A DNA stretch of 47,439 nucleotides from Bacillota bacterium (GTDB lineage: Bacteria; Bacillota; Clostridia; Lachnospirales; Lachnospiraceae), in the NCBI GenBank assembly GCA_023663285.1, contig JAMPHT010000020.1, forward strand, positions 1-47,439, written 5' to 3'. The position numbers and the translations under genes are program-made. Positions 1 to 47,439 of this stretch are shown piece after piece. The notes beneath the pieces are model-generated. The model was not told the origin of the DNA and ran no database searches. It saw only the letters and a list, made by a program, of their open reading frames with translations. The number at the start of each line of letters is the position of its first letter. The stretch's first letter is position 1.

Positions 1-226
1 TATGGTGGCGGAAAGATAGTTAAAATACTGATTTAATCAGCGTTTCCCTAATAATGAGGGCAACTTAATAGAAGATGGATTGTCAGTATTTTATACCAAT
101 ACGGATCAAGAAGAGGTTACTATTGAGAATAGGTGTATTATTGATTTAGAAAAAGCAATAGAAGTAGTAACGGAGTTTTATAATAAAAAAACTTTGCCGA
201 AATGTATAGAATGGGAAGAACTTTAA
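1..226 (+). pseudogene. C-terminal end of a small acidic protein, broken or cut by the window edge
   Basis: A frame open from about position 32 to the TAA at 224-226 encodes an acidic tail with the pieces EDGLSVFYTN and LPKCIEWEEL. In the adjacent frame, positions 1-33 read YGGGKIVKILI before a stop, so the two pieces look like one coding sequence joined by a frameshift, although the 5' part is outside the window. The ending, a helix followed by a short W-E-E-L tail, reminds me of small immunity-type proteins such as Imm1, but this is a weak resemblance. The stretch is AT-rich compared with ychF downstream. A terminator follows at 291. Confidence 0.3.
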
Positions 227-290
227 GGATACACAGAAATATTCCAATATAATGCAAAAGAAAAACTATATATAAAACAAATATTAGGAT

Positions 291-337
291 AAAACTTCTC
301 CAGACAGCCAATCCTGAACGGAGAAGTTTTATTTTGT
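291..337 (+). terminator. Rho-independent terminator
   Basis: An 11-bp perfect stem (AAAACTTCTCC at 291-301 with GGAGAAGTTTT at 320-330) is followed by ATTTTGTCCTT. It closes the broken gene at the window start and separates it from the small gene at 401. Confidence 0.7.
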
Positions 338-400
338 CCTTAATATACTTTAAGTTCCAACATATAAAGCAAATAATTTGAAAGAGATTCGGAGGTCAGA

Positions 401-679
401 ATGATTATACAGCACTGCGCTACAGCAGAGGAAACAAATCAAAAGATGTACGGATATGCCCTCCGGGAGGATGGAAAAGTTTTTATTGTTCAGGAAGATG
501 GTGTAAAGGTTTCGGTAAGGGCAGAAACAGTTATGCCCTATCAGGCGAGCCATCGGCTGGAGGATCATATTTCTCTGACAAAGAGGACATTAGCGGCATT
601 TCATGAGAAAAAAATAAGTGTGGAAAAAGGAAGACGCAAATCCCGCGATTTACTTTTGAGCCTTGATATGCTATACTGA
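401..679 (+). CDS. Small protein of unknown function (92 aa)
   Basis: I do not recognise this protein. It starts with ATG 5 nt after a strong GGAGGT ribosome binding site (391-396). The predicted protein is soluble with no signal peptide or membrane segment. The N-terminal half alternates short beta-like stretches (YGYALREDGKVFIVQEDG) and the C-terminal half is basic and probably helical (HEKKISVEKGRRKSRD). It lies alone between a terminator and ychF, with only 66 nt before the ychF start, so it may share a transcript with ychF. Codon use and the ribosome binding site support a real gene; no function can be assigned. Confidence 0.65.
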   Translation: MIIQHCATAEETNQKMYGYALREDGKVFIVQEDGVKVSVRAETVMPYQASHRLEDHISLTKRTLAAFHEKKISVEKGRRKSRDLLLSLDMLY

Positions 680-745
680 CATAGCTGTTAAGGCTTTATA
701 TATATATGCTTGCATGAAAGAAAAACAAAAGGAGATATAGATAAA

Positions 746-1843
746 ATGAAATTAGGCATAATCGGACTTCCAAACGTTGGAAAAAGCACCCTTTTTAATT
801 CATTGACAAAGGCAGGGGCGGAATCGGCAAATTACCCCTTCTGTACCATCGACCCCAATGTGGGGGTGGTGGCAGTGCCGGACGAGAGGATCCGGCTTCT
901 GGGAGATATGTACCATTCAAAAAAGGTGACCCCGGCGGTGATTGAGTTTGTGGACATTGCCGGGCTGGTAAAGGGCGCCTCCAAGGGGGAGGGCCTGGGC
1001 AATCAGTTTTTGAGCAATATCCGGGAGGTGGATGCCATCGTGCACGTGGTGAGATGCTTTGAGGATGCCAATGTGGTCCATGTGGACGGCAGCGTGAATC
1101 CCCTGCGGGACATTGAAACCATAAATCTGGAGCTGATCTTCGCCGATCTGGAGGTGCTGGAAAGACGACTGGCAAAGGTTATCAAGGCGGCGCGAATGGA
1201 CAAGGCTGCGGCAAAGGAGCAGGCGTTCTTAGAGCGGATCAAGGCCCATCTTGAGAGCGGAAAACAGGCGAAGTCCATGGAGATCACGGATGAGGACGAG
1301 CTTGCTTTCATGAAGGAGTACAATTTCCTGACCTGGAAGCCTGTCATTTATGCCGCCAATGTATCAGAGGATGATCTGGGGGATGACGGCGCATCCAACG
1401 CCATGGTAGCGGAGGTGAGAAGGTTTGCAGGGGAGGAGAACAGCGAGGTGTTTGTCATCTGCGCCCAGATAGAGCAGGAGATCTCAGAGCTGGACGAGGA
1501 CGAGAAAGCCATGTTTTTAGAGGATCTTGGTCTGAAGGAGTCGGGATTGGAGAAGCTTGTCCGGGCCAGCTATTCCCTGCTGGGACTTATGAGCTTCCTG
1601 ACTGCCGGGGAGGACGAAACAAGAGCGTGGACCATAAAGACCGGCACAAAAGCGCCACAGGCGGCCGGCAAGATCCACACGGATTTTGAGAGGGGCTTTA
1701 TCAAGGCGGAGGTGGTGAATTATAAGGACCTTCTGGAGCAGGGTTCCCTGGCGGCGGCAAGGGAAAAAGGACTGGTTGGCATCGAGGGCAAGGATTACAT
1801 TGTGCAGGACGGGGACGTGATCTTGTTCCGGTTTAATGTATAG
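746..1843 (+). CDS. ychF: YchF/OLA1-family ribosome-associated ATPase
   Basis: The 365-aa product is full length for YchF. The P-loop GLPNVGKSTLF is near residues 7-17 and the G3 motif is DIAG. The base-specificity motif is NVSE in YAANVSEDD, the NxxE form that makes this family prefer ATP over GTP. The C-terminal third is the TGS domain. YchF-family proteins bind the ribosome and are linked to stress and translation control. I chose ATG 746, 11 nt after GGAG at 731-734, instead of the in-frame ATG 36 nt upstream, because the protein should begin MKLGIIGLPN. Transcription may continue into lgt, 42 nt downstream. Confidence 0.96.
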   Translation: MKLGIIGLPNVGKSTLFNSLTKAGAESANYPFCTIDPNVGVVAVPDERIRLLGDMYHSKKVTPAVIEFVDIAGLVKGASKGEGLGNQFLSNIREVDAIVHVVRCFEDANVVHVDGSVNPLRDIETINLELIFADLEVLERRLAKVIKAARMDKAAAKEQAFLERIKAHLESGKQAKSMEITDEDELAFMKEYNFLTWKPVIYAANVSEDDLGDDGASNAMVAEVRRFAGEENSEVFVICAQIEQEISELDEDEKAMFLEDLGLKESGLEKLVRASYSLLGLMSFLTAGEDETRAWTIKTGTKAPQAAGKIHTDFERGFIKAEVVNYKDLLEQGSLAAAREKGLVGIEGKDYIVQDGDVILFRFNV

Positions 1844-1885
1844 TTTTATGCGGCATGACGGGGGCGTTCCGGGAAAGGAGAATCT

Positions 1886-2779
1886 ATGAACGCAGGCGAA
1901 ATTGCCTTTCCTAATTTGGGGTTATATTTTCATGATGTGCCGGTATCGTTTAGTGTTTTTGGCTTTAAGATCGCATTTTACGGGCTGTTCATCGGTATCG
2001 GCGTGATGGCGGGGCTGCTGACGGCGGTGCAGGTGGCGAAGAAAACCGGTCAGGATCCGGATGATTACTGGGATTTTGCTATCTGGGCAGTGCTTTTTTC
2101 CGTCATAGGCGCCAGGATCTATTATGTGATATTTTCCTGGGATGATTACAAAAATGATCTGCTCAGTATTTTCAGGCTCCGCAGCGGCGGCCTGGCTATT
2201 TATGGCGGAGTCATAGCGGCTTTTATCACTCTTTTTGTCTGGTGCAGGATCAAGAAGAAGAATCCGCTGCTGATAGGGGACACGGCCATGCCGGGGCTGA
2301 TCCTGGGACAGGCGATCGGACGTTGGGGAAATTTCGTGAACCGGGAAGTGTTCGGAGATTATTACAACGGTCTCTTTTCCATGCAGATCCCTGTTGCGGA
2401 TGTGCGGGACTACAGCGATATTACCGAGAAGATTGCCGCGAACATCCCGGCGGGCGCAAATTACATCAACGTACATCCCACCTTTTTGTATGAGAGCGTC
2501 TGGAATCTGTTGATTTTTGCACTTCTTCTGGTGTACAGAAAGCATAAAAGGTTTGACGGCGAGCTTTGTCTGCTCTATCTGGGGGGCTATGGCGTGGGAC
2601 GTTTTCTGATAGAGGGAATCAGAACAGATACGCTGTTTATCCCCGGAACCGCTGTGCCGGTGTCCCAGGTGCTGGCGCTGGTGATGGTCATCTTTGCGGT
2701 GGCGGCGGACATTGTGGTGCGCATAAGGATGAAGAAAGGCGGACATTCTGATGCAGAGCGGCAGGGAGGCGGCTTTTGA
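1886..2779 (+). CDS. lgt: Prolipoprotein diacylglyceryl transferase
   Basis: Lgt moves the diacylglyceryl group from phosphatidylglycerol to the lipobox cysteine of prolipoproteins, the first step of lipoprotein maturation at the membrane. The 297-aa protein has about seven hydrophobic segments and the family signature GRWGNFVNREVFG near residues 148-160, with the conserved Arg and Asn residues present. The end is basic and hydrophilic. The start follows AAAGGAG with good spacing. Two likely lipoprotein substrates are encoded in this window (the amidase at 8265 and the transglutaminase-like protein at 24070). Transcription ends at the bidirectional terminator at 2861. Confidence 0.96.
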   Translation: MNAGEIAFPNLGLYFHDVPVSFSVFGFKIAFYGLFIGIGVMAGLLTAVQVAKKTGQDPDDYWDFAIWAVLFSVIGARIYYVIFSWDDYKNDLLSIFRLRSGGLAIYGGVIAAFITLFVWCRIKKKNPLLIGDTAMPGLILGQAIGRWGNFVNREVFGDYYNGLFSMQIPVADVRDYSDITEKIAANIPAGANYINVHPTFLYESVWNLLIFALLLVYRKHKRFDGELCLLYLGGYGVGRFLIEGIRTDTLFIPGTAVPVSQVLALVMVIFAVAADIVVRIRMKKGGHSDAERQGGGF

Positions 2780-2860
2780 CTTCCGAGGACAAAATGTGTT
2801 TTTCAGATGTATTTTGCCTTGCAGCTGGGGTGTTGACCTGTCTGCATGGATACGGCATAT

Positions 2861-2892
2861 AAAAAGAGACTGACGCACACCAGTCTCTTTTT
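2861..2892. terminator. Bidirectional terminator between lgt and glgD
   Basis: A 12-bp perfect stem (AAAAAGAGACTG at 2861-2872 with its complement at 2881-2892) has an 8-nt loop and runs of A and T on its two sides. It can therefore stop transcription from lgt (plus) and from glgC-glgD (minus). The genes converge here. Confidence 0.85.
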
Positions 2893-2945
2893 ATGATAAC
2901 AGAATTTTCGCGAAGCAGGAATCCTATTGTTGAATACGAAATTCC

Positions 2946-4088
2946 TCAGATCTTCTTGGATTTTCCGATATAGATGGGGAAGCTGTCCGCCCCCTTCATC
3001 TCTTTGCCCGCAGTGATCAGCACATTCTTGTCGGCGATCAGGTACTCCACATTCGCGCCGGACTCGATCACCGTTCCCTGCATCAGGATGCAGTTCTTGA
3101 CCTTTGCGCCCTTTGCAATCTTCACTCCACGGAACAGGATGCTGTTCTCCACCTCGCCCTCGATCAGGCAGCCGTCTGCAGCCATCACGTTCTGGACCTT
3201 GGCGCCCTCGATATATCTGGTAGGGTTGTCGTCCCTGATCTTTGTGTAGATCGGGAAGCCTGAGAAGAGAGCGTCCAGATTATAATCATCCAGCAGCTTC
3301 ATGTTCTCGTCAAAATAGCTCTTGAGGTCGCTGATGCGCGCCACATAGCCGTCGTATTTGTAAGCATGGACATTCAGCTTGTTAAGGTTGGGCATCAGCA
3401 CATCCCGCTCAAAATAGGATTGTCCGCGGACAAAAGCCGTATTGATCAGGTCGATCAGGAGTTCCCGGTCGATCAGATAAATGTTCATGCTGAAATTCTG
3501 AATGCCGGATTCTCTGGGATTCACATAGATCCTGGTGATCCGCTCGTCCTCGATGGCGAAGGTGTAATAGAAGCCCTTGTCATTGGATTTGGACTGGATA
3601 AGGCTCTCCGGAAGCTCCTGCTCATTGTAGGCGACAGTCACATCCGCGCCGCTCTCCACATGGGCCCTTATCATGGCCTTGAAATCAAAATTCATCACGA
3701 TATTGGTGTCCGTGATGACCACATATTTTTCCTTTTGGTTCCGCAGGAAGCCCAGCAGGCTTGCCAGGGCGTCCACACGTCCGCTGTAGGGCTTGCTTCC
3801 CTTTTCGGCAAAGGGCGGGAAGATGTTCAGGCCGCCGTTTTTGCGGACCAGGTCCCACTCACGGCCGGAGCCCAGGTGATCCATCAGGGAGTGGTAATTG
3901 TTGTTTGCCATAACGCAGATATTGTCAATATCGCAGTGAGACATACTGGACAGAATGAAATCGATCAGACGATAACGGCTGGCAAAGGGGATAGACGCCA
4001 TCATACGCACATTGACCAGCTCCGGGACCAGCGCGTCATAGCTGTTGGGGAAAATAATGCCGAGCGCGTTCATATTTGTGTTTAACAT
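2946..4088 (-). CDS. glgD: GlgD, non-catalytic-type subunit of glucose-1-phosphate adenylyltransferase
   Basis: The 380-aa protein has the nucleotidyltransferase fold followed by a left-handed beta-helix of hexapeptide repeats ([20 protein letters not shown] and onward). Where GlgC has the glycine-rich AGGQGSRL loop and the Lys of KPAVPFGG, this protein reads [16 protein letters not shown], so the nucleotide-binding loop is absent. That is typical of GlgD, which in Firmicutes joins GlgC in a mixed complex and modulates its activity. Its ATG lies inside the end of glgC (7-nt overlap), so translation is coupled. No glgA, glgB or glgP is in the window. Confidence 0.93.
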
Positions 4089-5290
4089 TGTACCTCACCG
4101 CCTTCCACATTGTTTCTTACCATGGCCTTGGGTCCTACCGTGGCATTGTCGCCGATGGTAATGCCCGTGCCGATGGTGGCCACGCCGTTTTCCGTCTCGG
4201 TGGGCATCGCCCCTACTACGGCGTTCTCGCCGATGGTCACATTTTCCGCCACGATGCAGTGCTTCACCACAGCGCCGGACTTAATGACCGTGCCGCCCAT
4301 GATCACGGCGTCCTCCACCACAGCGTCCTTTTCCACTTTTACGCCTGCAAACAGCACGGAATGCTTCACAGTGCCCTTGATGCGGCAGCCGTCGGTGATC
4401 ATGGAGTTCTCCACCACAGCGCCGGCGTTTATCTTGTGACCGGTCATGCCGCTGTTGCGGCTGTAGATCTTCCAGCCCTCGTCAAACAGATCGATGCCGC
4501 TGTGTTCCGGATCCAGCACCTCCATGTTGGCTTCCCACAGGGAGGAGATGGTTCCCACGTCCTTCCAGTAGCCGTTGAAATGGTATGCGTACATTTTCCG
4601 GCCGTCCCGCAGGAGGCTGGGAATGACGTTCTTGCCGAAGTCGTTTTCGGAATTGGGATCCGCCTCGTCCTCCTCCAGATATTTTTTCAGAATGTCCCAG
4701 TTGAAGATGTAGATTCCCATGGAAGCCAGGTTGGACTTTGGCTCCTTGGGTTTTTCCTGGAATTCCGTGATCCTGTCGTTGTCATCCGCCACCATCAGGC
4801 CGAAGCGGGAAGCTTCTTCCCAGGGCACCTCCATAACGGCCACGCTGAATTCAGCGCCCTTTTCCTTGTGGAACTGCAGGAAATCGTTGTAATCCTGCTT
4901 GCAGATCTGGTCTCCGGACAGGATGATGACATACTGAGGGTCATACCGCTCGATAAAGGAAATATTCTGATAAATTGCGTTGGCGGTTCCCTTATACCAG
5001 TCGGAGCCGCTTGCCTTCTGGTAAGGCGGCAGGACATGGACTCCGCCGTAGAGACGGTCCAGATCCCAGGGTTGTCCGTTCCCGATATATTCATTCAACA
5101 CCAGCGGCTGGTACTGAGTCAGGATACCAACCGTATCGATTCCGGAATTGACACAGTTGGACAGCGGGAAATCGATGATTCGATATTTCCCACCAAACGG
5201 GACTGCCGGCTTTGCCAGCTTTTCGGTCAATGCGTACAGGCGGGAGCCTTGTCCCCCGGCGAGAAGCATTGCAATCATTTCTTTTGCCAT
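4082..5290 (-). CDS. glgC: Glucose-1-phosphate adenylyltransferase, catalytic subunit
   Basis: GlgC makes ADP-glucose from ATP and glucose-1-phosphate, the committed step of bacterial glycogen synthesis. The 402-aa protein opens with [13 protein letters not shown] and [20 protein letters not shown]. The centre has the sugar-phosphate region [18 protein letters not shown], and the C-terminus is the beta-helix with repeats such as [20 protein letters not shown]. The start has an AGGAGG site on the minus strand (5297-5302). It is the first gene of a two-gene operon with glgD. Confidence 0.96.
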
Positions 5291-5336
5291 AGTTTTACCT
5301 CCTGTTTTACTACCATATTATAAATTATACAATTTT

Positions 5337-5364
5337 ATTCTAAAAAAAGGTAGCAAATTGTGAA
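5337..5364 (-). promoter_or_regulatory. Candidate promoter for glgC-glgD
   Basis: On the minus strand, TTCACA (5364-5359) and TAGAAT (5342-5337) are 16 nt apart in a very AT-rich stretch upstream of glgC. Two TATAAT hexamers lie just downstream on the same strand and could be alternative -10 boxes. The region is too AT-rich to choose with confidence. Confidence 0.35.
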
Positions 5365-5427
5365 AATTGTTTAAAAAAAAAGCAACAAAAAATAAGCGCG
5401 CTGACTGGTAAAAAGTAACAGTTCAGG

Positions 5428-5685
5428 ATGGAGCAGGCCAACGCCTGTTTAAGCAGGTTTAATCCTGATTTAAGAATGACGGATGTTGCCGGATTTTATG
5501 TCAAACAGATCACGGTTTATGCCAAAGCGGAAAAGAAATTTCCGCCTTCTGCCGATATTATTATGACAGACAAAAGACGAAGGCACAGGCAAGGGAGGAT
5601 ACAGCAGAGCCAGAGACAGGAAAGCTGGCGCATAGGCAAAGCTGATATAGCAGGAGCAGATACAGATAAGGAGAGCAGAGCATGA
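5428..5685 (+). CDS. Possible short reading frame upstream of the coiled-coil gene
   Basis: This 85-codon frame ends in an ATGA overlap with the next gene, the arrangement expected for translational coupling. The start has only a weak site (CAGG just before ATG). The translation is polar and basic in its second half with no recognisable domain. A 7-bp hairpin (GCGGAAA 5527-5533 with TTTCCGC 5539-5545) sits inside it. It may be a leader segment and not a protein gene. Confidence 0.22.
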   Translation: MEQANACLSRFNPDLRMTDVAGFYVKQITVYAKAEKKFPPSADIIMTDKRRRHRQGRIQQSQRQESWRIGKADIAGADTDKESRA

Positions 5686-6653
5686 GCACAGTTGACATAA
5701 GCAGCAGAATGAGAGATTACGGGTGTTATACTATAAGGCACCGAGCGGAAAGCAGGAGAGGGACGGAATACGCAAAGGGACAGGGGAGGAATGAGACTGC
5801 GAGTAATAGGGCGGCCGGGGACCTGTCGGAAAACGGCGCAGCCGGGCGAGGACTTTTTCGTGATAAAATAGCGGGCGTTTCTGATATGAGAACCGGAGAG
5901 AAGACAGTCGCGGAAAGCGCTGTCAAGGCGGAGCGTGCCGCGAGCGAAAACCGGGCAGGCATGGCAGAGGCAGGCGATGCAGCAAAATGCGTCGCAGAAT
6001 ATGCCACGGAATACAATACGGAGCATACTGCGGGAAATGCCATGGCGGCGGGATATGCCGCCACAGGCGAAAAAGCGCCCAGTGATATGAGCCTTGAGGA
6101 GTATGCCCATTATATTTACAGCCAGATCTCGGAACTGTCGCGGCGAAATTACAGCAGGGGAAATTCCGTTTTTATCTATATTTCGGAGGAGGGCTTCCGC
6201 GCCATGCAGAATGATCCGGAATATGAAGCCTGGGTCATGGAGAATATCAGGGAAGCCTATGCGTTTGCCGGAAACAGGGGCGGGCATGACGGTTATCACA
6301 GCGCCCAATTCTTCGGGGCTACAAAGGAGGAGTACAGGGGACAGAGCTGGTCGTCGGGCTGCAGCAAGTGCGAGCAGGAGAGAAGACAGGAATTGAAGAG
6401 GAAAAGAAAAAAGCAGCTCCAGGCCCTGCTCAAAAAAAGGCGGGAGCAGAAGCTGCTGGAGAGACAGCGTCTGGAAAAGCTGTATCAGGAGAAAAGGCGG
6501 CTGGAGAAGTCGGTATATAAAAAAATGCTGGTAAAGAAAGCCTCGGAGCGGGAAAAGCTGGAGGAGGAGCACCGGAAGGAAGCTCTGGCCCGGCGGGAGG
6601 CCGCGTCCGCTTTCAGAATGTATATGGCGATCTTGAAGTATAATCAGCAGTAA
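5682..6653 (+). CDS. Uncharacterised protein with a central conserved-looking domain and basic coiled-coil tail (323 aa)
   Basis: The start follows AAGGAG at 5668-5673. Three zones are visible. Residues 1-130 are low-complexity and Ala/Glu/Arg-rich. Residues about 130-215 look folded, with SLEEYAHYIYSQISELS, VFIYISEEGFRAMQNDPEYE and WVMENIREAYAFAG. Residues about 225-310 are a long Lys/Arg/Glu helix, probably a coiled coil. The middle segment resembles uncharacterised Lachnospiraceae proteins (DUF6033-like by recollection; low certainty). There is no signal peptide or membrane segment. It lies 114 nt upstream of an ECF sigma factor, but a functional link is not shown by the sequence. Confidence 0.7.
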   Translation: MSTVDISSRMRDYGCYTIRHRAESRRGTEYAKGQGRNETASNRAAGDLSENGAAGRGLFRDKIAGVSDMRTGEKTVAESAVKAERAASENRAGMAEAGDAAKCVAEYATEYNTEHTAGNAMAAGYAATGEKAPSDMSLEEYAHYIYSQISELSRRNYSRGNSVFIYISEEGFRAMQNDPEYEAWVMENIREAYAFAGNRGGHDGYHSAQFFGATKEEYRGQSWSSGCSKCEQERRQELKRKRKKQLQALLKKRREQKLLERQRLEKLYQEKRRLEKSVYKKMLVKKASEREKLEEEHRKEALARREAASAFRMYMAILKYNQQ

Positions 6654-6767
6654 AAAAATTTGTAACGAAAACCTTCCGAACCGGATATACAGGTAACAGG
6701 TACAAAGCAGATCTAAAGTGCAGGGCGCCGCACACAAACGCACACAAAGGAAGGAGGGCAGATAGAT

Positions 6768-7229
6768 ATGGAAGAATTGTATAAAGAAAATGCAGCTCTC
6801 GTCTATCATTTCCTGCTCTCCAAGTGCAGAGACCCGGAGGTGGCGGAGGATCTGACCCAGGAAACCTTTTTACAGGCATTAAGATCCATTGACAGCTACA
6901 ACGGGAGCTGTAAGATTTCCGTCTGGCTGTGCCAGATTGCGAAACACCTGTTATATCAGTATTGGGAAAAGCGAAAGGAAAGCGTTCCTCTGGAGGATGA
7001 CTGGATGCTTTCGGAGGAGCCGGGGGTAGAACGGCAGGTCCTGGCCAGAGAGGAGCTTCTGGATGTGCTGGGCAGGCTGCATCAGCTGCCGGTGAACATG
7101 AGAGAGGTGGTATATCTTCGGATCGCAGGAGATCTGTCCTTTAAGGAGATCGGGCGGATCATGGGGAGATCCGAGAACTGGGCCAGGGTCAATTTCTTTC
7201 GCGCAAAGGAGCTGTTAAAGAAAAGCTGA
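6768..7229 (+). CDS. ECF-type RNA polymerase sigma factor
   Basis: The 153-aa protein has only sigma regions 2 and 4. Region 2 includes DPEVAEDLTQETFLQAL and the promoter-melting segment around SVWLCQIAKHLL. Region 4 is a helix-turn-helix with LSFKEIGRIMGRSENWARV. The GGAGGG site at about 6753-6758 supports the start. The next gene is a zinc-finger membrane anti-sigma, so this is a regulated sigma/anti-sigma pair. ECF factors of this kind often control cell-envelope stress genes and their own operon; the upstream TGTAAC at about 6661 could be part of an autoregulated -35, but the matching -10 is unclear. Confidence 0.9.
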   Translation: MEELYKENAALVYHFLLSKCRDPEVAEDLTQETFLQALRSIDSYNGSCKISVWLCQIAKHLLYQYWEKRKESVPLEDDWMLSEEPGVERQVLAREELLDVLGRLHQLPVNMREVVYLRIAGDLSFKEIGRIMGRSENWARVNFFRAKELLKKS

Positions 7230-7268
7230 TGTGAAAATGTCGGCTTCGGGAAAGGGAGGAAGGAAAAT

Positions 7269-8081
7269 ATGAGTAGAATCAGCTGTAATGTGACAAAGGA
7301 TCTGCTGTCCTCTTATCTGGACGAGGTGTGTTCCGGGGAATCCAGGGAGCTGGTGGAGGAGCATCTGAAGGAGTGCGCATCCTGCCGGGAGTTCTTAAAG
7401 GAGCTTCAGAGGCAGGATATGGGGAAGGATGCGCCCAGAGTGGCTTATCTGAAGAAGGTGCGCCGTTTTGTGGATATTCAGTCGCTGCTGGGGATATTTC
7501 TGCCCCTGCTGATGCTGCTGGGAGGATTCTATGGTGTGAATTGTGCCGGCGTAGGCTCAAGTTTGTTTTATTATATAGAAATGCCTGTTATGATGCTGCT
7601 GTGCGCCTATGGGCTCTGGGGCGGCAAAAGGATCGGCAGACCGGAGGGGCTGGAGTGGCTGGCTCCGGCTTTTGGAGCAGTGGTGTTCTGCGCCATGGCA
7701 GTGATGCGGTATCTGCTGATTGCCTGGACCGTCAAATACGGGGAAGGCGATTGGCCGGACTGGCTGGAAAATCTGGGCCCCCGTATGCATACCGGGTGTA
7801 TGGCGGCAGCGTTTGCGTCGGTGCTCCTGCTGGCAGGGCTGGTGTTTCTGGCAAAGAGAAAGGGTAAGATCCTGCCGGTGAGCCAGAATCTTGCCTTCTT
7901 GAATCTGAATCTTGCATTGTCCTTTGACATGGTCATGTACAATATGTCTGACGTGGAGTCGCTGCAGTCCTTCATGGTCCGCAACAGTATGGTCCTGCTG
8001 TTTGAGTTCCTGCTGGTCACTGTCCTGCTGGCAGTGTTTTGCCGTGCCGGGCTTATGAAGCGGGTGGAGATAACGGAATGA
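7269..8081 (+). CDS. Zinc-finger membrane anti-sigma factor
   Basis: The 270-aa protein begins with an anti-sigma zinc finger: CNVTKDLLSSYLDE followed by HLKECASC, the HxxxCxxC signature near residues 33-40. After it come about five hydrophobic segments, the first near residues 75-93, placing the rest in the membrane. It starts 40 nt after the sigma gene, behind a GGGAGGA-type site, and would hold the sigma factor inactive until an envelope signal arrives. The membrane part is longer than in single-span anti-sigmas and may itself be the sensor. I cannot assign the signal. Confidence 0.85.
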   Translation: MSRISCNVTKDLLSSYLDEVCSGESRELVEEHLKECASCREFLKELQRQDMGKDAPRVAYLKKVRRFVDIQSLLGIFLPLLMLLGGFYGVNCAGVGSSLFYYIEMPVMMLLCAYGLWGGKRIGRPEGLEWLAPAFGAVVFCAMAVMRYLLIAWTVKYGEGDWPDWLENLGPRMHTGCMAAAFASVLLLAGLVFLAKRKGKILPVSQNLAFLNLNLALSFDMVMYNMSDVESLQSFMVRNSMVLLFEFLLVTVLLAVFCRAGLMKRVEITE

Positions 8082-8141
8082 CTTAGATTTTCCCTGCGCT
8101 GTTTTTGGGCGGAGATCGCTGCGGGGGAAGTAAATTCTCGT

Positions 8142-8170
8142 TTTACAGCTTATACATGACATGGTATAAT
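8142..8170 (+). promoter_or_regulatory. Strong housekeeping-type promoter for the amidase gene
   Basis: TTTACA (8142-8147) and TATAAT (8165-8170) are exactly 17 nt apart. The start point should be near 8177, which excludes any amidase start upstream of it and supports ATG 8265, with a leader of about 88 nt. Confidence 0.75.
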
Positions 8171-8264
8171 GTGCGCAAAGGAAAATCAGATGCTATCATT
8201 TTTTGTGGAAAGCCTGACAAAGAGGATAGGGCCGGTACAGGCAGGGGTGAGAAACGAGAAGATA

Positions 8265-9269
8265 ATGAAAATAAAATCCACATTTAAGATTTGCATATTA
8301 GTGTTGGCAGTGCTGACCACAGGCTGCGGGGCTGCCGGGGATCTCATGAAAAACAGTGCAAAGCTGCGGGAGTCCCCGGAAGCGGAGTGGACTGCAGAAG
8401 CAGGGGAAAACACAGACCCAGTGGAAAACATAGATGCAGTGGAAAACACAGACCTGGAAAAAATCAAAGATACAGAAGAAAGCGCAGGGGCAAAGGAAAA
8501 CGCAGGAGCAGACGGCGGCGAGCGCACAGAAGAGACCTTCCGGGAAAATGAGCTGAACGCATCGGAGGAAAGCTGGGGGGATCCCGCCGGGAAGGCGGCA
8601 GAGTCCCAGGAGACTATGGCGGGAGAAGGAAGCGGGAAGCTGGTGGTGATCGACGCGGGACATCAGAAAAAGGGAAACAAGGAGAAGGAGCCTTTAGGCC
8701 CCGGTTCCCAGGAGATGAAGGCAAAGGTCTCCTCCGGCACCGCAGGCTGTGTCAGCGGCTGGGCGGAATACGAGCTGAATCTGGCAGTGGCGCTGAAGCT
8801 GCGGGATATTCTGGAGGAAAAGGGGCATGAGGTCATTATGGTCCGGGAGACCCATGATGTGGATATCAGCAACAGTGAACGGGCGGCGGTTGCCAATGAC
8901 GCCGGTGCGGACGCTTTTGTCCGCATTCATGCCAACGGCTCGGAGGACCCGTCCGTACACGGCGCAATGACGATCTGCCAGACCCCGGACAATCCCTATA
9001 ACGGGGAGCTTTATGAGGACAGCAGGAGGCTGTCGGACTGTATCCTGGATGAACTGACGGAGTATACAGGCTGCAAAAAGAGAAAGGTATGGGAGACGGA
9101 TACCATGAGCGGCATCAACTGGTGCCAGGTGCCGGTGACGATCGTGGAGATGGGGTACATGACAAATCCGGAGGAGGACGCTCTGATGGCTACGGAGGCG
9201 TATCAGACCCTGCTGGCGGAGGGGATCGCTGACGGGCTGGACAGCTTTTTTGCGGGATATGGAGGTTAG
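8265..9269 (+). CDS. Lipoprotein N-acetylmuramoyl-L-alanine amidase (Amidase_3)
   Basis: This enzyme cuts the bond between MurNAc and the stem peptide of peptidoglycan. The 334-aa product begins with a lipoprotein signal peptide ending in the lipobox LTTGC near residues 17-21, so it should be tethered outside the membrane. Residues about 40-125 are an acidic spacer with degenerate repeats of the form ENxDxVEN. The catalytic domain follows, with zinc ligands visible in [14 protein letters not shown] and [10 protein letters not shown] and the catalytic Glu in [12 protein letters not shown]. The promoter at 8142 rules out longer starts. Its stop lies 16 nt before the response regulator start. 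The preceding sigma/anti-sigma pair may control it. Confidence 0.9.
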
Positions 9270-9285
9270 AAGGAAGAAAAAAGAC

Positions 9286-9957
9286 ATGAGTAAGATACTG
9301 ATCATCGAGGACAGCGCCGACATCAATGATTTGATCGGGGAGGCGCTGAAAAAGGCGGGATATGAGTATACCCAGGCATTTTCCGGGACGGAGGGGCTTT
9401 TGTGCGCCGCCGCCGAAGCCTTTGATCTGGCGGTCATGGATCTGATGATGCCGGGCATGAGCGGGGAGGAGCTCCTGCCGAAGCTTCGGGAAAAGCAGAA
9501 CATTCCCGTTATCATCCTCTCCGCAAAGGACGGGCTGGACAGCAAGCTTTCCCTGTTCGAGGCAGGGGCGGAGGACTATATGACAAAGCCCTTCGAGGTG
9601 GCGGAGCTGGTGGCCCGCGTCGGCCTGCGGATCAATAAAAGCGGGAAAAAGCTTGTGCTGAAGGACCTGACCCTGGACCGGGAGGGCTTCTGCGGGGAGC
9701 TTGGAGGTAAAAGGATCGCCTTTACAAGGCAGGAGTTTAAAATCTTGGAGCTTCTGCTGTCGAATCCCCAAAGGGTATTTTCCAAGCAGGATATCTATAC
9801 TTACGCCTGGGAGGATTATTATGTGGGAGAGGATAAGACTGTCAATATGCACATCAGCAATATCCGTAAGAAGCTGAAGGCTGTCTCGGAGGAAGAATAT
9901 ATCGAGACTGTGTGGGGGATCGGCTTTAAGGCCGGAAGCCAAAATCTGAAATCTTGA
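9286..9957 (+). CDS. OmpR-family response regulator
   Basis: The 223-aa protein has a receiver domain (acidic pocket IIEDSAD, phosphorylated Asp in LAVMDLMMPGM, conserved Lys in MTKPFEVAEL) and a C-terminal winged helix (TRQEFKILELLLSNPQRVFS to HISNIRKKL). The start ATG 9286 follows an AGAAGGAAG-type site. Its likely partner kinase is at 11959, separated by an ABC transporter, as in bacitracin and lantibiotic sensing loci. The expected role is to switch on the adjacent transporter when the kinase signals. Confidence 0.93.
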   Translation: MSKILIIEDSADINDLIGEALKKAGYEYTQAFSGTEGLLCAAAEAFDLAVMDLMMPGMSGEELLPKLREKQNIPVIILSAKDGLDSKLSLFEAGAEDYMTKPFEVAELVARVGLRINKSGKKLVLKDLTLDREGFCGELGGKRIAFTRQEFKILELLLSNPQRVFSKQDIYTYAWEDYYVGEDKTVNMHISNIRKKLKAVSEEEYIETVWGIGFKAGSQNLKS

Positions 9958-10092
9958 AACTTTCTTTACCTTTTCTTTGCGTTGTTTTTAACATCTGCCT
10001 GTATACTTTAAAATCATAAGGCGGCTGCGGGGCAGGAAGCGGCATTCTCTGCAAATATAGAGCCGCCGTACACAGGAAAGGATGTGAATCAT

Positions 10093-11010
10093 ATGGAGTA
10101 TCTGCTTTCCACGGAAAATCTTACAAAGCAGTACGGGCGGAAAAAAGCCGTGGACAACGTAAGTATCCATGTCAGACAGGGAGATATCTACGGTCTGATA
10201 GGCCGGAACGGGGCCGGCAAGACCACTCTGATGAAAGTGCTTTCGGGGCTTGCGGCGCCCAGCGCAGGCAGTTTTTCCCTTTTCGGGGAGGAAGGCGCCA
10301 AAGCGGGGAAGATCATGAACAGGGTGGGGGCGCTGATCGAGGAGCCAGGCATCTATGCGGATATGTCCGCTTATGGCAACCTTCATGCCAAATGTATTGC
10401 CCTGGGAGTGCGGGGTAAGGATACGGAGCGGGAGCTTCTGGAAATCGTGGGGCTTTCTGATACGGGAAAGAAGCCTGTAGGAAAGTTTTCCCTGGGGATG
10501 AAGCAGCGTCTGGGGATTGCTCTTGCGCTGGTAGGGAACCCGGATCTGGTCATTTTAGACGAGCCCATCAACGGACTGGATCCTCAGGGCATTGCGGAGG
10601 TGAGGAACACCATTGAGCGGCTGAACAGAGAGCGGCGGATCACCTTTATCATTTCCAGCCACATTCTGGGGGAGCTTTCAAAGTTTGCCTCCAACTATGG
10701 AATTATCCACAACGGACAGCTGCTGCAGGAGCTGACGAGAGAGCAGCTGTTTGAAAAATGCTCCCGCAGGATCGTGCTGAATACTCCCGATACCCCGGCG
10801 GCTTCCACAGTGCTGGAGAAGATCGGCGTCACGAATTACCGGGTGACGGATAAGGATACCATGGAGATCTATGAGCGTCTGACCGACACAGCTAAGATCA
10901 ATTCCGCCCTTGCGTCCGCGGGGATCCCCATAAACGGTATTTCGATCTTGAATCAGGAGCTGGAGGATTATTTCCTGGAGTTGACGGGGGGAGGAAAGGT
11001 TGAAAATTGA
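10093..11010 (+). CDS. ABC transporter ATP-binding protein, bacitracin/lantibiotic type
   Basis: The 305-aa protein has Walker A GRNGAGKTTLMK, signature FSLGMKQRL, Walker B LVILDEPINGLDP and the switch His in ISSHILGEL. The layout, with a roughly 90-residue C-terminal extension after the ATPase core, is that of BcrA-like and lantibiotic-immunity ATPases. ATG 10093 lies 10-11 nt after AGGAAAGGA; an in-frame GTG at 10084 is too close to that site. It pairs with the permease gene that follows. The substrate cannot be read from the sequence; a cell-wall-active peptide is inferred from the family and the flanking two-component genes. Confidence 0.9.
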   Translation: MEYLLSTENLTKQYGRKKAVDNVSIHVRQGDIYGLIGRNGAGKTTLMKVLSGLAAPSAGSFSLFGEEGAKAGKIMNRVGALIEEPGIYADMSAYGNLHAKCIALGVRGKDTERELLEIVGLSDTGKKPVGKFSLGMKQRLGIALALVGNPDLVILDEPINGLDPQGIAEVRNTIERLNRERRITFIISSHILGELSKFASNYGIIHNGQLLQELTREQLFEKCSRRIVLNTPDTPAASTVLEKIGVTNYRVTDKDTMEIYERLTDTAKINSALASAGIPINGISILNQELEDYFLELTGGGKVEN

Positions 11011-11057
11011 AATTTGTAATCTTATTATGCCGCTTGCGCGGCGGAATGGGAGGAACT

Positions 11058-11945
11058 ATGTTTAATCTGATCAAAATGAATCTTTACAGGCTGTTTCGGC
11101 AGAAATCCTTTTATGTTTTGCTGGGGACAGCGGTGTTAATAGGCTGGTTTATGGTGTTTATGATCTGGATGACGCCCAGGCTGGAGGAACAGGCGGAAAA
11201 AGCCAGGGAACAGAGGGTGCAGAACGGCGGACAGACAGAGGATATGGGCTTCCATGTGGGGGTCGTCGTGGGGATGACGGAAGGGGAAGGCTTGCAGGAG
11301 TCTGCTCCCAGGCTGGAGGAATTTAATGTGACGGAGTTCATGGACGAATATTTCACTGCGGGGTTTCCCATGATCCTCATATCCGTGGGCGCAGCCATCA
11401 TTGCAAACGGGGAGCGGAAAAGAGGCTTTATCAAGAATCTGGGAGGCCAGATGAAGCCCAGGGGAATGCTGCCGCTTTCCAAGCTTCCCGCCATTCTGCT
11501 TGAGATTGCCGGCCTGTATGGGGTAACGGTCTTAAGCTTTGTGCTGTTCGGAAGGATATATTTTGAAAAGTTTACCATGGGGAGTCTTTCTGCCATGTGC
11601 AGGGCAATGGGGGCGCAGCTTGTGTTGGGTCTGGCCTTTGGCGCGATTATTCTGCTCATCAGCACGGCGGCCCGCAACGCGGCGTCCGGCATCATTGCGG
11701 GGATCATTGTGGCCTCAGGGCTGTTCCCCTATGTGTATTTTTTTATCAATCGGGTGGCAAAGGCTTACTTTGGCGCATCGGAGAATTTTGACATATCCAG
11801 ATGCTCCCTGGACTATTACATTTCCTGCGTGACGTCGAAAGCGGCGGGGAAAGAGATAGCTGTGGCCCTGATGGCGGGGGCGGTGTACCTGGTGCTGGCA
11901 TCTGCGGCAGGGTGGTTTGTGATGGAGAAGAGGGACATAGTGTGA
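11058..11945 (+). CDS. ABC-2 type permease, partner of the preceding ATPase
   Basis: The 295-aa membrane protein has one N-terminal helix (YVLLGTAVLIGWFMVFMIW), a long external-type loop of about 60 residues, then about five further helices ending near the C-terminus. This is the BcrB/LanE-like layout of one permease subunit working as a dimer. ATG 11058 follows GGGAGGAA. A small GC-rich hairpin (11029-11042, GCCGC/GCGGC) lies between the ATPase stop and this start and could tune the relative amounts of the two proteins. Confidence 0.87.
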   Translation: MFNLIKMNLYRLFRQKSFYVLLGTAVLIGWFMVFMIWMTPRLEEQAEKAREQRVQNGGQTEDMGFHVGVVVGMTEGEGLQESAPRLEEFNVTEFMDEYFTAGFPMILISVGAAIIANGERKRGFIKNLGGQMKPRGMLPLSKLPAILLEIAGLYGVTVLSFVLFGRIYFEKFTMGSLSAMCRAMGAQLVLGLAFGAIILLISTAARNAASGIIAGIIVASGLFPYVYFFINRVAKAYFGASENFDISRCSLDYYISCVTSKAAGKEIAVALMAGAVYLVLASAAGWFVMEKRDIV

Positions 11946-11958
11946 GAAGGAGAGGGTG

Positions 11959-12855
11959 ATGATATTCTGGGCGGCGGCAGCCACGGCGGGCTGTATTGCA
12001 TTTATTGTGATCATTGTTTTGTTTGTGCGGCAGATAAATGAGATCTGCCGCCGTCTGGCGTTTATCAGGACTCATAAGACCAATATGCGGCTGACCGTCC
12101 AACAGCCTTTCCGCTCCACAGGCAGGCTGATCGACGAGATAAACTTTTTTTTGGAGGAGACAGCGGAAGAGCGGCTGGAGTTGGAACGGGAGAGCAGAGG
12201 GCTGAAGGATTCCCTGACGGGGATCTCCCATGACATCCGGACGCCCCTCACCTCGCTCAGCGGTTATTTTCAGCTGCTCACTCAGACGGAGGATGCGAAG
12301 GAGCGGGGGCGGTACAGCAGTATCATCAAGGCCCGCATCGACAGTCTGGAGGCCATGCTGGAGGAACTGTTTACCTATACCAGGCTGCAGAATGGCGATT
12401 ATCAGGTGGAGATGTACTCTCTTGATTTTACCCGGTGCGTCATTGATACGCTGCTGGCCTTTTACGGACAGTTTACCGAAAGGGGTATCCGGCCTCTGGT
12501 GGATATTGAGGAGACGCCCGTTTATATATACGGAAATGAGGAGGCGGTGCGCAGGATCCTGCAGAATATCGTAAAAAATGCCCTGGTTCACGGCACGAAG
12601 GAGGTGTCCCTGTCTCTGCACAGCGAGGGGGAAAACGTGGCGTTTCGATGCTCTAACAGATGCCGGACGCCGGAGGAGATAGATATTGAGGGGGTCTTTA
12701 CGAAATTTTACAAGGCGGATCCCGCAAGGAAGGATACCTCCACGGGTCTGGGGCTCACCATTGCAGCGGAGTTGGCAAAGCGGCTTAAGGCGGAGATCAG
12801 GGCGGATCTTAAAGGGGATGTGTTTACGATCCTGCTGCGGTTCAAACGGCATTGA
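11959..12855 (+). CDS. Sensor histidine kinase with a single N-terminal membrane helix
   Basis: The roughly 298-aa protein has one hydrophobic segment (residues about 3-24), a HAMP-length linker, a dimerisation helix with the phosphorylated His in GISHDIRTPLTSL, the N box LQNIVKNALVHG and the G box TSTGLGLTIA. There is no extracellular domain, so it probably senses through the membrane or through the neighbouring ABC transporter, as intramembrane-sensing kinases do. ATG 11959 is preferred over GTG 11956 because it sits 6 nt after AAGGAG. It is the last gene of the regulator-transporter-kinase module. Confidence 0.9.
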   Translation: MIFWAAAATAGCIAFIVIIVLFVRQINEICRRLAFIRTHKTNMRLTVQQPFRSTGRLIDEINFFLEETAEERLELERESRGLKDSLTGISHDIRTPLTSLSGYFQLLTQTEDAKERGRYSSIIKARIDSLEAMLEELFTYTRLQNGDYQVEMYSLDFTRCVIDTLLAFYGQFTERGIRPLVDIEETPVYIYGNEEAVRRILQNIVKNALVHGTKEVSLSLHSEGENVAFRCSNRCRTPEEIDIEGVFTKFYKADPARKDTSTGLGLTIAAELAKRLKAEIRADLKGDVFTILLRFKRH

Positions 12856-12880
12856 TTTTTGACCGCAGATTGTATATACT
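12852..12880 (+). promoter_or_regulatory. Promoter upstream of the membrane protein gene at 12919
   Basis: TTGATT (12852-12857) and TATACT (12875-12880) are 17 nt apart. The -35 box overlaps the stop codon of the histidine kinase. Transcription would start near 12887, 32 nt before ATG 12919. Confidence 0.55.
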
Positions 12881-12918
12881 GTAATTGTTCAGAGTTTTGT
12901 ACGCAAGAAGGGGGAGCC

Positions 12919-13737
12919 ATGAGCAGATACATTAAGGATATACAACTGGAGCAGCCGATAGATGTGGTCAGCATTGTGATGGATGATTTTATTTATCACA
13001 ATCATTTTTCCAGAACCGACTGGAACGGCGAGATGGTTTTTTACCTGAAGGACCGCCATAACAAAGAGCGTTACCTGAAGTGGGTCTATGTAGACGGACA
13101 GTTTCATGTGGAAGCGTGGCTGAAAAATGCCATGGGAGGAGAGATGGACCTGGACGGTGTGGGCGGCGGCGCCAGCCGGAAAGAGTTTCGCGAAAGCATA
13201 GACGGTCTGATAGAGACGCTGAAGAAAACGGCGGCAGGTTCTCTGGCAGGAGGGCATATCGGTTCGGATCCGCTGCATCACGACGGCGGTAACGGCGCTG
13301 ACCACGATACCTGGAGGCAGGATACCAAGTGGCAGCAGGGCGTCTCAGAACAGTCCGGCAGGACGGCTTCCCAGGCAGGGCAGACTCAGGGTACATACAA
13401 GCAGCAGTCCCAGACGCCGCCTTCGGGGCAGTGGAACACCGGGCAGTATCAGGGGAATGCTTCTGCTCCTGTGCAGACCGGAGAAAACAGGCGGGGGAGA
13501 GCTGTAGATCCGGAGGCTAATTCCGCTATGATCTATGCGATCCTTGCATTGATATTCGGCTGGGCATTGCCGGTCTTTGGCATCATCTTTGTCATAATGT
13601 CCTTTAGAAAGCAGGAGTACAGCTCTAATCCCAAGCGCGATAAAACGCTGTGTATCGTTGCCATTGTGATGATGGTAGTGGGCTTTGTGGGTAATTTTGC
13701 AATAGGGATCATCGGCGCTTTGGTAATGGATCTTTGA
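12919..13737 (+). CDS. Uncharacterised protein with C-terminal membrane anchor (272 aa)
   Basis: I do not recognise a named family. Residues 1-100 look like a folded domain (VVSIVMDDFIYHNHFS, WNGEMVFYLKDRHN, YLKWVYVDGQFHVEAWL). Residues about 110-205 are Gly/Gln/Ser/His-rich and probably disordered. Two membrane helices follow (residues about 208-232 and 243-268) with a short positive loop between them, a DUF4190-like pattern. ATG 12919 follows AGGGGGAG. The cytoplasmic domain would be anchored by the C-terminal hairpin. It lies 19 nt upstream of the transglutaminase-like gene and is probably cotranscribed with it. Confidence 0.75.
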   Translation: MSRYIKDIQLEQPIDVVSIVMDDFIYHNHFSRTDWNGEMVFYLKDRHNKERYLKWVYVDGQFHVEAWLKNAMGGEMDLDGVGGGASRKEFRESIDGLIETLKKTAAGSLAGGHIGSDPLHHDGGNGADHDTWRQDTKWQQGVSEQSGRTASQAGQTQGTYKQQSQTPPSGQWNTGQYQGNASAPVQTGENRRGRAVDPEANSAMIYAILALIFGWALPVFGIIFVIMSFRKQEYSSNPKRDKTLCIVAIVMMVVGFVGNFAIGIIGALVMDL

Positions 13738-13756
13738 GAGTAGACGGGGTGTAAAA

Positions 13757-15274
13757 ATGAAGCTGATCAAGAGAATACTTTATTTTATAGTGGCGCTTCT
13801 GATGGCGGGCAGCTTAGGGATCCTGGTGTGTGCCTTAAATCCTTCCCTGACTGCGGCGCTGGCGGAGAAGGTGCAGCAGCTGCAGGCCGGGAACCAAAAG
13901 CCGGACAGCGGGCGGGATCCGGCGTTCACGCCTGTGGTATCGGCAAACAGCGACGGAGAAAAATATGTGGTGCCGGACAGCTATCCTCAGGACATTCCTG
14001 AAGGAGTGGGCGGTCTGGTGGGTTATCAGCCAATCACCGCGGAAAATGAGCAGATCGCCCAGGAGGAAGCGGACAATCTGAGCAATATCCTGGCGACCGG
14101 GGAGACCGGAGAGGGCTTGAGCTTTCCGGCGGAGTATTATCCTTATTACGCCATGCTGAACGATACATTAAAAACGTTGTATCGGCAGGTCTATGCCAAC
14201 GCCATGGTGCTGAATACCTCCTTTACGCCTGCGGTTGCGGTGACGACGGCCCAGGCAATGAATGTGGTCGAGGCTGTCTACAACGATCACCCGGAACTGT
14301 TCTGGCTGGACGCCGAGTTTGCCTGTAAGTATCTTCGGACGGGGATCTGTGTGGAGATCACGTTGAGATACAATGAGACCGCAGATGACCTGGCGGCGTC
14401 GGTACAGGACTTTAATACCTGTACGTCGGAAATCCTGGCGGGGACGGTGAACCTGGGCAGCGATTATGAAAAGGAGCAGTATATTCACGATGCGCTGGTG
14501 CATATCGTGGAGTACCAGGTATCCATGCCCATAGACCAGAGCGCTTACAGCGCCATTGTGCTGGGGAAGAGCGTCTGTGCCGGATATGCCAGGGCATTCC
14601 AGTATCTGATGCAGCAGTTGGGGATCCCCTGCTATTACTGTACGGGGTATGCAGGGGAGGATCATGCATGGAATATTGTGAAAATGGGTAGCCTTTACCG
14701 CAATGTGGATGTGACCTGGGACGACACGGAGCCTTCCACTTACGATTATTATAATAAATCGGACAGTGAGTTCGGGACCACTCATGTTCGGACCGAACTG
14801 GCTGTGTACCTTCCCGCCTGCGCGGATGTTCCCGTTGTGGAGACGGATGAGTCGGGAAGCAGTGCGGTGGACGCCTATATCAATCCCGATCCCATTGAGC
14901 CGCTGATATGGCAGAGCAGGGGCGACCCCTATGATGACGCGGACAGCGATAAGACTGAGGATGAGAGGCAGCAGGAAAATCTGGAAAAGGCTGGCATCAC
15001 GGAGGATCAGGTGCTGAGAAGTCTGGAGAAATATTATGAAGATTGTGAAAAGCGTCTGGAGGAGGCCGGGACAGGAGAGAAGCAGTTCATCAATATCATT
15101 CCGGAGGCCCTCTGGAACGACATTGAGCGGGCATACAGCAGCGGGACCTATCAGACCGGCTATGTGAATGAGGCGCTGAAGAAGCTGGGAGTGGAAAATT
15201 TCATGATACAGCTGCAGGTACAGCGCCTGGGCGGCGGTTATTGTAAGCTGTACCATAATGTTTATACCTATTGA
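13757..15274 (+). CDS. Exported transglutaminase-like protein (505 aa)
   Basis: An N-terminal hydrophobic stretch (residues about 7-27) works as a signal or membrane anchor. Residues about 120-220 form an alpha-helical lead-in seen in clostridial transglutaminase-like proteins. The core has the Cys-His-Asp triad: Cys in GKSVCAGYARAFQYLM, His in GEDHAWNIV, Asp in NVDVTWDD. The last 120 residues are acidic and poorly conserved. Such proteins act outside the cell as thiol peptidases or crosslinkers; the substrate is unknown. A related lipoprotein lies at 24070. Transcription ends at the terminator at 15294. Confidence 0.85.
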   Translation: MKLIKRILYFIVALLMAGSLGILVCALNPSLTAALAEKVQQLQAGNQKPDSGRDPAFTPVVSANSDGEKYVVPDSYPQDIPEGVGGLVGYQPITAENEQIAQEEADNLSNILATGETGEGLSFPAEYYPYYAMLNDTLKTLYRQVYANAMVLNTSFTPAVAVTTAQAMNVVEAVYNDHPELFWLDAEFACKYLRTGICVEITLRYNETADDLAASVQDFNTCTSEILAGTVNLGSDYEKEQYIHDALVHIVEYQVSMPIDQSAYSAIVLGKSVCAGYARAFQYLMQQLGIPCYYCTGYAGEDHAWNIVKMGSLYRNVDVTWDDTEPSTYDYYNKSDSEFGTTHVRTELAVYLPACADVPVVETDESGSSAVDAYINPDPIEPLIWQSRGDPYDDADSDKTEDERQQENLEKAGITEDQVLRSLEKYYEDCEKRLEEAGTGEKQFINIIPEALWNDIERAYSSGTYQTGYVNEALKKLGVENFMIQLQVQRLGGGYCKLYHNVYTY

Positions 15275-15293
15275 GCAGCCGGAATTTCCATAG

Positions 15294-15322
15294 AAAAAAG
15301 CGGACGTTGGTCCGCTTTTTTT
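15294..15322. terminator. Bidirectional terminator
   Basis: The stem AGCGGAC (15299-15305) pairs with GTCCGCT (15310-15316), loop GTTG, flanked by a run of A on the left and T on the right that extend the stem. It serves the transglutaminase-like gene on plus and the glycyl-radical gene on minus. Confidence 0.85.
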
Positions 15323-15368
15323 AACTTATAAGAAACTTCGTCGTAGCCGGGAAAGAATGCAAAGCATT

Positions 15369-15611
15369 CTATAGACCCTCGTGGAAGGTACGGCTGATAA
15401 CGTCAGCCTGCTGTTCGGGAGTCAGCTTGATAAAGTTTACCGCATATCCGCTGACCCGGATGGTCAATTGAGGATAATTCTCAGGATGCTTCTGTGCATC
15501 CAGCAGCGTATCTCTGTTCAGTACGTTTACATTCAGATGATGCCCGCCCTTTGTGGCATACCCATCCAGAAGATTTACAAGATTATCGACCTGTGCTGTG
15601 CTTGTGCTCAT
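15369..15611 (-). CDS. Stand-alone glycyl-radical domain protein (GrcA/YfiD-like)
   Basis: The 80-aa protein is essentially the C-terminal glycyl-radical domain of pyruvate formate-lyase with nothing before it. The radical-bearing Gly is in [10 protein letters not shown] near residue 55, followed by [15 protein letters not shown]. In E. coli, GrcA (YfiD) is a spare domain that replaces the broken C-terminus of oxygen-cut PflB. This protein is shorter than GrcA (127 aa) and begins only about 25 residues before [21 protein letters not shown] site precedes ATG on minus. Its start is preceded by a promoter overlapping a perfect palindrome. No full-length pfl or activase gene is in the window. Confidence 0.88.
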
Positions 15612-15642
15612 ATAATACCTCCGTCTTATTTTTGATTAAATA

Positions 15643-15672
15643 ATAATAGTAATGATTACTGTTTTGTTACAA
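15643..15672 (-). promoter_or_regulatory. Promoter and palindromic operator candidate of the glycyl-radical gene
   Basis: On minus, TTGTAA (15672-15667) and TATTAT (15648-15643) are 18 nt apart. The spacer contains the perfect 13-bp palindrome AGTAATGATTACT (15648-15660). A dyad inside the spacer is where a repressor could block RNA polymerase. The motif does not match the Fnr or Rex consensus that I know, so the regulator is open. Confidence 0.45.
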
Positions 15673-15761
15673 GTAAAGCATATCACTTACCAATTCATTT
15701 GTCTATCAGTTTTTTTCAGGATCTTGTTCTTTTTCCAATACAAAAGTTCATAAGAAAACAG

Positions 15762-15789
15762 GAATATCCGCCTCTTATTTTCATATATT
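15762..15789 (+). promoter_or_regulatory. Candidate sigma-E (mother cell) promoter of the spoIIIA operon
   Basis: GAATATC (15762-15768) and CATATATT (15782-15789) match the sporulation sigma-E consensus (KMATATT and CATACA-T) with one and one to two mismatches and a 13-nt spacer, slightly short. The predicted start near 15797 is about 25-30 nt upstream of spoIIIAA. In B. subtilis the spoIIIA operon is transcribed by sigma-E. Confidence 0.55.
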
Positions 15790-15827
15790 GGAGAAAGAAG
15801 GACAAAGTCAGGAAATGAGGTATGGGG

Positions 15828-16766
15828 ATGGATAATACGATTTTGCAGCTTTTTCCGGCGGGAAGAAGGGCTTTCTGGGAGTATACGGCCGGGCATCAGA
15901 AATATGTCCGTGAGATCCGGCTGCGGGCGGATCGCCCGATCGTAGTATATGTGGACGGAAAAGAAGTTTTTCTGGACAGGGAGGGGCGCTTCACGGAGCA
16001 TTTGCAGGAAGCAGTTGTGGTGACAGGCCGGGAACTGGCGGAGCTGCTGGAACATATCTGTCATTATTCCCTGTATGCCTTTGAGGATGAGCTGCGCCAG
16101 GGGTTCCTCACTGTGGGTGGCGGCCACAGGGTGGGCGTTGCGGGACAAGCAGTGACAGAGGACGGGAAAAGCCTTCGGACCATTAAAAATATATCCTTTA
16201 TCAACATACGGGTGGCTCATGAAATAAAAGGGGCGGCGGATGGGGTGATACCCCGTATGTACCGGGGCGGAAGCTTAAAAAGCGCTCTGATCGTTTCCCC
16301 GCCGGGCTGTGGTAAGACGACTCTCCTTCGAGATCTTATCAGACAGATCTCAGACGGAAACAAATGGGGACGGGGCATGACCGTGGGGGTGGTGGATGAG
16401 CGATCGGAAATAGCAGGCTCATTCTGCGGAAAGCCCCAGAATGATGTGGGTATGAGGACGGATGTGCTGGACGCCTGTCCCAAGAGCCTGGGGATGATGC
16501 TGCTGTTACGGGCCATGTCGCCGGAGGTCATTGCCATCGACGAGCTTGGGAACGGGGATGAGCTGGAGGCGCTGAGCCGTGCGGCGGTATGCGGCTGCCG
16601 GATACTGGCCACGGCCCACGGGGAGAGCAGAGAGGATGTGACAGCCCGGTTTGATGTGCCGGAGGGGCTGTGGAGACAGTTGTTCCGGCTGGTGATCGTC
16701 CTTGGGAAGGAAAACGGTAGCTGCGTAGTGAAGCAGATAACTGAAGGGGGAGAGGCAGATGCTTAG
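15828..16766 (+). CDS. spoIIIAA: Stage III sporulation protein AA, ATPase
   Basis: SpoIIIAA is the cytoplasmic ATPase of the SpoIIIA-SpoIIQ channel that links mother cell and forespore, related to secretion ATPases. The roughly 312-aa product has Walker A SPPGCGKTTLLRDL near residues 153-166 and Walker B EVIAIDELG. The N-terminus has the family pattern IRLRADRPIVVY. Two ATG codons (15822, 15828) are possible; 15828 sits 7 nt after GAGG. It overlaps spoIIIAB by 8 nt. It is the first gene of the complete AA-AH set. Confidence 0.94.
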   Translation: MDNTILQLFPAGRRAFWEYTAGHQKYVREIRLRADRPIVVYVDGKEVFLDREGRFTEHLQEAVVVTGRELAELLEHICHYSLYAFEDELRQGFLTVGGGHRVGVAGQAVTEDGKSLRTIKNISFINIRVAHEIKGAADGVIPRMYRGGSLKSALIVSPPGCGKTTLLRDLIRQISDGNKWGRGMTVGVVDERSEIAGSFCGKPQNDVGMRTDVLDACPKSLGMMLLLRAMSPEVIAIDELGNGDELEALSRAAVCGCRILATAHGESREDVTARFDVPEGLWRQLFRLVIVLGKENGSCVVKQITEGGEADA

Positions 16767-17277
16767 GCTGACCGGCGCCTGCATGATCCTGACGGGATGC
16801 TTTGGGCTGGGGCTCTGGTACAGAAGGCAGTTTACGGGGAGAGTCAGGGCGCTACGGGCCTTGTGCGACGCCTTGAGTCTTTTGGCCGGTGAGATCCGGT
16901 ACGGCAGGGGGACGCTGCCGGAGTGCTGCGAACAGGCGGCCTGCAGGCTGAACAATTCCTTAAAAGCAGCATTCAAGAGGACGGCGGACAAAATGCGGGA
17001 GAACACGGGAGAAAGCTTTGCGGGGGTCTTTAAAGAATGTACCGGCGGCCCTTTGCAGGAAATGCCGCTGAAGGAGGAGGATAGAGAGGAGTTTCTGCGG
17101 TTTGTATCCGCAGGGACCTTCGGAGACGGGCAGATGCAGCTGTCGCTGATAGAGCAGAGCAGGGAAATGCTGGAGACAAAAGCGGCGTCTCTGGAGCGGG
17201 AGAATGGGGAAAAATGCAGGATGGCGGTAGGATTGGGCGCGATGGGCGGATTGCTGATCATACTTGTGTTGAGTTGA
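16759..17277 (+). CDS. spoIIIAB: Stage III sporulation protein AB
   Basis: The 172-aa protein has an N-terminal membrane helix (residues 2-20), a helical cytoplasmic region with FTGRVRALRALCDALSLLAG and EIRYGRGTLPE, and a C-terminal helix (GLGAMGGLLIILVLS). This matches SpoIIIAB, which resembles the inner-membrane platform proteins of type II secretion. Its start overlaps spoIIIAA. It is followed by an unusual 159-nt gap before spoIIIAC. Confidence 0.92.
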   Translation: MLRLTGACMILTGCFGLGLWYRRQFTGRVRALRALCDALSLLAGEIRYGRGTLPECCEQAACRLNNSLKAAFKRTADKMRENTGESFAGVFKECTGGPLQEMPLKEEDREEFLRFVSAGTFGDGQMQLSLIEQSREMLETKAASLERENGEKCRMAVGLGAMGGLLIILVLS

Positions 17278-17289
17278 GATCAAATATTG

Positions 17290-17412
17290 GCTCGCGGGAG
17301 TCAATTACCCCGCAGCAAAGCAAAATGTGCTCTTTGAGTACATGGGCATTGACCCTCGCGGCATTCGTCAAATGTCCGTGCAAGCACGGCACTTGACTCA
17401 TTGCTCGCGGGA
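17290..17412. repeat. Structured non-coding element within the spoIIIA operon, bounded by 10-bp direct repeats
   Basis: The sequence GCTCGCGGGA occurs at 17290-17299 and again at 17403-17412. Between them is about 100 nt without a convincing reading frame but with a strong hairpin: GTCAA (17367-17371) with TTGAC (17393-17397), and inside it CCGTGC (17376-17381) with GCACGG (17384-17389). Other junctions in this operon are short, so the segment looks inserted. The pattern resembles a REP or MITE-like element; no second copy was found in the window by eye. Confidence 0.5.
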
Positions 17413-17436
17413 ATAAAGAATAGGATGCGGGGAGTT

Positions 17437-17631
17437 ATGGGAGTGAGTCTGATTTTTAAGATAGCGGCGGTGGGCATTCTTGTCACCATACTCAGCCAGG
17501 TGCTGAAGCACAGTGGGCGGGAAGAGCACGCATTTATGATTAGCCTTGCGGGTCTGATTCTTGTGCTGACCTGGATTGTGCCATACATATATGAACTGTT
17601 TCAGACAATACAGACCCTGTTTGCATTATAG
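17437..17631 (+). CDS. spoIIIAC: Stage III sporulation protein AC
   Basis: The 64-aa protein has two membrane helices (residues about 4-20 and 31-55) and starts MGVSLIFKIAAVGI, matching the MGV start of B. subtilis SpoIIIAC. An in-frame ATG at 17425 is possible, but ATG 17437 agrees better with the family. The GGGGAG site lies very close to it. It is part of the membrane base of the SpoIIIA complex. Confidence 0.9.
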   Translation: MGVSLIFKIAAVGILVTILSQVLKHSGREEHAFMISLAGLILVLTWIVPYIYELFQTIQTLFAL

Positions 17632-17645
17632 AGGGGGAGGTAAAT

Positions 17646-18032
17646 GTGCAGGAGCTTGTGAGGGTGGTCTTTTTAGGAATAGCGGGAGTGATGCTGGCGA
17701 TCCAGTTCAAGAGCCGGAAGCCTGAGTACGGAATGTATATGGGACTGGCTGTGGGGATCCTTGTATTCGGATACGCCTTACGGCAGGTGGCGGCGGTGAC
17801 GGCACAGCTTTCAAAGCTGCAAAGCTACCTGGGCGGAGCGGAAAGCTATCTTGCCATCCTGCTGAAGGTCATAGGGATCACCTACATCTGCGAATTCGGC
17901 GCGGATATCTGCAAGGACGCCGGGTATCAGACAGTGGCGGGACAGATCGAGGTGCTGGGAAAGCTGTCCGTCATGTTCGCCGGTCTGCCGGTGCTGTTTG
18001 CAGTGATCGAGCAGATCCAGAGCTTTCTGTGA
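17646..18032 (+). CDS. spoIIIAD: Stage III sporulation protein AD
   Basis: The 128-aa membrane protein starts with GTG at 17646 after GAGGGGGAGG. It has three to four hydrophobic segments and the conserved ITYICEFGADICKDAGY motif near residues 77-93, typical of SpoIIIAD. It sits 14 nt downstream of spoIIIAC. Confidence 0.93.
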   Translation: MQELVRVVFLGIAGVMLAIQFKSRKPEYGMYMGLAVGILVFGYALRQVAAVTAQLSKLQSYLGGAESYLAILLKVIGITYICEFGADICKDAGYQTVAGQIEVLGKLSVMFAGLPVLFAVIEQIQSFL

Positions 18033-18149
18033 GCCGGAAGCTTTACGGTCCGGCGGGGAGAGTCAGAAGAATTTACGGCTTGGCTGAAGAAATGGAAAAT
18101 GCGAAAAAAATTTACAGTGTGGACAGGAAGGTCTGGGAAAGGGACAATA

Positions 18150-19202
18150 ATGGATTTGGAAGCTATCTGGCAGGATTACGGCCTGGACAGCCTTTCGGAG
18201 GGAATACAGCAGCTTTTTCCGGGAGCGGGCATATCTGCGGAGCGGCTGCTGGAGCAGGTGATGTCCGGGGACATACTGGGCGCGCTGTCATATCTTTTCA
18301 CAGGCGGGGCGGCAGGCATTACGAATCAGCTGTCGGGCATGAGGAATGTGTTTATCTGGCTGCTGGTGATGGGGATCGTGTCGTCCCTGATCACTCATTT
18401 TGTGGAAGTTTTTGATGTGCATCAGGTGGCGGATATGGGGTTTTATTTTATGTATCTGCTGTTTACGGCGATCCTTTTGAAATGCTTTTCCGAGGCGGCT
18501 CAAACGGCGCTTGGGACACTGGAGGATATTACGCTTTTTATCCGGCTGCTGGTGCCGGCCTATCTGATATCCGTGGGGGTTTCCACCGGGACGGCCACGG
18601 CGGGGGTAGTGGGCCAGATGATGCTGCTGGTGATATACGGAGTGGAGTATGTCCTTTCTGAGGGAGCGATCCCGCTGATTTACAGCTTTGCCATGCTTTC
18701 CATGATAAACGGCATCTGGGTGGAGGAAAAGCTGACGATGCTGATCGAACTGTTGGAAAAGGCAGTGGGCTGGATCTTAAAGGGGGCGGTGGGAGTGGTC
18801 ACCGGTATCAGTATTTTCCAGGCGTTGATCACGCCCATGGTGGATTCTCTGAAAAAATCAGCCCTGCAGAGGATCGTCTCGGCCATCCCCGGTGTGGGAA
18901 ATGTGGCGGACGGCGCTGTGGAGCTGGTGCTTGGCTCCGCCCTCGTCATCAAGAACAGCATCGGGGTGGTGCTTTTGATGCTGCTGCTGGTGCTATGCGC
19001 CGCGCCCCTTTTAAAGATAGGACTGATTGCCGGCGTATTGAAGTGTGCCGCCGCTCTCATGGGAATCGTCAGCGACAGGCGGATTACCGCCTGCGTCAAC
19101 AGGGCGGGAGACGGGGGATTGCTGCTGCTTAAGACCACGGGAACGGCAGTCTTGCTGTTTTTGATCTCCATAGCGGTGGTGACGGCGTCGGGACGTTTAT
19201 AA
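18150..19202 (+). CDS. spoIIIAE: Stage III sporulation protein AE
   Basis: The polytopic membrane protein of about 350 aa has SpoIIIAE landmarks LLVPAYLISVGVSTGTATAG and GVVTGISIFQALITP, with the family's hydrophobic pattern to the C-terminus. As I recall, SpoIIIAE in other species begins with a cleavable signal peptide. Here the frame is open back to 18033, but that upstream sequence is polar and basic, so no signal peptide is encoded. ATG 18150 has only a weak AAAGGGA site; ATG 18099 in the same frame is the alternative. Either the N-terminus is naturally short or there is a change upstream. Confidence 0.9.
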   Translation: MDLEAIWQDYGLDSLSEGIQQLFPGAGISAERLLEQVMSGDILGALSYLFTGGAAGITNQLSGMRNVFIWLLVMGIVSSLITHFVEVFDVHQVADMGFYFMYLLFTAILLKCFSEAAQTALGTLEDITLFIRLLVPAYLISVGVSTGTATAGVVGQMMLLVIYGVEYVLSEGAIPLIYSFAMLSMINGIWVEEKLTMLIELLEKAVGWILKGAVGVVTGISIFQALITPMVDSLKKSALQRIVSAIPGVGNVADGAVELVLGSALVIKNSIGVVLLMLLLVLCAAPLLKIGLIAGVLKCAAALMGIVSDRRITACVNRAGDGGLLLLKTTGTAVLLFLISIAVVTASGRL

Positions 19203-19239
19203 AAGCTTAAAGGAGCTTTAGGAATGGGAGGAAACCGCT

Positions 19240-19644
19240 ATGCTGCTACAGACGATCTGCAAGATCGGCACTTTTATGATCTGCGCCCAGGCAATCATAC
19301 ATTTCAGGCCCAGGGAGACCTATGAGAAATATCTGAAGCTGTTGGTAGGGGTGATGATTCTGATCCAGCTCTTTCTGCCTGTGGGCAGCTTCCTGCTGGG
19401 GGGCGGCATGGAGCAGACCCTTAAAAGCCTGGAGCTGTTTCGGACCCAGCTGGAGCAGGAGCTGGAAAACGCGGCCGGGGAAGCGGAGGCGGCGGATAAG
19501 CTGTTGGAGCAGATGACTCTGGAGGAGGTAAGGAAGAGAGTGGAGGAGCAGAGGCATACGGAAGAAGAGGCGTTGGAGGAGGCGGGGGAAGTGGAGGAGG
19601 TGCCGGAGGTCACAGTGATAGTGGGACCCATTGAAATACAATGA
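19240..19644 (+). CDS. spoIIIAF: Stage III sporulation protein AF
   Basis: The 134-aa protein has two N-terminal membrane helices (residues about 5-20 and 34-53) and an acidic Glu-rich C-terminal tail of about 75 residues. The RPRETYEKYLKLLVGVMIL segment is typical of SpoIIIAF. It overlaps a possible spoIIIAG start in an ATGA junction. Confidence 0.9.
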   Translation: MLLQTICKIGTFMICAQAIIHFRPRETYEKYLKLLVGVMILIQLFLPVGSFLLGGGMEQTLKSLELFRTQLEQELENAAGEAEAADKLLEQMTLEEVRKRVEEQRHTEEEALEEAGEVEEVPEVTVIVGPIEIQ

Positions 19645-19667
19645 CCGGGAAGGAGGCGGAAGATCCT

Positions 19668-20321
19668 ATGAAAAAGGAATGGAAAAAGTGGCTGGAGGAC
19701 GAGCGGGTGAAAAAGCTGTTCCGGAGGGATAATCTTCTGGTATTGATACTGGCGGGGATCCTTCTGTTTATTATAGCCCTGCCCACAAAGGACAGCGGGA
19801 AAAAGGACGGAACGGGCGGGGAGCAGGAAACGGCCCTGAAGCTGCAGACGGGGACGGACAGCGGGACGGAGAGTGAGGGGGCAGATTGGGAAGCCGGGGA
19901 GGAGACCGGGTATCCGGAGTATGCGGCCACCCTGGAAAGGCGGCTGACGGAAGTGCTGGCGGAGATGGCGGATGTGGGAAATGTGCGTGTGATGATCACT
20001 CTGAAGTCCTCAGCAGAGCTGGTGGTGGAAAGGGAAACGCCGGTGAGCCGTTCCGTGACCACGGAGACGGACGCCCAGGGGGGGACCCGCACCGTGAACA
20101 CAAGCGAGACGGGAGAAAGCGTGGTGTACAGTACAGAGGGCAGCAGCAGTACGCCCTATGTGGTGAAAACCTATGTGCCCCAGATCGAGGGAGTGCTGGT
20201 AGTGGCGCAAGGGGCGGGAAGCGGTACGGTAAACCGCACCATAACGGAGATCGTGCAGGCCCTTTTTCATATAGACGCCCATAAGGTGATGGTGGTAAAA
20301 ATGGAGACAAAATCCCGGTGA
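19668..20321 (+). CDS. spoIIIAG: Stage III sporulation protein AG
   Basis: The 217-aa protein has one membrane helix (residues about 24-40), a disordered acidic linker, and a ring-building domain with VGNVRVMITLKSSAE and PQIEGVLVVAQGAG, as in YscJ/FliF-related SpoIIIAG. Compared with simple ring-building domains it contains a Thr/Ser-rich insertion (SVTTETDAQGG and onward) that probably forms the beta-crown of the ring. ATG 19668 follows AAGGAGG with 11 nt spacing; ATG 19641 would couple to spoIIIAF. Confidence 0.92.
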   Translation: MKKEWKKWLEDERVKKLFRRDNLLVLILAGILLFIIALPTKDSGKKDGTGGEQETALKLQTGTDSGTESEGADWEAGEETGYPEYAATLERRLTEVLAEMADVGNVRVMITLKSSAELVVERETPVSRSVTTETDAQGGTRTVNTSETGESVVYSTEGSSSTPYVVKTYVPQIEGVLVVAQGAGSGTVNRTITEIVQALFHIDAHKVMVVKMETKSR

Positions 20322-20387
20322 CAGGATTCATATATCCGTATCCGGGCTCATACAATAAATTAGTAAAAACCAGAGAAAGGAAAAGAC

Positions 20388-21143
20388 GTGAAAAACCTAA
20401 TCAAAAAAAATCAGCTTATGATAACCGCACTTGCGATCATGATTGCTATCGCAGGGTATCTGCAGTTTGCGGGAACCGGTCTGGAAGAGGAATATCAGGC
20501 GGTAGACGACAGCAATGTATACACAAGCGATACGAATCCGGCGGACGCACAGGATATTCTCACGGAGAACTTTACGGCGGCGGATCTGCTGGACCTGTCG
20601 GAAGAGGATTTGATACAGACGGGGCTGACCGAGATCGACAGTATGGATTCCGACATGGAGGATGACCCTGTGGATGATTATCTGGATGCGGATTTCCAGG
20701 TGTCCCAGAACTCGTCTGCAGAAGGGGAAAATACTACGCCGGAGGAGGGGGAGATCCCAGGAGAGGCTGTGTTTACATCCTCCACTGCGGGGGTGGCGAT
20801 TCTTTCCGAAGCAAAGCTTTTAAAGGAGCAGACCAGGGCCAGAAATAAGGAGACACTGTTGGAGATCATCAACAGCGCGGGGCTTTCCGACGAGCAGAAG
20901 CAGGCGGCGGTGGACAGTATGGTACAGATGACGGCCATTGCGGAGAAAGAGGCGGCGGCAGAGATCCTGCTGGAGGCTAAGGGCTTTTCGGATGTGGTAG
21001 TCAGCATCAACGGGGACGCCGTGGACGTGGTGGTAAATGCGTCAATGCTCAGCGAGGCCCAGAGGGCGCAGATCGAAGATATCGTGAAGCGAAAGACGGA
21101 AATCGCGCCGGAAAATATCATTATCAGCACAGTGGCGCAGTAG
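20388..21143 (+). CDS. spoIIIAH: Stage III sporulation protein AH
   Basis: The 251-aa protein starts with GTG at 20388, after GAAAGGA. It has one membrane helix (residues about 11-28), an acidic linker of about 110 residues, and the YscJ/FliF-like domain with RNKETLLEIINSAGLSDEQK and GFSDVVVSINGDAVDVVV that faces SpoIIQ in the intermembrane space. The acidic linker is longer than in B. subtilis. It ends the operon; deoB has its own likely -10 box downstream. Confidence 0.93.
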   Translation: MKNLIKKNQLMITALAIMIAIAGYLQFAGTGLEEEYQAVDDSNVYTSDTNPADAQDILTENFTAADLLDLSEEDLIQTGLTEIDSMDSDMEDDPVDDYLDADFQVSQNSSAEGENTTPEEGEIPGEAVFTSSTAGVAILSEAKLLKEQTRARNKETLLEIINSAGLSDEQKQAAVDSMVQMTAIAEKEAAAEILLEAKGFSDVVVSINGDAVDVVVNASMLSEAQRAQIEDIVKRKTEIAPENIIISTVAQ

Positions 21144-21212
21144 ATGTAAAAATTTAGTATAAATTACATAGATTATGTGCTATAATAGGCGCAGAAGAGA
21201 GGACTAAAGAGT

Positions 21213-22406
21213 ATGCGGAGAATTTTTTTGATCGTTTTGGACAGCTTTGGGATCGGCGGGATGGAGGATGCGGCTTCTTACGGGGATATAGATGTAAATA
21301 CCCTGAGAAGCGTATCTTCCAGCCCCTGTTTTCGTATGCCGAATATGCGGGAGCTGGGGTTGTTTGATATTGACGGGGTGGCGGAAGCCTGCAGCCTGGC
21401 GAAAAAGGGAGATCACAGGGCGGCCATTGCCCGGATGACGGAGAGCTCCAGGGGAAAGGATACCACCATAGGCCATTGGGAGATCGCAGGGGTCTGTTCC
21501 GAGAAGCCGCTGCCCACTTATCCGAAGGGCTTTCCGAAGGAGGTGCTGGACGCCTTTTCGGAAAAGACCGGGCGGGGTGTGCTCTGCAATCTGCCCTATT
21601 CCGGCACGGCGGTGATCCAGGAATACGGGGATGCTCACATGGCTACGGGGGATCTGATTGTCTATACTTCTGCGGACAGTGTGTTCCAGATCGCAGCCCA
21701 TGAGGATATCGTACCGCCGGAGCAGCTGTACGAGTACTGCCGCATGGCAAGGGAAATATTGAAAGGGGAGCACGGTGTGGGAAGGGTGATCGCCAGACCC
21801 TTTGAGGGCCCCGCAGGGGGACCCTTCACCAGGACGCCCCGCAGGCATGATTTTTCCATGGAGCCCCCCGGAACCACCATGCTGGATCAGCTTGCAGACG
21901 CCGGGAAGGATGTGATCGCGGTGGGCAAGATCTGGGATATTTTTGCGGGCCGGGGTATTACGGAGTCGGTGCGCACAGGCGGCAATGAGGAGGGGATCGG
22001 CCGGACCCTTGCCTATCTGGACAAGGATTTTGAAGGTCTGTGCTTTGTCAATCTGGTGGATTATGATATGCTGTACGGGCACCGAAGGGATGTGGACGGT
22101 TATGCCAAAGCACTTGCTTACTTTGATGAGAAGCTGCCGGAGCTATTAAGTAAAATGCGGCGGGATGATATTCTGATGATCACGGCGGATCACGGCTGCG
22201 ATCCTGCGTATACGGCCACCACGGACCATACCAGGGAGTATACACCCTTTATTATGTACGGGCAGAATGTGCGCCCTGTAAATTACGGGACCCGGAAGAG
22301 CTTTGCGGATATCGGGGCAACGGTGCTGGAATATTTCGGGATCGAGCCTGCCTTTTGGGCGGAGGGTATGGCGGCAGGCGGTGTCGCTGCGGAAGGTCCC
22401 ATTTAA
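21213..22406 (+). CDS. deoB: Phosphopentomutase
   Basis: DeoB interconverts ribose-1-phosphate and ribose-5-phosphate (and the deoxy forms) in nucleoside salvage. The 397-aa protein is of the alkaline phosphatase superfamily: metal-binding Asp in LIVLDSFGIGG, active-site Thr in GKDTTIGHWE, and further ligands in MITADHGCDPAY and TDHTREYTPF. A TATAAT at 21181-21186 upstream suggests a separate promoter, though no good -35 is seen. The site GAGAGGA precedes ATG. No nucleoside phosphorylase gene is adjacent. Confidence 0.96.
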   Translation: MRRIFLIVLDSFGIGGMEDAASYGDIDVNTLRSVSSSPCFRMPNMRELGLFDIDGVAEACSLAKKGDHRAAIARMTESSRGKDTTIGHWEIAGVCSEKPLPTYPKGFPKEVLDAFSEKTGRGVLCNLPYSGTAVIQEYGDAHMATGDLIVYTSADSVFQIAAHEDIVPPEQLYEYCRMAREILKGEHGVGRVIARPFEGPAGGPFTRTPRRHDFSMEPPGTTMLDQLADAGKDVIAVGKIWDIFAGRGITESVRTGGNEEGIGRTLAYLDKDFEGLCFVNLVDYDMLYGHRRDVDGYAKALAYFDEKLPELLSKMRRDDILMITADHGCDPAYTATTDHTREYTPFIMYGQNVRPVNYGTRKSFADIGATVLEYFGIEPAFWAEGMAAGGVAAEGPI

Positions 22407-22474
22407 GGGTGAATGCAGCGCACAGATTCGGCTTTTAATAAATTCGCAGGCTGCGGAAAGGCATGGTTAATAAA

Positions 22475-24070
22475 ATGAATGATTATACGGAAGAAATCAA
22501 TCGCAGGAGGACCTTTGCGATCATTTCCCATCCTGACGCAGGAAAGACTACTTTAACAGAGAAATTCCTGCTGTACGGCGGAGCCATCAATCTGGCGGGC
22601 AGTGTCAAGGGAAAGGCTACGGCCAGGCACGCCGTGTCCGACTGGATGGAGATAGAGAAGGAGAGAGGTATTTCCGTCACCTCCTCCGTGCTTCAGTTTG
22701 AGTATGACGGATACTGCATCAATATTTTGGACACACCGGGACACCAGGACTTTTCGGAGGACACCTACCGCACGCTGATGGCGGCGGATTCCGCCGTCAT
22801 GGTGATCGACGCCTCCAAGGGCGTGGAGGCACAGACAAGAAAGCTGTTCAAGGTCTGCGGAATGAGAGGCATCCCTATTTTTACCTTTATCAACAAGATG
22901 GACAGGGACGCCAACGACACCTTCGATCTGCTGGATGAGATCGAGAAGGAGTTAGGGATAGCCACTTGTCCCGTGAACTGGCCCATCGGGTCGGGGAAGG
23001 GCTTTAAGGGAGTCTATGACAGGGAGAAAAAGTGTGTGATCTCCTACTCTGATACGGAGAAGGGCACAAAGGAGGGAACCGCCACGGAGATTCCCATCGG
23101 GGACGAGACCAGGCTTCGGGAGCTGATTGGAGACGAACCCGCGGACAAGCTTCTGGAGGAGATAGAGCTGCTGGACGGCGCAGGCGTTTCCTTTGATCTG
23201 GAGCAGGTACGGGCTGGAAAGCTGACGCCGGTGTGCTTTGGTTCCGCTCTGACTAATTTCGGCGTGGAGATCTTTTTACAGCATTTTCTGAAGATGGCTA
23301 CCACGCCCCTGCCCAGAATGGCGGATATCGGGCCGGTGGACCCTGTGGAGAATGAGTTTTCCGCCTTTGTGTTCAAGATACAGGCCAACATGAATAAGGC
23401 CCACAGGGACAGGGTGGCTTTCATGCGCATCTGTTCCGGGAAGTTCGACGCCAGCATGGAGGTGCGCCATGTGCAGGGAGGCCGGGTCATGCGCCTCTCC
23501 CAGCCCCAGCAGATCATGGCGGACGAGAGGAAGATATTGAGCGAGGCGTATGCGGGAGACATCATAGGCGTTTTTGACCCCGGTATTTTTTCCATCGGGG
23601 ATACGCTGTGTATGCCGAAGGAGAATTTCCGGTACGAGGGGATACCTACTTTCGCGCCGGAGCATTTTGCCAGAGTGCGCCAACTGGATACCATGAAGAG
23701 AAAACAGTTTGTGAAGGGCGTCGAGCAGATCGCCCAGGAAGGAGCCATCCAGATATTCCAGGAGTATAATACGGGACTGGAGGAGATCATCGTCGGCGTG
23801 GTGGGCGTGCTGCAGTTTGACGTGCTGAAATACAGGCTGGAAAATGAGTATAATGTGGGAATCCGTCTGGAGAACCTGCCCTATGAGCATATCCGCTGGA
23901 TCGAGAATAAGGATGAGGTCGATATTGCCGGACTGACAGGTACTTCAGATATGAAAAAGGTAAAGGATATGAAAGGAAATCCGCTGCTGCTGTTTGTGAA
24001 TGCCTGGAGCGTGGGCATGACGCTGGAGCGCAACAAGGGTCTGGTACTGGCAGAGTTCTCCAGAAACTAA
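22475..24070 (+). CDS. prfC: Peptide chain release factor 3
   Basis: RF3 is a GTPase that recycles class I release factors after termination. The roughly 531-aa protein has P-loop SHPDAGKTTLTE, switch region RGISVTSSV, DTPGHQDFSEDT and NKMDRDA, followed by the EF-G-like domains 2 and 3 and the family's C-terminus. The first ATG at 22463 lies 1 nt after GGAAAGG, so ATG 22475, giving MNDYTEEINRRRTFAI, is chosen. Its stop overlaps the next ATG (TAATG). Confidence 0.95.
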   Translation: MNDYTEEINRRRTFAIISHPDAGKTTLTEKFLLYGGAINLAGSVKGKATARHAVSDWMEIEKERGISVTSSVLQFEYDGYCINILDTPGHQDFSEDTYRTLMAADSAVMVIDASKGVEAQTRKLFKVCGMRGIPIFTFINKMDRDANDTFDLLDEIEKELGIATCPVNWPIGSGKGFKGVYDREKKCVISYSDTEKGTKEGTATEIPIGDETRLRELIGDEPADKLLEEIELLDGAGVSFDLEQVRAGKLTPVCFGSALTNFGVEIFLQHFLKMATTPLPRMADIGPVDPVENEFSAFVFKIQANMNKAHRDRVAFMRICSGKFDASMEVRHVQGGRVMRLSQPQQIMADERKILSEAYAGDIIGVFDPGIFSIGDTLCMPKENFRYEGIPTFAPEHFARVRQLDTMKRKQFVKGVEQIAQEGAIQIFQEYNTGLEEIIVGVVGVLQFDVLKYRLENEYNVGIRLENLPYEHIRWIENKDEVDIAGLTGTSDMKKVKDMKGNPLLLFVNAWSVGMTLERNKGLVLAEFSRN

Positions 24071-25422
24071 TGCACCGGAAACATGGTATGAAAAAAATTT
24101 TCGTTTTTTTACTTCTGTTTTTATTGATACTGGGAGGCTGCGGCAACAGCAGCCTCTTAAAGGAAATACCCAGGGATTTTTCCATGACGGGGCCGGGGAT
24201 CGCGCAGAAGCGGGCAAGTGCCGGGGAGGAGCAGGACAGGGAGGATGACGGGGCTTCTTCAGGCGGCGCGGAAACGGGACAGGAAGCGGATCTGCAGGAA
24301 GAGGTACAGAAGGAGGAAGCAAAGGAAGAAGCCATACCGGAGGGGCAGGAAAGCGCCAAGCTGCAGGGAGGCTTTCTGTATGAGGGCGCGTTTGAATATG
24401 CTGCACAGTATCTGAGCCGGGAGGAGATGGCCTGGTATCAGGATATGAAACAGGCTATGGGGAATTTCGGCGAGAACGTCCGGCTGGACAGCGCGGCGCT
24501 GGAGGCGGGCTGTGACGAGGAGGACATCGACAGGATCTTTCAGTGTGTTCTGAACGATCATCCCGAACTTTTTTATGTGGAGGGTTATTCTTATACCCGG
24601 TATACCAGGGGGGACAGAATAACTTCTATTGTATTTTCAGGGACTTACAGTATTGACCGGGAGACCGCAGAGAGCAGACGGGACGAGATAGAGGCTGCGG
24701 TCGCGGATATTCTGGCCGGTGTGGAGGAGGGCGCTGACCAGTACGCAAAGGTCAAATATGTGTATGACACTATTATCCGGCAGACGGACTATGACCCGTC
24801 TGCGCCCGACAACCAGAATATTTATTCCGTATTTGTGAACCATAGATCTGTGTGTCAGGGATATGCCAAAGCTGTCCAGTATCTGCTGAACCGACTGGGA
24901 GTGGAGTGTACGCTTGTGCTGGGAACCGTGGAGACCCGGCAGGAGGGACATGCCTGGAATCTGGTCAGGGTGGACGGAGAGTATTATTATGTGGACGCCA
25001 CCTGGGGAGACGCCTCCTACAGCAGGCAGGACGGGGAACCGGCGGAGGATATCAATATGCCGGAGATCAACTATGATTACCTGAATGTGACTACGGAGGA
25101 GCTTTTAAAAACCCACACTCTGGGAGAGAATGTACCCATGCCTCAGTGTGCCGCTACGGACGCCAATTACTATTTGAGAGAAGGAGCGCTGTTTACCTCC
25201 TATGACAGGGAACAGATGCAGGCGCTTTTTGACAGGGCAAGGGAACTGGAACGGGATGATATCACCGTGAAGTGTGCGGACAGGGAGTGTTATGACCAGG
25301 TGTTGACGGAGCTGGTGGACAACCATGAGATATTTCGCTATCTGGACGCAACAAATGCCGCGGTTGCCTATGCCAGAAACGATGATCAGATGTCCTTGAC
25401 ATTTTGGGTGACAAATGAGTAA
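24070..25422 (+). CDS. Transglutaminase-like lipoprotein (450 aa)
   Basis: A lipoprotein signal peptide ends in LILGGC, so the protein should be anchored outside the membrane. An acidic low-complexity spacer (residues about 45-100) follows. The transglutaminase-like core has Cys in HRSVCQGYAKAVQYLL, His in QEGHAWNLV and Asp in YYVDATWGDASYS. The C-terminal 130 residues are unrelated to the protein at 13757, though the cores are alike. ATG 24070 overlaps the prfC stop (TAATG); ATG 24088, giving MKKIFVFLLL, is the alternative and leaves a cleaner signal peptide. The substrate is unknown. Confidence 0.85.
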   Translation: MHRKHGMKKIFVFLLLFLLILGGCGNSSLLKEIPRDFSMTGPGIAQKRASAGEEQDREDDGASSGGAETGQEADLQEEVQKEEAKEEAIPEGQESAKLQGGFLYEGAFEYAAQYLSREEMAWYQDMKQAMGNFGENVRLDSAALEAGCDEEDIDRIFQCVLNDHPELFYVEGYSYTRYTRGDRITSIVFSGTYSIDRETAESRRDEIEAAVADILAGVEEGADQYAKVKYVYDTIIRQTDYDPSAPDNQNIYSVFVNHRSVCQGYAKAVQYLLNRLGVECTLVLGTVETRQEGHAWNLVRVDGEYYYVDATWGDASYSRQDGEPAEDINMPEINYDYLNVTTEELLKTHTLGENVPMPQCAATDANYYLREGALFTSYDREQMQALFDRARELERDDITVKCADRECYDQVLTELVDNHEIFRYLDATNAAVAYARNDDQMSLTFWVTNE

Positions 25423-25472
25423 AGGTTGTGTTATAATATTTAATGTTTCTAATATTGAATGGAGGAGCAGGG

Positions 25473-25850
25473 ATGGAAAAAGACATAGAGAAAAAGGCAG
25501 TGGTACTGAAGGATGAGGAAAATGTGGGAGTGGTGCAGATCGCGGACGATGTGGTAGCAATGATCGCGTCACTTGCGACTACGGAGGTCGAGGGCGTCTG
25601 CGCCATGGCGGGCAACATTACCAACGAGCTGATGAGCAGGGTGGGTATGAAGAAATTGACTAAAGGAGTCAAGGTGGAGGTCCTGAACGACAGCGTGGTG
25701 GTCTGGCTGGCAGTGACCGTTGAGTACGGCTATAATATTCCCGCCACCTGTCAGAAGGTGCAGTCCAAGGTGAAGGCTGCCATCGAGAATATGACAGGGC
25801 TTACCTGTACCGACGTCAACATCCGGATCGCCGGTGTAAAAGTAAAATAA
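25473..25850 (+). CDS. Asp23/Gls24 family envelope-associated protein
   Basis: The 125-aa protein has the family pattern GVVQIADDVVAMIASLATTE, VEGVCAMAGN and VAVTVEYGYNIPATCQKVQ. Asp23/Gls24 proteins are cytoplasmic or membrane-associated stress proteins. The equivalent B. subtilis gene, yqhY, sits in the same place upstream of nusB. ATG 25473 follows GGAGGAG. In B. subtilis accB and accC precede it; here prfC and a lipoprotein gene do. Confidence 0.88.
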   Translation: MEKDIEKKAVVLKDEENVGVVQIADDVVAMIASLATTEVEGVCAMAGNITNELMSRVGMKKLTKGVKVEVLNDSVVVWLAVTVEYGYNIPATCQKVQSKVKAAIENMTGLTCTDVNIRIAGVKVK

Positions 25851-25864
25851 AGGGAAAAGACGCA

Positions 25865-26290
25865 ATGGGAAAAGACACAATGGGACGACATGAGCAGAGA
25901 GAACAGGTATTCATGCTGTTATTTCAGGTGGAGTTCCACACACCGGAGGATATGCCCAGGCAGATGAAGCTGTTTCTGGAGGACAACGAGGCGGTCAAAT
26001 CACAAAAGGACTCCGATTACATTGAAGCCAGATGTAATCTGGTTCGTGAGAGAATCCCTGAGATAGATAAGCTGATAGACGACAATACGGAGGGTTGGAA
26101 TACCACCCGTATGGGCAGAGTGGAGCTTGCCATTCTGCGGCTGGCAGTGTTTGAGATGCGTTTTGATGATGATATTCCGCCCAGAGTTGCCATTGACGAG
26201 GCGGTGGAGCTTGCGAAAAAGTACGGCCAGGAGAGCGCCGGTGGTTTTGTGAATGCGATTCTGGCAAAAATATTGAAGCTGGGTGATTGA
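25865..26290 (+). CDS. nusB: Transcription antitermination factor NusB
   Basis: NusB binds boxA RNA with NusE (S10) and supports rRNA transcription. The 141-aa protein is all helical, with HEQREQVFMLLFQVEF near the start and PPRVAIDEAVELAKKYG plus FVNAILAKIL at the end. Two ATGs are possible, 25865 and 25880. Each is preceded by the same GGGAAAAGAC sequence, a short tandem duplication; ATG 25880 gives the more usual MGRHEQREQ start. The stop overlaps xseA by 8 nt. Confidence 0.94.
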   Translation: MGKDTMGRHEQREQVFMLLFQVEFHTPEDMPRQMKLFLEDNEAVKSQKDSDYIEARCNLVRERIPEIDKLIDDNTEGWNTTRMGRVELAILRLAVFEMRFDDDIPPRVAIDEAVELAKKYGQESAGGFVNAILAKILKLGD

Positions 26291-27500
26291 GATTCGCAGT
26301 GTTTATACGGTAGAACAACTGAATTCATATATCAAAAATATGTTCACGCAGGATTACCTGCTGCAGAGCCTTTTCGTGAAAGGGGAGGTCAGCAATTGCA
26401 AATATCATGCATCCGGACATATTTATTTTACGTTAAAGGACCCTGGCGGAGTGGTGAACTGTGTCATGTTTGCAGGAAGCCGCGCGGGTCTTTCTTTTCG
26501 TCTGGAGGAAGGGCAGCAGGTAGTGGTTGGCGGCGCCGTGGATGTGTATGCAAGGGACGGCAAATATCAGCTGTATGCGAAACAGATCCTGCTGGACGGC
26601 AGCGGGCTGCTGCATGAAAAATTTGAGCGGCTGAAGCGGGAACTGGAAGAATCCGGTATGTTTGCTCCGGAATATAAGCAGCCCATTCCGAAATACATAC
26701 GGACCCTGGGAGTGGTGACGGCGGACACGGGGGCGGCTGTCAGGGACATTATTCAAATCACCCGCAGGCGTAACCCTTATGTGCAGATCATTTTGTACCC
26801 TGCCATTGTCCAGGGAGAAGCGGCGGCTGCAAGCGTGGTGCGGGGGATACGGACGCTGGAGCGGCTGGGAGTGGATGTGATGATCGTAGGCAGAGGCGGC
26901 GGCTCCATTGAGGATCTATGGGCATTTAATGAGCGGGAGGTGGCTCAGGCGGTGTTTGACTGCTCCGTTCCCATTATTTCGGCTGTGGGACATGAGACGG
27001 ACACTACCATCATTGACTTTGTTTCCGACCTGCGTGCCCCCACGCCCTCTGCGGCGGCGGAGCTGGCTGTGGCGGACGTCCGGGAGGTGCTGGGAGAGCT
27101 TGCGGCATACAGAAATGAACTGGTGCGGTCCATGCAGCGGAAGCTGCAGGAGAGCCGTATGGCGGCAAGGCAGGCGGAACTTCGGCTGAAAGCGGTCAGT
27201 CCCGCAGGGCGCATCCGGGAAAGGAAGATGCGCCTGCTGAGTATGGAAGAGCAGCTGCAGTACAGAATAGAGCGGCTGCTGCAGATAAAGCGGCACGAGC
27301 TGGAGCTGCATATTCAGCGTATGAAGGGGCTGTCACCCTTAGAAAAGCTGAGCAGCGGCTATTCCTATGTATCAGACCGGGAGGGCAGGAATATACGGTC
27401 CGTGAAGCAGGTGGAGATCGGGCAGTCGGTGACGGTACGGGTGAAGGACGGAAGCTTTGAAGCTTGCGTGCATACAGTATGCTTTTATGAGGCGCAGTAA
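26283..27500 (+). CDS. xseA: Exodeoxyribonuclease VII large subunit
   Basis: XseA with XseB degrades single-stranded DNA to oligonucleotides. The 405-aa protein has the N-terminal OB-fold (SLFVKGEVSNCKYHASGHIY) and the catalytic region with VGRGGGSIEDLWAFNE and SAVGHETDTTIIDFVSDLRA, then a long coiled-coil segment. It starts with GTG at 26283 inside the end of nusB. xseB follows 16 nt downstream. Confidence 0.95.
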   Translation: MIEIRSVYTVEQLNSYIKNMFTQDYLLQSLFVKGEVSNCKYHASGHIYFTLKDPGGVVNCVMFAGSRAGLSFRLEEGQQVVVGGAVDVYARDGKYQLYAKQILLDGSGLLHEKFERLKRELEESGMFAPEYKQPIPKYIRTLGVVTADTGAAVRDIIQITRRRNPYVQIILYPAIVQGEAAAASVVRGIRTLERLGVDVMIVGRGGGSIEDLWAFNEREVAQAVFDCSVPIISAVGHETDTTIIDFVSDLRAPTPSAAAELAVADVREVLGELAAYRNELVRSMQRKLQESRMAARQAELRLKAVSPAGRIRERKMRLLSMEEQLQYRIERLLQIKRHELELHIQRMKGLSPLEKLSSGYSYVSDREGRNIRSVKQVEIGQSVTVRVKDGSFEACVHTVCFYEAQ

Positions 27501-27516
27501 GACAGGAGGGGATATC

Positions 27517-27747
27517 ATGGCGGAGAGAAAGAGGGAAATCAGTCTGGAGGAGAATTTTGACAGGCTGGAGGAAATCATGGAGAAGCTGGAGGGCGAAGAT
27601 ATTTCTCTGGAGGACGCTTTTCAAGCATACAGCGACGGCATGAAGCTTCTCAAGGTCTGCAATGATCAGATAGACCGGGTGGAAAAGCAGGTGCTGAAGC
27701 TTACGGAGGAAGGAAAACTGGAGGCGTTTGAAGATGGAGAGCAGTGA
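27517..27747 (+). CDS. xseB: Exodeoxyribonuclease VII small subunit
   Basis: The 76-aa helical protein has the family pattern LEENFDRLEEIMEKLEGEDI, SLEDAFQAYSDGMKLLKVCN. It binds the coiled-coil arms of XseA. ATG 27517 follows AGGAGGGG. Its last 14 nt overlap the ispA start. Confidence 0.95.
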   Translation: MAERKREISLEENFDRLEEIMEKLEGEDISLEDAFQAYSDGMKLLKVCNDQIDRVEKQVLKLTEEGKLEAFEDGEQ

Positions 27748-28687
27748 ATTCAGGGCTTTGCTGGAACAAAAGACAGGGGAAATGAACGAGATCCTGGAGC
27801 GATATCTTCCCCCGGAGGAAGGGCTGCAAAAGACGGTGATCCAGGCAATGAATTACAGTGTCAGGGCAGGGGGCAAACGCCTTCGTCCCATGCTGCTGTG
27901 GGAGACCTTTTTGCTCTGCGGAGGCAGTAAGGAGGATAAAGCCTTTGTGGAGCCCTTTCTGGCGGCGGTGGAGCTGATCCATACCTATTCCCTGGTGCAT
28001 GACGATCTCCCTGCCATGGACAATGACCAGTACCGCCGGGGCAGAAAGACCACCTGGGCGGTGTACGGGGAGACCGTGGGAATACTGGCGGGAGACGGAC
28101 TTTTGAATTACGCCTTTGAGACAGCCGTGGGCGCATTCGATCTCTGCGGCTGCACAAGGGAATCGGTCACGTCCGGCTGTCCTGCGGGGGAATATTTGAC
28201 CAGGGCGGCGGCAGCCTTGTCTGTGCTTGGACGGAAAGCGGGGATCTACGGCATGATAGGCGGCCAGACGGCGGATATTGAAGCGGAAGGGCAGACTGAG
28301 GACATAACGGAGGAGACGCTTCTGTTTATCCACGAGCATAAGACTGCCGCGCTGATACAGGCGTCCATGACCATGGGAGCCATTCTGGCAGGAGCGGGAC
28401 AGGAGCAGATAGCTGCTCTGGAAAAGTGCGGATACAATGTGGGAATTGCTTTTCAGATCCAGGATGATATACTGGATGTAGTGGGGAACAGCGCAGAGCT
28501 GGGCAAGCCGGTGGGAAGCGACGCGCAGAATGGGAAACAGACCTATGTGACGCTTAAAGGTATGGAGCAGGCAAAAAGGGATGTGGCAGCGCTGTCGGAT
28601 GAGGCGGTCAGGATACTGGAGGGGTTTGGGGGCAGCCACAGCTTCTTAAAGCAGCTGGTTTTGGAGTTGATCCACCGCACAAAGTAG
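27734..28687 (+). CDS. ispA: Polyprenyl (farnesyl) diphosphate synthase
   Basis: The enzyme condenses dimethylallyl or geranyl diphosphate with isopentenyl diphosphate. The 317-aa protein has the first Asp-rich motif in VHDDLPAMDND, the second in FQIQDDILDVVG, and GGKRLRPML upstream. The residues just before the first motif (LIHTYSLVH) fit short-chain (C15) synthases. The start ATG 27734 follows GGAGG at 27720-27724; a TTG 6 nt upstream is less likely. It lies directly before dxs, so precursor supply and chain building are in one operon. Confidence 0.93.
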   Translation: MESSEFRALLEQKTGEMNEILERYLPPEEGLQKTVIQAMNYSVRAGGKRLRPMLLWETFLLCGGSKEDKAFVEPFLAAVELIHTYSLVHDDLPAMDNDQYRRGRKTTWAVYGETVGILAGDGLLNYAFETAVGAFDLCGCTRESVTSGCPAGEYLTRAAAALSVLGRKAGIYGMIGGQTADIEAEGQTEDITEETLLFIHEHKTAALIQASMTMGAILAGAGQEQIAALEKCGYNVGIAFQIQDDILDVVGNSAELGKPVGSDAQNGKQTYVTLKGMEQAKRDVAALSDEAVRILEGFGGSHSFLKQLVLELIHRTK

Positions 28688-28714
28688 GATGATCCGTTAC
28701 GGAAAGGCAAAAAA

Positions 28715-30586
28715 ATGTTTTTGGAAACAATAGAGAAAGCAAATGATATAAAGCAGATAGACCGGAAAGACTGGGAACAGCTTGCCCAGGAGATCAGGGA
28801 GTTCCTGATTGAGAAGATCAGCGTTACCGGGGGACATCTGGGCTCCAATCTGGGGGCGGTGGAGCTGACCATGGCGCTTCACCTGGCGCTGAATCTGCCG
28901 GAAGATAAAATCATCTGGGATGTGGGGCATCAATCCTACACTCACAAGATACTGACGGGCAGAAAGGATGGGTTTGAATCACTCCGCCAGTTTCATGGGA
29001 TGAGCGGTTTTCCGAAAACAAAAGAAAGCAGCTGCGATGTGTTCAACACAGGACACAGCTCCACCTCTATTTCCGCGGGGCTTGGTCTGGTGAGGGCGCG
29101 GGATATACGGGGAGAAAGCAATACCATTGTCTCTGTCATCGGCGACGGTTCCCTGACCGGGGGCATGGCATATGAGGCGCTGAACAATGCGGCAAAGCTG
29201 GAGACGAATTTTATCATTATCTTAAATGACAACAATATGTCTATTTCGGAAAATGTGGGGGGCGTGTCAAAATATCTGAACAATATCCGCACGGCCACAG
29301 GGTATCTGGACCTGAAGGCCGGGATCTACCAGGCATTGAAGGGGACCAGGCGGGGGAACAGTACCATCAGGACGATCCGCAGGGCGAAAAGCAGCTTCAA
29401 GCAGCTGGTGATACCGGGAATGCTTTTTGAAGATATGGGAGTTACCTATCTTGGCCCGGTGGACGGACATGACATTGAGGGTCTGATACGAGTCATCGGA
29501 GAGGCAAGGCGTGTAAAGGGACCGGTACTGATCCATGCCCTGACCCAGAAAGGCAAGGGCTATGGGCCTGCGGAGCGCCATCCGGCCAGATTCCACGGAG
29601 CGGAGCCCTTTGACATTGCCACGGGGCTGCCTGCCAAACCCAGGACCGTGGCAAACTATACGGACATATTCTCCACTGTCATGTGTAAGCTGGGGCAGCG
29701 GGATGAAAGGATCGTGGCAATCACTGCGGCCATGCCGGACGGCACAGGCTTAAAGCGGTTTCGGAATATGTACCCGGACCGATTCTTTGACGTGGGGATC
29801 GCGGAGGAGCACGCGGTGACCTTTGCAGCCGGCCTGGCGGCAGGGGGATTAAAACCCATTGTGGCGGTGTACTCTTCTTTCCTGCAGCGGGCCTATGACC
29901 AGATCCTTCATGATGTATGCATTCAGAATCTGCCGGTGATATTTGCCATAGACAGGGCGGGGCTTGTGGGAAGTGACGGCGAGACCCACCAGGGCATTTT
30001 TGATTTTACATATCTTTCGGGCATTCCTAATATGTGCGTCTGCGCCCCCAAGAATAAATGGGAGCTTTCGGATATGATGAAATTTGCCGTTTCCTATGAT
30101 GCGCCCATAGCGGTGCGCTATCCCAGGGGAAGCGCCTACGACGGGTTGAAGGAATACCGCGCCCCCATTGAGCTGGGACGGGCGGAATGGATATACCGGG
30201 AGTGGGAGATCGCCCTGTTTGCCGTGGGCAGCATGGTAAAGACGGCGGAGAATGTGAGGGAGCAGCTTAAAGGTAAGGGCTATGGGGTCAGCCTTGTGAA
30301 TGCCCGTTTTGTAAAGCCCATTGATGAAGCGGCAGTGAAAGAAGCCTGCAAGGATCATATGCTGATCGTTACTCTGGAAGAGAATGTGGCAAGCGGCGGC
30401 TACGGGGAGAAGGTGCTGGACTGCATGAACCGGAACGGACTTCGCAATCCGTGCCTGAATATCAGTATTCCGGACGCCTATGTAGAGCACGGCAATGTGG
30501 AAGCATTAAAGCAGGAGGTTGGTATAGACGGGGACAGCATTGTGGAGCGCATCTGCCGGATGTTAAACAGTACACCAGGGGTATAA
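28715..30586 (+). CDS. dxs: 1-deoxy-D-xylulose-5-phosphate synthase
   Basis: Dxs joins pyruvate and glyceraldehyde-3-phosphate with thiamine diphosphate, the first step of the MEP isoprenoid pathway. The 623-aa protein shows GGHLGSNLGAVELTMALH, the TPP-binding stretch GDGSLTGGMAYEALNN to LNDNNMSIS, the catalytic Glu in GIAEEHAVTFAAGLA, and the transketolase C-terminal domain. GGAAAGG precedes ATG. Its stop is 3 nt before tlyA. Confidence 0.96.
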   Translation: MFLETIEKANDIKQIDRKDWEQLAQEIREFLIEKISVTGGHLGSNLGAVELTMALHLALNLPEDKIIWDVGHQSYTHKILTGRKDGFESLRQFHGMSGFPKTKESSCDVFNTGHSSTSISAGLGLVRARDIRGESNTIVSVIGDGSLTGGMAYEALNNAAKLETNFIIILNDNNMSISENVGGVSKYLNNIRTATGYLDLKAGIYQALKGTRRGNSTIRTIRRAKSSFKQLVIPGMLFEDMGVTYLGPVDGHDIEGLIRVIGEARRVKGPVLIHALTQKGKGYGPAERHPARFHGAEPFDIATGLPAKPRTVANYTDIFSTVMCKLGQRDERIVAITAAMPDGTGLKRFRNMYPDRFFDVGIAEEHAVTFAAGLAAGGLKPIVAVYSSFLQRAYDQILHDVCIQNLPVIFAIDRAGLVGSDGETHQGIFDFTYLSGIPNMCVCAPKNKWELSDMMKFAVSYDAPIAVRYPRGSAYDGLKEYRAPIELGRAEWIYREWEIALFAVGSMVKTAENVREQLKGKGYGVSLVNARFVKPIDEAAVKEACKDHMLIVTLEENVASGGYGEKVLDCMNRNGLRNPCLNISIPDAYVEHGNVEALKQEVGIDGDSIVERICRMLNSTPGV

Positions 30587-30589
30587 AGT

Positions 30590-31480
30590 ATGAAGGAGCG
30601 GCTGGACGTTATTTTGGTGAATCAGGGCTATGCGGATTCCAGGGAAAAGGCAAAAGCAATCATTATGTCTGGAAATGTCTATGTCAACGGCCAGAAGGAG
30701 GATAAGGCAGGGACTGCCTTTGACGAGAGCAAAGTACAGCTGGAGGTCAGAGGACAGGCTTTGAAATATGTAAGCCGGGGCGGCTTAAAGCTGGAGAAAG
30801 CCATGGAGGTATGGAACCTCTTTTTGGAGAATAAGGTCTGTATGGACATAGGGGCGTCCACAGGCGGCTTTACCGACTGTATGCTGCAAAACGGAGCGGC
30901 AAAGGTGTATGCGGTGGATGTGGGACACGGGCAGCTTGCCTGGAAGCTGAGAAATGATGTGAGGGTGGTCTGCATGGAACAGACCAATTTCCGATATATG
31001 GTCAAAGACGACATAGGGGAGGAACTGGATTTCGCCAGCGTGGATGTATCCTTTATCTCCCTGACCAAGATACTGATCCCGGCCCGGAATCTGTTAAAGC
31101 CGGGGGGCGAGATGGTGTGTCTGATCAAGCCGCAGTTCGAGGCCGGCAGGGAGAAGGTGGGGAAGAACGGCGTAGTCAGGGAACCGGAGATACACAGAGA
31201 GGTCATTGGAAAAATAGTGGACCATGCGGACAGCATCGGATTTCAGGTACTGCATCTGGAATATTCTCCCATCAGGGGACCGGAGGGAAATATTGAGTAC
31301 CTTCTGCATTTGAAGAAGGAGAGAGAGCCGGAGGAGAAGATCCGTATGCTCACGGAGCAGGAGGCGGAGGCGGCGCTGCAGGAGATAATAAGGACCGGGA
31401 GCGGTTTGTCCGGAAGAGGGGAATGGCAGACGGTCATCCGGGAGACGGTGGAAAATTCCCACCGGATTGGAGTGTTATGA
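30590..31480 (+). CDS. tlyA: TlyA-family rRNA 2'-O-methyltransferase (hemolysin-like)
   Basis: The 296-aa protein has an N-terminal S4 RNA-binding domain (RLDVILVNQGYADSREKAKA) and a methyltransferase domain of the FtsJ fold with MDIGASTGGFTDCML, AVDVGHGQLAW and VDVSFISLTKIL. TlyA of mycobacteria methylates 16S and 23S rRNA. In Firmicutes the gene regularly sits between dxs and nadK or argR. Its stop overlaps the nadK ATG (ATGA). Confidence 0.92.
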   Translation: MKERLDVILVNQGYADSREKAKAIIMSGNVYVNGQKEDKAGTAFDESKVQLEVRGQALKYVSRGGLKLEKAMEVWNLFLENKVCMDIGASTGGFTDCMLQNGAAKVYAVDVGHGQLAWKLRNDVRVVCMEQTNFRYMVKDDIGEELDFASVDVSFISLTKILIPARNLLKPGGEMVCLIKPQFEAGREKVGKNGVVREPEIHREVIGKIVDHADSIGFQVLHLEYSPIRGPEGNIEYLLHLKKEREPEEKIRMLTEQEAEAALQEIIRTGSGLSGRGEWQTVIRETVENSHRIGVL

Positions 31481-32298
31481 AGCATTTTTTGATTTATACC
31501 AACAGGCATAAGGATAAAAATATGATAGTTACGGAGCGGATCCGCAGCTATCTGGAGACCAAGGGCAGGCGGGTCTCCCTGAATACGGAGGGCGTGGACT
31601 GGAAGGAGGCGGCGGACTGTATGATCGTCCTGGGAGGCGACGGGACGGTGCTTAGGGCTGCCAGGGAGACCAGAGAGCTGAATATCCCCATCATCGGCGT
31701 GAACCTGGGGACCCTTGGGTATATGACAGAGATCGAGCCGGATAACCTGGAGGAAGCGCTGGATCGCCTGATCCAGGGGGATTATGAGCGGGAGAGCCGC
31801 ATGATGCTGTATGGCAGGGCATTTCTGGAAGAGGACAGGACGGAGGAAGGCTGGGCCCTGAATGATATTGTCATTTCCCGAAAGGGCTCGCTGCAGATCA
31901 TCCGGTTCAATATATACGTCAACGGCCAGTTTCTAAACGATTACTGCGCGGACGGAATGATCGTCACAACGCCCACAGGTTCCACAGGCTACAATCTGTC
32001 TGCAGGAGGACCGCTGGTGGAGCCGGGGGCAAGGCTGATCATGCTGACCCCTATCTGTCCACACACGCTGAATCAGAGAAGCATCATCCTGTCCCCGGAG
32101 GACGTGATAGAGATAGAGATCCCGAAGAACAGCGACGGTACTGTGCAGACTGTGGAGGCAAGCTTTGACGGCGGTCATGGGATCTCGCTTTGCACCGGCG
32201 AGAGGATACGGATCAATCAGTCGGAGAAGATAACGGAATTCCTAAGGCTGAACAGGGTCAGCTTCCTGGAGGTGCTGCATGGGAAAATGTCCGGGTAG
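31477..32298 (+). CDS. nadK: NAD kinase
   Basis: NadK phosphorylates NAD to NADP. The 273-aa protein has VLGGDGTVLRAARET (the GGDGT motif), GVNLGTLGYMTEIEP and TPTGSTGYNLSAGGPLVEP. The start ATG 31477 overlaps the tlyA stop, showing translational coupling. It is separated from argR by about 100 nt containing a perfect hairpin. Confidence 0.95.
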   Translation: MKHFLIYTNRHKDKNMIVTERIRSYLETKGRRVSLNTEGVDWKEAADCMIVLGGDGTVLRAARETRELNIPIIGVNLGTLGYMTEIEPDNLEEALDRLIQGDYERESRMMLYGRAFLEEDRTEEGWALNDIVISRKGSLQIIRFNIYVNGQFLNDYCADGMIVTTPTGSTGYNLSAGGPLVEPGARLIMLTPICPHTLNQRSIILSPEDVIEIEIPKNSDGTVQTVEASFDGGHGISLCTGERIRINQSEKITEFLRLNRVSFLEVLHGKMSG

Positions 32299-32336
32299 AG
32301 GCAGAGGGAAGTTCTAATGCGAACCTTTCCGGCAAT

Positions 32337-32362
32337 GGAAGAATCCGCGGACGGATTCTTCC
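32337..32362. other. Perfect 11-bp hairpin between nadK and argR
   Basis: GGAAGAATCCG (32337-32347) pairs fully with CGGATTCTTCC (32352-32362), loop CGGA. No T run follows, so it is not a standard terminator. It could be an RNA-stability or processing element, or a protein-binding palindrome ahead of argR. Confidence 0.5.
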
Positions 32363-32399
32363 GGTGAGGGCGGAGACGACATGGTGAGAAGGAACAAGT

Positions 32400-32852
32400 A
32401 TGGATATGAAAAAGCTTCGGCATGAAAAAATAGCGGAAATCATTCAAAAATATGACGTGGAAACTCAGGAGGAGCTGGCCGGGAGACTGCGGGAGGCAGG
32501 GTTTGCGGTGACCCAGGCAACCGTTTCCAGGGATATACGGGAGATGAAGCTTTCTAAGGTTTCTGCAGGCGGAGCCGGACAGAAATATGTTATTCTGGAG
32601 CAGGGAGACGGGCCTGTGGGGGACAAGTACATCCGTGTGCTGAAGGATGGCTTTGTCTCTATGGACAGGGCCCAGAATATTCTGGTCATCAAGACGGTTT
32701 CGGGGATGGCAATGGCGGTAGCCGCAGCCCTGGACGCCCTGCAGTTTGCCGAGGTGGTGGGCTGTATCGCAGGGGACGACACGATTTTCGTGGCGGTGCG
32801 CACCGCGGAGGAGACCAGGCGGCTGATGGAAAAGGTGCGGGGGCTGGTGTGA
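32400..32852 (+). CDS. argR: Arginine repressor ArgR/AhrC
   Basis: The 150-aa protein has an N-terminal winged helix (TQEELAGRLREAGFAVTQAT then VSRDIREMKL) and a C-terminal arginine-binding and hexamerisation domain with VVGCIAGDDTIFVAV. AGAAGGA precedes ATG. ArgR represses arginine biosynthesis and activates catabolism in Firmicutes. Downstream, recN is expected next, but a type III toxin-antitoxin locus is inserted. carB at 42002 is a plausible ArgR target; I could not identify an ARG box by eye. Confidence 0.95.
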   Translation: MDMKKLRHEKIAEIIQKYDVETQEELAGRLREAGFAVTQATVSRDIREMKLSKVSAGGAGQKYVILEQGDGPVGDKYIRVLKDGFVSMDRAQNILVIKTVSGMAMAVAAALDALQFAEVVGCIAGDDTIFVAVRTAEETRRLMEKVRGLV

Positions 32853-32892
32853 AAAAAAATTAATATAGATTTATAATATTTTTCAAAAGATG

Positions 32893-32921
32893 TTGCTATT
32901 TTTTTGTTGTTTGAGTATACT
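32893..32921 (+). promoter_or_regulatory. Promoter of the type III toxin-antitoxin operon
   Basis: TTGCTA (32893-32898) and TATACT (32916-32921) are 17 nt apart in an AT-rich stretch 40 nt after argR. Transcription should start near 32928, just before the antitoxin RNA hairpin. A strong constitutive-looking promoter is expected because the RNA antitoxin must be in excess. Confidence 0.75.
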
Positions 32922-32952
32922 ATAAACAGGTTAATGCCTTTGGCTTAACAGC

Positions 32953-33063
32953 AGGTATATCTCGACCTTTAACGGAGACAGTTATAAGCGGGTATATCTC
33001 AACCCATAAGCGAGACAGTTATAAGTGAGTGTTTCGCCACTCAAAGTGCGAGTTTAACAGTGG
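32953..33063 (+). repeat. Three 37-nt antitoxin repeats with covarying pseudoknot stems
   Basis: Unit 1 (32953-32989) pairs AGGT 32953-32956 with ACCT 32965-32968 and TCTC 32960-32963 with GAGA 32975-32978. Unit 2 (32990-33026) pairs GGGT 32990-32993 with ACCC 33002-33005 and TCTC 32997-33000 with GAGA 33012-33015. Unit 3 (33027-33063) pairs GAGTG 33027-33031 with CACTC 33038-33042 and TCGC 33034-33037 with GCGA 33048-33051. Units 1 and 2 are about 80% identical; unit 3 has diverged in sequence but keeps the fold. Confidence 0.85.
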
Positions 33064-33085
33064 GGCGGATTTCCGCCCCATTTTT
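33061..33085 (+). terminator. Terminator between antitoxin RNA and toxin gene
   Basis: TGGGGCGG (33061-33068) pairs with CCGCCCCA (33073-33080), loop ATTT, followed by TTTTT. Readthrough would supply the small amount of toxin mRNA, as in other type III systems. Confidence 0.9.
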
Positions 33086-33104
33086 ACCTTAGGAGGATAT
33101 ATGA

Positions 33105-33587
33105 TTGGCAGTAGAGTTATATGAGGTCAATTCCAAATATATTGATTATTTGATTCCCTATGCGCCGCACTTATTTCATAATAAGCAACCACAGCAGGGT
33201 AATGAGAGAAAGTATATAGGTATTGTTTTAACTGTAAACAATATGAAGTATTTTGCCCCATTATCTTCTTTTAAAGCAAAGCATGAGAGAATGAAAAATG
33301 GATTGGATTTTATTAAAATAGGGAATTATGCCGTAATAAATATCAACAATATGTTTCCGGTACCTGACGGCGCATATACTTATGTAGATATACCTAAAGT
33401 GAAAGATCCACAGTATAGAAAGCTTTTGATGGTAGAATATCGTATTATAAGGAAATTGCAGGACAAGATAAGGAATAACGCGGCAGAGGTTTATAAGCAC
33501 AAGATACATAGAGGCAACACAACAGCACTGGCAAAGAGATGTAATGATTTTCTCCTGTTGGAAGAAAAATGCAGACAGTTTGAGTAA
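33105..33587 (+). CDS. toxN: Type III toxin, ToxN/AbiQ-family endoribonuclease
   Basis: The 160-aa protein has the ToxN family pattern: YEVNSKYIDYLIPY at the start, YIGIVLTVNNMKYFAPLSSF followed by KAKH (the conserved apl-s-K-x-H active-site region), IKIGNYAVININNMFPVP, and the C-terminal CNDFLLLEEKCRQF. Such toxins cut A-rich mRNA and process their own antitoxin RNA; many give phage defence by abortive infection. The start is a TTG at 33105, 8 nt after AGGAGG (33091-33096). An out-of-frame ATG at 33101 lies between them. Its AT-rich coding sequence differs from the neighbouring core genes, suggesting transfer. The ToxIN, CptIN and TenpIN subfamilies cannot be separated with certainty by eye. 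Confidence 0.9.
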   Translation: MAVELYEVNSKYIDYLIPYAPHLFHNKQPQQGNERKYIGIVLTVNNMKYFAPLSSFKAKHERMKNGLDFIKIGNYAVININNMFPVPDGAYTYVDIPKVKDPQYRKLLMVEYRIIRKLQDKIRNNAAEVYKHKIHRGNTTALAKRCNDFLLLEEKCRQFE

Positions 33588-33631
33588 GACTTTCAGATAA
33601 TGGGTTAGGATTCTGCGATGCTGGAGGAAAA

Positions 33632-34501
33632 ATGGCTTTAAGTATAGTAGTTTTCTCTGATATTCATGGTAATCATGCGGCATTTGAAGAGTGCCTGCAC
33701 TATATTCTGCCCCGCCGTATCCACACCTTTATCTTTCTGGGCGATTATCTGGGGGAATTTCCGTATCCGCAGAAAACAATGGAAATGCTGTATGCCCTGC
33801 AAGAAAAATACACCTGCTTTTTCATCAGGGGAAATAAGGAAGATTACTGGATAAGCCGCAGGAATGACGCGGACTGCCGGTGGAAATACGGAAATCAGAC
33901 TGTGGGCGCCATGCAATACTGCTATGAGAATCTGCGGGAAAGAGACATTGATTTTTTTCAAAGCCTTCCGGCCGCTCATAAGATATGCTTTGAAAACAGT
34001 TCTGCAATATTGGCCTGTCACGGTTCTCCGGAAAGAAACAATGAAAAGATGCTTCCCGGCAATGATCAAACGCGCCAGCGCATGGAGGAATGTGCCTGTA
34101 AGTATATCCTTTGCGGCCATACCCATCTGCAGGGAACAATAGAGTATGGCGGCAGGACGGTGTTCAATCCCGGTTCCGTCGGCGCGGCTCTGCACAGCGG
34201 CGGGAAAGCGCAGTTTATGGTCCTGCATCAGGAGGGGCAGGAATGGACGCCGGAATTTATCAGCCTGGACTATGACAAAGAAAGAATCATGCAGGAAATG
34301 CAGGAATCCGGTCTGGAGAAGGCAGCGCCCTGCTGGACCCGGATAACGAAGCATTTGATACTTACGGGGGAGATATCCCCTGGAACGGTTTTGGCAAGGG
34401 CAATGACCCTATGCGAACAGGAACAGGGGGAATGTGACTGGTATAATGTTCCGGACCGATATTGGGAAATGGCTCTTGGAGAAATACGGGAAATACAGTA
34501 A
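33632..34501 (+). CDS. Calcineurin-like metallophosphoesterase (YfcE/MJ0936-type)
   Basis: The 289-aa protein has the full set of two-metal motifs: SDIHGNH near residue 9, FLGDYLGEF, IRGNKEDYW, LACHGSPE and CGHTHLQGT. This is the short phosphodiesterase type, here with a C-terminal extension of about 90 residues that I do not recognise. GGAGGAAAA precedes ATG. It lies 44 nt after toxN and just before recN, so it may have arrived with the toxin locus or be separate cargo. The substrate is unknown. Confidence 0.85.
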   Translation: MALSIVVFSDIHGNHAAFEECLHYILPRRIHTFIFLGDYLGEFPYPQKTMEMLYALQEKYTCFFIRGNKEDYWISRRNDADCRWKYGNQTVGAMQYCYENLRERDIDFFQSLPAAHKICFENSSAILACHGSPERNNEKMLPGNDQTRQRMEECACKYILCGHTHLQGTIEYGGRTVFNPGSVGAALHSGGKAQFMVLHQEGQEWTPEFISLDYDKERIMQEMQESGLEKAAPCWTRITKHLILTGEISPGTVLARAMTLCEQEQGECDWYNVPDRYWEMALGEIREIQ

Positions 34502-34536
34502 ACACAATAAATACAGGAGGAAAATACAGACAAAAT

Positions 34537-36234
34537 ATGCTACAAAGCTTACACGTGAAAAATCTGGCGCTGATCCGGGAGACAGAGGTGGAATTCGGCA
34601 GGGGTCTGAACATACTGACCGGTGAGACAGGCGCAGGAAAGTCCCTGCTTATCGGCAGCATCAATCTGGCGCTGGGAGGAAAATTTGACAAGGAAATGCT
34701 GCGGCAGGGCGCGGACAGCGCACTGGTGGAGCTGATGTTTGAAGGAGACAGCGAAAGGGTGAGGGAAAAGCTTGCCCGGATGGAGCTGGAGGCGTCGGAG
34801 GACGGCACGGTCATCATCAGCCGGAAAATGCAGGTAGGAAAAAGCGTCTGCAGGATCAATGGGGAGACTGTGACTGCAAAGCAGGTGAAGGAGCTGGCGG
34901 AAGTACTGATCGACATTCACGGCCAGCATGAGCACCAGTCCCTGCTGAACAAGCGCAAGCACATGGAGATCCTGGACTCTTACTGCGGCGGAGAATATAT
35001 CGAAGCGGCGGAGGCTGTGGCGGAAGCCTATGGCAGATGCAGGGAGTTGAAAAAAGCGCTTGCGGAAGAATCCATGGATGAGGAAACAAAGCTAAAGGAG
35101 CGGGCGCTGGCTGAGTTTGAATGTCGGGAAATCGAGGAGGCAGGGCTTAAGGAGGGGGAAGATGAGGAGCTGGAACAGCGATACCGCCTTATGGTAAACA
35201 GCAAGCGGATCATGGAAGGCCTGTCTGAGAGCTGCCGGATAACGGGAAATGACAGTGAGGAAGGCGCTGGCAGCGCTCTGGGACGGGCACTGCGGACGCT
35301 GCGGAGTATTTCTCATTTTGATAAGCGTCTGGAGGAGTTGGCGGAGCAGTTGTCGGAGATCGACAGCCTTCTTGCGGATTATAATCGGGATGTGGCGGAA
35401 TATATGGCTGACTGCGAATTTGACGAAGAGGATTTTGCAGTTACGGAGGAGCGGCTGAACCTGCTGAATCATTTGAAGGGGAAATACGGGAAAACCATAG
35501 GCGATGTCATAGGCTACGGCCAGAGCAGGCAAAAGCTGCTGGAAAAGCTGGAGGACTACGACGCTTATGTGGCAAAGCTGGAACAAGAGCTTTCAGCGGC
35601 GGAAAAAGAGCTGGACGCGGCCTGCGGAAGGCTCACTAAGATCCGGCGGAAGAACGGGCTGGTATTACAGCAGCAGCTGCAGGATGCCCTGGTTCAGTTG
35701 AATTTCCTGACGGTGGAATTTGAGATCGCGATCCGCCCGGAACAGGCGGTCACTGCCAAAGGCTGGGATGACGTGGAGTTTATGATCTCCACCAATCCGG
35801 GAGAACCCTTAAAGTCCTTGAGCCAGGTAGCCAGCGGCGGCGAGCTGTCCAGGGTCATGCTGGCCATCAAGACGGTGCTGGCGGAAAGAGATGATGTTGA
35901 CACGTTGATCTTTGATGAGATAGACGCGGGAATCAGCGGCAGGACGGCATGGAAGGTGTCGGAGCAGCTTGACACCCTGGCTCATACCCATCAGGTCATC
36001 TGCATCACCCATCTGCCCCAGATAGCGGCTATGGCGGACAGGCATTTCTGTATAGAGAAGAGCAGCACACAGGACAATACCATTACGGATATTCGCGCCC
36101 TTAAGGAAGAAGAGGGAATAGAAGAGCTTGCAAGATTGCTTGGCGGTGATGAACTGTCAGAAGCGGCAATGTCCAATGCAAGAGAGATGCGGTCACGGGC
36201 TGAGGAACATAAAGCTGCAAAAGAAATCATGTAA
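34537..36234 (+). CDS. recN: DNA repair protein RecN
   Basis: RecN is an SMC-like ATPase used in double-strand break repair. The 565-aa protein has Walker A TGETGAGKSLLIGSI, a long coiled-coil middle, the signature VASGGELSRVMLAIK, Walker B TLIFDEIDAGISG and the His switch CITHLPQIA. ATG 34537, giving MLQSLHVKNLALI, fits the family, but the AGGAGG site is 16 nt away, which is long. In most Firmicutes recN follows argR directly; here 1.7 kb of other genes lies between them. Confidence 0.96.
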   Translation: MLQSLHVKNLALIRETEVEFGRGLNILTGETGAGKSLLIGSINLALGGKFDKEMLRQGADSALVELMFEGDSERVREKLARMELEASEDGTVIISRKMQVGKSVCRINGETVTAKQVKELAEVLIDIHGQHEHQSLLNKRKHMEILDSYCGGEYIEAAEAVAEAYGRCRELKKALAEESMDEETKLKERALAEFECREIEEAGLKEGEDEELEQRYRLMVNSKRIMEGLSESCRITGNDSEEGAGSALGRALRTLRSISHFDKRLEELAEQLSEIDSLLADYNRDVAEYMADCEFDEEDFAVTEERLNLLNHLKGKYGKTIGDVIGYGQSRQKLLEKLEDYDAYVAKLEQELSAAEKELDAACGRLTKIRRKNGLVLQQQLQDALVQLNFLTVEFEIAIRPEQAVTAKGWDDVEFMISTNPGEPLKSLSQVASGGELSRVMLAIKTVLAERDDVDTLIFDEIDAGISGRTAWKVSEQLDTLAHTHQVICITHLPQIAAMADRHFCIEKSSTQDNTITDIRALKEEEGIEELARLLGGDELSEAAMSNAREMRSRAEEHKAAKEIM

Positions 36235-36269
36235 AGATAAAACGGGATTTGCAGGGGAGGACTTCGTAT

Positions 36270-36980
36270 ATGAAAATAAGATGTGTATGGGAACATAACG
36301 GAGACGACAGCATTTTGTATGCGGATAATTTTATTGGAGCTTTTACAAGAGGAGCCTCCAAAGATCTGGCAATTCAGAAAATGCCTTCTGAAATAAAATC
36401 TTATCTGCTGTGGAAGGGTGATTTGACATCAGACTTCTTTGAAACTGAGATCGTTCAGGAAAAGTGTTCCGAGCTAACCATTTCTGACGCTGATTCCGAC
36501 GTCCTCTTTGACGAAGAAAGAAAAGAATTGAGTGCGTCTGAGTATGCAGATCTGAAATCACTTGCCTTGAAATCAGCCCATGATTTTTTTGTATTGTATC
36601 AGGCAATTCCGGACAAAGATAAAAGCTGTATTCCGGCCAGGGCAACTTTTTATGGACAGATTCCCCGTACAGCATCTGAAATGTATGAGCACACGAAGAA
36701 TGTCAACGATTATTACTTCGGCGAAATCGGGGTTGCTGCGGATCATGAGGGAGATATCGTGGAATGCAGAGAGCGTGGATTTGCAGTTTTGGAAAGCCAG
36801 CCGGATTTCCTGAAAAACGTGGTCTGTCTTGGAAGCTATGATGAAGAATGGTCGCTAAGGAAAGTGCTTAGACGATTTATTTGGCATGACAGGATCCATG
36901 CAAAGGCTATGTATCGAATGGCTGTGAAAACCTTCGGCTCTGATGTTGTGCCAAATATTTTTAAGTTTGATATGATATAA
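36270..36980 (+). CDS. DinB-like protein with HicB-like N-terminal segment (236 aa)
   Basis: The C-terminal half has the histidine pattern of the DinB four-helix fold: YEHTKNVNDYYFGEI and IWHDRIHAKAMYRMA, giving three likely metal-binding His residues. The N-terminal 50 residues (ILYADNFIGAFTRGASKDLA) resemble the HicB beta-sheet domain that recognises targets in HicAB systems. DinB-fold proteins include thiol-dependent enzymes of uncertain role. GGGGAGG precedes ATG 36270. There is no HicA partner. The assignment rests on motif reading only. Confidence 0.6.
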   Translation: MKIRCVWEHNGDDSILYADNFIGAFTRGASKDLAIQKMPSEIKSYLLWKGDLTSDFFETEIVQEKCSELTISDADSDVLFDEERKELSASEYADLKSLALKSAHDFFVLYQAIPDKDKSCIPARATFYGQIPRTASEMYEHTKNVNDYYFGEIGVAADHEGDIVECRERGFAVLESQPDFLKNVVCLGSYDEEWSLRKVLRRFIWHDRIHAKAMYRMAVKTFGSDVVPNIFKFDMI

Positions 36981-37002
36981 TACACTCAAGACATAAGTTT
37001 TG

Positions 37003-37031
37003 TTGACTTGTGAATAATAGCAGCATAGAAT
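37003..37031 (+). promoter_or_regulatory. Promoter upstream of the small membrane ORF and GNAT gene
   Basis: TTGACT (37003-37008) and TAGAAT (37026-37031) are 17 nt apart. Transcription would start near 37038. Downstream, a 25-codon frame (37050-37127, start MVFGTEKSRV) without a visible ribosome binding site precedes the 43-codon frame at 37131. Confidence 0.55.
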
Positions 37032-37130
37032 GTAAGTACAATAAACAGTATGGTTTTTGGTACGGAAAAGAGCCGCGTTATGATTGCAACGAAACAGATG
37101 GATGAGCTTCTGGCGATGGAGGATTAGTTC

Positions 37131-37262
37131 ATGCTTGATTTTATATTGGATTTTTGCCTCAGTATATTTGCGGAAATCGTTTTTTACAGGAAAGAGATCA
37201 TTGATAAGCTTACAAAAAGAAAGAAGGACTCTCAATATGACAAAGCAGCAGTACTTAAGTAA
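37131..37262 (+). CDS. Possible 43-aa membrane peptide
   Basis: ATG 37131 has a good GGAGG site at 37118-37122. The translation has one hydrophobic helix (LDFILDFCLSIFAEIVFY, residues 2-19) followed by a Lys-rich tail (KLTKRKK), a layout common in small membrane proteins. It overlaps the acetyltransferase start by 26 nt, so it may be a coupled leader peptide. No family was recognised. Confidence 0.35.
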   Translation: MLDFILDFCLSIFAEIVFYRKEIIDKLTKRKKDSQYDKAAVLK

Positions 37263-37854
37263 CCCCTGCGGAGAGTCGTCGCTGCCTTATTGGAAGGCGG
37301 TCAAAATGGATGTGCCGGAAAATATGTTGATTCAACACGATCGTCATTTTTGTGGCGAGCGTTTCACGGATTATACAGATGAGCCATATTTTCGACTGTA
37401 CCATGATTTGCAAAGGCTGCCCGCTGCAATCCTGCCGGACGGTTTTCGGTTGTGCGAGGCTGCTCCGGCCGAATATGCCGCACATATCAGTGAGTGTTAT
37501 GTTGGGGTATCAATGACCGAGGCAGAGATAAAATCATATTTTCAGCGCAGAGTATATTCGCCAGCACTGTGGATTGCTGTTTGTGAGTGCAAAAGCAAAA
37601 AAATCGCTGCGACAGGAATTGCGGAATTAGATGACCAGATAGGCGAGGGAATATTGGAATGGATCCAGGTCTCTCCAACATACAGAGGGCTTGGCCTGGG
37701 AAGCTATGTTGTTACAGAGCTTTTGAACCGTATTGCCAAAAAGGCGCAATTTGCCACTGTTTCCGGTCAGATAAACAATCCGTTCAAGCCGGAAAGCTTA
37801 TATCGAAAATGCGGTTTTCAAGGGAATGACATATGGCATATATTGAAAAAATGA
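37237..37854 (+). CDS. GNAT-family N-acetyltransferase
   Basis: The 205-aa protein has the acetyl-CoA binding motif A in WIQVSPTYRGLGLGSYVVTE near residues 144-163 (R-G-L-G-L-G) and the end motif LYRKCGFQG. The N-terminal 75 residues (YWKAVKMDVPENMLIQHDRH) are an extension seen in some Firmicutes GNAT proteins. ATG 37237 follows AAGAAGGA. The substrate is unknown. It sits among accessory genes. Confidence 0.85.
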   Translation: MTKQQYLSNPCGESSLPYWKAVKMDVPENMLIQHDRHFCGERFTDYTDEPYFRLYHDLQRLPAAILPDGFRLCEAAPAEYAAHISECYVGVSMTEAEIKSYFQRRVYSPALWIAVCECKSKKIAATGIAELDDQIGEGILEWIQVSPTYRGLGLGSYVVTELLNRIAKKAQFATVSGQINNPFKPESLYRKCGFQGNDIWHILKK

Positions 37855-37960
37855 AATTGATCATGCATTGTGTAAAACTGTATGGAAAACCAAATATCCG
37901 GAGAAGCGGTCAATGGAGTTGATCTTTTTTGCATTTTAGAAAACTGAAGAAAATAGCCGA

Positions 37961-37989
37961 TTGTATTTTAAGGTATTGCATATTATAAT
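37961..37989 (+). promoter_or_regulatory. Promoter of the type II toxin-antitoxin operon
   Basis: TTGTAT (37961-37966) and TATAAT (37984-37989) are 17 nt apart, followed by a leader of about 34 nt before ATG 38030. The region 37855-37960 holds no gene that I can see. Confidence 0.65.
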
Positions 37990-38029
37990 TAGTAAGAGAG
38001 TTAAGGCTGAAATTGCCGCGGAGGTGCTT

Positions 38030-38269
38030 ATGAGTACATTAGAATATACAGTTTCCATGCTGGAAGCTATGCCGGAAGAAAGGTTAAAAGAGGTTCAGAG
38101 TTATATTCAGTATATTATGTTCCGTGATGCGGGGAATCCCATAACAGAACTACTTACGGAAGCTGCGATCGTGGAACAGTTGACAGCATCGATGGAGAAA
38201 AGTGATATGGATGCGACTATTCCGGCCAGTGTCGTTTCTCAGAAAATGAGGGAGAAATATGTCGTATAA
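38030..38269 (+). CDS. Type II antitoxin of the RelE/ParE-type pair
   Basis: The 79-aa acidic protein starts after GGAGGTG. Its N-terminal part (MLEAMPEERLKEVQSYIQYI) resembles DUF2281/VapB-like or Phd-like antitoxins; the C-terminal tail is extended and should wrap the toxin. Its last 11 nt overlap the toxin gene, the usual coupled order with antitoxin first. It would also repress its own promoter at 37961. Confidence 0.75.
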   Translation: MSTLEYTVSMLEAMPEERLKEVQSYIQYIMFRDAGNPITELLTEAAIVEQLTASMEKSDMDATIPASVVSQKMREKYVV

Positions 38270-38573
38270 GGTAGAACTGTCAGAACTGGCAAGTATGCAG
38301 TATGATAAGTTTTTGGAGTATATTTATTATAAGTTAGAGAATCCGCAGGCTGCCAATGATTTGATGCAGGATTTTGATGACACGATAGATACTTTATCGG
38401 AACAGGCTGATTATTTGGGGTACTGTAGAAGTGAACGGTTAAGGCAGTTGGGGTTCCACAAAATTCGTTTAAAGAAGCATAGGTACCTGTTGGTATACAG
38501 AGTGAAAGTTGACAAGGTGATTGTTGAAGGGATGTATCATGAACTACAGGACTATGAAAAGACAATCACATAG
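38259..38573 (+). CDS. Type II toxin, RelE/ParE superfamily
   Basis: The 104-aa basic protein has the superfamily fold pattern: VELSELASMQYDKFLEYIYY at the N-terminus, LRQLGFHKIRLKKHRYLLVY in the core strands and VIVEGMYHELQDYE at the end. RelE toxins cut mRNA on ribosomes while ParE toxins poison gyrase; the sequence by eye does not decide between them, though the YHELQDYE ending is ParE/YoeB-like. Its stop overlaps the end of the convergent ABC gene by 8 nt with no terminator between. Confidence 0.82.
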   Translation: MSYKVELSELASMQYDKFLEYIYYKLENPQAANDLMQDFDDTIDTLSEQADYLGYCRSERLRQLGFHKIRLKKHRYLLVYRVKVDKVIVEGMYHELQDYEKTIT

Positions 38574-40194
38574 AAAATTCTTTTCCGCCGCACATCCGGA
38601 TGACCCTGTCGGCAAATGCCGTTTCTTCCTCGCGGTGCGTCGTGTAAATAACGGTAGCCTTACTGCTTCTTATAAAGTTCATTAGCTTTTCGGCGTGTTC
38701 CCCGTCCAGGGACGCGGTAGGCTCGTCAAGAAGAATCATTTTGGCATTGCCGTTAGAAAAGGCTCTGGCGGCATTGACCCTCTGTTGCTCCCCTCCCGAA
38801 AGCTGGGATACGGAAGAAATTTCACGGTTTGAAAAATCAGAGACCCCGGTGGCGTCTTTCAGGAAGCTTAAGGATGGATGGTTTTCCGGGCTCATTTCAT
38901 CAAAGCTGCCCATTGAGATATTATCATCAATGGCAGCCTCATAAAGCTGGGAAGCGGCGGGCATATAGGAGAAAATATGGTTTTCCCTGAAATATTCCGC
39001 ATCATCTGCCGGGGACTTCCCAAATAGTGTTATACTGCCGGAGGTTGGTGCATACATACCCATGATACAGCGGAGCAGTGTGGATTTTCCGCTGCCGTTT
39101 TCACCCAGGATCGCAATATGCTCCCCCTCTTTTACACATAAGTTTACATCCGACAGAATTTTTCTGCCCTCTGCTTCAAAACACAGTCCGTTGATCACCA
39201 GGGCGCAGCTATTGTCATAATTGTGAGGTCGTTCCTCTCTTCTTAAGGCGAAAAGCTCCCCGCCATTGTCGATCGGCACGGTATTGTATGGGATATATGC
39301 CGCCATCTGCTGAATATCCTGAGTCTGCTTGCCCGATTCTTCAATAATACTTTTAACGGAAGCCAGATTTCCGCCCGAAATTTTTACACTGCCGGGCAAA
39401 AATCCTAAAACAGGATAAATCAATCCGCTTACCAGTTCGCTTATTACTTTTTGCAGGGAGATATAAAAATTATTCTTTTTAAGCTGCTCTGTCTGAACAC
39501 GGAAAATATCCCTTCTGGTTTGCTCAAAGCGGTCCTTTATGATGCCCTGCAGGCTGTTCATATTGATAAAATCTGCTTTATACATAAGCTCTTCAACATT
39601 TTTATTTTTTTCGGCTTCAAGGTCCTGGAGCCGGGAGGCGTATTTTTCGGATATGTCATTCACTTTTTTGCCCGCAAAAACCGTGACGCCGATATGGGCC
39701 AGGATAAAGAAGGAAACCGTATAATGGACCTTTACCGATAAGATCAACAGAACGCCTGTTACGATCACACTGATCACAAGCCGGATGATCATGACCCATA
39801 ATGAGAGGGCGGAATCCGTGAAGGCAGTCATTCTCTGGAGCAGCTCTTCCTCATCATATTTTGCTTCCCTTTCACCGTAGGGCAGCGCAAACAGATCCTT
39901 ATACAGATCCGCCGAGCCCCTGTAAATAAGGTTTGCGCACATGACATTTCCGTATACATTCACTATGTAATCCAGGATAAGCAGGAAAAAAGCAGCCAGG
40001 ATCAATGAAAGGATCATCAGGGGCGTTACACTCATGCCGTTTTCTATTCTGCCGATGATATATTGTATCATAAAGGGCGAAGCTAAGGGCAGCCCGAAGG
40101 AAACAAGAGAAAACAGCATCAGCAGAGCCGCAAATTTCAGCTTATATTTTTTTAGGATAAGGGATGTGGATCTCAGCCTGTTTAACATTTTCAT
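38566..40194 (-). CDS. ABC exporter half-transporter, second gene of pair
   Basis: The 542-aa protein has about six membrane helices in residues 1-290 and a C-terminal ATPase with Walker A LGENGSGKSTLLRC, signature SQLSGGEQQRVNAARAFS, Walker B MILLDEPTASLD and His in YTTHREEE. It has no N-terminal C39 peptidase domain. ATG directly follows the stop of the upstream gene, so the two form a heterodimer. The membrane-to-ATPase linker is AT-rich. The substrate is not evident; no precursor peptide gene is adjacent. Confidence 0.88.
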   Translation of the reverse strand: MKMLNRLRSTSLILKKYKLKFAALLMLFSLVSFGLPLASPFMIQYIIGRIENGMSVTPLMILSLILAAFFLLILDYIVNVYGNVMCANLIYRGSADLYKDLFALPYGEREAKYDEEELLQRMTAFTDSALSLWVMIIRLVISVIVTGVLLILSVKVHYTVSFFILAHIGVTVFAGKKVNDISEKYASRLQDLEAEKNKNVEELMYKADFINMNSLQGIIKDRFEQTRRDIFRVQTEQLKKNNFYISLQKVISELVSGLIYPVLGFLPGSVKISGGNLASVKSIIEESGKQTQDIQQMAAYIPYNTVPIDNGGELFALRREERPHNYDNSCALVINGLCFEAEGRKILSDVNLCVKEGEHIAILGENGSGKSTLLRCIMGMYAPTSGSITLFGKSPADDAEYFRENHIFSYMPAASQLYEAAIDDNISMGSFDEMSPENHPSLSFLKDATGVSDFSNREISSVSQLSGGEQQRVNAARAFSNGNAKMILLDEPTASLDGEHAEKLMNFIRSSKATVIYTTHREEETAFADRVIRMCGGKEFSM

Positions 40195-41808
40195 TTATTT
40201 TTCTCCCATATTTAGGATTTTTACACTTTCCTGGGAATCATGCTCAAAATCCATATGTGAGGACATGATAAGTATCTGGGAGCTCTCCTTAAGCTGCGCA
40301 AGGAGCTTTCCGAATATCTCCCTGCGCGAGTCCGGGTCTATGGCGGAGAAGCTTTCATCGGAAATGATCAGGTCATGATCTCCGTAAAAAGCTCTGGCAA
40401 GACAGATCCTCTGCTGTTCTCCCGAAGATAGCTCCAGCATGGAGACAGGGGTGTCCAGCCCCCTTTGGAATTTGGGGATAAGGTCCTTTAATCCGGTCTG
40501 CTCCAATGCGTGATCAAGCTTCTCTTCATCCGCAGCCTTAAACAATGTGATATTTTCCTTCACTGTGCCGGAGATAAGCTGAGGCTCCTGGCTTAAATAT
40601 AAGATCCTGTCCCAAAAGGAGTTTTCCCTGATATTTTTCAGGTTTTTACCGCAACAGATGATATTTCCCTTATAACCCTTTAAAATATCCGCGAAAATTT
40701 TCAGCAGAGTGGATTTACCGCAGCCTGACGCGCCGTTTAAAATCAAACACTCACCGGACTTTAAGTCGAAATTTATGTTTTCAAAGAGATTATTTCCATT
40801 TTCGTAGGCAAAGCTTACATTTTGCGCAGAGAGCGAGGTGATTTTTGCAATATCCTCAAATCCGTCGGAGATTCCAGCCTGCGGGGTCAGCAAAGCGTTT
40901 ATCCTGCCGTCCATGCCCTTAAGCTGCTGATAATCTGAAATACAGGCGGGAATTTGATACAGGGTATTGGTCAAAAATCCCAGGGCCGCCAGAAGCGCGA
41001 TCAAATCGCTGATCTCAATACTGCCCTTGGAGATCCCGTATCCCCCGATGATCAGTGTAACGCAGGTGTTCAAAATCGTGTTTGCCGAGCCTAAGATTCT
41101 TTGCACTGTCATTGTGCTTAAGATTTTTGTCTGATCGGTTTTATAGTCCCCGATCTCTTTTTGATAAGGTTCAATGACCCTTTCGCCGTTGAGGGCACAG
41201 GCGGCCTCACGGTTTCGCACAAGCTCCGCATTGTGGTTATAGATGGCCCCCATATGATAATAAAGCTTTTCATTCTGTTCCGGCAGCTTCCTGCTCTTGC
41301 AGGCGCTTATTGAGATTGCCGCCAGGGACAAAAAAAGGGTCAGGGCAAAAAGCCAGGGCTCGATCACAATTACGTAGATACTTGTCAATACGACGGAAAC
41401 AGCAGTTCCTGCCACCTTTAGCAGAAAGCCTGAAAGCTGCTCAGAATATGTAAAAATATCATTTCGGATAACAGGTAACATTTTTTCGGCATTTTCATCG
41501 TTTTTATAATTTTGACCAAGCCAGACGTCCATGCCTTTTTGCTCCAGCGATCCTATCAGCTTCTGCCTGATCCTCAAGGATTTACTGTTTTGAAGGCAGA
41601 GAAGCAGAGCCGATAGTATCAGGCTCACTGAAAATACTGCAAATATGCCCCATATTCCGCCCATATTTCTGGTCAGACAGAAGTCCGCCAGAAGTCTTAT
41701 GCACTCCAGATAAATAATACCCATACCTGAACCCAGGCAGACGGCAAGCCATGCCGTAAATAAATCGCCGGCGGATTTTTTCAGTATGCTTTTTGATTCG
41801 GTATTCAT
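40195..41808 (-). CDS. ABC exporter half-transporter, first gene of pair
   Basis: The 537-aa partner has six likely membrane helices and an ATPase with Walker A NGASGCGKSTLLKI, signature LELSSGEQQRICLARAF, Walker B LIISDESFSAID and His in MSSHMDFEH. Compared with its partner, the signature has Ser for Gly (LSSGE) and Walker B has Ser for Pro, so one of the two composite ATP sites may be degenerate, as in many heterodimeric exporters. A GGGAG site precedes ATG and a consensus promoter lies at 41846-41874. Confidence 0.88.
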   Translation of the reverse strand: MNTESKSILKKSAGDLFTAWLAVCLGSGMGIIYLECIRLLADFCLTRNMGGIWGIFAVFSVSLILSALLLCLQNSKSLRIRQKLIGSLEQKGMDVWLGQNYKNDENAEKMLPVIRNDIFTYSEQLSGFLLKVAGTAVSVVLTSIYVIVIEPWLFALTLFLSLAAISISACKSRKLPEQNEKLYYHMGAIYNHNAELVRNREAACALNGERVIEPYQKEIGDYKTDQTKILSTMTVQRILGSANTILNTCVTLIIGGYGISKGSIEISDLIALLAALGFLTNTLYQIPACISDYQQLKGMDGRINALLTPQAGISDGFEDIAKITSLSAQNVSFAYENGNNLFENINFDLKSGECLILNGASGCGKSTLLKIFADILKGYKGNIICCGKNLKNIRENSFWDRILYLSQEPQLISGTVKENITLFKAADEEKLDHALEQTGLKDLIPKFQRGLDTPVSMLELSSGEQQRICLARAFYGDHDLIISDESFSAIDPDSRREIFGKLLAQLKESSQILIMSSHMDFEHDSQESVKILNMGEK

Positions 41809-41845
41809 TTTTGTCCATCTCCCGTTGACGAAACAGTCTGCTTTG

Positions 41846-41874
41846 ATTATATGTGTAAAAATACAGGATGTAAA
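41846..41874 (-). promoter_or_regulatory. Promoter of the ABC exporter pair
   Basis: On minus, TTTACA (41874-41869) and TATAAT (41851-41846) are exactly 17 nt apart, near-consensus. Transcription would start near 41838, 30 nt before ATG 41808. It diverges from carB, whose own TATAAT (41930-41935) lies on the other strand. Confidence 0.75.
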
Positions 41875-42001
41875 TAAAAATATATACCAATCTTTACACG
41901 CGGTCCTTTTCGCCCGGTCTATTTTATGTTATAATTCCCTACAGGGAAAATTTGAGCAGCAAGCATTTCTTGTGTTTTTATAATCAGGCAGGAGGTTCAA
42001 A

Positions 42002-45000
42002 ATGACACAGAGAACAGATATTCACAAGGTACTTATCATAGGATCGGGGCCCATTATCATCGGACAGGCCTGTGAATTTGACTATTCCGGCACCCAGGCG
42101 TGCAAGGCATTAAAAAAGCTGGGATATGAGATCGTGCTGGTGAACTCCAATCCGGCCACCATTATGACGGACCCGGAGACGGCGGACGTCACCTATATCG
42201 AGCCGTTGAATAAAGAGCGTCTGGAGCAGATCATCGCAAAGGAACGGCCGGACGCGCTGCTGCCCAACTTAGGCGGGCAGTCGGGCTTGAACCTGTGCGC
42301 CGAGCTGGCGGGAGCCGGTATTCTGGAAAAATATGATGTGAAGGTCATCGGCGTCCAGGTGGACGCCATTGAGCGGGGCGAGGACAGAATAGAGTTTAAA
42401 AAGACCATGAAGGAGCTTGGCATCGAGATGGCTCGCAGCGAGGTGGCTTACAGCGTGGAGGAAGCCCTGAAGATTGCGGACGAGCTGGGCTATCCTGTGG
42501 TGCTGCGCCCGGCCTATACCATGGGCGGCGCCGGAGGCGGGCTGGTCTACAACAGGGAAGAGCTGAAAACCGTCTGTGCCAGAGGGCTGCAGGCCAGCCT
42601 GGTGGGCCAGGTGCTGGTGGAAGAATCCATCCTGGGCTGGGAAGAGTTGGAGCTTGAGGTGGTCAGGGACGCATCAGGCAGCCTGATCACGGTGTGCTTT
42701 ATTGAAAATATCGACCCCATGGGAGTACATACGGGGGATTCCTTCTGCGCCGCCCCCATGCTGACTATTTCAAAGGATCTGCAGGAAAGGCTCCAGACAT
42801 ACGCTTACCGCATTGTGGAGTCCGTGCAGGTCATCGGCGGAACCAATGTGCAGTTTGCCCATGATCCGGTGAGCGACAGGGTGATCGTCATTGAGATCAA
42901 TCCCCGTACCTCTCGTTCCTCCGCCCTTGCCTCCAAGGCCACCGGTTTCCCCATCGCCCTGGTGAGCTCCATGCTGGCGGCGGGCCTGAACCTGAAGGAT
43001 ATTCCCTGCGGCAAATATGGGACTCTGGACAAGTATGTGCCGGACGGGGATTATGTGGTGATCAAGTTTGCCCGCTGGGCCTTTGAAAAGTTCAAGGGCG
43101 TGGAGGACAGGCTGGGAACCCAGATGCGGGCTGTGGGCGAGGTCATGAGCATCGGAAAGAATTATAAGGAGGCTTTCCAGAAGGCGATCCGCAGTCTGGA
43201 AACCGGACGCTACGGCCTGGGGCAGATCGAAAAGCTGATGAACAGGACAAAGGAGCAGCTGCTTCAAATGCTGGCAATGCCCTCCAGCGAAAGACATTTT
43301 ATTATGTATGAAGCGCTGCGCAAAGGGGCTTCTGTGGAGCAGATCCATGAGATCACCCATGTGAAGGAATATTTTATCAGGCAGATGAAAGAACTGGTGG
43401 AGGAGGAAGAAGAGCTGTTATCCTTAAGAGGCGGCCTGCCTGCAGACGAGAAGCTGATCAGCGCTAAAAAGGACGGCTTCTCTGACAAATACTTGAGCCT
43501 GCTGCTTAAGGTGCCGGAGGAGGAGATCAGGAACCGCCGTATAGCTCTGGGGCTGGAGGAAGCATGGGAGGGCGTACACGTCAGCGGCACCTTAGACAGC
43601 GCCTATTATTTCTCCACCTACAATGCAGCCGATAAAAACCCTGTGAACGACAGCAGGCCCAAGGTGATGATCCTGGGGGGCGGCCCCAATCGTATCGGTC
43701 AGGGGATCGAGTTTGATTATTGCTGTGTACACGCTTCTCTGGCCTTAAAAAAGCTGGGATTTGAGACCATTATTGTAAACTGTAACCCGGAGACGGTCTC
43801 CACGGACTATGACACCTCCGATAAGCTTTATTTTGAGCCCTTGACCCTGGAGGATGTGCTGAGTATCTATAAAAAAGAAAAGCCGGTGGGTGTGATCGCC
43901 CAGTTTGGCGGACAGACCCCCTTAAACCTGGCGGCGGAGCTGGAGAAAAACGGTGTGCGCATCCTGGGCACGGCCCCTTCTGTGATAGATCTTGCGGAGG
44001 ACCGGGATCTGTTCCGGGCGATGATGGAGAAGCTTAAGATCCCCATGCCGGAATCGGGTATGGCTTCCACTGTGGAGGAAGCTCTTGCAGCTGCCCACAG
44101 GATCGGATACCCTGTGATGGTGCGGCCCTCCTATGTGCTGGGCGGCAGAGGTATGGAGGTAGTGTATGATGACGAAAACCTTGTGGACTATATGCAGGCG
44201 GCGGTAGGGGTGACGCCGGACAGGCCCATACTGATCGACCGTTTCCTGAACCATGCCATGGAGTGCGAGGCGGACGCCATCAGCGACGGGACAAACGCTT
44301 TCGTGCCCGCGGTGATGGAGCATATTGAGCTTGCCGGCGTGCATTCCGGCGATTCGGCCTGCATCATTCCTTCCAGGCATATTTCCGATAAGAATGTGGC
44401 GGTCATCAAGGATTACACCCGCAGGATCGCAGAGGAAATGCACGTAAAGGGTCTGATGAATATGCAGTACGCCATTGAAAACGATAAGGTATATGTGCTG
44501 GAAGCAAATCCAAGAGCTTCCCGCACGGTGCCCCTGGTATCCAAGGTGTGCAATATCCGCATGGTGCCCCTGGCTACGGATATTATTACGGCGGACATTA
44601 CAGGCAGGCCCTCTCCCGTTCCCACGTTAAAGGAGCAGGAGATTCCTTACTACGGCGTGAAGGAATCCGTATTTCCCTTTAATATGTTCCCGGAGGTGGA
44701 CCCTATCCTGGGACCTGAGATGCGTTCCACCGGCGAGGTGCTGGGACTGGCTTCCACCGTGGGCGAGGCATTCTTCAAGGCCCAGGAAGCTACGCAGACC
44801 AGGCTTCCCCTGGAGGGCACGGTACTTATCAGCGTCAACCGCAAGGACAAGGCGGAGGTAGTGGAAGTGGCGAAGCTGTTCCATGAGGCGGGCTTCCACA
44901 TCCTTGCCACAGGAAATACCTGTAAGCTGATACAGGAAGCGGAAATCCCGGCGGAGCCGGTAAAAAAGCTCTATGAGGGACGGCCCAATGTGCTGGACAT

Positions 45001-45220
45001 GATCACCAACGGAAAAGTAGATCTGATCGTCAACTCCCCTGTAGGTGCCGACAGCGTCCATGACGACAGCTATCTGCGCAAGGCGGCCATCAAGGGCAAG
45101 ATTCCCTATATGACCACCATCGCCGCCGCCAAGGCAACAGCGGAGGGGATCCTCTGCGTCAAACAAAGCGGAAACGGGGAGATACAGTCCCTGCAAAGTC
45201 TGCACAGTCAGATAAGATGA
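42002..45220 (+). CDS. carB: Carbamoyl-phosphate synthase large subunit
   Basis: CarB makes carbamoyl phosphate from bicarbonate, ammonia and two ATP, feeding pyrimidine and arginine synthesis. The 1072-aa protein is full length: two ATP-grasp halves with matching starts (KVLIIGSGPIIIGQACEFDY; KVMILGGGPNRIGQGIEFDY), and a C-terminal MGS-like regulatory domain with ILATGNTCKLIQEAEI. AGGAGG precedes ATG. The upstream 190 nt contain TATAAT (41930-41935) and a TTCCCT/AGGGAA hairpin (41935-41948). The small subunit gene carA, usually just upstream, is absent from the window. Confidence 0.97.
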   Translation: MTQRTDIHKVLIIGSGPIIIGQACEFDYSGTQACKALKKLGYEIVLVNSNPATIMTDPETADVTYIEPLNKERLEQIIAKERPDALLPNLGGQSGLNLCAELAGAGILEKYDVKVIGVQVDAIERGEDRIEFKKTMKELGIEMARSEVAYSVEEALKIADELGYPVVLRPAYTMGGAGGGLVYNREELKTVCARGLQASLVGQVLVEESILGWEELELEVVRDASGSLITVCFIENIDPMGVHTGDSFCAAPMLTISKDLQERLQTYAYRIVESVQVIGGTNVQFAHDPVSDRVIVIEINPRTSRSSALASKATGFPIALVSSMLAAGLNLKDIPCGKYGTLDKYVPDGDYVVIKFARWAFEKFKGVEDRLGTQMRAVGEVMSIGKNYKEAFQKAIRSLETGRYGLGQIEKLMNRTKEQLLQMLAMPSSERHFIMYEALRKGASVEQIHEITHVKEYFIRQMKELVEEEEELLSLRGGLPADEKLISAKKDGFSDKYLSLLLKVPEEEIRNRRIALGLEEAWEGVHVSGTLDSAYYFSTYNAADKNPVNDSRPKVMILGGGPNRIGQGIEFDYCCVHASLALKKLGFETIIVNCNPETVSTDYDTSDKLYFEPLTLEDVLSIYKKEKPVGVIAQFGGQTPLNLAAELEKNGVRILGTAPSVIDLAEDRDLFRAMMEKLKIPMPESGMASTVEEALAAAHRIGYPVMVRPSYVLGGRGMEVVYDDENLVDYMQAAVGVTPDRPILIDRFLNHAMECEADAISDGTNAFVPAVMEHIELAGVHSGDSACIIPSRHISDKNVAVIKDYTRRIAEEMHVKGLMNMQYAIENDKVYVLEANPRASRTVPLVSKVCNIRMVPLATDIITADITGRPSPVPTLKEQEIPYYGVKESVFPFNMFPEVDPILGPEMRSTGEVLGLASTVGEAFFKAQEATQTRLPLEGTVLISVNRKDKAEVVEVAKLFHEAGFHILATGNTCKLIQEAEIPAEPVKKLYEGRPNVLDMITNGKVDLIVNSPVGADSVHDDSYLRKAAIKGKIPYMTTIAAAKATAEGILCVKQSGNGEIQSLQSLHSQIR

Positions 45221-45275
45221 AAATGAAATTTTTGAATGAAAGCTGAAAAATGTCACATACTATGTATGACAGAAG

Positions 45276-45304
45276 AAAAAAGACTCCTGCGAGGGTCTTT
45301 TTTT
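45276..45304 (+). terminator. Terminator after carB
   Basis: AAAAAAGACTC (45276-45286) pairs with GGGTCTTTTTT (45293-45303) through one G-T pair, loop CTGCGA, ending in a T run. It excludes the longer possible spoIVB start upstream. Confidence 0.8.
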
Positions 45305-45388
45305 GATGGGAGTGAGGATAACTGCAGACAGGAGCCGGGTGTCTGCGGATCGGATATCGTCAGACAGATTTTCAGGAGCGTATGGGGT

Positions 45389-46741
45389 ATGAGACGAAGC
45401 AGCGATGAAAATAAGAGAATTCAGGAACAGGCCGGAAAGAATATGGTGGTAGTGCTGGAAAGCTGGAAAAGAAGAGTCCGGCGGCTGAAAATATACCGGG
45501 CATGCCTGATTGCAATGCTGGCGATCAGCTGTACAGCGCTTACGGGAGCCGCTTATTATCGTATAGAAAGCAGTATTCCATCTGTTATCAATATCCGGGC
45601 GGGCGAGGAGGACTCCTTTTTGCTGGGGATCCCTGCCAGGGCGGAGATCGTCAGCGTAAGCGATCAGGGCAGCAGCAACATCCCGGCGGGAGCCGTGAAT
45701 ATCGATCTGAGCAAAACAGTCACCATGAAGATGAATTCGGAAGCCTCCTGTCAGATGCAGGTAAAGCTTTTCGGGTTCCTGCCGATCAAGCAGGTGGACA
45801 TTCAGGTGATCGAGGACCAGACTCTGATACCGGTGGGGGCGCCCATCGGTATTTATGTGAAAACCGACGGAGTGCTGGTAGTGGGAACAGGAGAGTTTCA
45901 GGGAGAAAACGGCCTTAAGTGCTCCCCTGGGAAAAATATTGTAAAATCCGGCGACTACATCCGCAGGGTAAACGGACAGGAGATAGAGGAGAAGGATGAA
46001 CTGACCCAAATGGTGGAGAACTGCGGCGGAGATCCGGTGATACTGACGGTGGAGCGGGATGGGGAGACCATGGATGTGCAGATAAAGCCGGAGCGGGATG
46101 AAGCCGGAAAGTACAAGATCGGAGTCTGGGTCAGGGACGATGCCCAGGGCGTGGGAACCCTGACCTACATTGACAGTCAGGGAAACTTCGGAGCCCTGGG
46201 GCACGGCATCAATGACGTGGATACCAGCACCCTCATGCATATGGGAGGCGGCACGCTCTATGAGACCAATATCATAGAGATCAAAAAGGGAGAATCAGGC
46301 AATCCGGGCGAGATGACCGGTATGATCATCTATACCGACGAACATATCCTGGGAAATATTACGGAGAACAGTATCCAGGGAATTTTCGGCACCTGTAACG
46401 CGAAAGCATTGTCTCTGGGGGTAAATGCGCCGCTGCCCATCGGGCTGAAGCAGGAGATCCGGAAAGGCCCCGCCCAGATACTCTGTACCGTGAACGGAGA
46501 GCCGGAGTATTATGATGTGGAGATCACGGAAATACATCTGGACCATGACAATGTGAACCGGGGCATTGAGCTGAAGGTCACAGACCGGGAGCTTCTGGAA
46601 ATCACAGGCGGCATCATCCAGGGTATGAGCGGCAGCCCTATTATCCAGAACGGAAAGCTCATCGGCGCGGTGACCCACGTGCTGGTGCAGGACGCCTCTA
46701 AGGGATATGGGATTTTTATTGAAAATATGCTGCAGCAATGA
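45389..46741 (+). CDS. spoIVB: SpoIVB serine peptidase
   Basis: SpoIVB is secreted from the forespore and starts sigma-K activation in the mother cell. The 450-aa protein has an N-terminal membrane helix (residues about 30-52), a PDZ domain (VKSGDYIRRVNGQEIEEKDE) and the S55 peptidase with His in FGALGHGINDVD and Ser in GIIQGMSGSPIIQNGKLIGA. ATG 45389 follows AGGAG and lies after the carB terminator. In related genomes spo0A follows; here an unrelated ATPase gene does. Confidence 0.94.
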   Translation: MRRSSDENKRIQEQAGKNMVVVLESWKRRVRRLKIYRACLIAMLAISCTALTGAAYYRIESSIPSVINIRAGEEDSFLLGIPARAEIVSVSDQGSSNIPAGAVNIDLSKTVTMKMNSEASCQMQVKLFGFLPIKQVDIQVIEDQTLIPVGAPIGIYVKTDGVLVVGTGEFQGENGLKCSPGKNIVKSGDYIRRVNGQEIEEKDELTQMVENCGGDPVILTVERDGETMDVQIKPERDEAGKYKIGVWVRDDAQGVGTLTYIDSQGNFGALGHGINDVDTSTLMHMGGGTLYETNIIEIKKGESGNPGEMTGMIIYTDEHILGNITENSIQGIFGTCNAKALSLGVNAPLPIGLKQEIRKGPAQILCTVNGEPEYYDVEITEIHLDHDNVNRGIELKVTDRELLEITGGIIQGMSGSPIIQNGKLIGAVTHVLVQDASKGYGIFIENMLQQ

Positions 46742-46815
46742 GGAGCGATTGTCCGATGCTGTCCGGGCGGTTTGTGGGCAAATATATAACAAAGGTGATT
46801 TTGTTTGCTTTTTCA

Positions 46816-46844
46816 TTGAGTTCCATGTAAAAATATGGTATCAT
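46816..46844 (+). promoter_or_regulatory. Promoter of the AAA ATPase gene
   Basis: TTGAGT (46816-46821) and TATCAT (46839-46844) are 17 nt apart. Transcription would begin near 46851, 54 nt before ATG 46905. Confidence 0.55.
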
Positions 46845-46904
46845 CATACTAGTTCCTGCCAATGTTAGCAAAGCTTTCAGCCTTGAAGGAGAGGAATACC
46901 GAAT

Positions 46905-47439
46905 ATGAAAATCGAGTCGCTGAAAATACACAATTATAAGGTATTCAAGGATGTTGAAGTCAGGGATATTCCCAATTTAGCCGTGTTCTTAGGAAAGAAC
47001 GGAACAGGGAAACCCACTTTTTTTGATATTTTTGGTTTTCTTCACGACTGTTTAAACAGCAATGTGCGTACCGCACTGGTAAAAAGAGGCGGCTATAAGG
47101 AGGTCATATCGCGGGAGCAGGCCGGAGATATTGAATTTGTGATCAAGTTCCGTCCATCTGATGATGAACCGCTGATCACATATGAGATTTCTATTGGTTT
47201 AGATGATATGGGGAAAGCAGTTGTAAAAAAGGAAGTTCTGCGTTTCAGGAGAGGGCAGAAAGGCTCTCCTTGGAAGGTATTGGATTTTTCGATGGGAGAG
47301 GGAATTGCTGCCAAAGGCAGGTTAAGCAGTTATGAAGATGTAAGCCTGGCCACAAGGGAGCCTCAAAAACTGGATTCGCCTGATATTCTTGCCATTAAGG
47401 GTTTGGGGCAGTTTAAGGAATTTGAAGCGGTGACTACTT
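46905..47439 (+). CDS. AAA-type ATPase (RecF/OLD-like), 3' end outside window
   Basis: The first 178 codons are open to the window edge. The start MKIESLKIHNYKVFKDVEV is typical of AAA_21-type ATPases, many of which belong to phage-defence or toxin-like systems (OLD/Gabija-like or abortive infection). The P-loop reads GKNGTGKPTFFD: the position after the invariant Lys is Pro (CCC), where Ser (TCC) is expected. That residue normally coordinates Mg2+. The ribosome binding site is AAGGAGAGG. The C-terminal half, which would decide the family, is not available. Confidence 0.8.
   Translation, partial: MKIESLKIHNYKVFKDVEVRDIPNLAVFLGKNGTGKPTFFDIFGFLHDCLNSNVRTALVKRGGYKEVISREQAGDIEFVIKFRPSDDEPLITYEISIGLDDMGKAVVKKEVLRFRRGQKGSPWKVLDFSMGEGIAAKGRLSSYEDVSLATREPQKLDSPDILAIKGLGQFKEFEAVTT

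Follow-up and report, generated by a model that had tools for sequence, protein, structure and literature searches.

Phage defence by abortive infection is known for some members of the ToxIN family of toxin-antitoxin systems. Type III antitoxins are usually described as arrays of one repeated unit whose number is slightly variable, and in the three systems compared in PMC5086642 the arrays hold 5.5, 2.9 (Bacillus thuringiensis) and 2.8 repeats of 34–36 nt, a number described as “prone to slight variations”. Adding or removing a single repeat of antiQ lowers the phage resistance conferred by AbiQ (PMC5086642). The ToxI-Pa array has 5.5 repeats with one variable base, PCR products of 2.5 to 5.5 copies were obtained in earlier cloning, and strand slippage was suggested as the cause of such changes in ToxI repeat number (PMC3475682). 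The toxin ToxN cuts the precursor RNA, and the units fold by themselves into pseudoknots that hold ToxN in a 3:3 ring (PMC8860590). The half-life of ToxI RNA is in the range of minutes, and release of the toxin once the RNA supply stops is a proposed model that is not settled (PMC5772629). Titles and abstract openings of the literature consulted make no mention of unequal or imperfect ToxI repeats, which a 2012 survey of type III systems might mention.

Here, we analysed a locus in a 47,439-nt stretch of DNA (the window, by which we mean this whole stretch), which we read, with a probability of roughly 0.88, as a ToxIN (type III toxin-antitoxin) locus on the chromosome whose antitoxin array is a fixed, ordered trio of unequal pseudoknots. 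By sequence and structure it is a genuine ToxIN locus, of a kind already known, with the ordered unequal trio as its special feature. All parts lie on the + strand between 32893 and 33587, in the order promoter-like site, 5′ hairpin, three H-type pseudoknots, terminator and toxN, and the coordinates that a sequence-only reading had given for the locus proved right. The features are as follows.

32893..32921, + strand: promoter-like site TTGCTA-17-TATACT, sigma-70-like (consensus match 9/12)
32930..32949, + strand: 5′ hairpin of the transcript, GTTAA-GCC / GGC-TTAAC (from the sequence)
32945..32951, + strand: box TTAACAG bordering unit 1 on its 5′ side, candidate site of ToxN cleavage (from the sequence)
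32953..32978, + strand: antitoxin unit 1, H-type pseudoknot (Watson-Crick scan, 23-locus alignment); stem A AGGT:ACCT, 32953-32956 with 32965-32968; stem B TCTC:GAGA, 32960-32963 with 32975-32978
32982..32988, + strand: box TTATAAG at the unit 1–unit 2 junction, candidate site of ToxN cleavage (from the sequence)
32990..33015, + strand: antitoxin unit 2, H-type pseudoknot (Watson-Crick scan, 23-locus alignment); stem A GGGT:ACCC, 32990-32993 with 33002-33005; stem B TCTC:GAGA, 32997-33000 with 33012-33015
33019..33025, + strand: box TTATAAG at the unit 2–unit 3 junction, candidate site of ToxN cleavage (from the sequence)
33027..33051, + strand: antitoxin unit 3, divergent H-type pseudoknot, conserved between loci (Watson-Crick scan, 23-locus alignment); stem A GAGT:ACTC, 33027-33030 with 33039-33042; stem B TCGC:GCGA, 33034-33037 with 33048-33051
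33054..33060, + strand: box TTAACAG bordering unit 3 on its 3′ side, candidate site of ToxN cleavage (from the sequence)
33059..33085, + strand: intrinsic terminator between antitoxin and toxin, stem-loop 33059-33082 (10 pairs, 7 of them G-C)
33091..33096, + strand: Shine-Dalgarno AGGAGG of toxN, ending 8 nt 5′ of the start codon (from the sequence)
33105..33587, + strand: toxN, ToxN/AbiQ-family endoribonuclease of 160 aa with a TTG start (homology)

Judged by consensus alone, sigma-70-like sites occur at chance level (4 found, 3.5 expected), and among 35 trio loci, 30 have a TATAAT or TATACT box in the last 45 nt or so that precede unit 1. Terminator-like sites, which overlap, number 2 where 0.5 would be expected, and a terminator placed between array and toxN is expected to give an excess of antitoxin. 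Inspection by eye found a 5′ hairpin in part of the clade and none in several relatives, for which reason it was rejected as a defining part. Two relatives (L004, ~3918-3990, and L007, ~3900-3985) have about 64 and 82 nt more DNA than the window between terminator and toxin; this extra DNA begins with a common TATAGGAAA(T/C)TGCG and is possibly a small repeat element.

The assignment of the gene to the ToxN/AbiQ family was confirmed by Pfam (PF13958, ToxN_toxin, residues 4-159, E 2.7e-48), by PADLOC (AbiQ, E 3e-36) and by PDB matches to the ToxN chains 4ato (E 3.1e-17), 2xd0 and 7d8o and to AbiQ (4glk); the NCBIfam search with this protein matched no family, and CptN was not named among the seven PDB sequences that match it at E up to 1. 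In the PDB alignments, residues R35, S54, S55 and K57 stand opposite Lys33, Thr52, Ser53 and Lys55 of solved ToxN; none of the four varies among 21 aligned sequences (the window and 20 relatives). The same four residues of ToxN-Ec lie at its active site, and Lys33 is replaced by Arg in two E. coli clusters (PMC8860590). A single ToxN was found in the host genome (90 contigs, 86% completeness).

A scan of genome contigs recovered 20 related loci at 54–84% identity, with records titled Lachnospiraceae, Clostridia, Clostridiales, Acetatifactor, Lachnoclostridium or Eubacterium, and a scan of viral contigs recovered three. ToxN of some kind occurs in 30 of 200 family genomes (a count that includes the window's own), mostly at 30–40% identity, and the ToxN relatives in the phage (3 records) and plasmid (164 records) collections are all below 60% identity. 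Among the 24 close loci (L002-L025), 22 carry the same three units in the same order, L019 shows unit 3 only, and L021 starts inside the toxin.

The pseudoknot geometry was scanned with Watson-Crick pairs only, as a 4-nt stem A, 3 nt, a 4-nt stem B, 1 nt, stem A′, 4–12 nt and stem B′. In the whole window it occurs eight times on the + strand and seven times on the − strand, and units 1 to 3 make up three of the eight. Among 2000 dinucleotide shuffles of the 120-base array, 1983 gave no pseudoknot, 17 gave one and none gave more, and all 24 stem pairs of the window array are Watson-Crick. The homologous loci keep these stems: in the 23-locus alignment, 551 of 552 cells are paired over the 24 stem pairs of six interleaved helices, and pairing falls to 29–61% when the partner is slid out of register. 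Cells changed on both sides number 43, compared with 15.6 in shuffles (0/500 reach 43), and the covariation score is 0.222 against 0.127, in a comparison whose shuffles ignore the relatedness of the loci and whose structure was read from the window itself. Two further measures on the same loci do not favour structure, namely the pairs with two-sided change (6 versus 4.6 in shuffles, 100/500 reaching 6) and the further pair types (8 versus a mean of 12.2 in shuffles). The interleaved H-type stems that had been proposed, some of which show compensatory changes, are upheld. Neither of the two outcomes that the sequence-only reading had named as refuting it, a protein unrelated to type III toxins or stems lost in homologous loci, was observed.

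Stem A shows two-sided changes in every unit, stem B in unit 2 only. In units 1 and 3, stem B does not vary within its own position and so yields no covariation from within those units; its support there consists of conservation together with the comparison between units. Since the array finder behind the stem B counts and the unit comparisons demands a paired stem B, the 23-locus alignment is the sole independent test of stem B pairing. The stem A of five pairs first proposed for unit 3 (GAGTG:CACTC) holds for the four pairs GAGT:ACTC, and the fifth pair is kept in some relatives, not in all. The description as three 37-nt repeats is correct in spacing (unit cores start at 32953, 32990 and 33027, that is, 37 and 37 nt apart) and in structure, and Tandem Repeats Finder counts only 2.1 copies by sequence; unit 3 is thus a repeat by structure more than by sequence. 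Rfam gave no match at gathering thresholds in the whole window and none at E up to 1 in 32850-33110. An alternative CCACT/AGTGG pairing of unit 3 with the terminator was seen by eye in the window and not in L009, and was dropped.

The window array has the same TTAACAG box at both outer edges and TTATAAG at both inner junctions. The between-locus comparison of units used 36 of the 42 arrays, leaving out L061 and L069 (decayed), L070, L075 and L077 (two-unit) and L078 (toxin-less); the counts over 34 arrays also omit L007 and L012 (broken toxins) and retain L122 (toxin not detected), which is omitted in turn from the counts over 33 loci for TTA, and the 35-locus comparison takes the loci with three units and a clade toxin, broken toxins included. 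TTA is kept at each inner junction in 31 of 33 loci, and a looser box, TA(N1-3)[AC]G or TAACA, is found at the four unit edges, from 5′ to 3′, in 29, 29, 30 and 29 of 34 arrays. These TTANNAG-like boxes at the unit edges are candidate ToxN cut sites.

Stem B distinguishes the units by position. Unit 1 carries TCTC:GAGA in 34/34 arrays and unit 3 carries TCGC:GCGA in 34/34, counts that do not amount to 34 independent observations since all trio loci may descend from one event; unit 2 has TCTC:GAGA in 15 and TCTT:AAGA in 19. The sequence-only reading had described unit 3 as having almost lost its similarity while keeping the fold. The fold is indeed kept, and the loss of similarity is no decay, as unit 3 is the most alike of the three between loci: over 20 core positions in 21 non-redundant triples, between-locus identity is 0.906 for unit 3, 0.880 for unit 1 and 0.738 for unit 2, while within loci (36 loci) the mean identity of unit 3 is 0.62 with unit 1 and 0.59 with unit 2. 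In the window, units 1 and 3 are equal at 11 of the 20 core positions, and over 35 loci the maximum core identity of unit 3 is 15/20 with unit 2 and 14/20 with unit 1. The nearest neighbour of a unit 3 is another unit 3 in 21/21 triples, and units 1 and 2 cross over in part. Same-position identity is 0.842, compared with a mean of 0.717 and a maximum of 0.747 in 500 shuffles of unit order within loci, and toxin and array distances correlate across 33 loci (r 0.477; 0/1000 permutations). Units 1 and 2 are equal at 19 or 20 of 20 core positions in six loci (L008, L014, L057, L059, L060 and L127).

Against other ToxIN arrays, the median self-comparison score is 15 in the 35 trio loci versus 47 in 25 others, with the trio loci of nearly equal units 1 and 2 scoring higher, from 23 to 36. 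Successive units are at least 84% alike in their best stretch in 20 of these 25 arrays, and by eye the last unit deviates in L206, L208 and L212 and the middle unit in L210 (Clostridioides phage). Unequal units are therefore not unique to the trio clade; special is how fixed and how complete the pattern is. In a second, distant ToxN lineage known from two genomes (L044 and L045), three different stem Bs stand in the same order by eye. Upstream of toxN in nine other loci (L031, L032, L034-L038, L046 and L052), inspection by eye showed a single pseudoknot, a hairpin and then a terminator; the hairpin stem differs on both sides between these loci, and such regions would escape tandem-repeat criteria.

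A covariance model of the trio, built as the earlier reading had advised, gave matches in 11/392 genomes of the order sample, 12/391 of the class, 6/61 of the genus and 5/398 of the phylum; these samples overlap in part, each includes the window's own genome, and the filters used in scoring all of them were stricter ones, at which weak matches are lost. Not all matches are trios. Ten are arrays of roughly alike units (L062, L063, L064, L072, L073, L074, L076, L083, L084 and L085), of which eight adjoin a more distant ToxN, none being found beside L083 or L084; four are decayed or lack a clade toxin (L061, L069, L071, L080), four are two-unit arrays (L070, L075, L077, L081), and L078 has three units with no toxin detected. 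When viral contigs were scanned twice with a pattern, 38 and 82 stretches came back; six distinct trio arrays were recognised in them, including three new ones (L122, L127 and L198).

In a tree of 67 ToxN rows, all trio-bearing toxins fall in one group of 35 rows (support 100/99), comprising 33 loci with three units, L070/L077 with two and L019 with one visible. Of 93 matching frames 76 were kept, and nine of these were omitted from the tree as repeats or broken; the tree includes L060 (three units), and its deep joins are unsure, with 22 open forks and long branches that meet. Labelled clade members come from nine host families (f1, f11, f17, f34, f39, f41, f51, f53 and f201). The locus appears to travel, since nearly identical toxins occur in L065 and L066, which belong to two families. 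The trio order is kept across the clade in several clostridial families and on phages. Among the 37 loci in which a clade toxin is preceded by visible DNA, 35 have three units, the others being L077 (genome G842) with two and L019 with one visible; this count omits L081 (two units, beside a toxin of 51% identity that is split into two pieces), L021, the repeats L055, L079, L087, L094, L111 and L205, and the toxin-less arrays. The suggestion that the array may be a new antitoxin variant is partly right: its divergent third unit is conserved throughout a clostridial ToxIN clade and not confined to the window locus.

Damaged toxins in several relatives (L007, L012 and L019) count against the main reading. 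Among related broken toxins, L012 has a frame change, L019 is cut short and L081 is in two pieces; unit 3 of L019 is joined to other DNA, by a deletion or as an assembly chimera. Contig C26 of G842 carries three two-unit arrays (L077, L070 and L075), each with one unit of the unit 1 type and one of the unit 3 type. One of them lies 5′ of toxN, one about 260 nt further upstream (start to start), and the third about 9.7 kb away, without a toxin in the stretch examined.

The argR and recN genes of the window flank toxIN together with a metallophosphoesterase gene; recN was named from an SMC_N match and its place. The same-genus genomes in which both genes are visible have argR followed by recN with no toxN or phosphoesterase match in 25/25, and in a 26th the contig ends early. 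The nearest relative found at the argR-recN site is L007 (titled Acetatifactor muris), with neighbour proteins 87–95% identical; its toxin has a 27-residue in-frame deletion that includes the catalytic stretch, and an insert precedes the toxin. The metallophosphoesterase gene (window 33632-34501; Pfam Metallophos_2, E 7.5e-18, with YfcE below the cut-off) accompanies toxIN in the argR-recN gap of both the window and L007. When a shared insertion site was sought among the compared loci, argR and recN neighbours were found in L007 only, besides the window. Elsewhere, L013 is near a conjugation gene, L023 lies between the terminase and integrase of a phage contig and L024 adjoins the terminase of a phage contig; the position of the last two beside phage terminases hints at phage abortive infection.

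One trio array stands on a phage contig without a detected ToxN (L122:7805-7940, from IMG/VR, with capsid, portal, terminase and integrase genes). It lies between terminase and integrase, as in L023, which has the whole locus there; all of its stems are paired, it departs from the nearest arrays at one of 60 core positions, and both inner junction TTA boxes are lost. This array may be either a remnant or a decoy antitoxin of the phage, immune to cutting by ToxN. Located 3′ of it (L122:8010-8873) is a structured, partly repetitive RNA region with a terminator-like hairpin (judged by eye and from one fold), which has no Rfam match and precedes a PBECR4-family nuclease gene (Pfam E 1.3e-22); the two look like a pair with another type of RNA antitoxin.

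By homology to the characterised systems and from the anatomy of the locus, we infer that one promoter would give a short RNA of three pseudoknots that ends mostly at the terminator, with some read-through to produce ToxN. As a sequence-specific RNase, ToxN would cut this RNA at the TTANNAG-like boxes at the unit edges. The freed pseudoknots, which would leave the transcript as a unit 1 with TCTC:GAGA, a unit 2 with TCTC:GAGA or TCTT:AAGA and a last unit with TCGC:GCGA, would bind ToxN and keep it silent, probably in a ring-shaped complex with three copies of the toxin and three RNAs. On a shut-off of transcription, for instance by a phage, the RNA would be exhausted first and ToxN would then cut cellular and phage RNA.

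Why the last unit is distinct can be answered only tentatively. The reason that we prefer is that unequal units may resist slippage and recombination and so lock the antitoxin dose; three units persist even in loci where units 1 and 2 are equal or nearly so, which weakens the idea for these two units and argues against it as the whole story.

Nearly as likely, and ranked close to the locking of dose, is neutral retention: the units would have become different a single time, in an ancestor; gene conversion between unlike units would then have ceased, and each unit would simply have been passed on, constrained by its structure. In a tandem array it is the end unit that most easily escapes homogenisation, and the trio would do no more than any ToxI. 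It is consistent with this that all cases belong to one clade, that units 1 and 2 range from similar to dissimilar while the end unit stays apart, and that single units also deviate in the four other ToxIN arrays noted by eye above (the last in three, the middle in one). However, unit 3 is at least as conserved between loci as unit 1 and more so than unit 2, unlike a relaxed edge unit, and the number three is held in nearly all loci with a clade toxin (35/37).

A role of its own for unit 3 seems rather unlikely as the explanation, although it would account for a stem B that is distinct in every array counted, for the constant last place and for the low ceiling on core identity with units 1 and 2; the distant lineage of L044 and L045, with its three different stem Bs in one order, points the same way. 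Such a role might be tighter, ring-seeding binding, protection of the 3′ end beside the terminator or a fixed place in a ring with one of each unit. The known rings, however, have equal ToxN subunits and offer no obvious placing of unlike RNAs, and the G842 arrays have only one unit of each type.

Quite improbable, in our judgement, is an antitoxin that counts itself, in which one transcript gives one each of three non-equivalent pseudoknots that assemble with three ToxN into a ring of defined composition. If it were true, one transcript would seal one toxin ring, the dose of the array would be immune to slippage, and toxin-less phage copies such as L122 would be decoy antitoxins forced to copy the whole trio. 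That the locus is a dead or dying relic in the window genome is most improbable of all, since the toxin frame is whole with its catalytic positions present, all stem pairs are Watson-Crick and promoter-like box, terminator and ribosome site are in place, despite the damaged L007 toxin at the same argR-recN site and the arrays elsewhere without a detected toxin (L061, L069, L078 and L122).

Whichever reason holds for the unequal units, with the locking of dose preferred, the trio clade is a natural system in which to ask whether one RNA can stand in for another in the ToxIN ring, and whether an array of diverged units is safer from slippage and from mimicry by phages. Tandem-repeat finders can undercount antitoxins of this sort.

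Several described systems lie close to this locus. PMC8040213 describes HMP2_3156 and related candidate structured RNAs upstream of ToxN, with a 106-bp candidate, assigned to Clostridiales by the order of the sentence, that stands directly upstream of ToxN and has roughly the length of the trio; the authors suggest ToxI. Matched on length and place alone, this candidate RNA may be a trio array. The CptIN system of Eubacterium rectale shares the type III logic with an RNA pseudoknot antitoxin and differs in its 45-nt units and 2:2 ring (PMC4627078), compared with a spacing of 37 nt here; membership in CptIN was rejected on this spacing and on the PDB matches given above. AbiQ/antiQ of Lactococcus has a toxin of the same family (PADLOC AbiQ, PDB 4glk). 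The array on a Lactococcus plasmid (L207), beside a gene annotated ToxN/AbiQ, has the same geometry by eye, GGTGAATCTCCACC with GAGA, and its successive units are 96% alike, unlike the window trio.

Also close is ToxIN of Pectobacterium atrosepticum, E. coli and B. thuringiensis, with which the locus shares a homologous toxin, the order promoter, array, terminator and toxin, and H-type pseudoknot units of similar length. Copy numbers near three also occur there, namely 2.9 in B. thuringiensis (PMC5086642) and, for one cluster of E. coli, 3 (PMC8860590). At the junctions of the present array the candidate boxes resemble TTANNAG, whereas the cut sites of the three known ToxIN systems are A-rich (PMC8860590). 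In contrast to ToxI-Pa, with a single variable base over 5.5 repeats (PMC3475682), the last unit of the window shares 11/20 core positions with unit 1, so that the near-identity of units that is usual in ToxIN, and not stated as defining, is absent from the window array. A toxin homologous to ToxN/AbiQ, a promoter-like site and a terminator, a tandem array and H-type pseudoknots are all present, and by these features the locus is a member of the ToxIN family.
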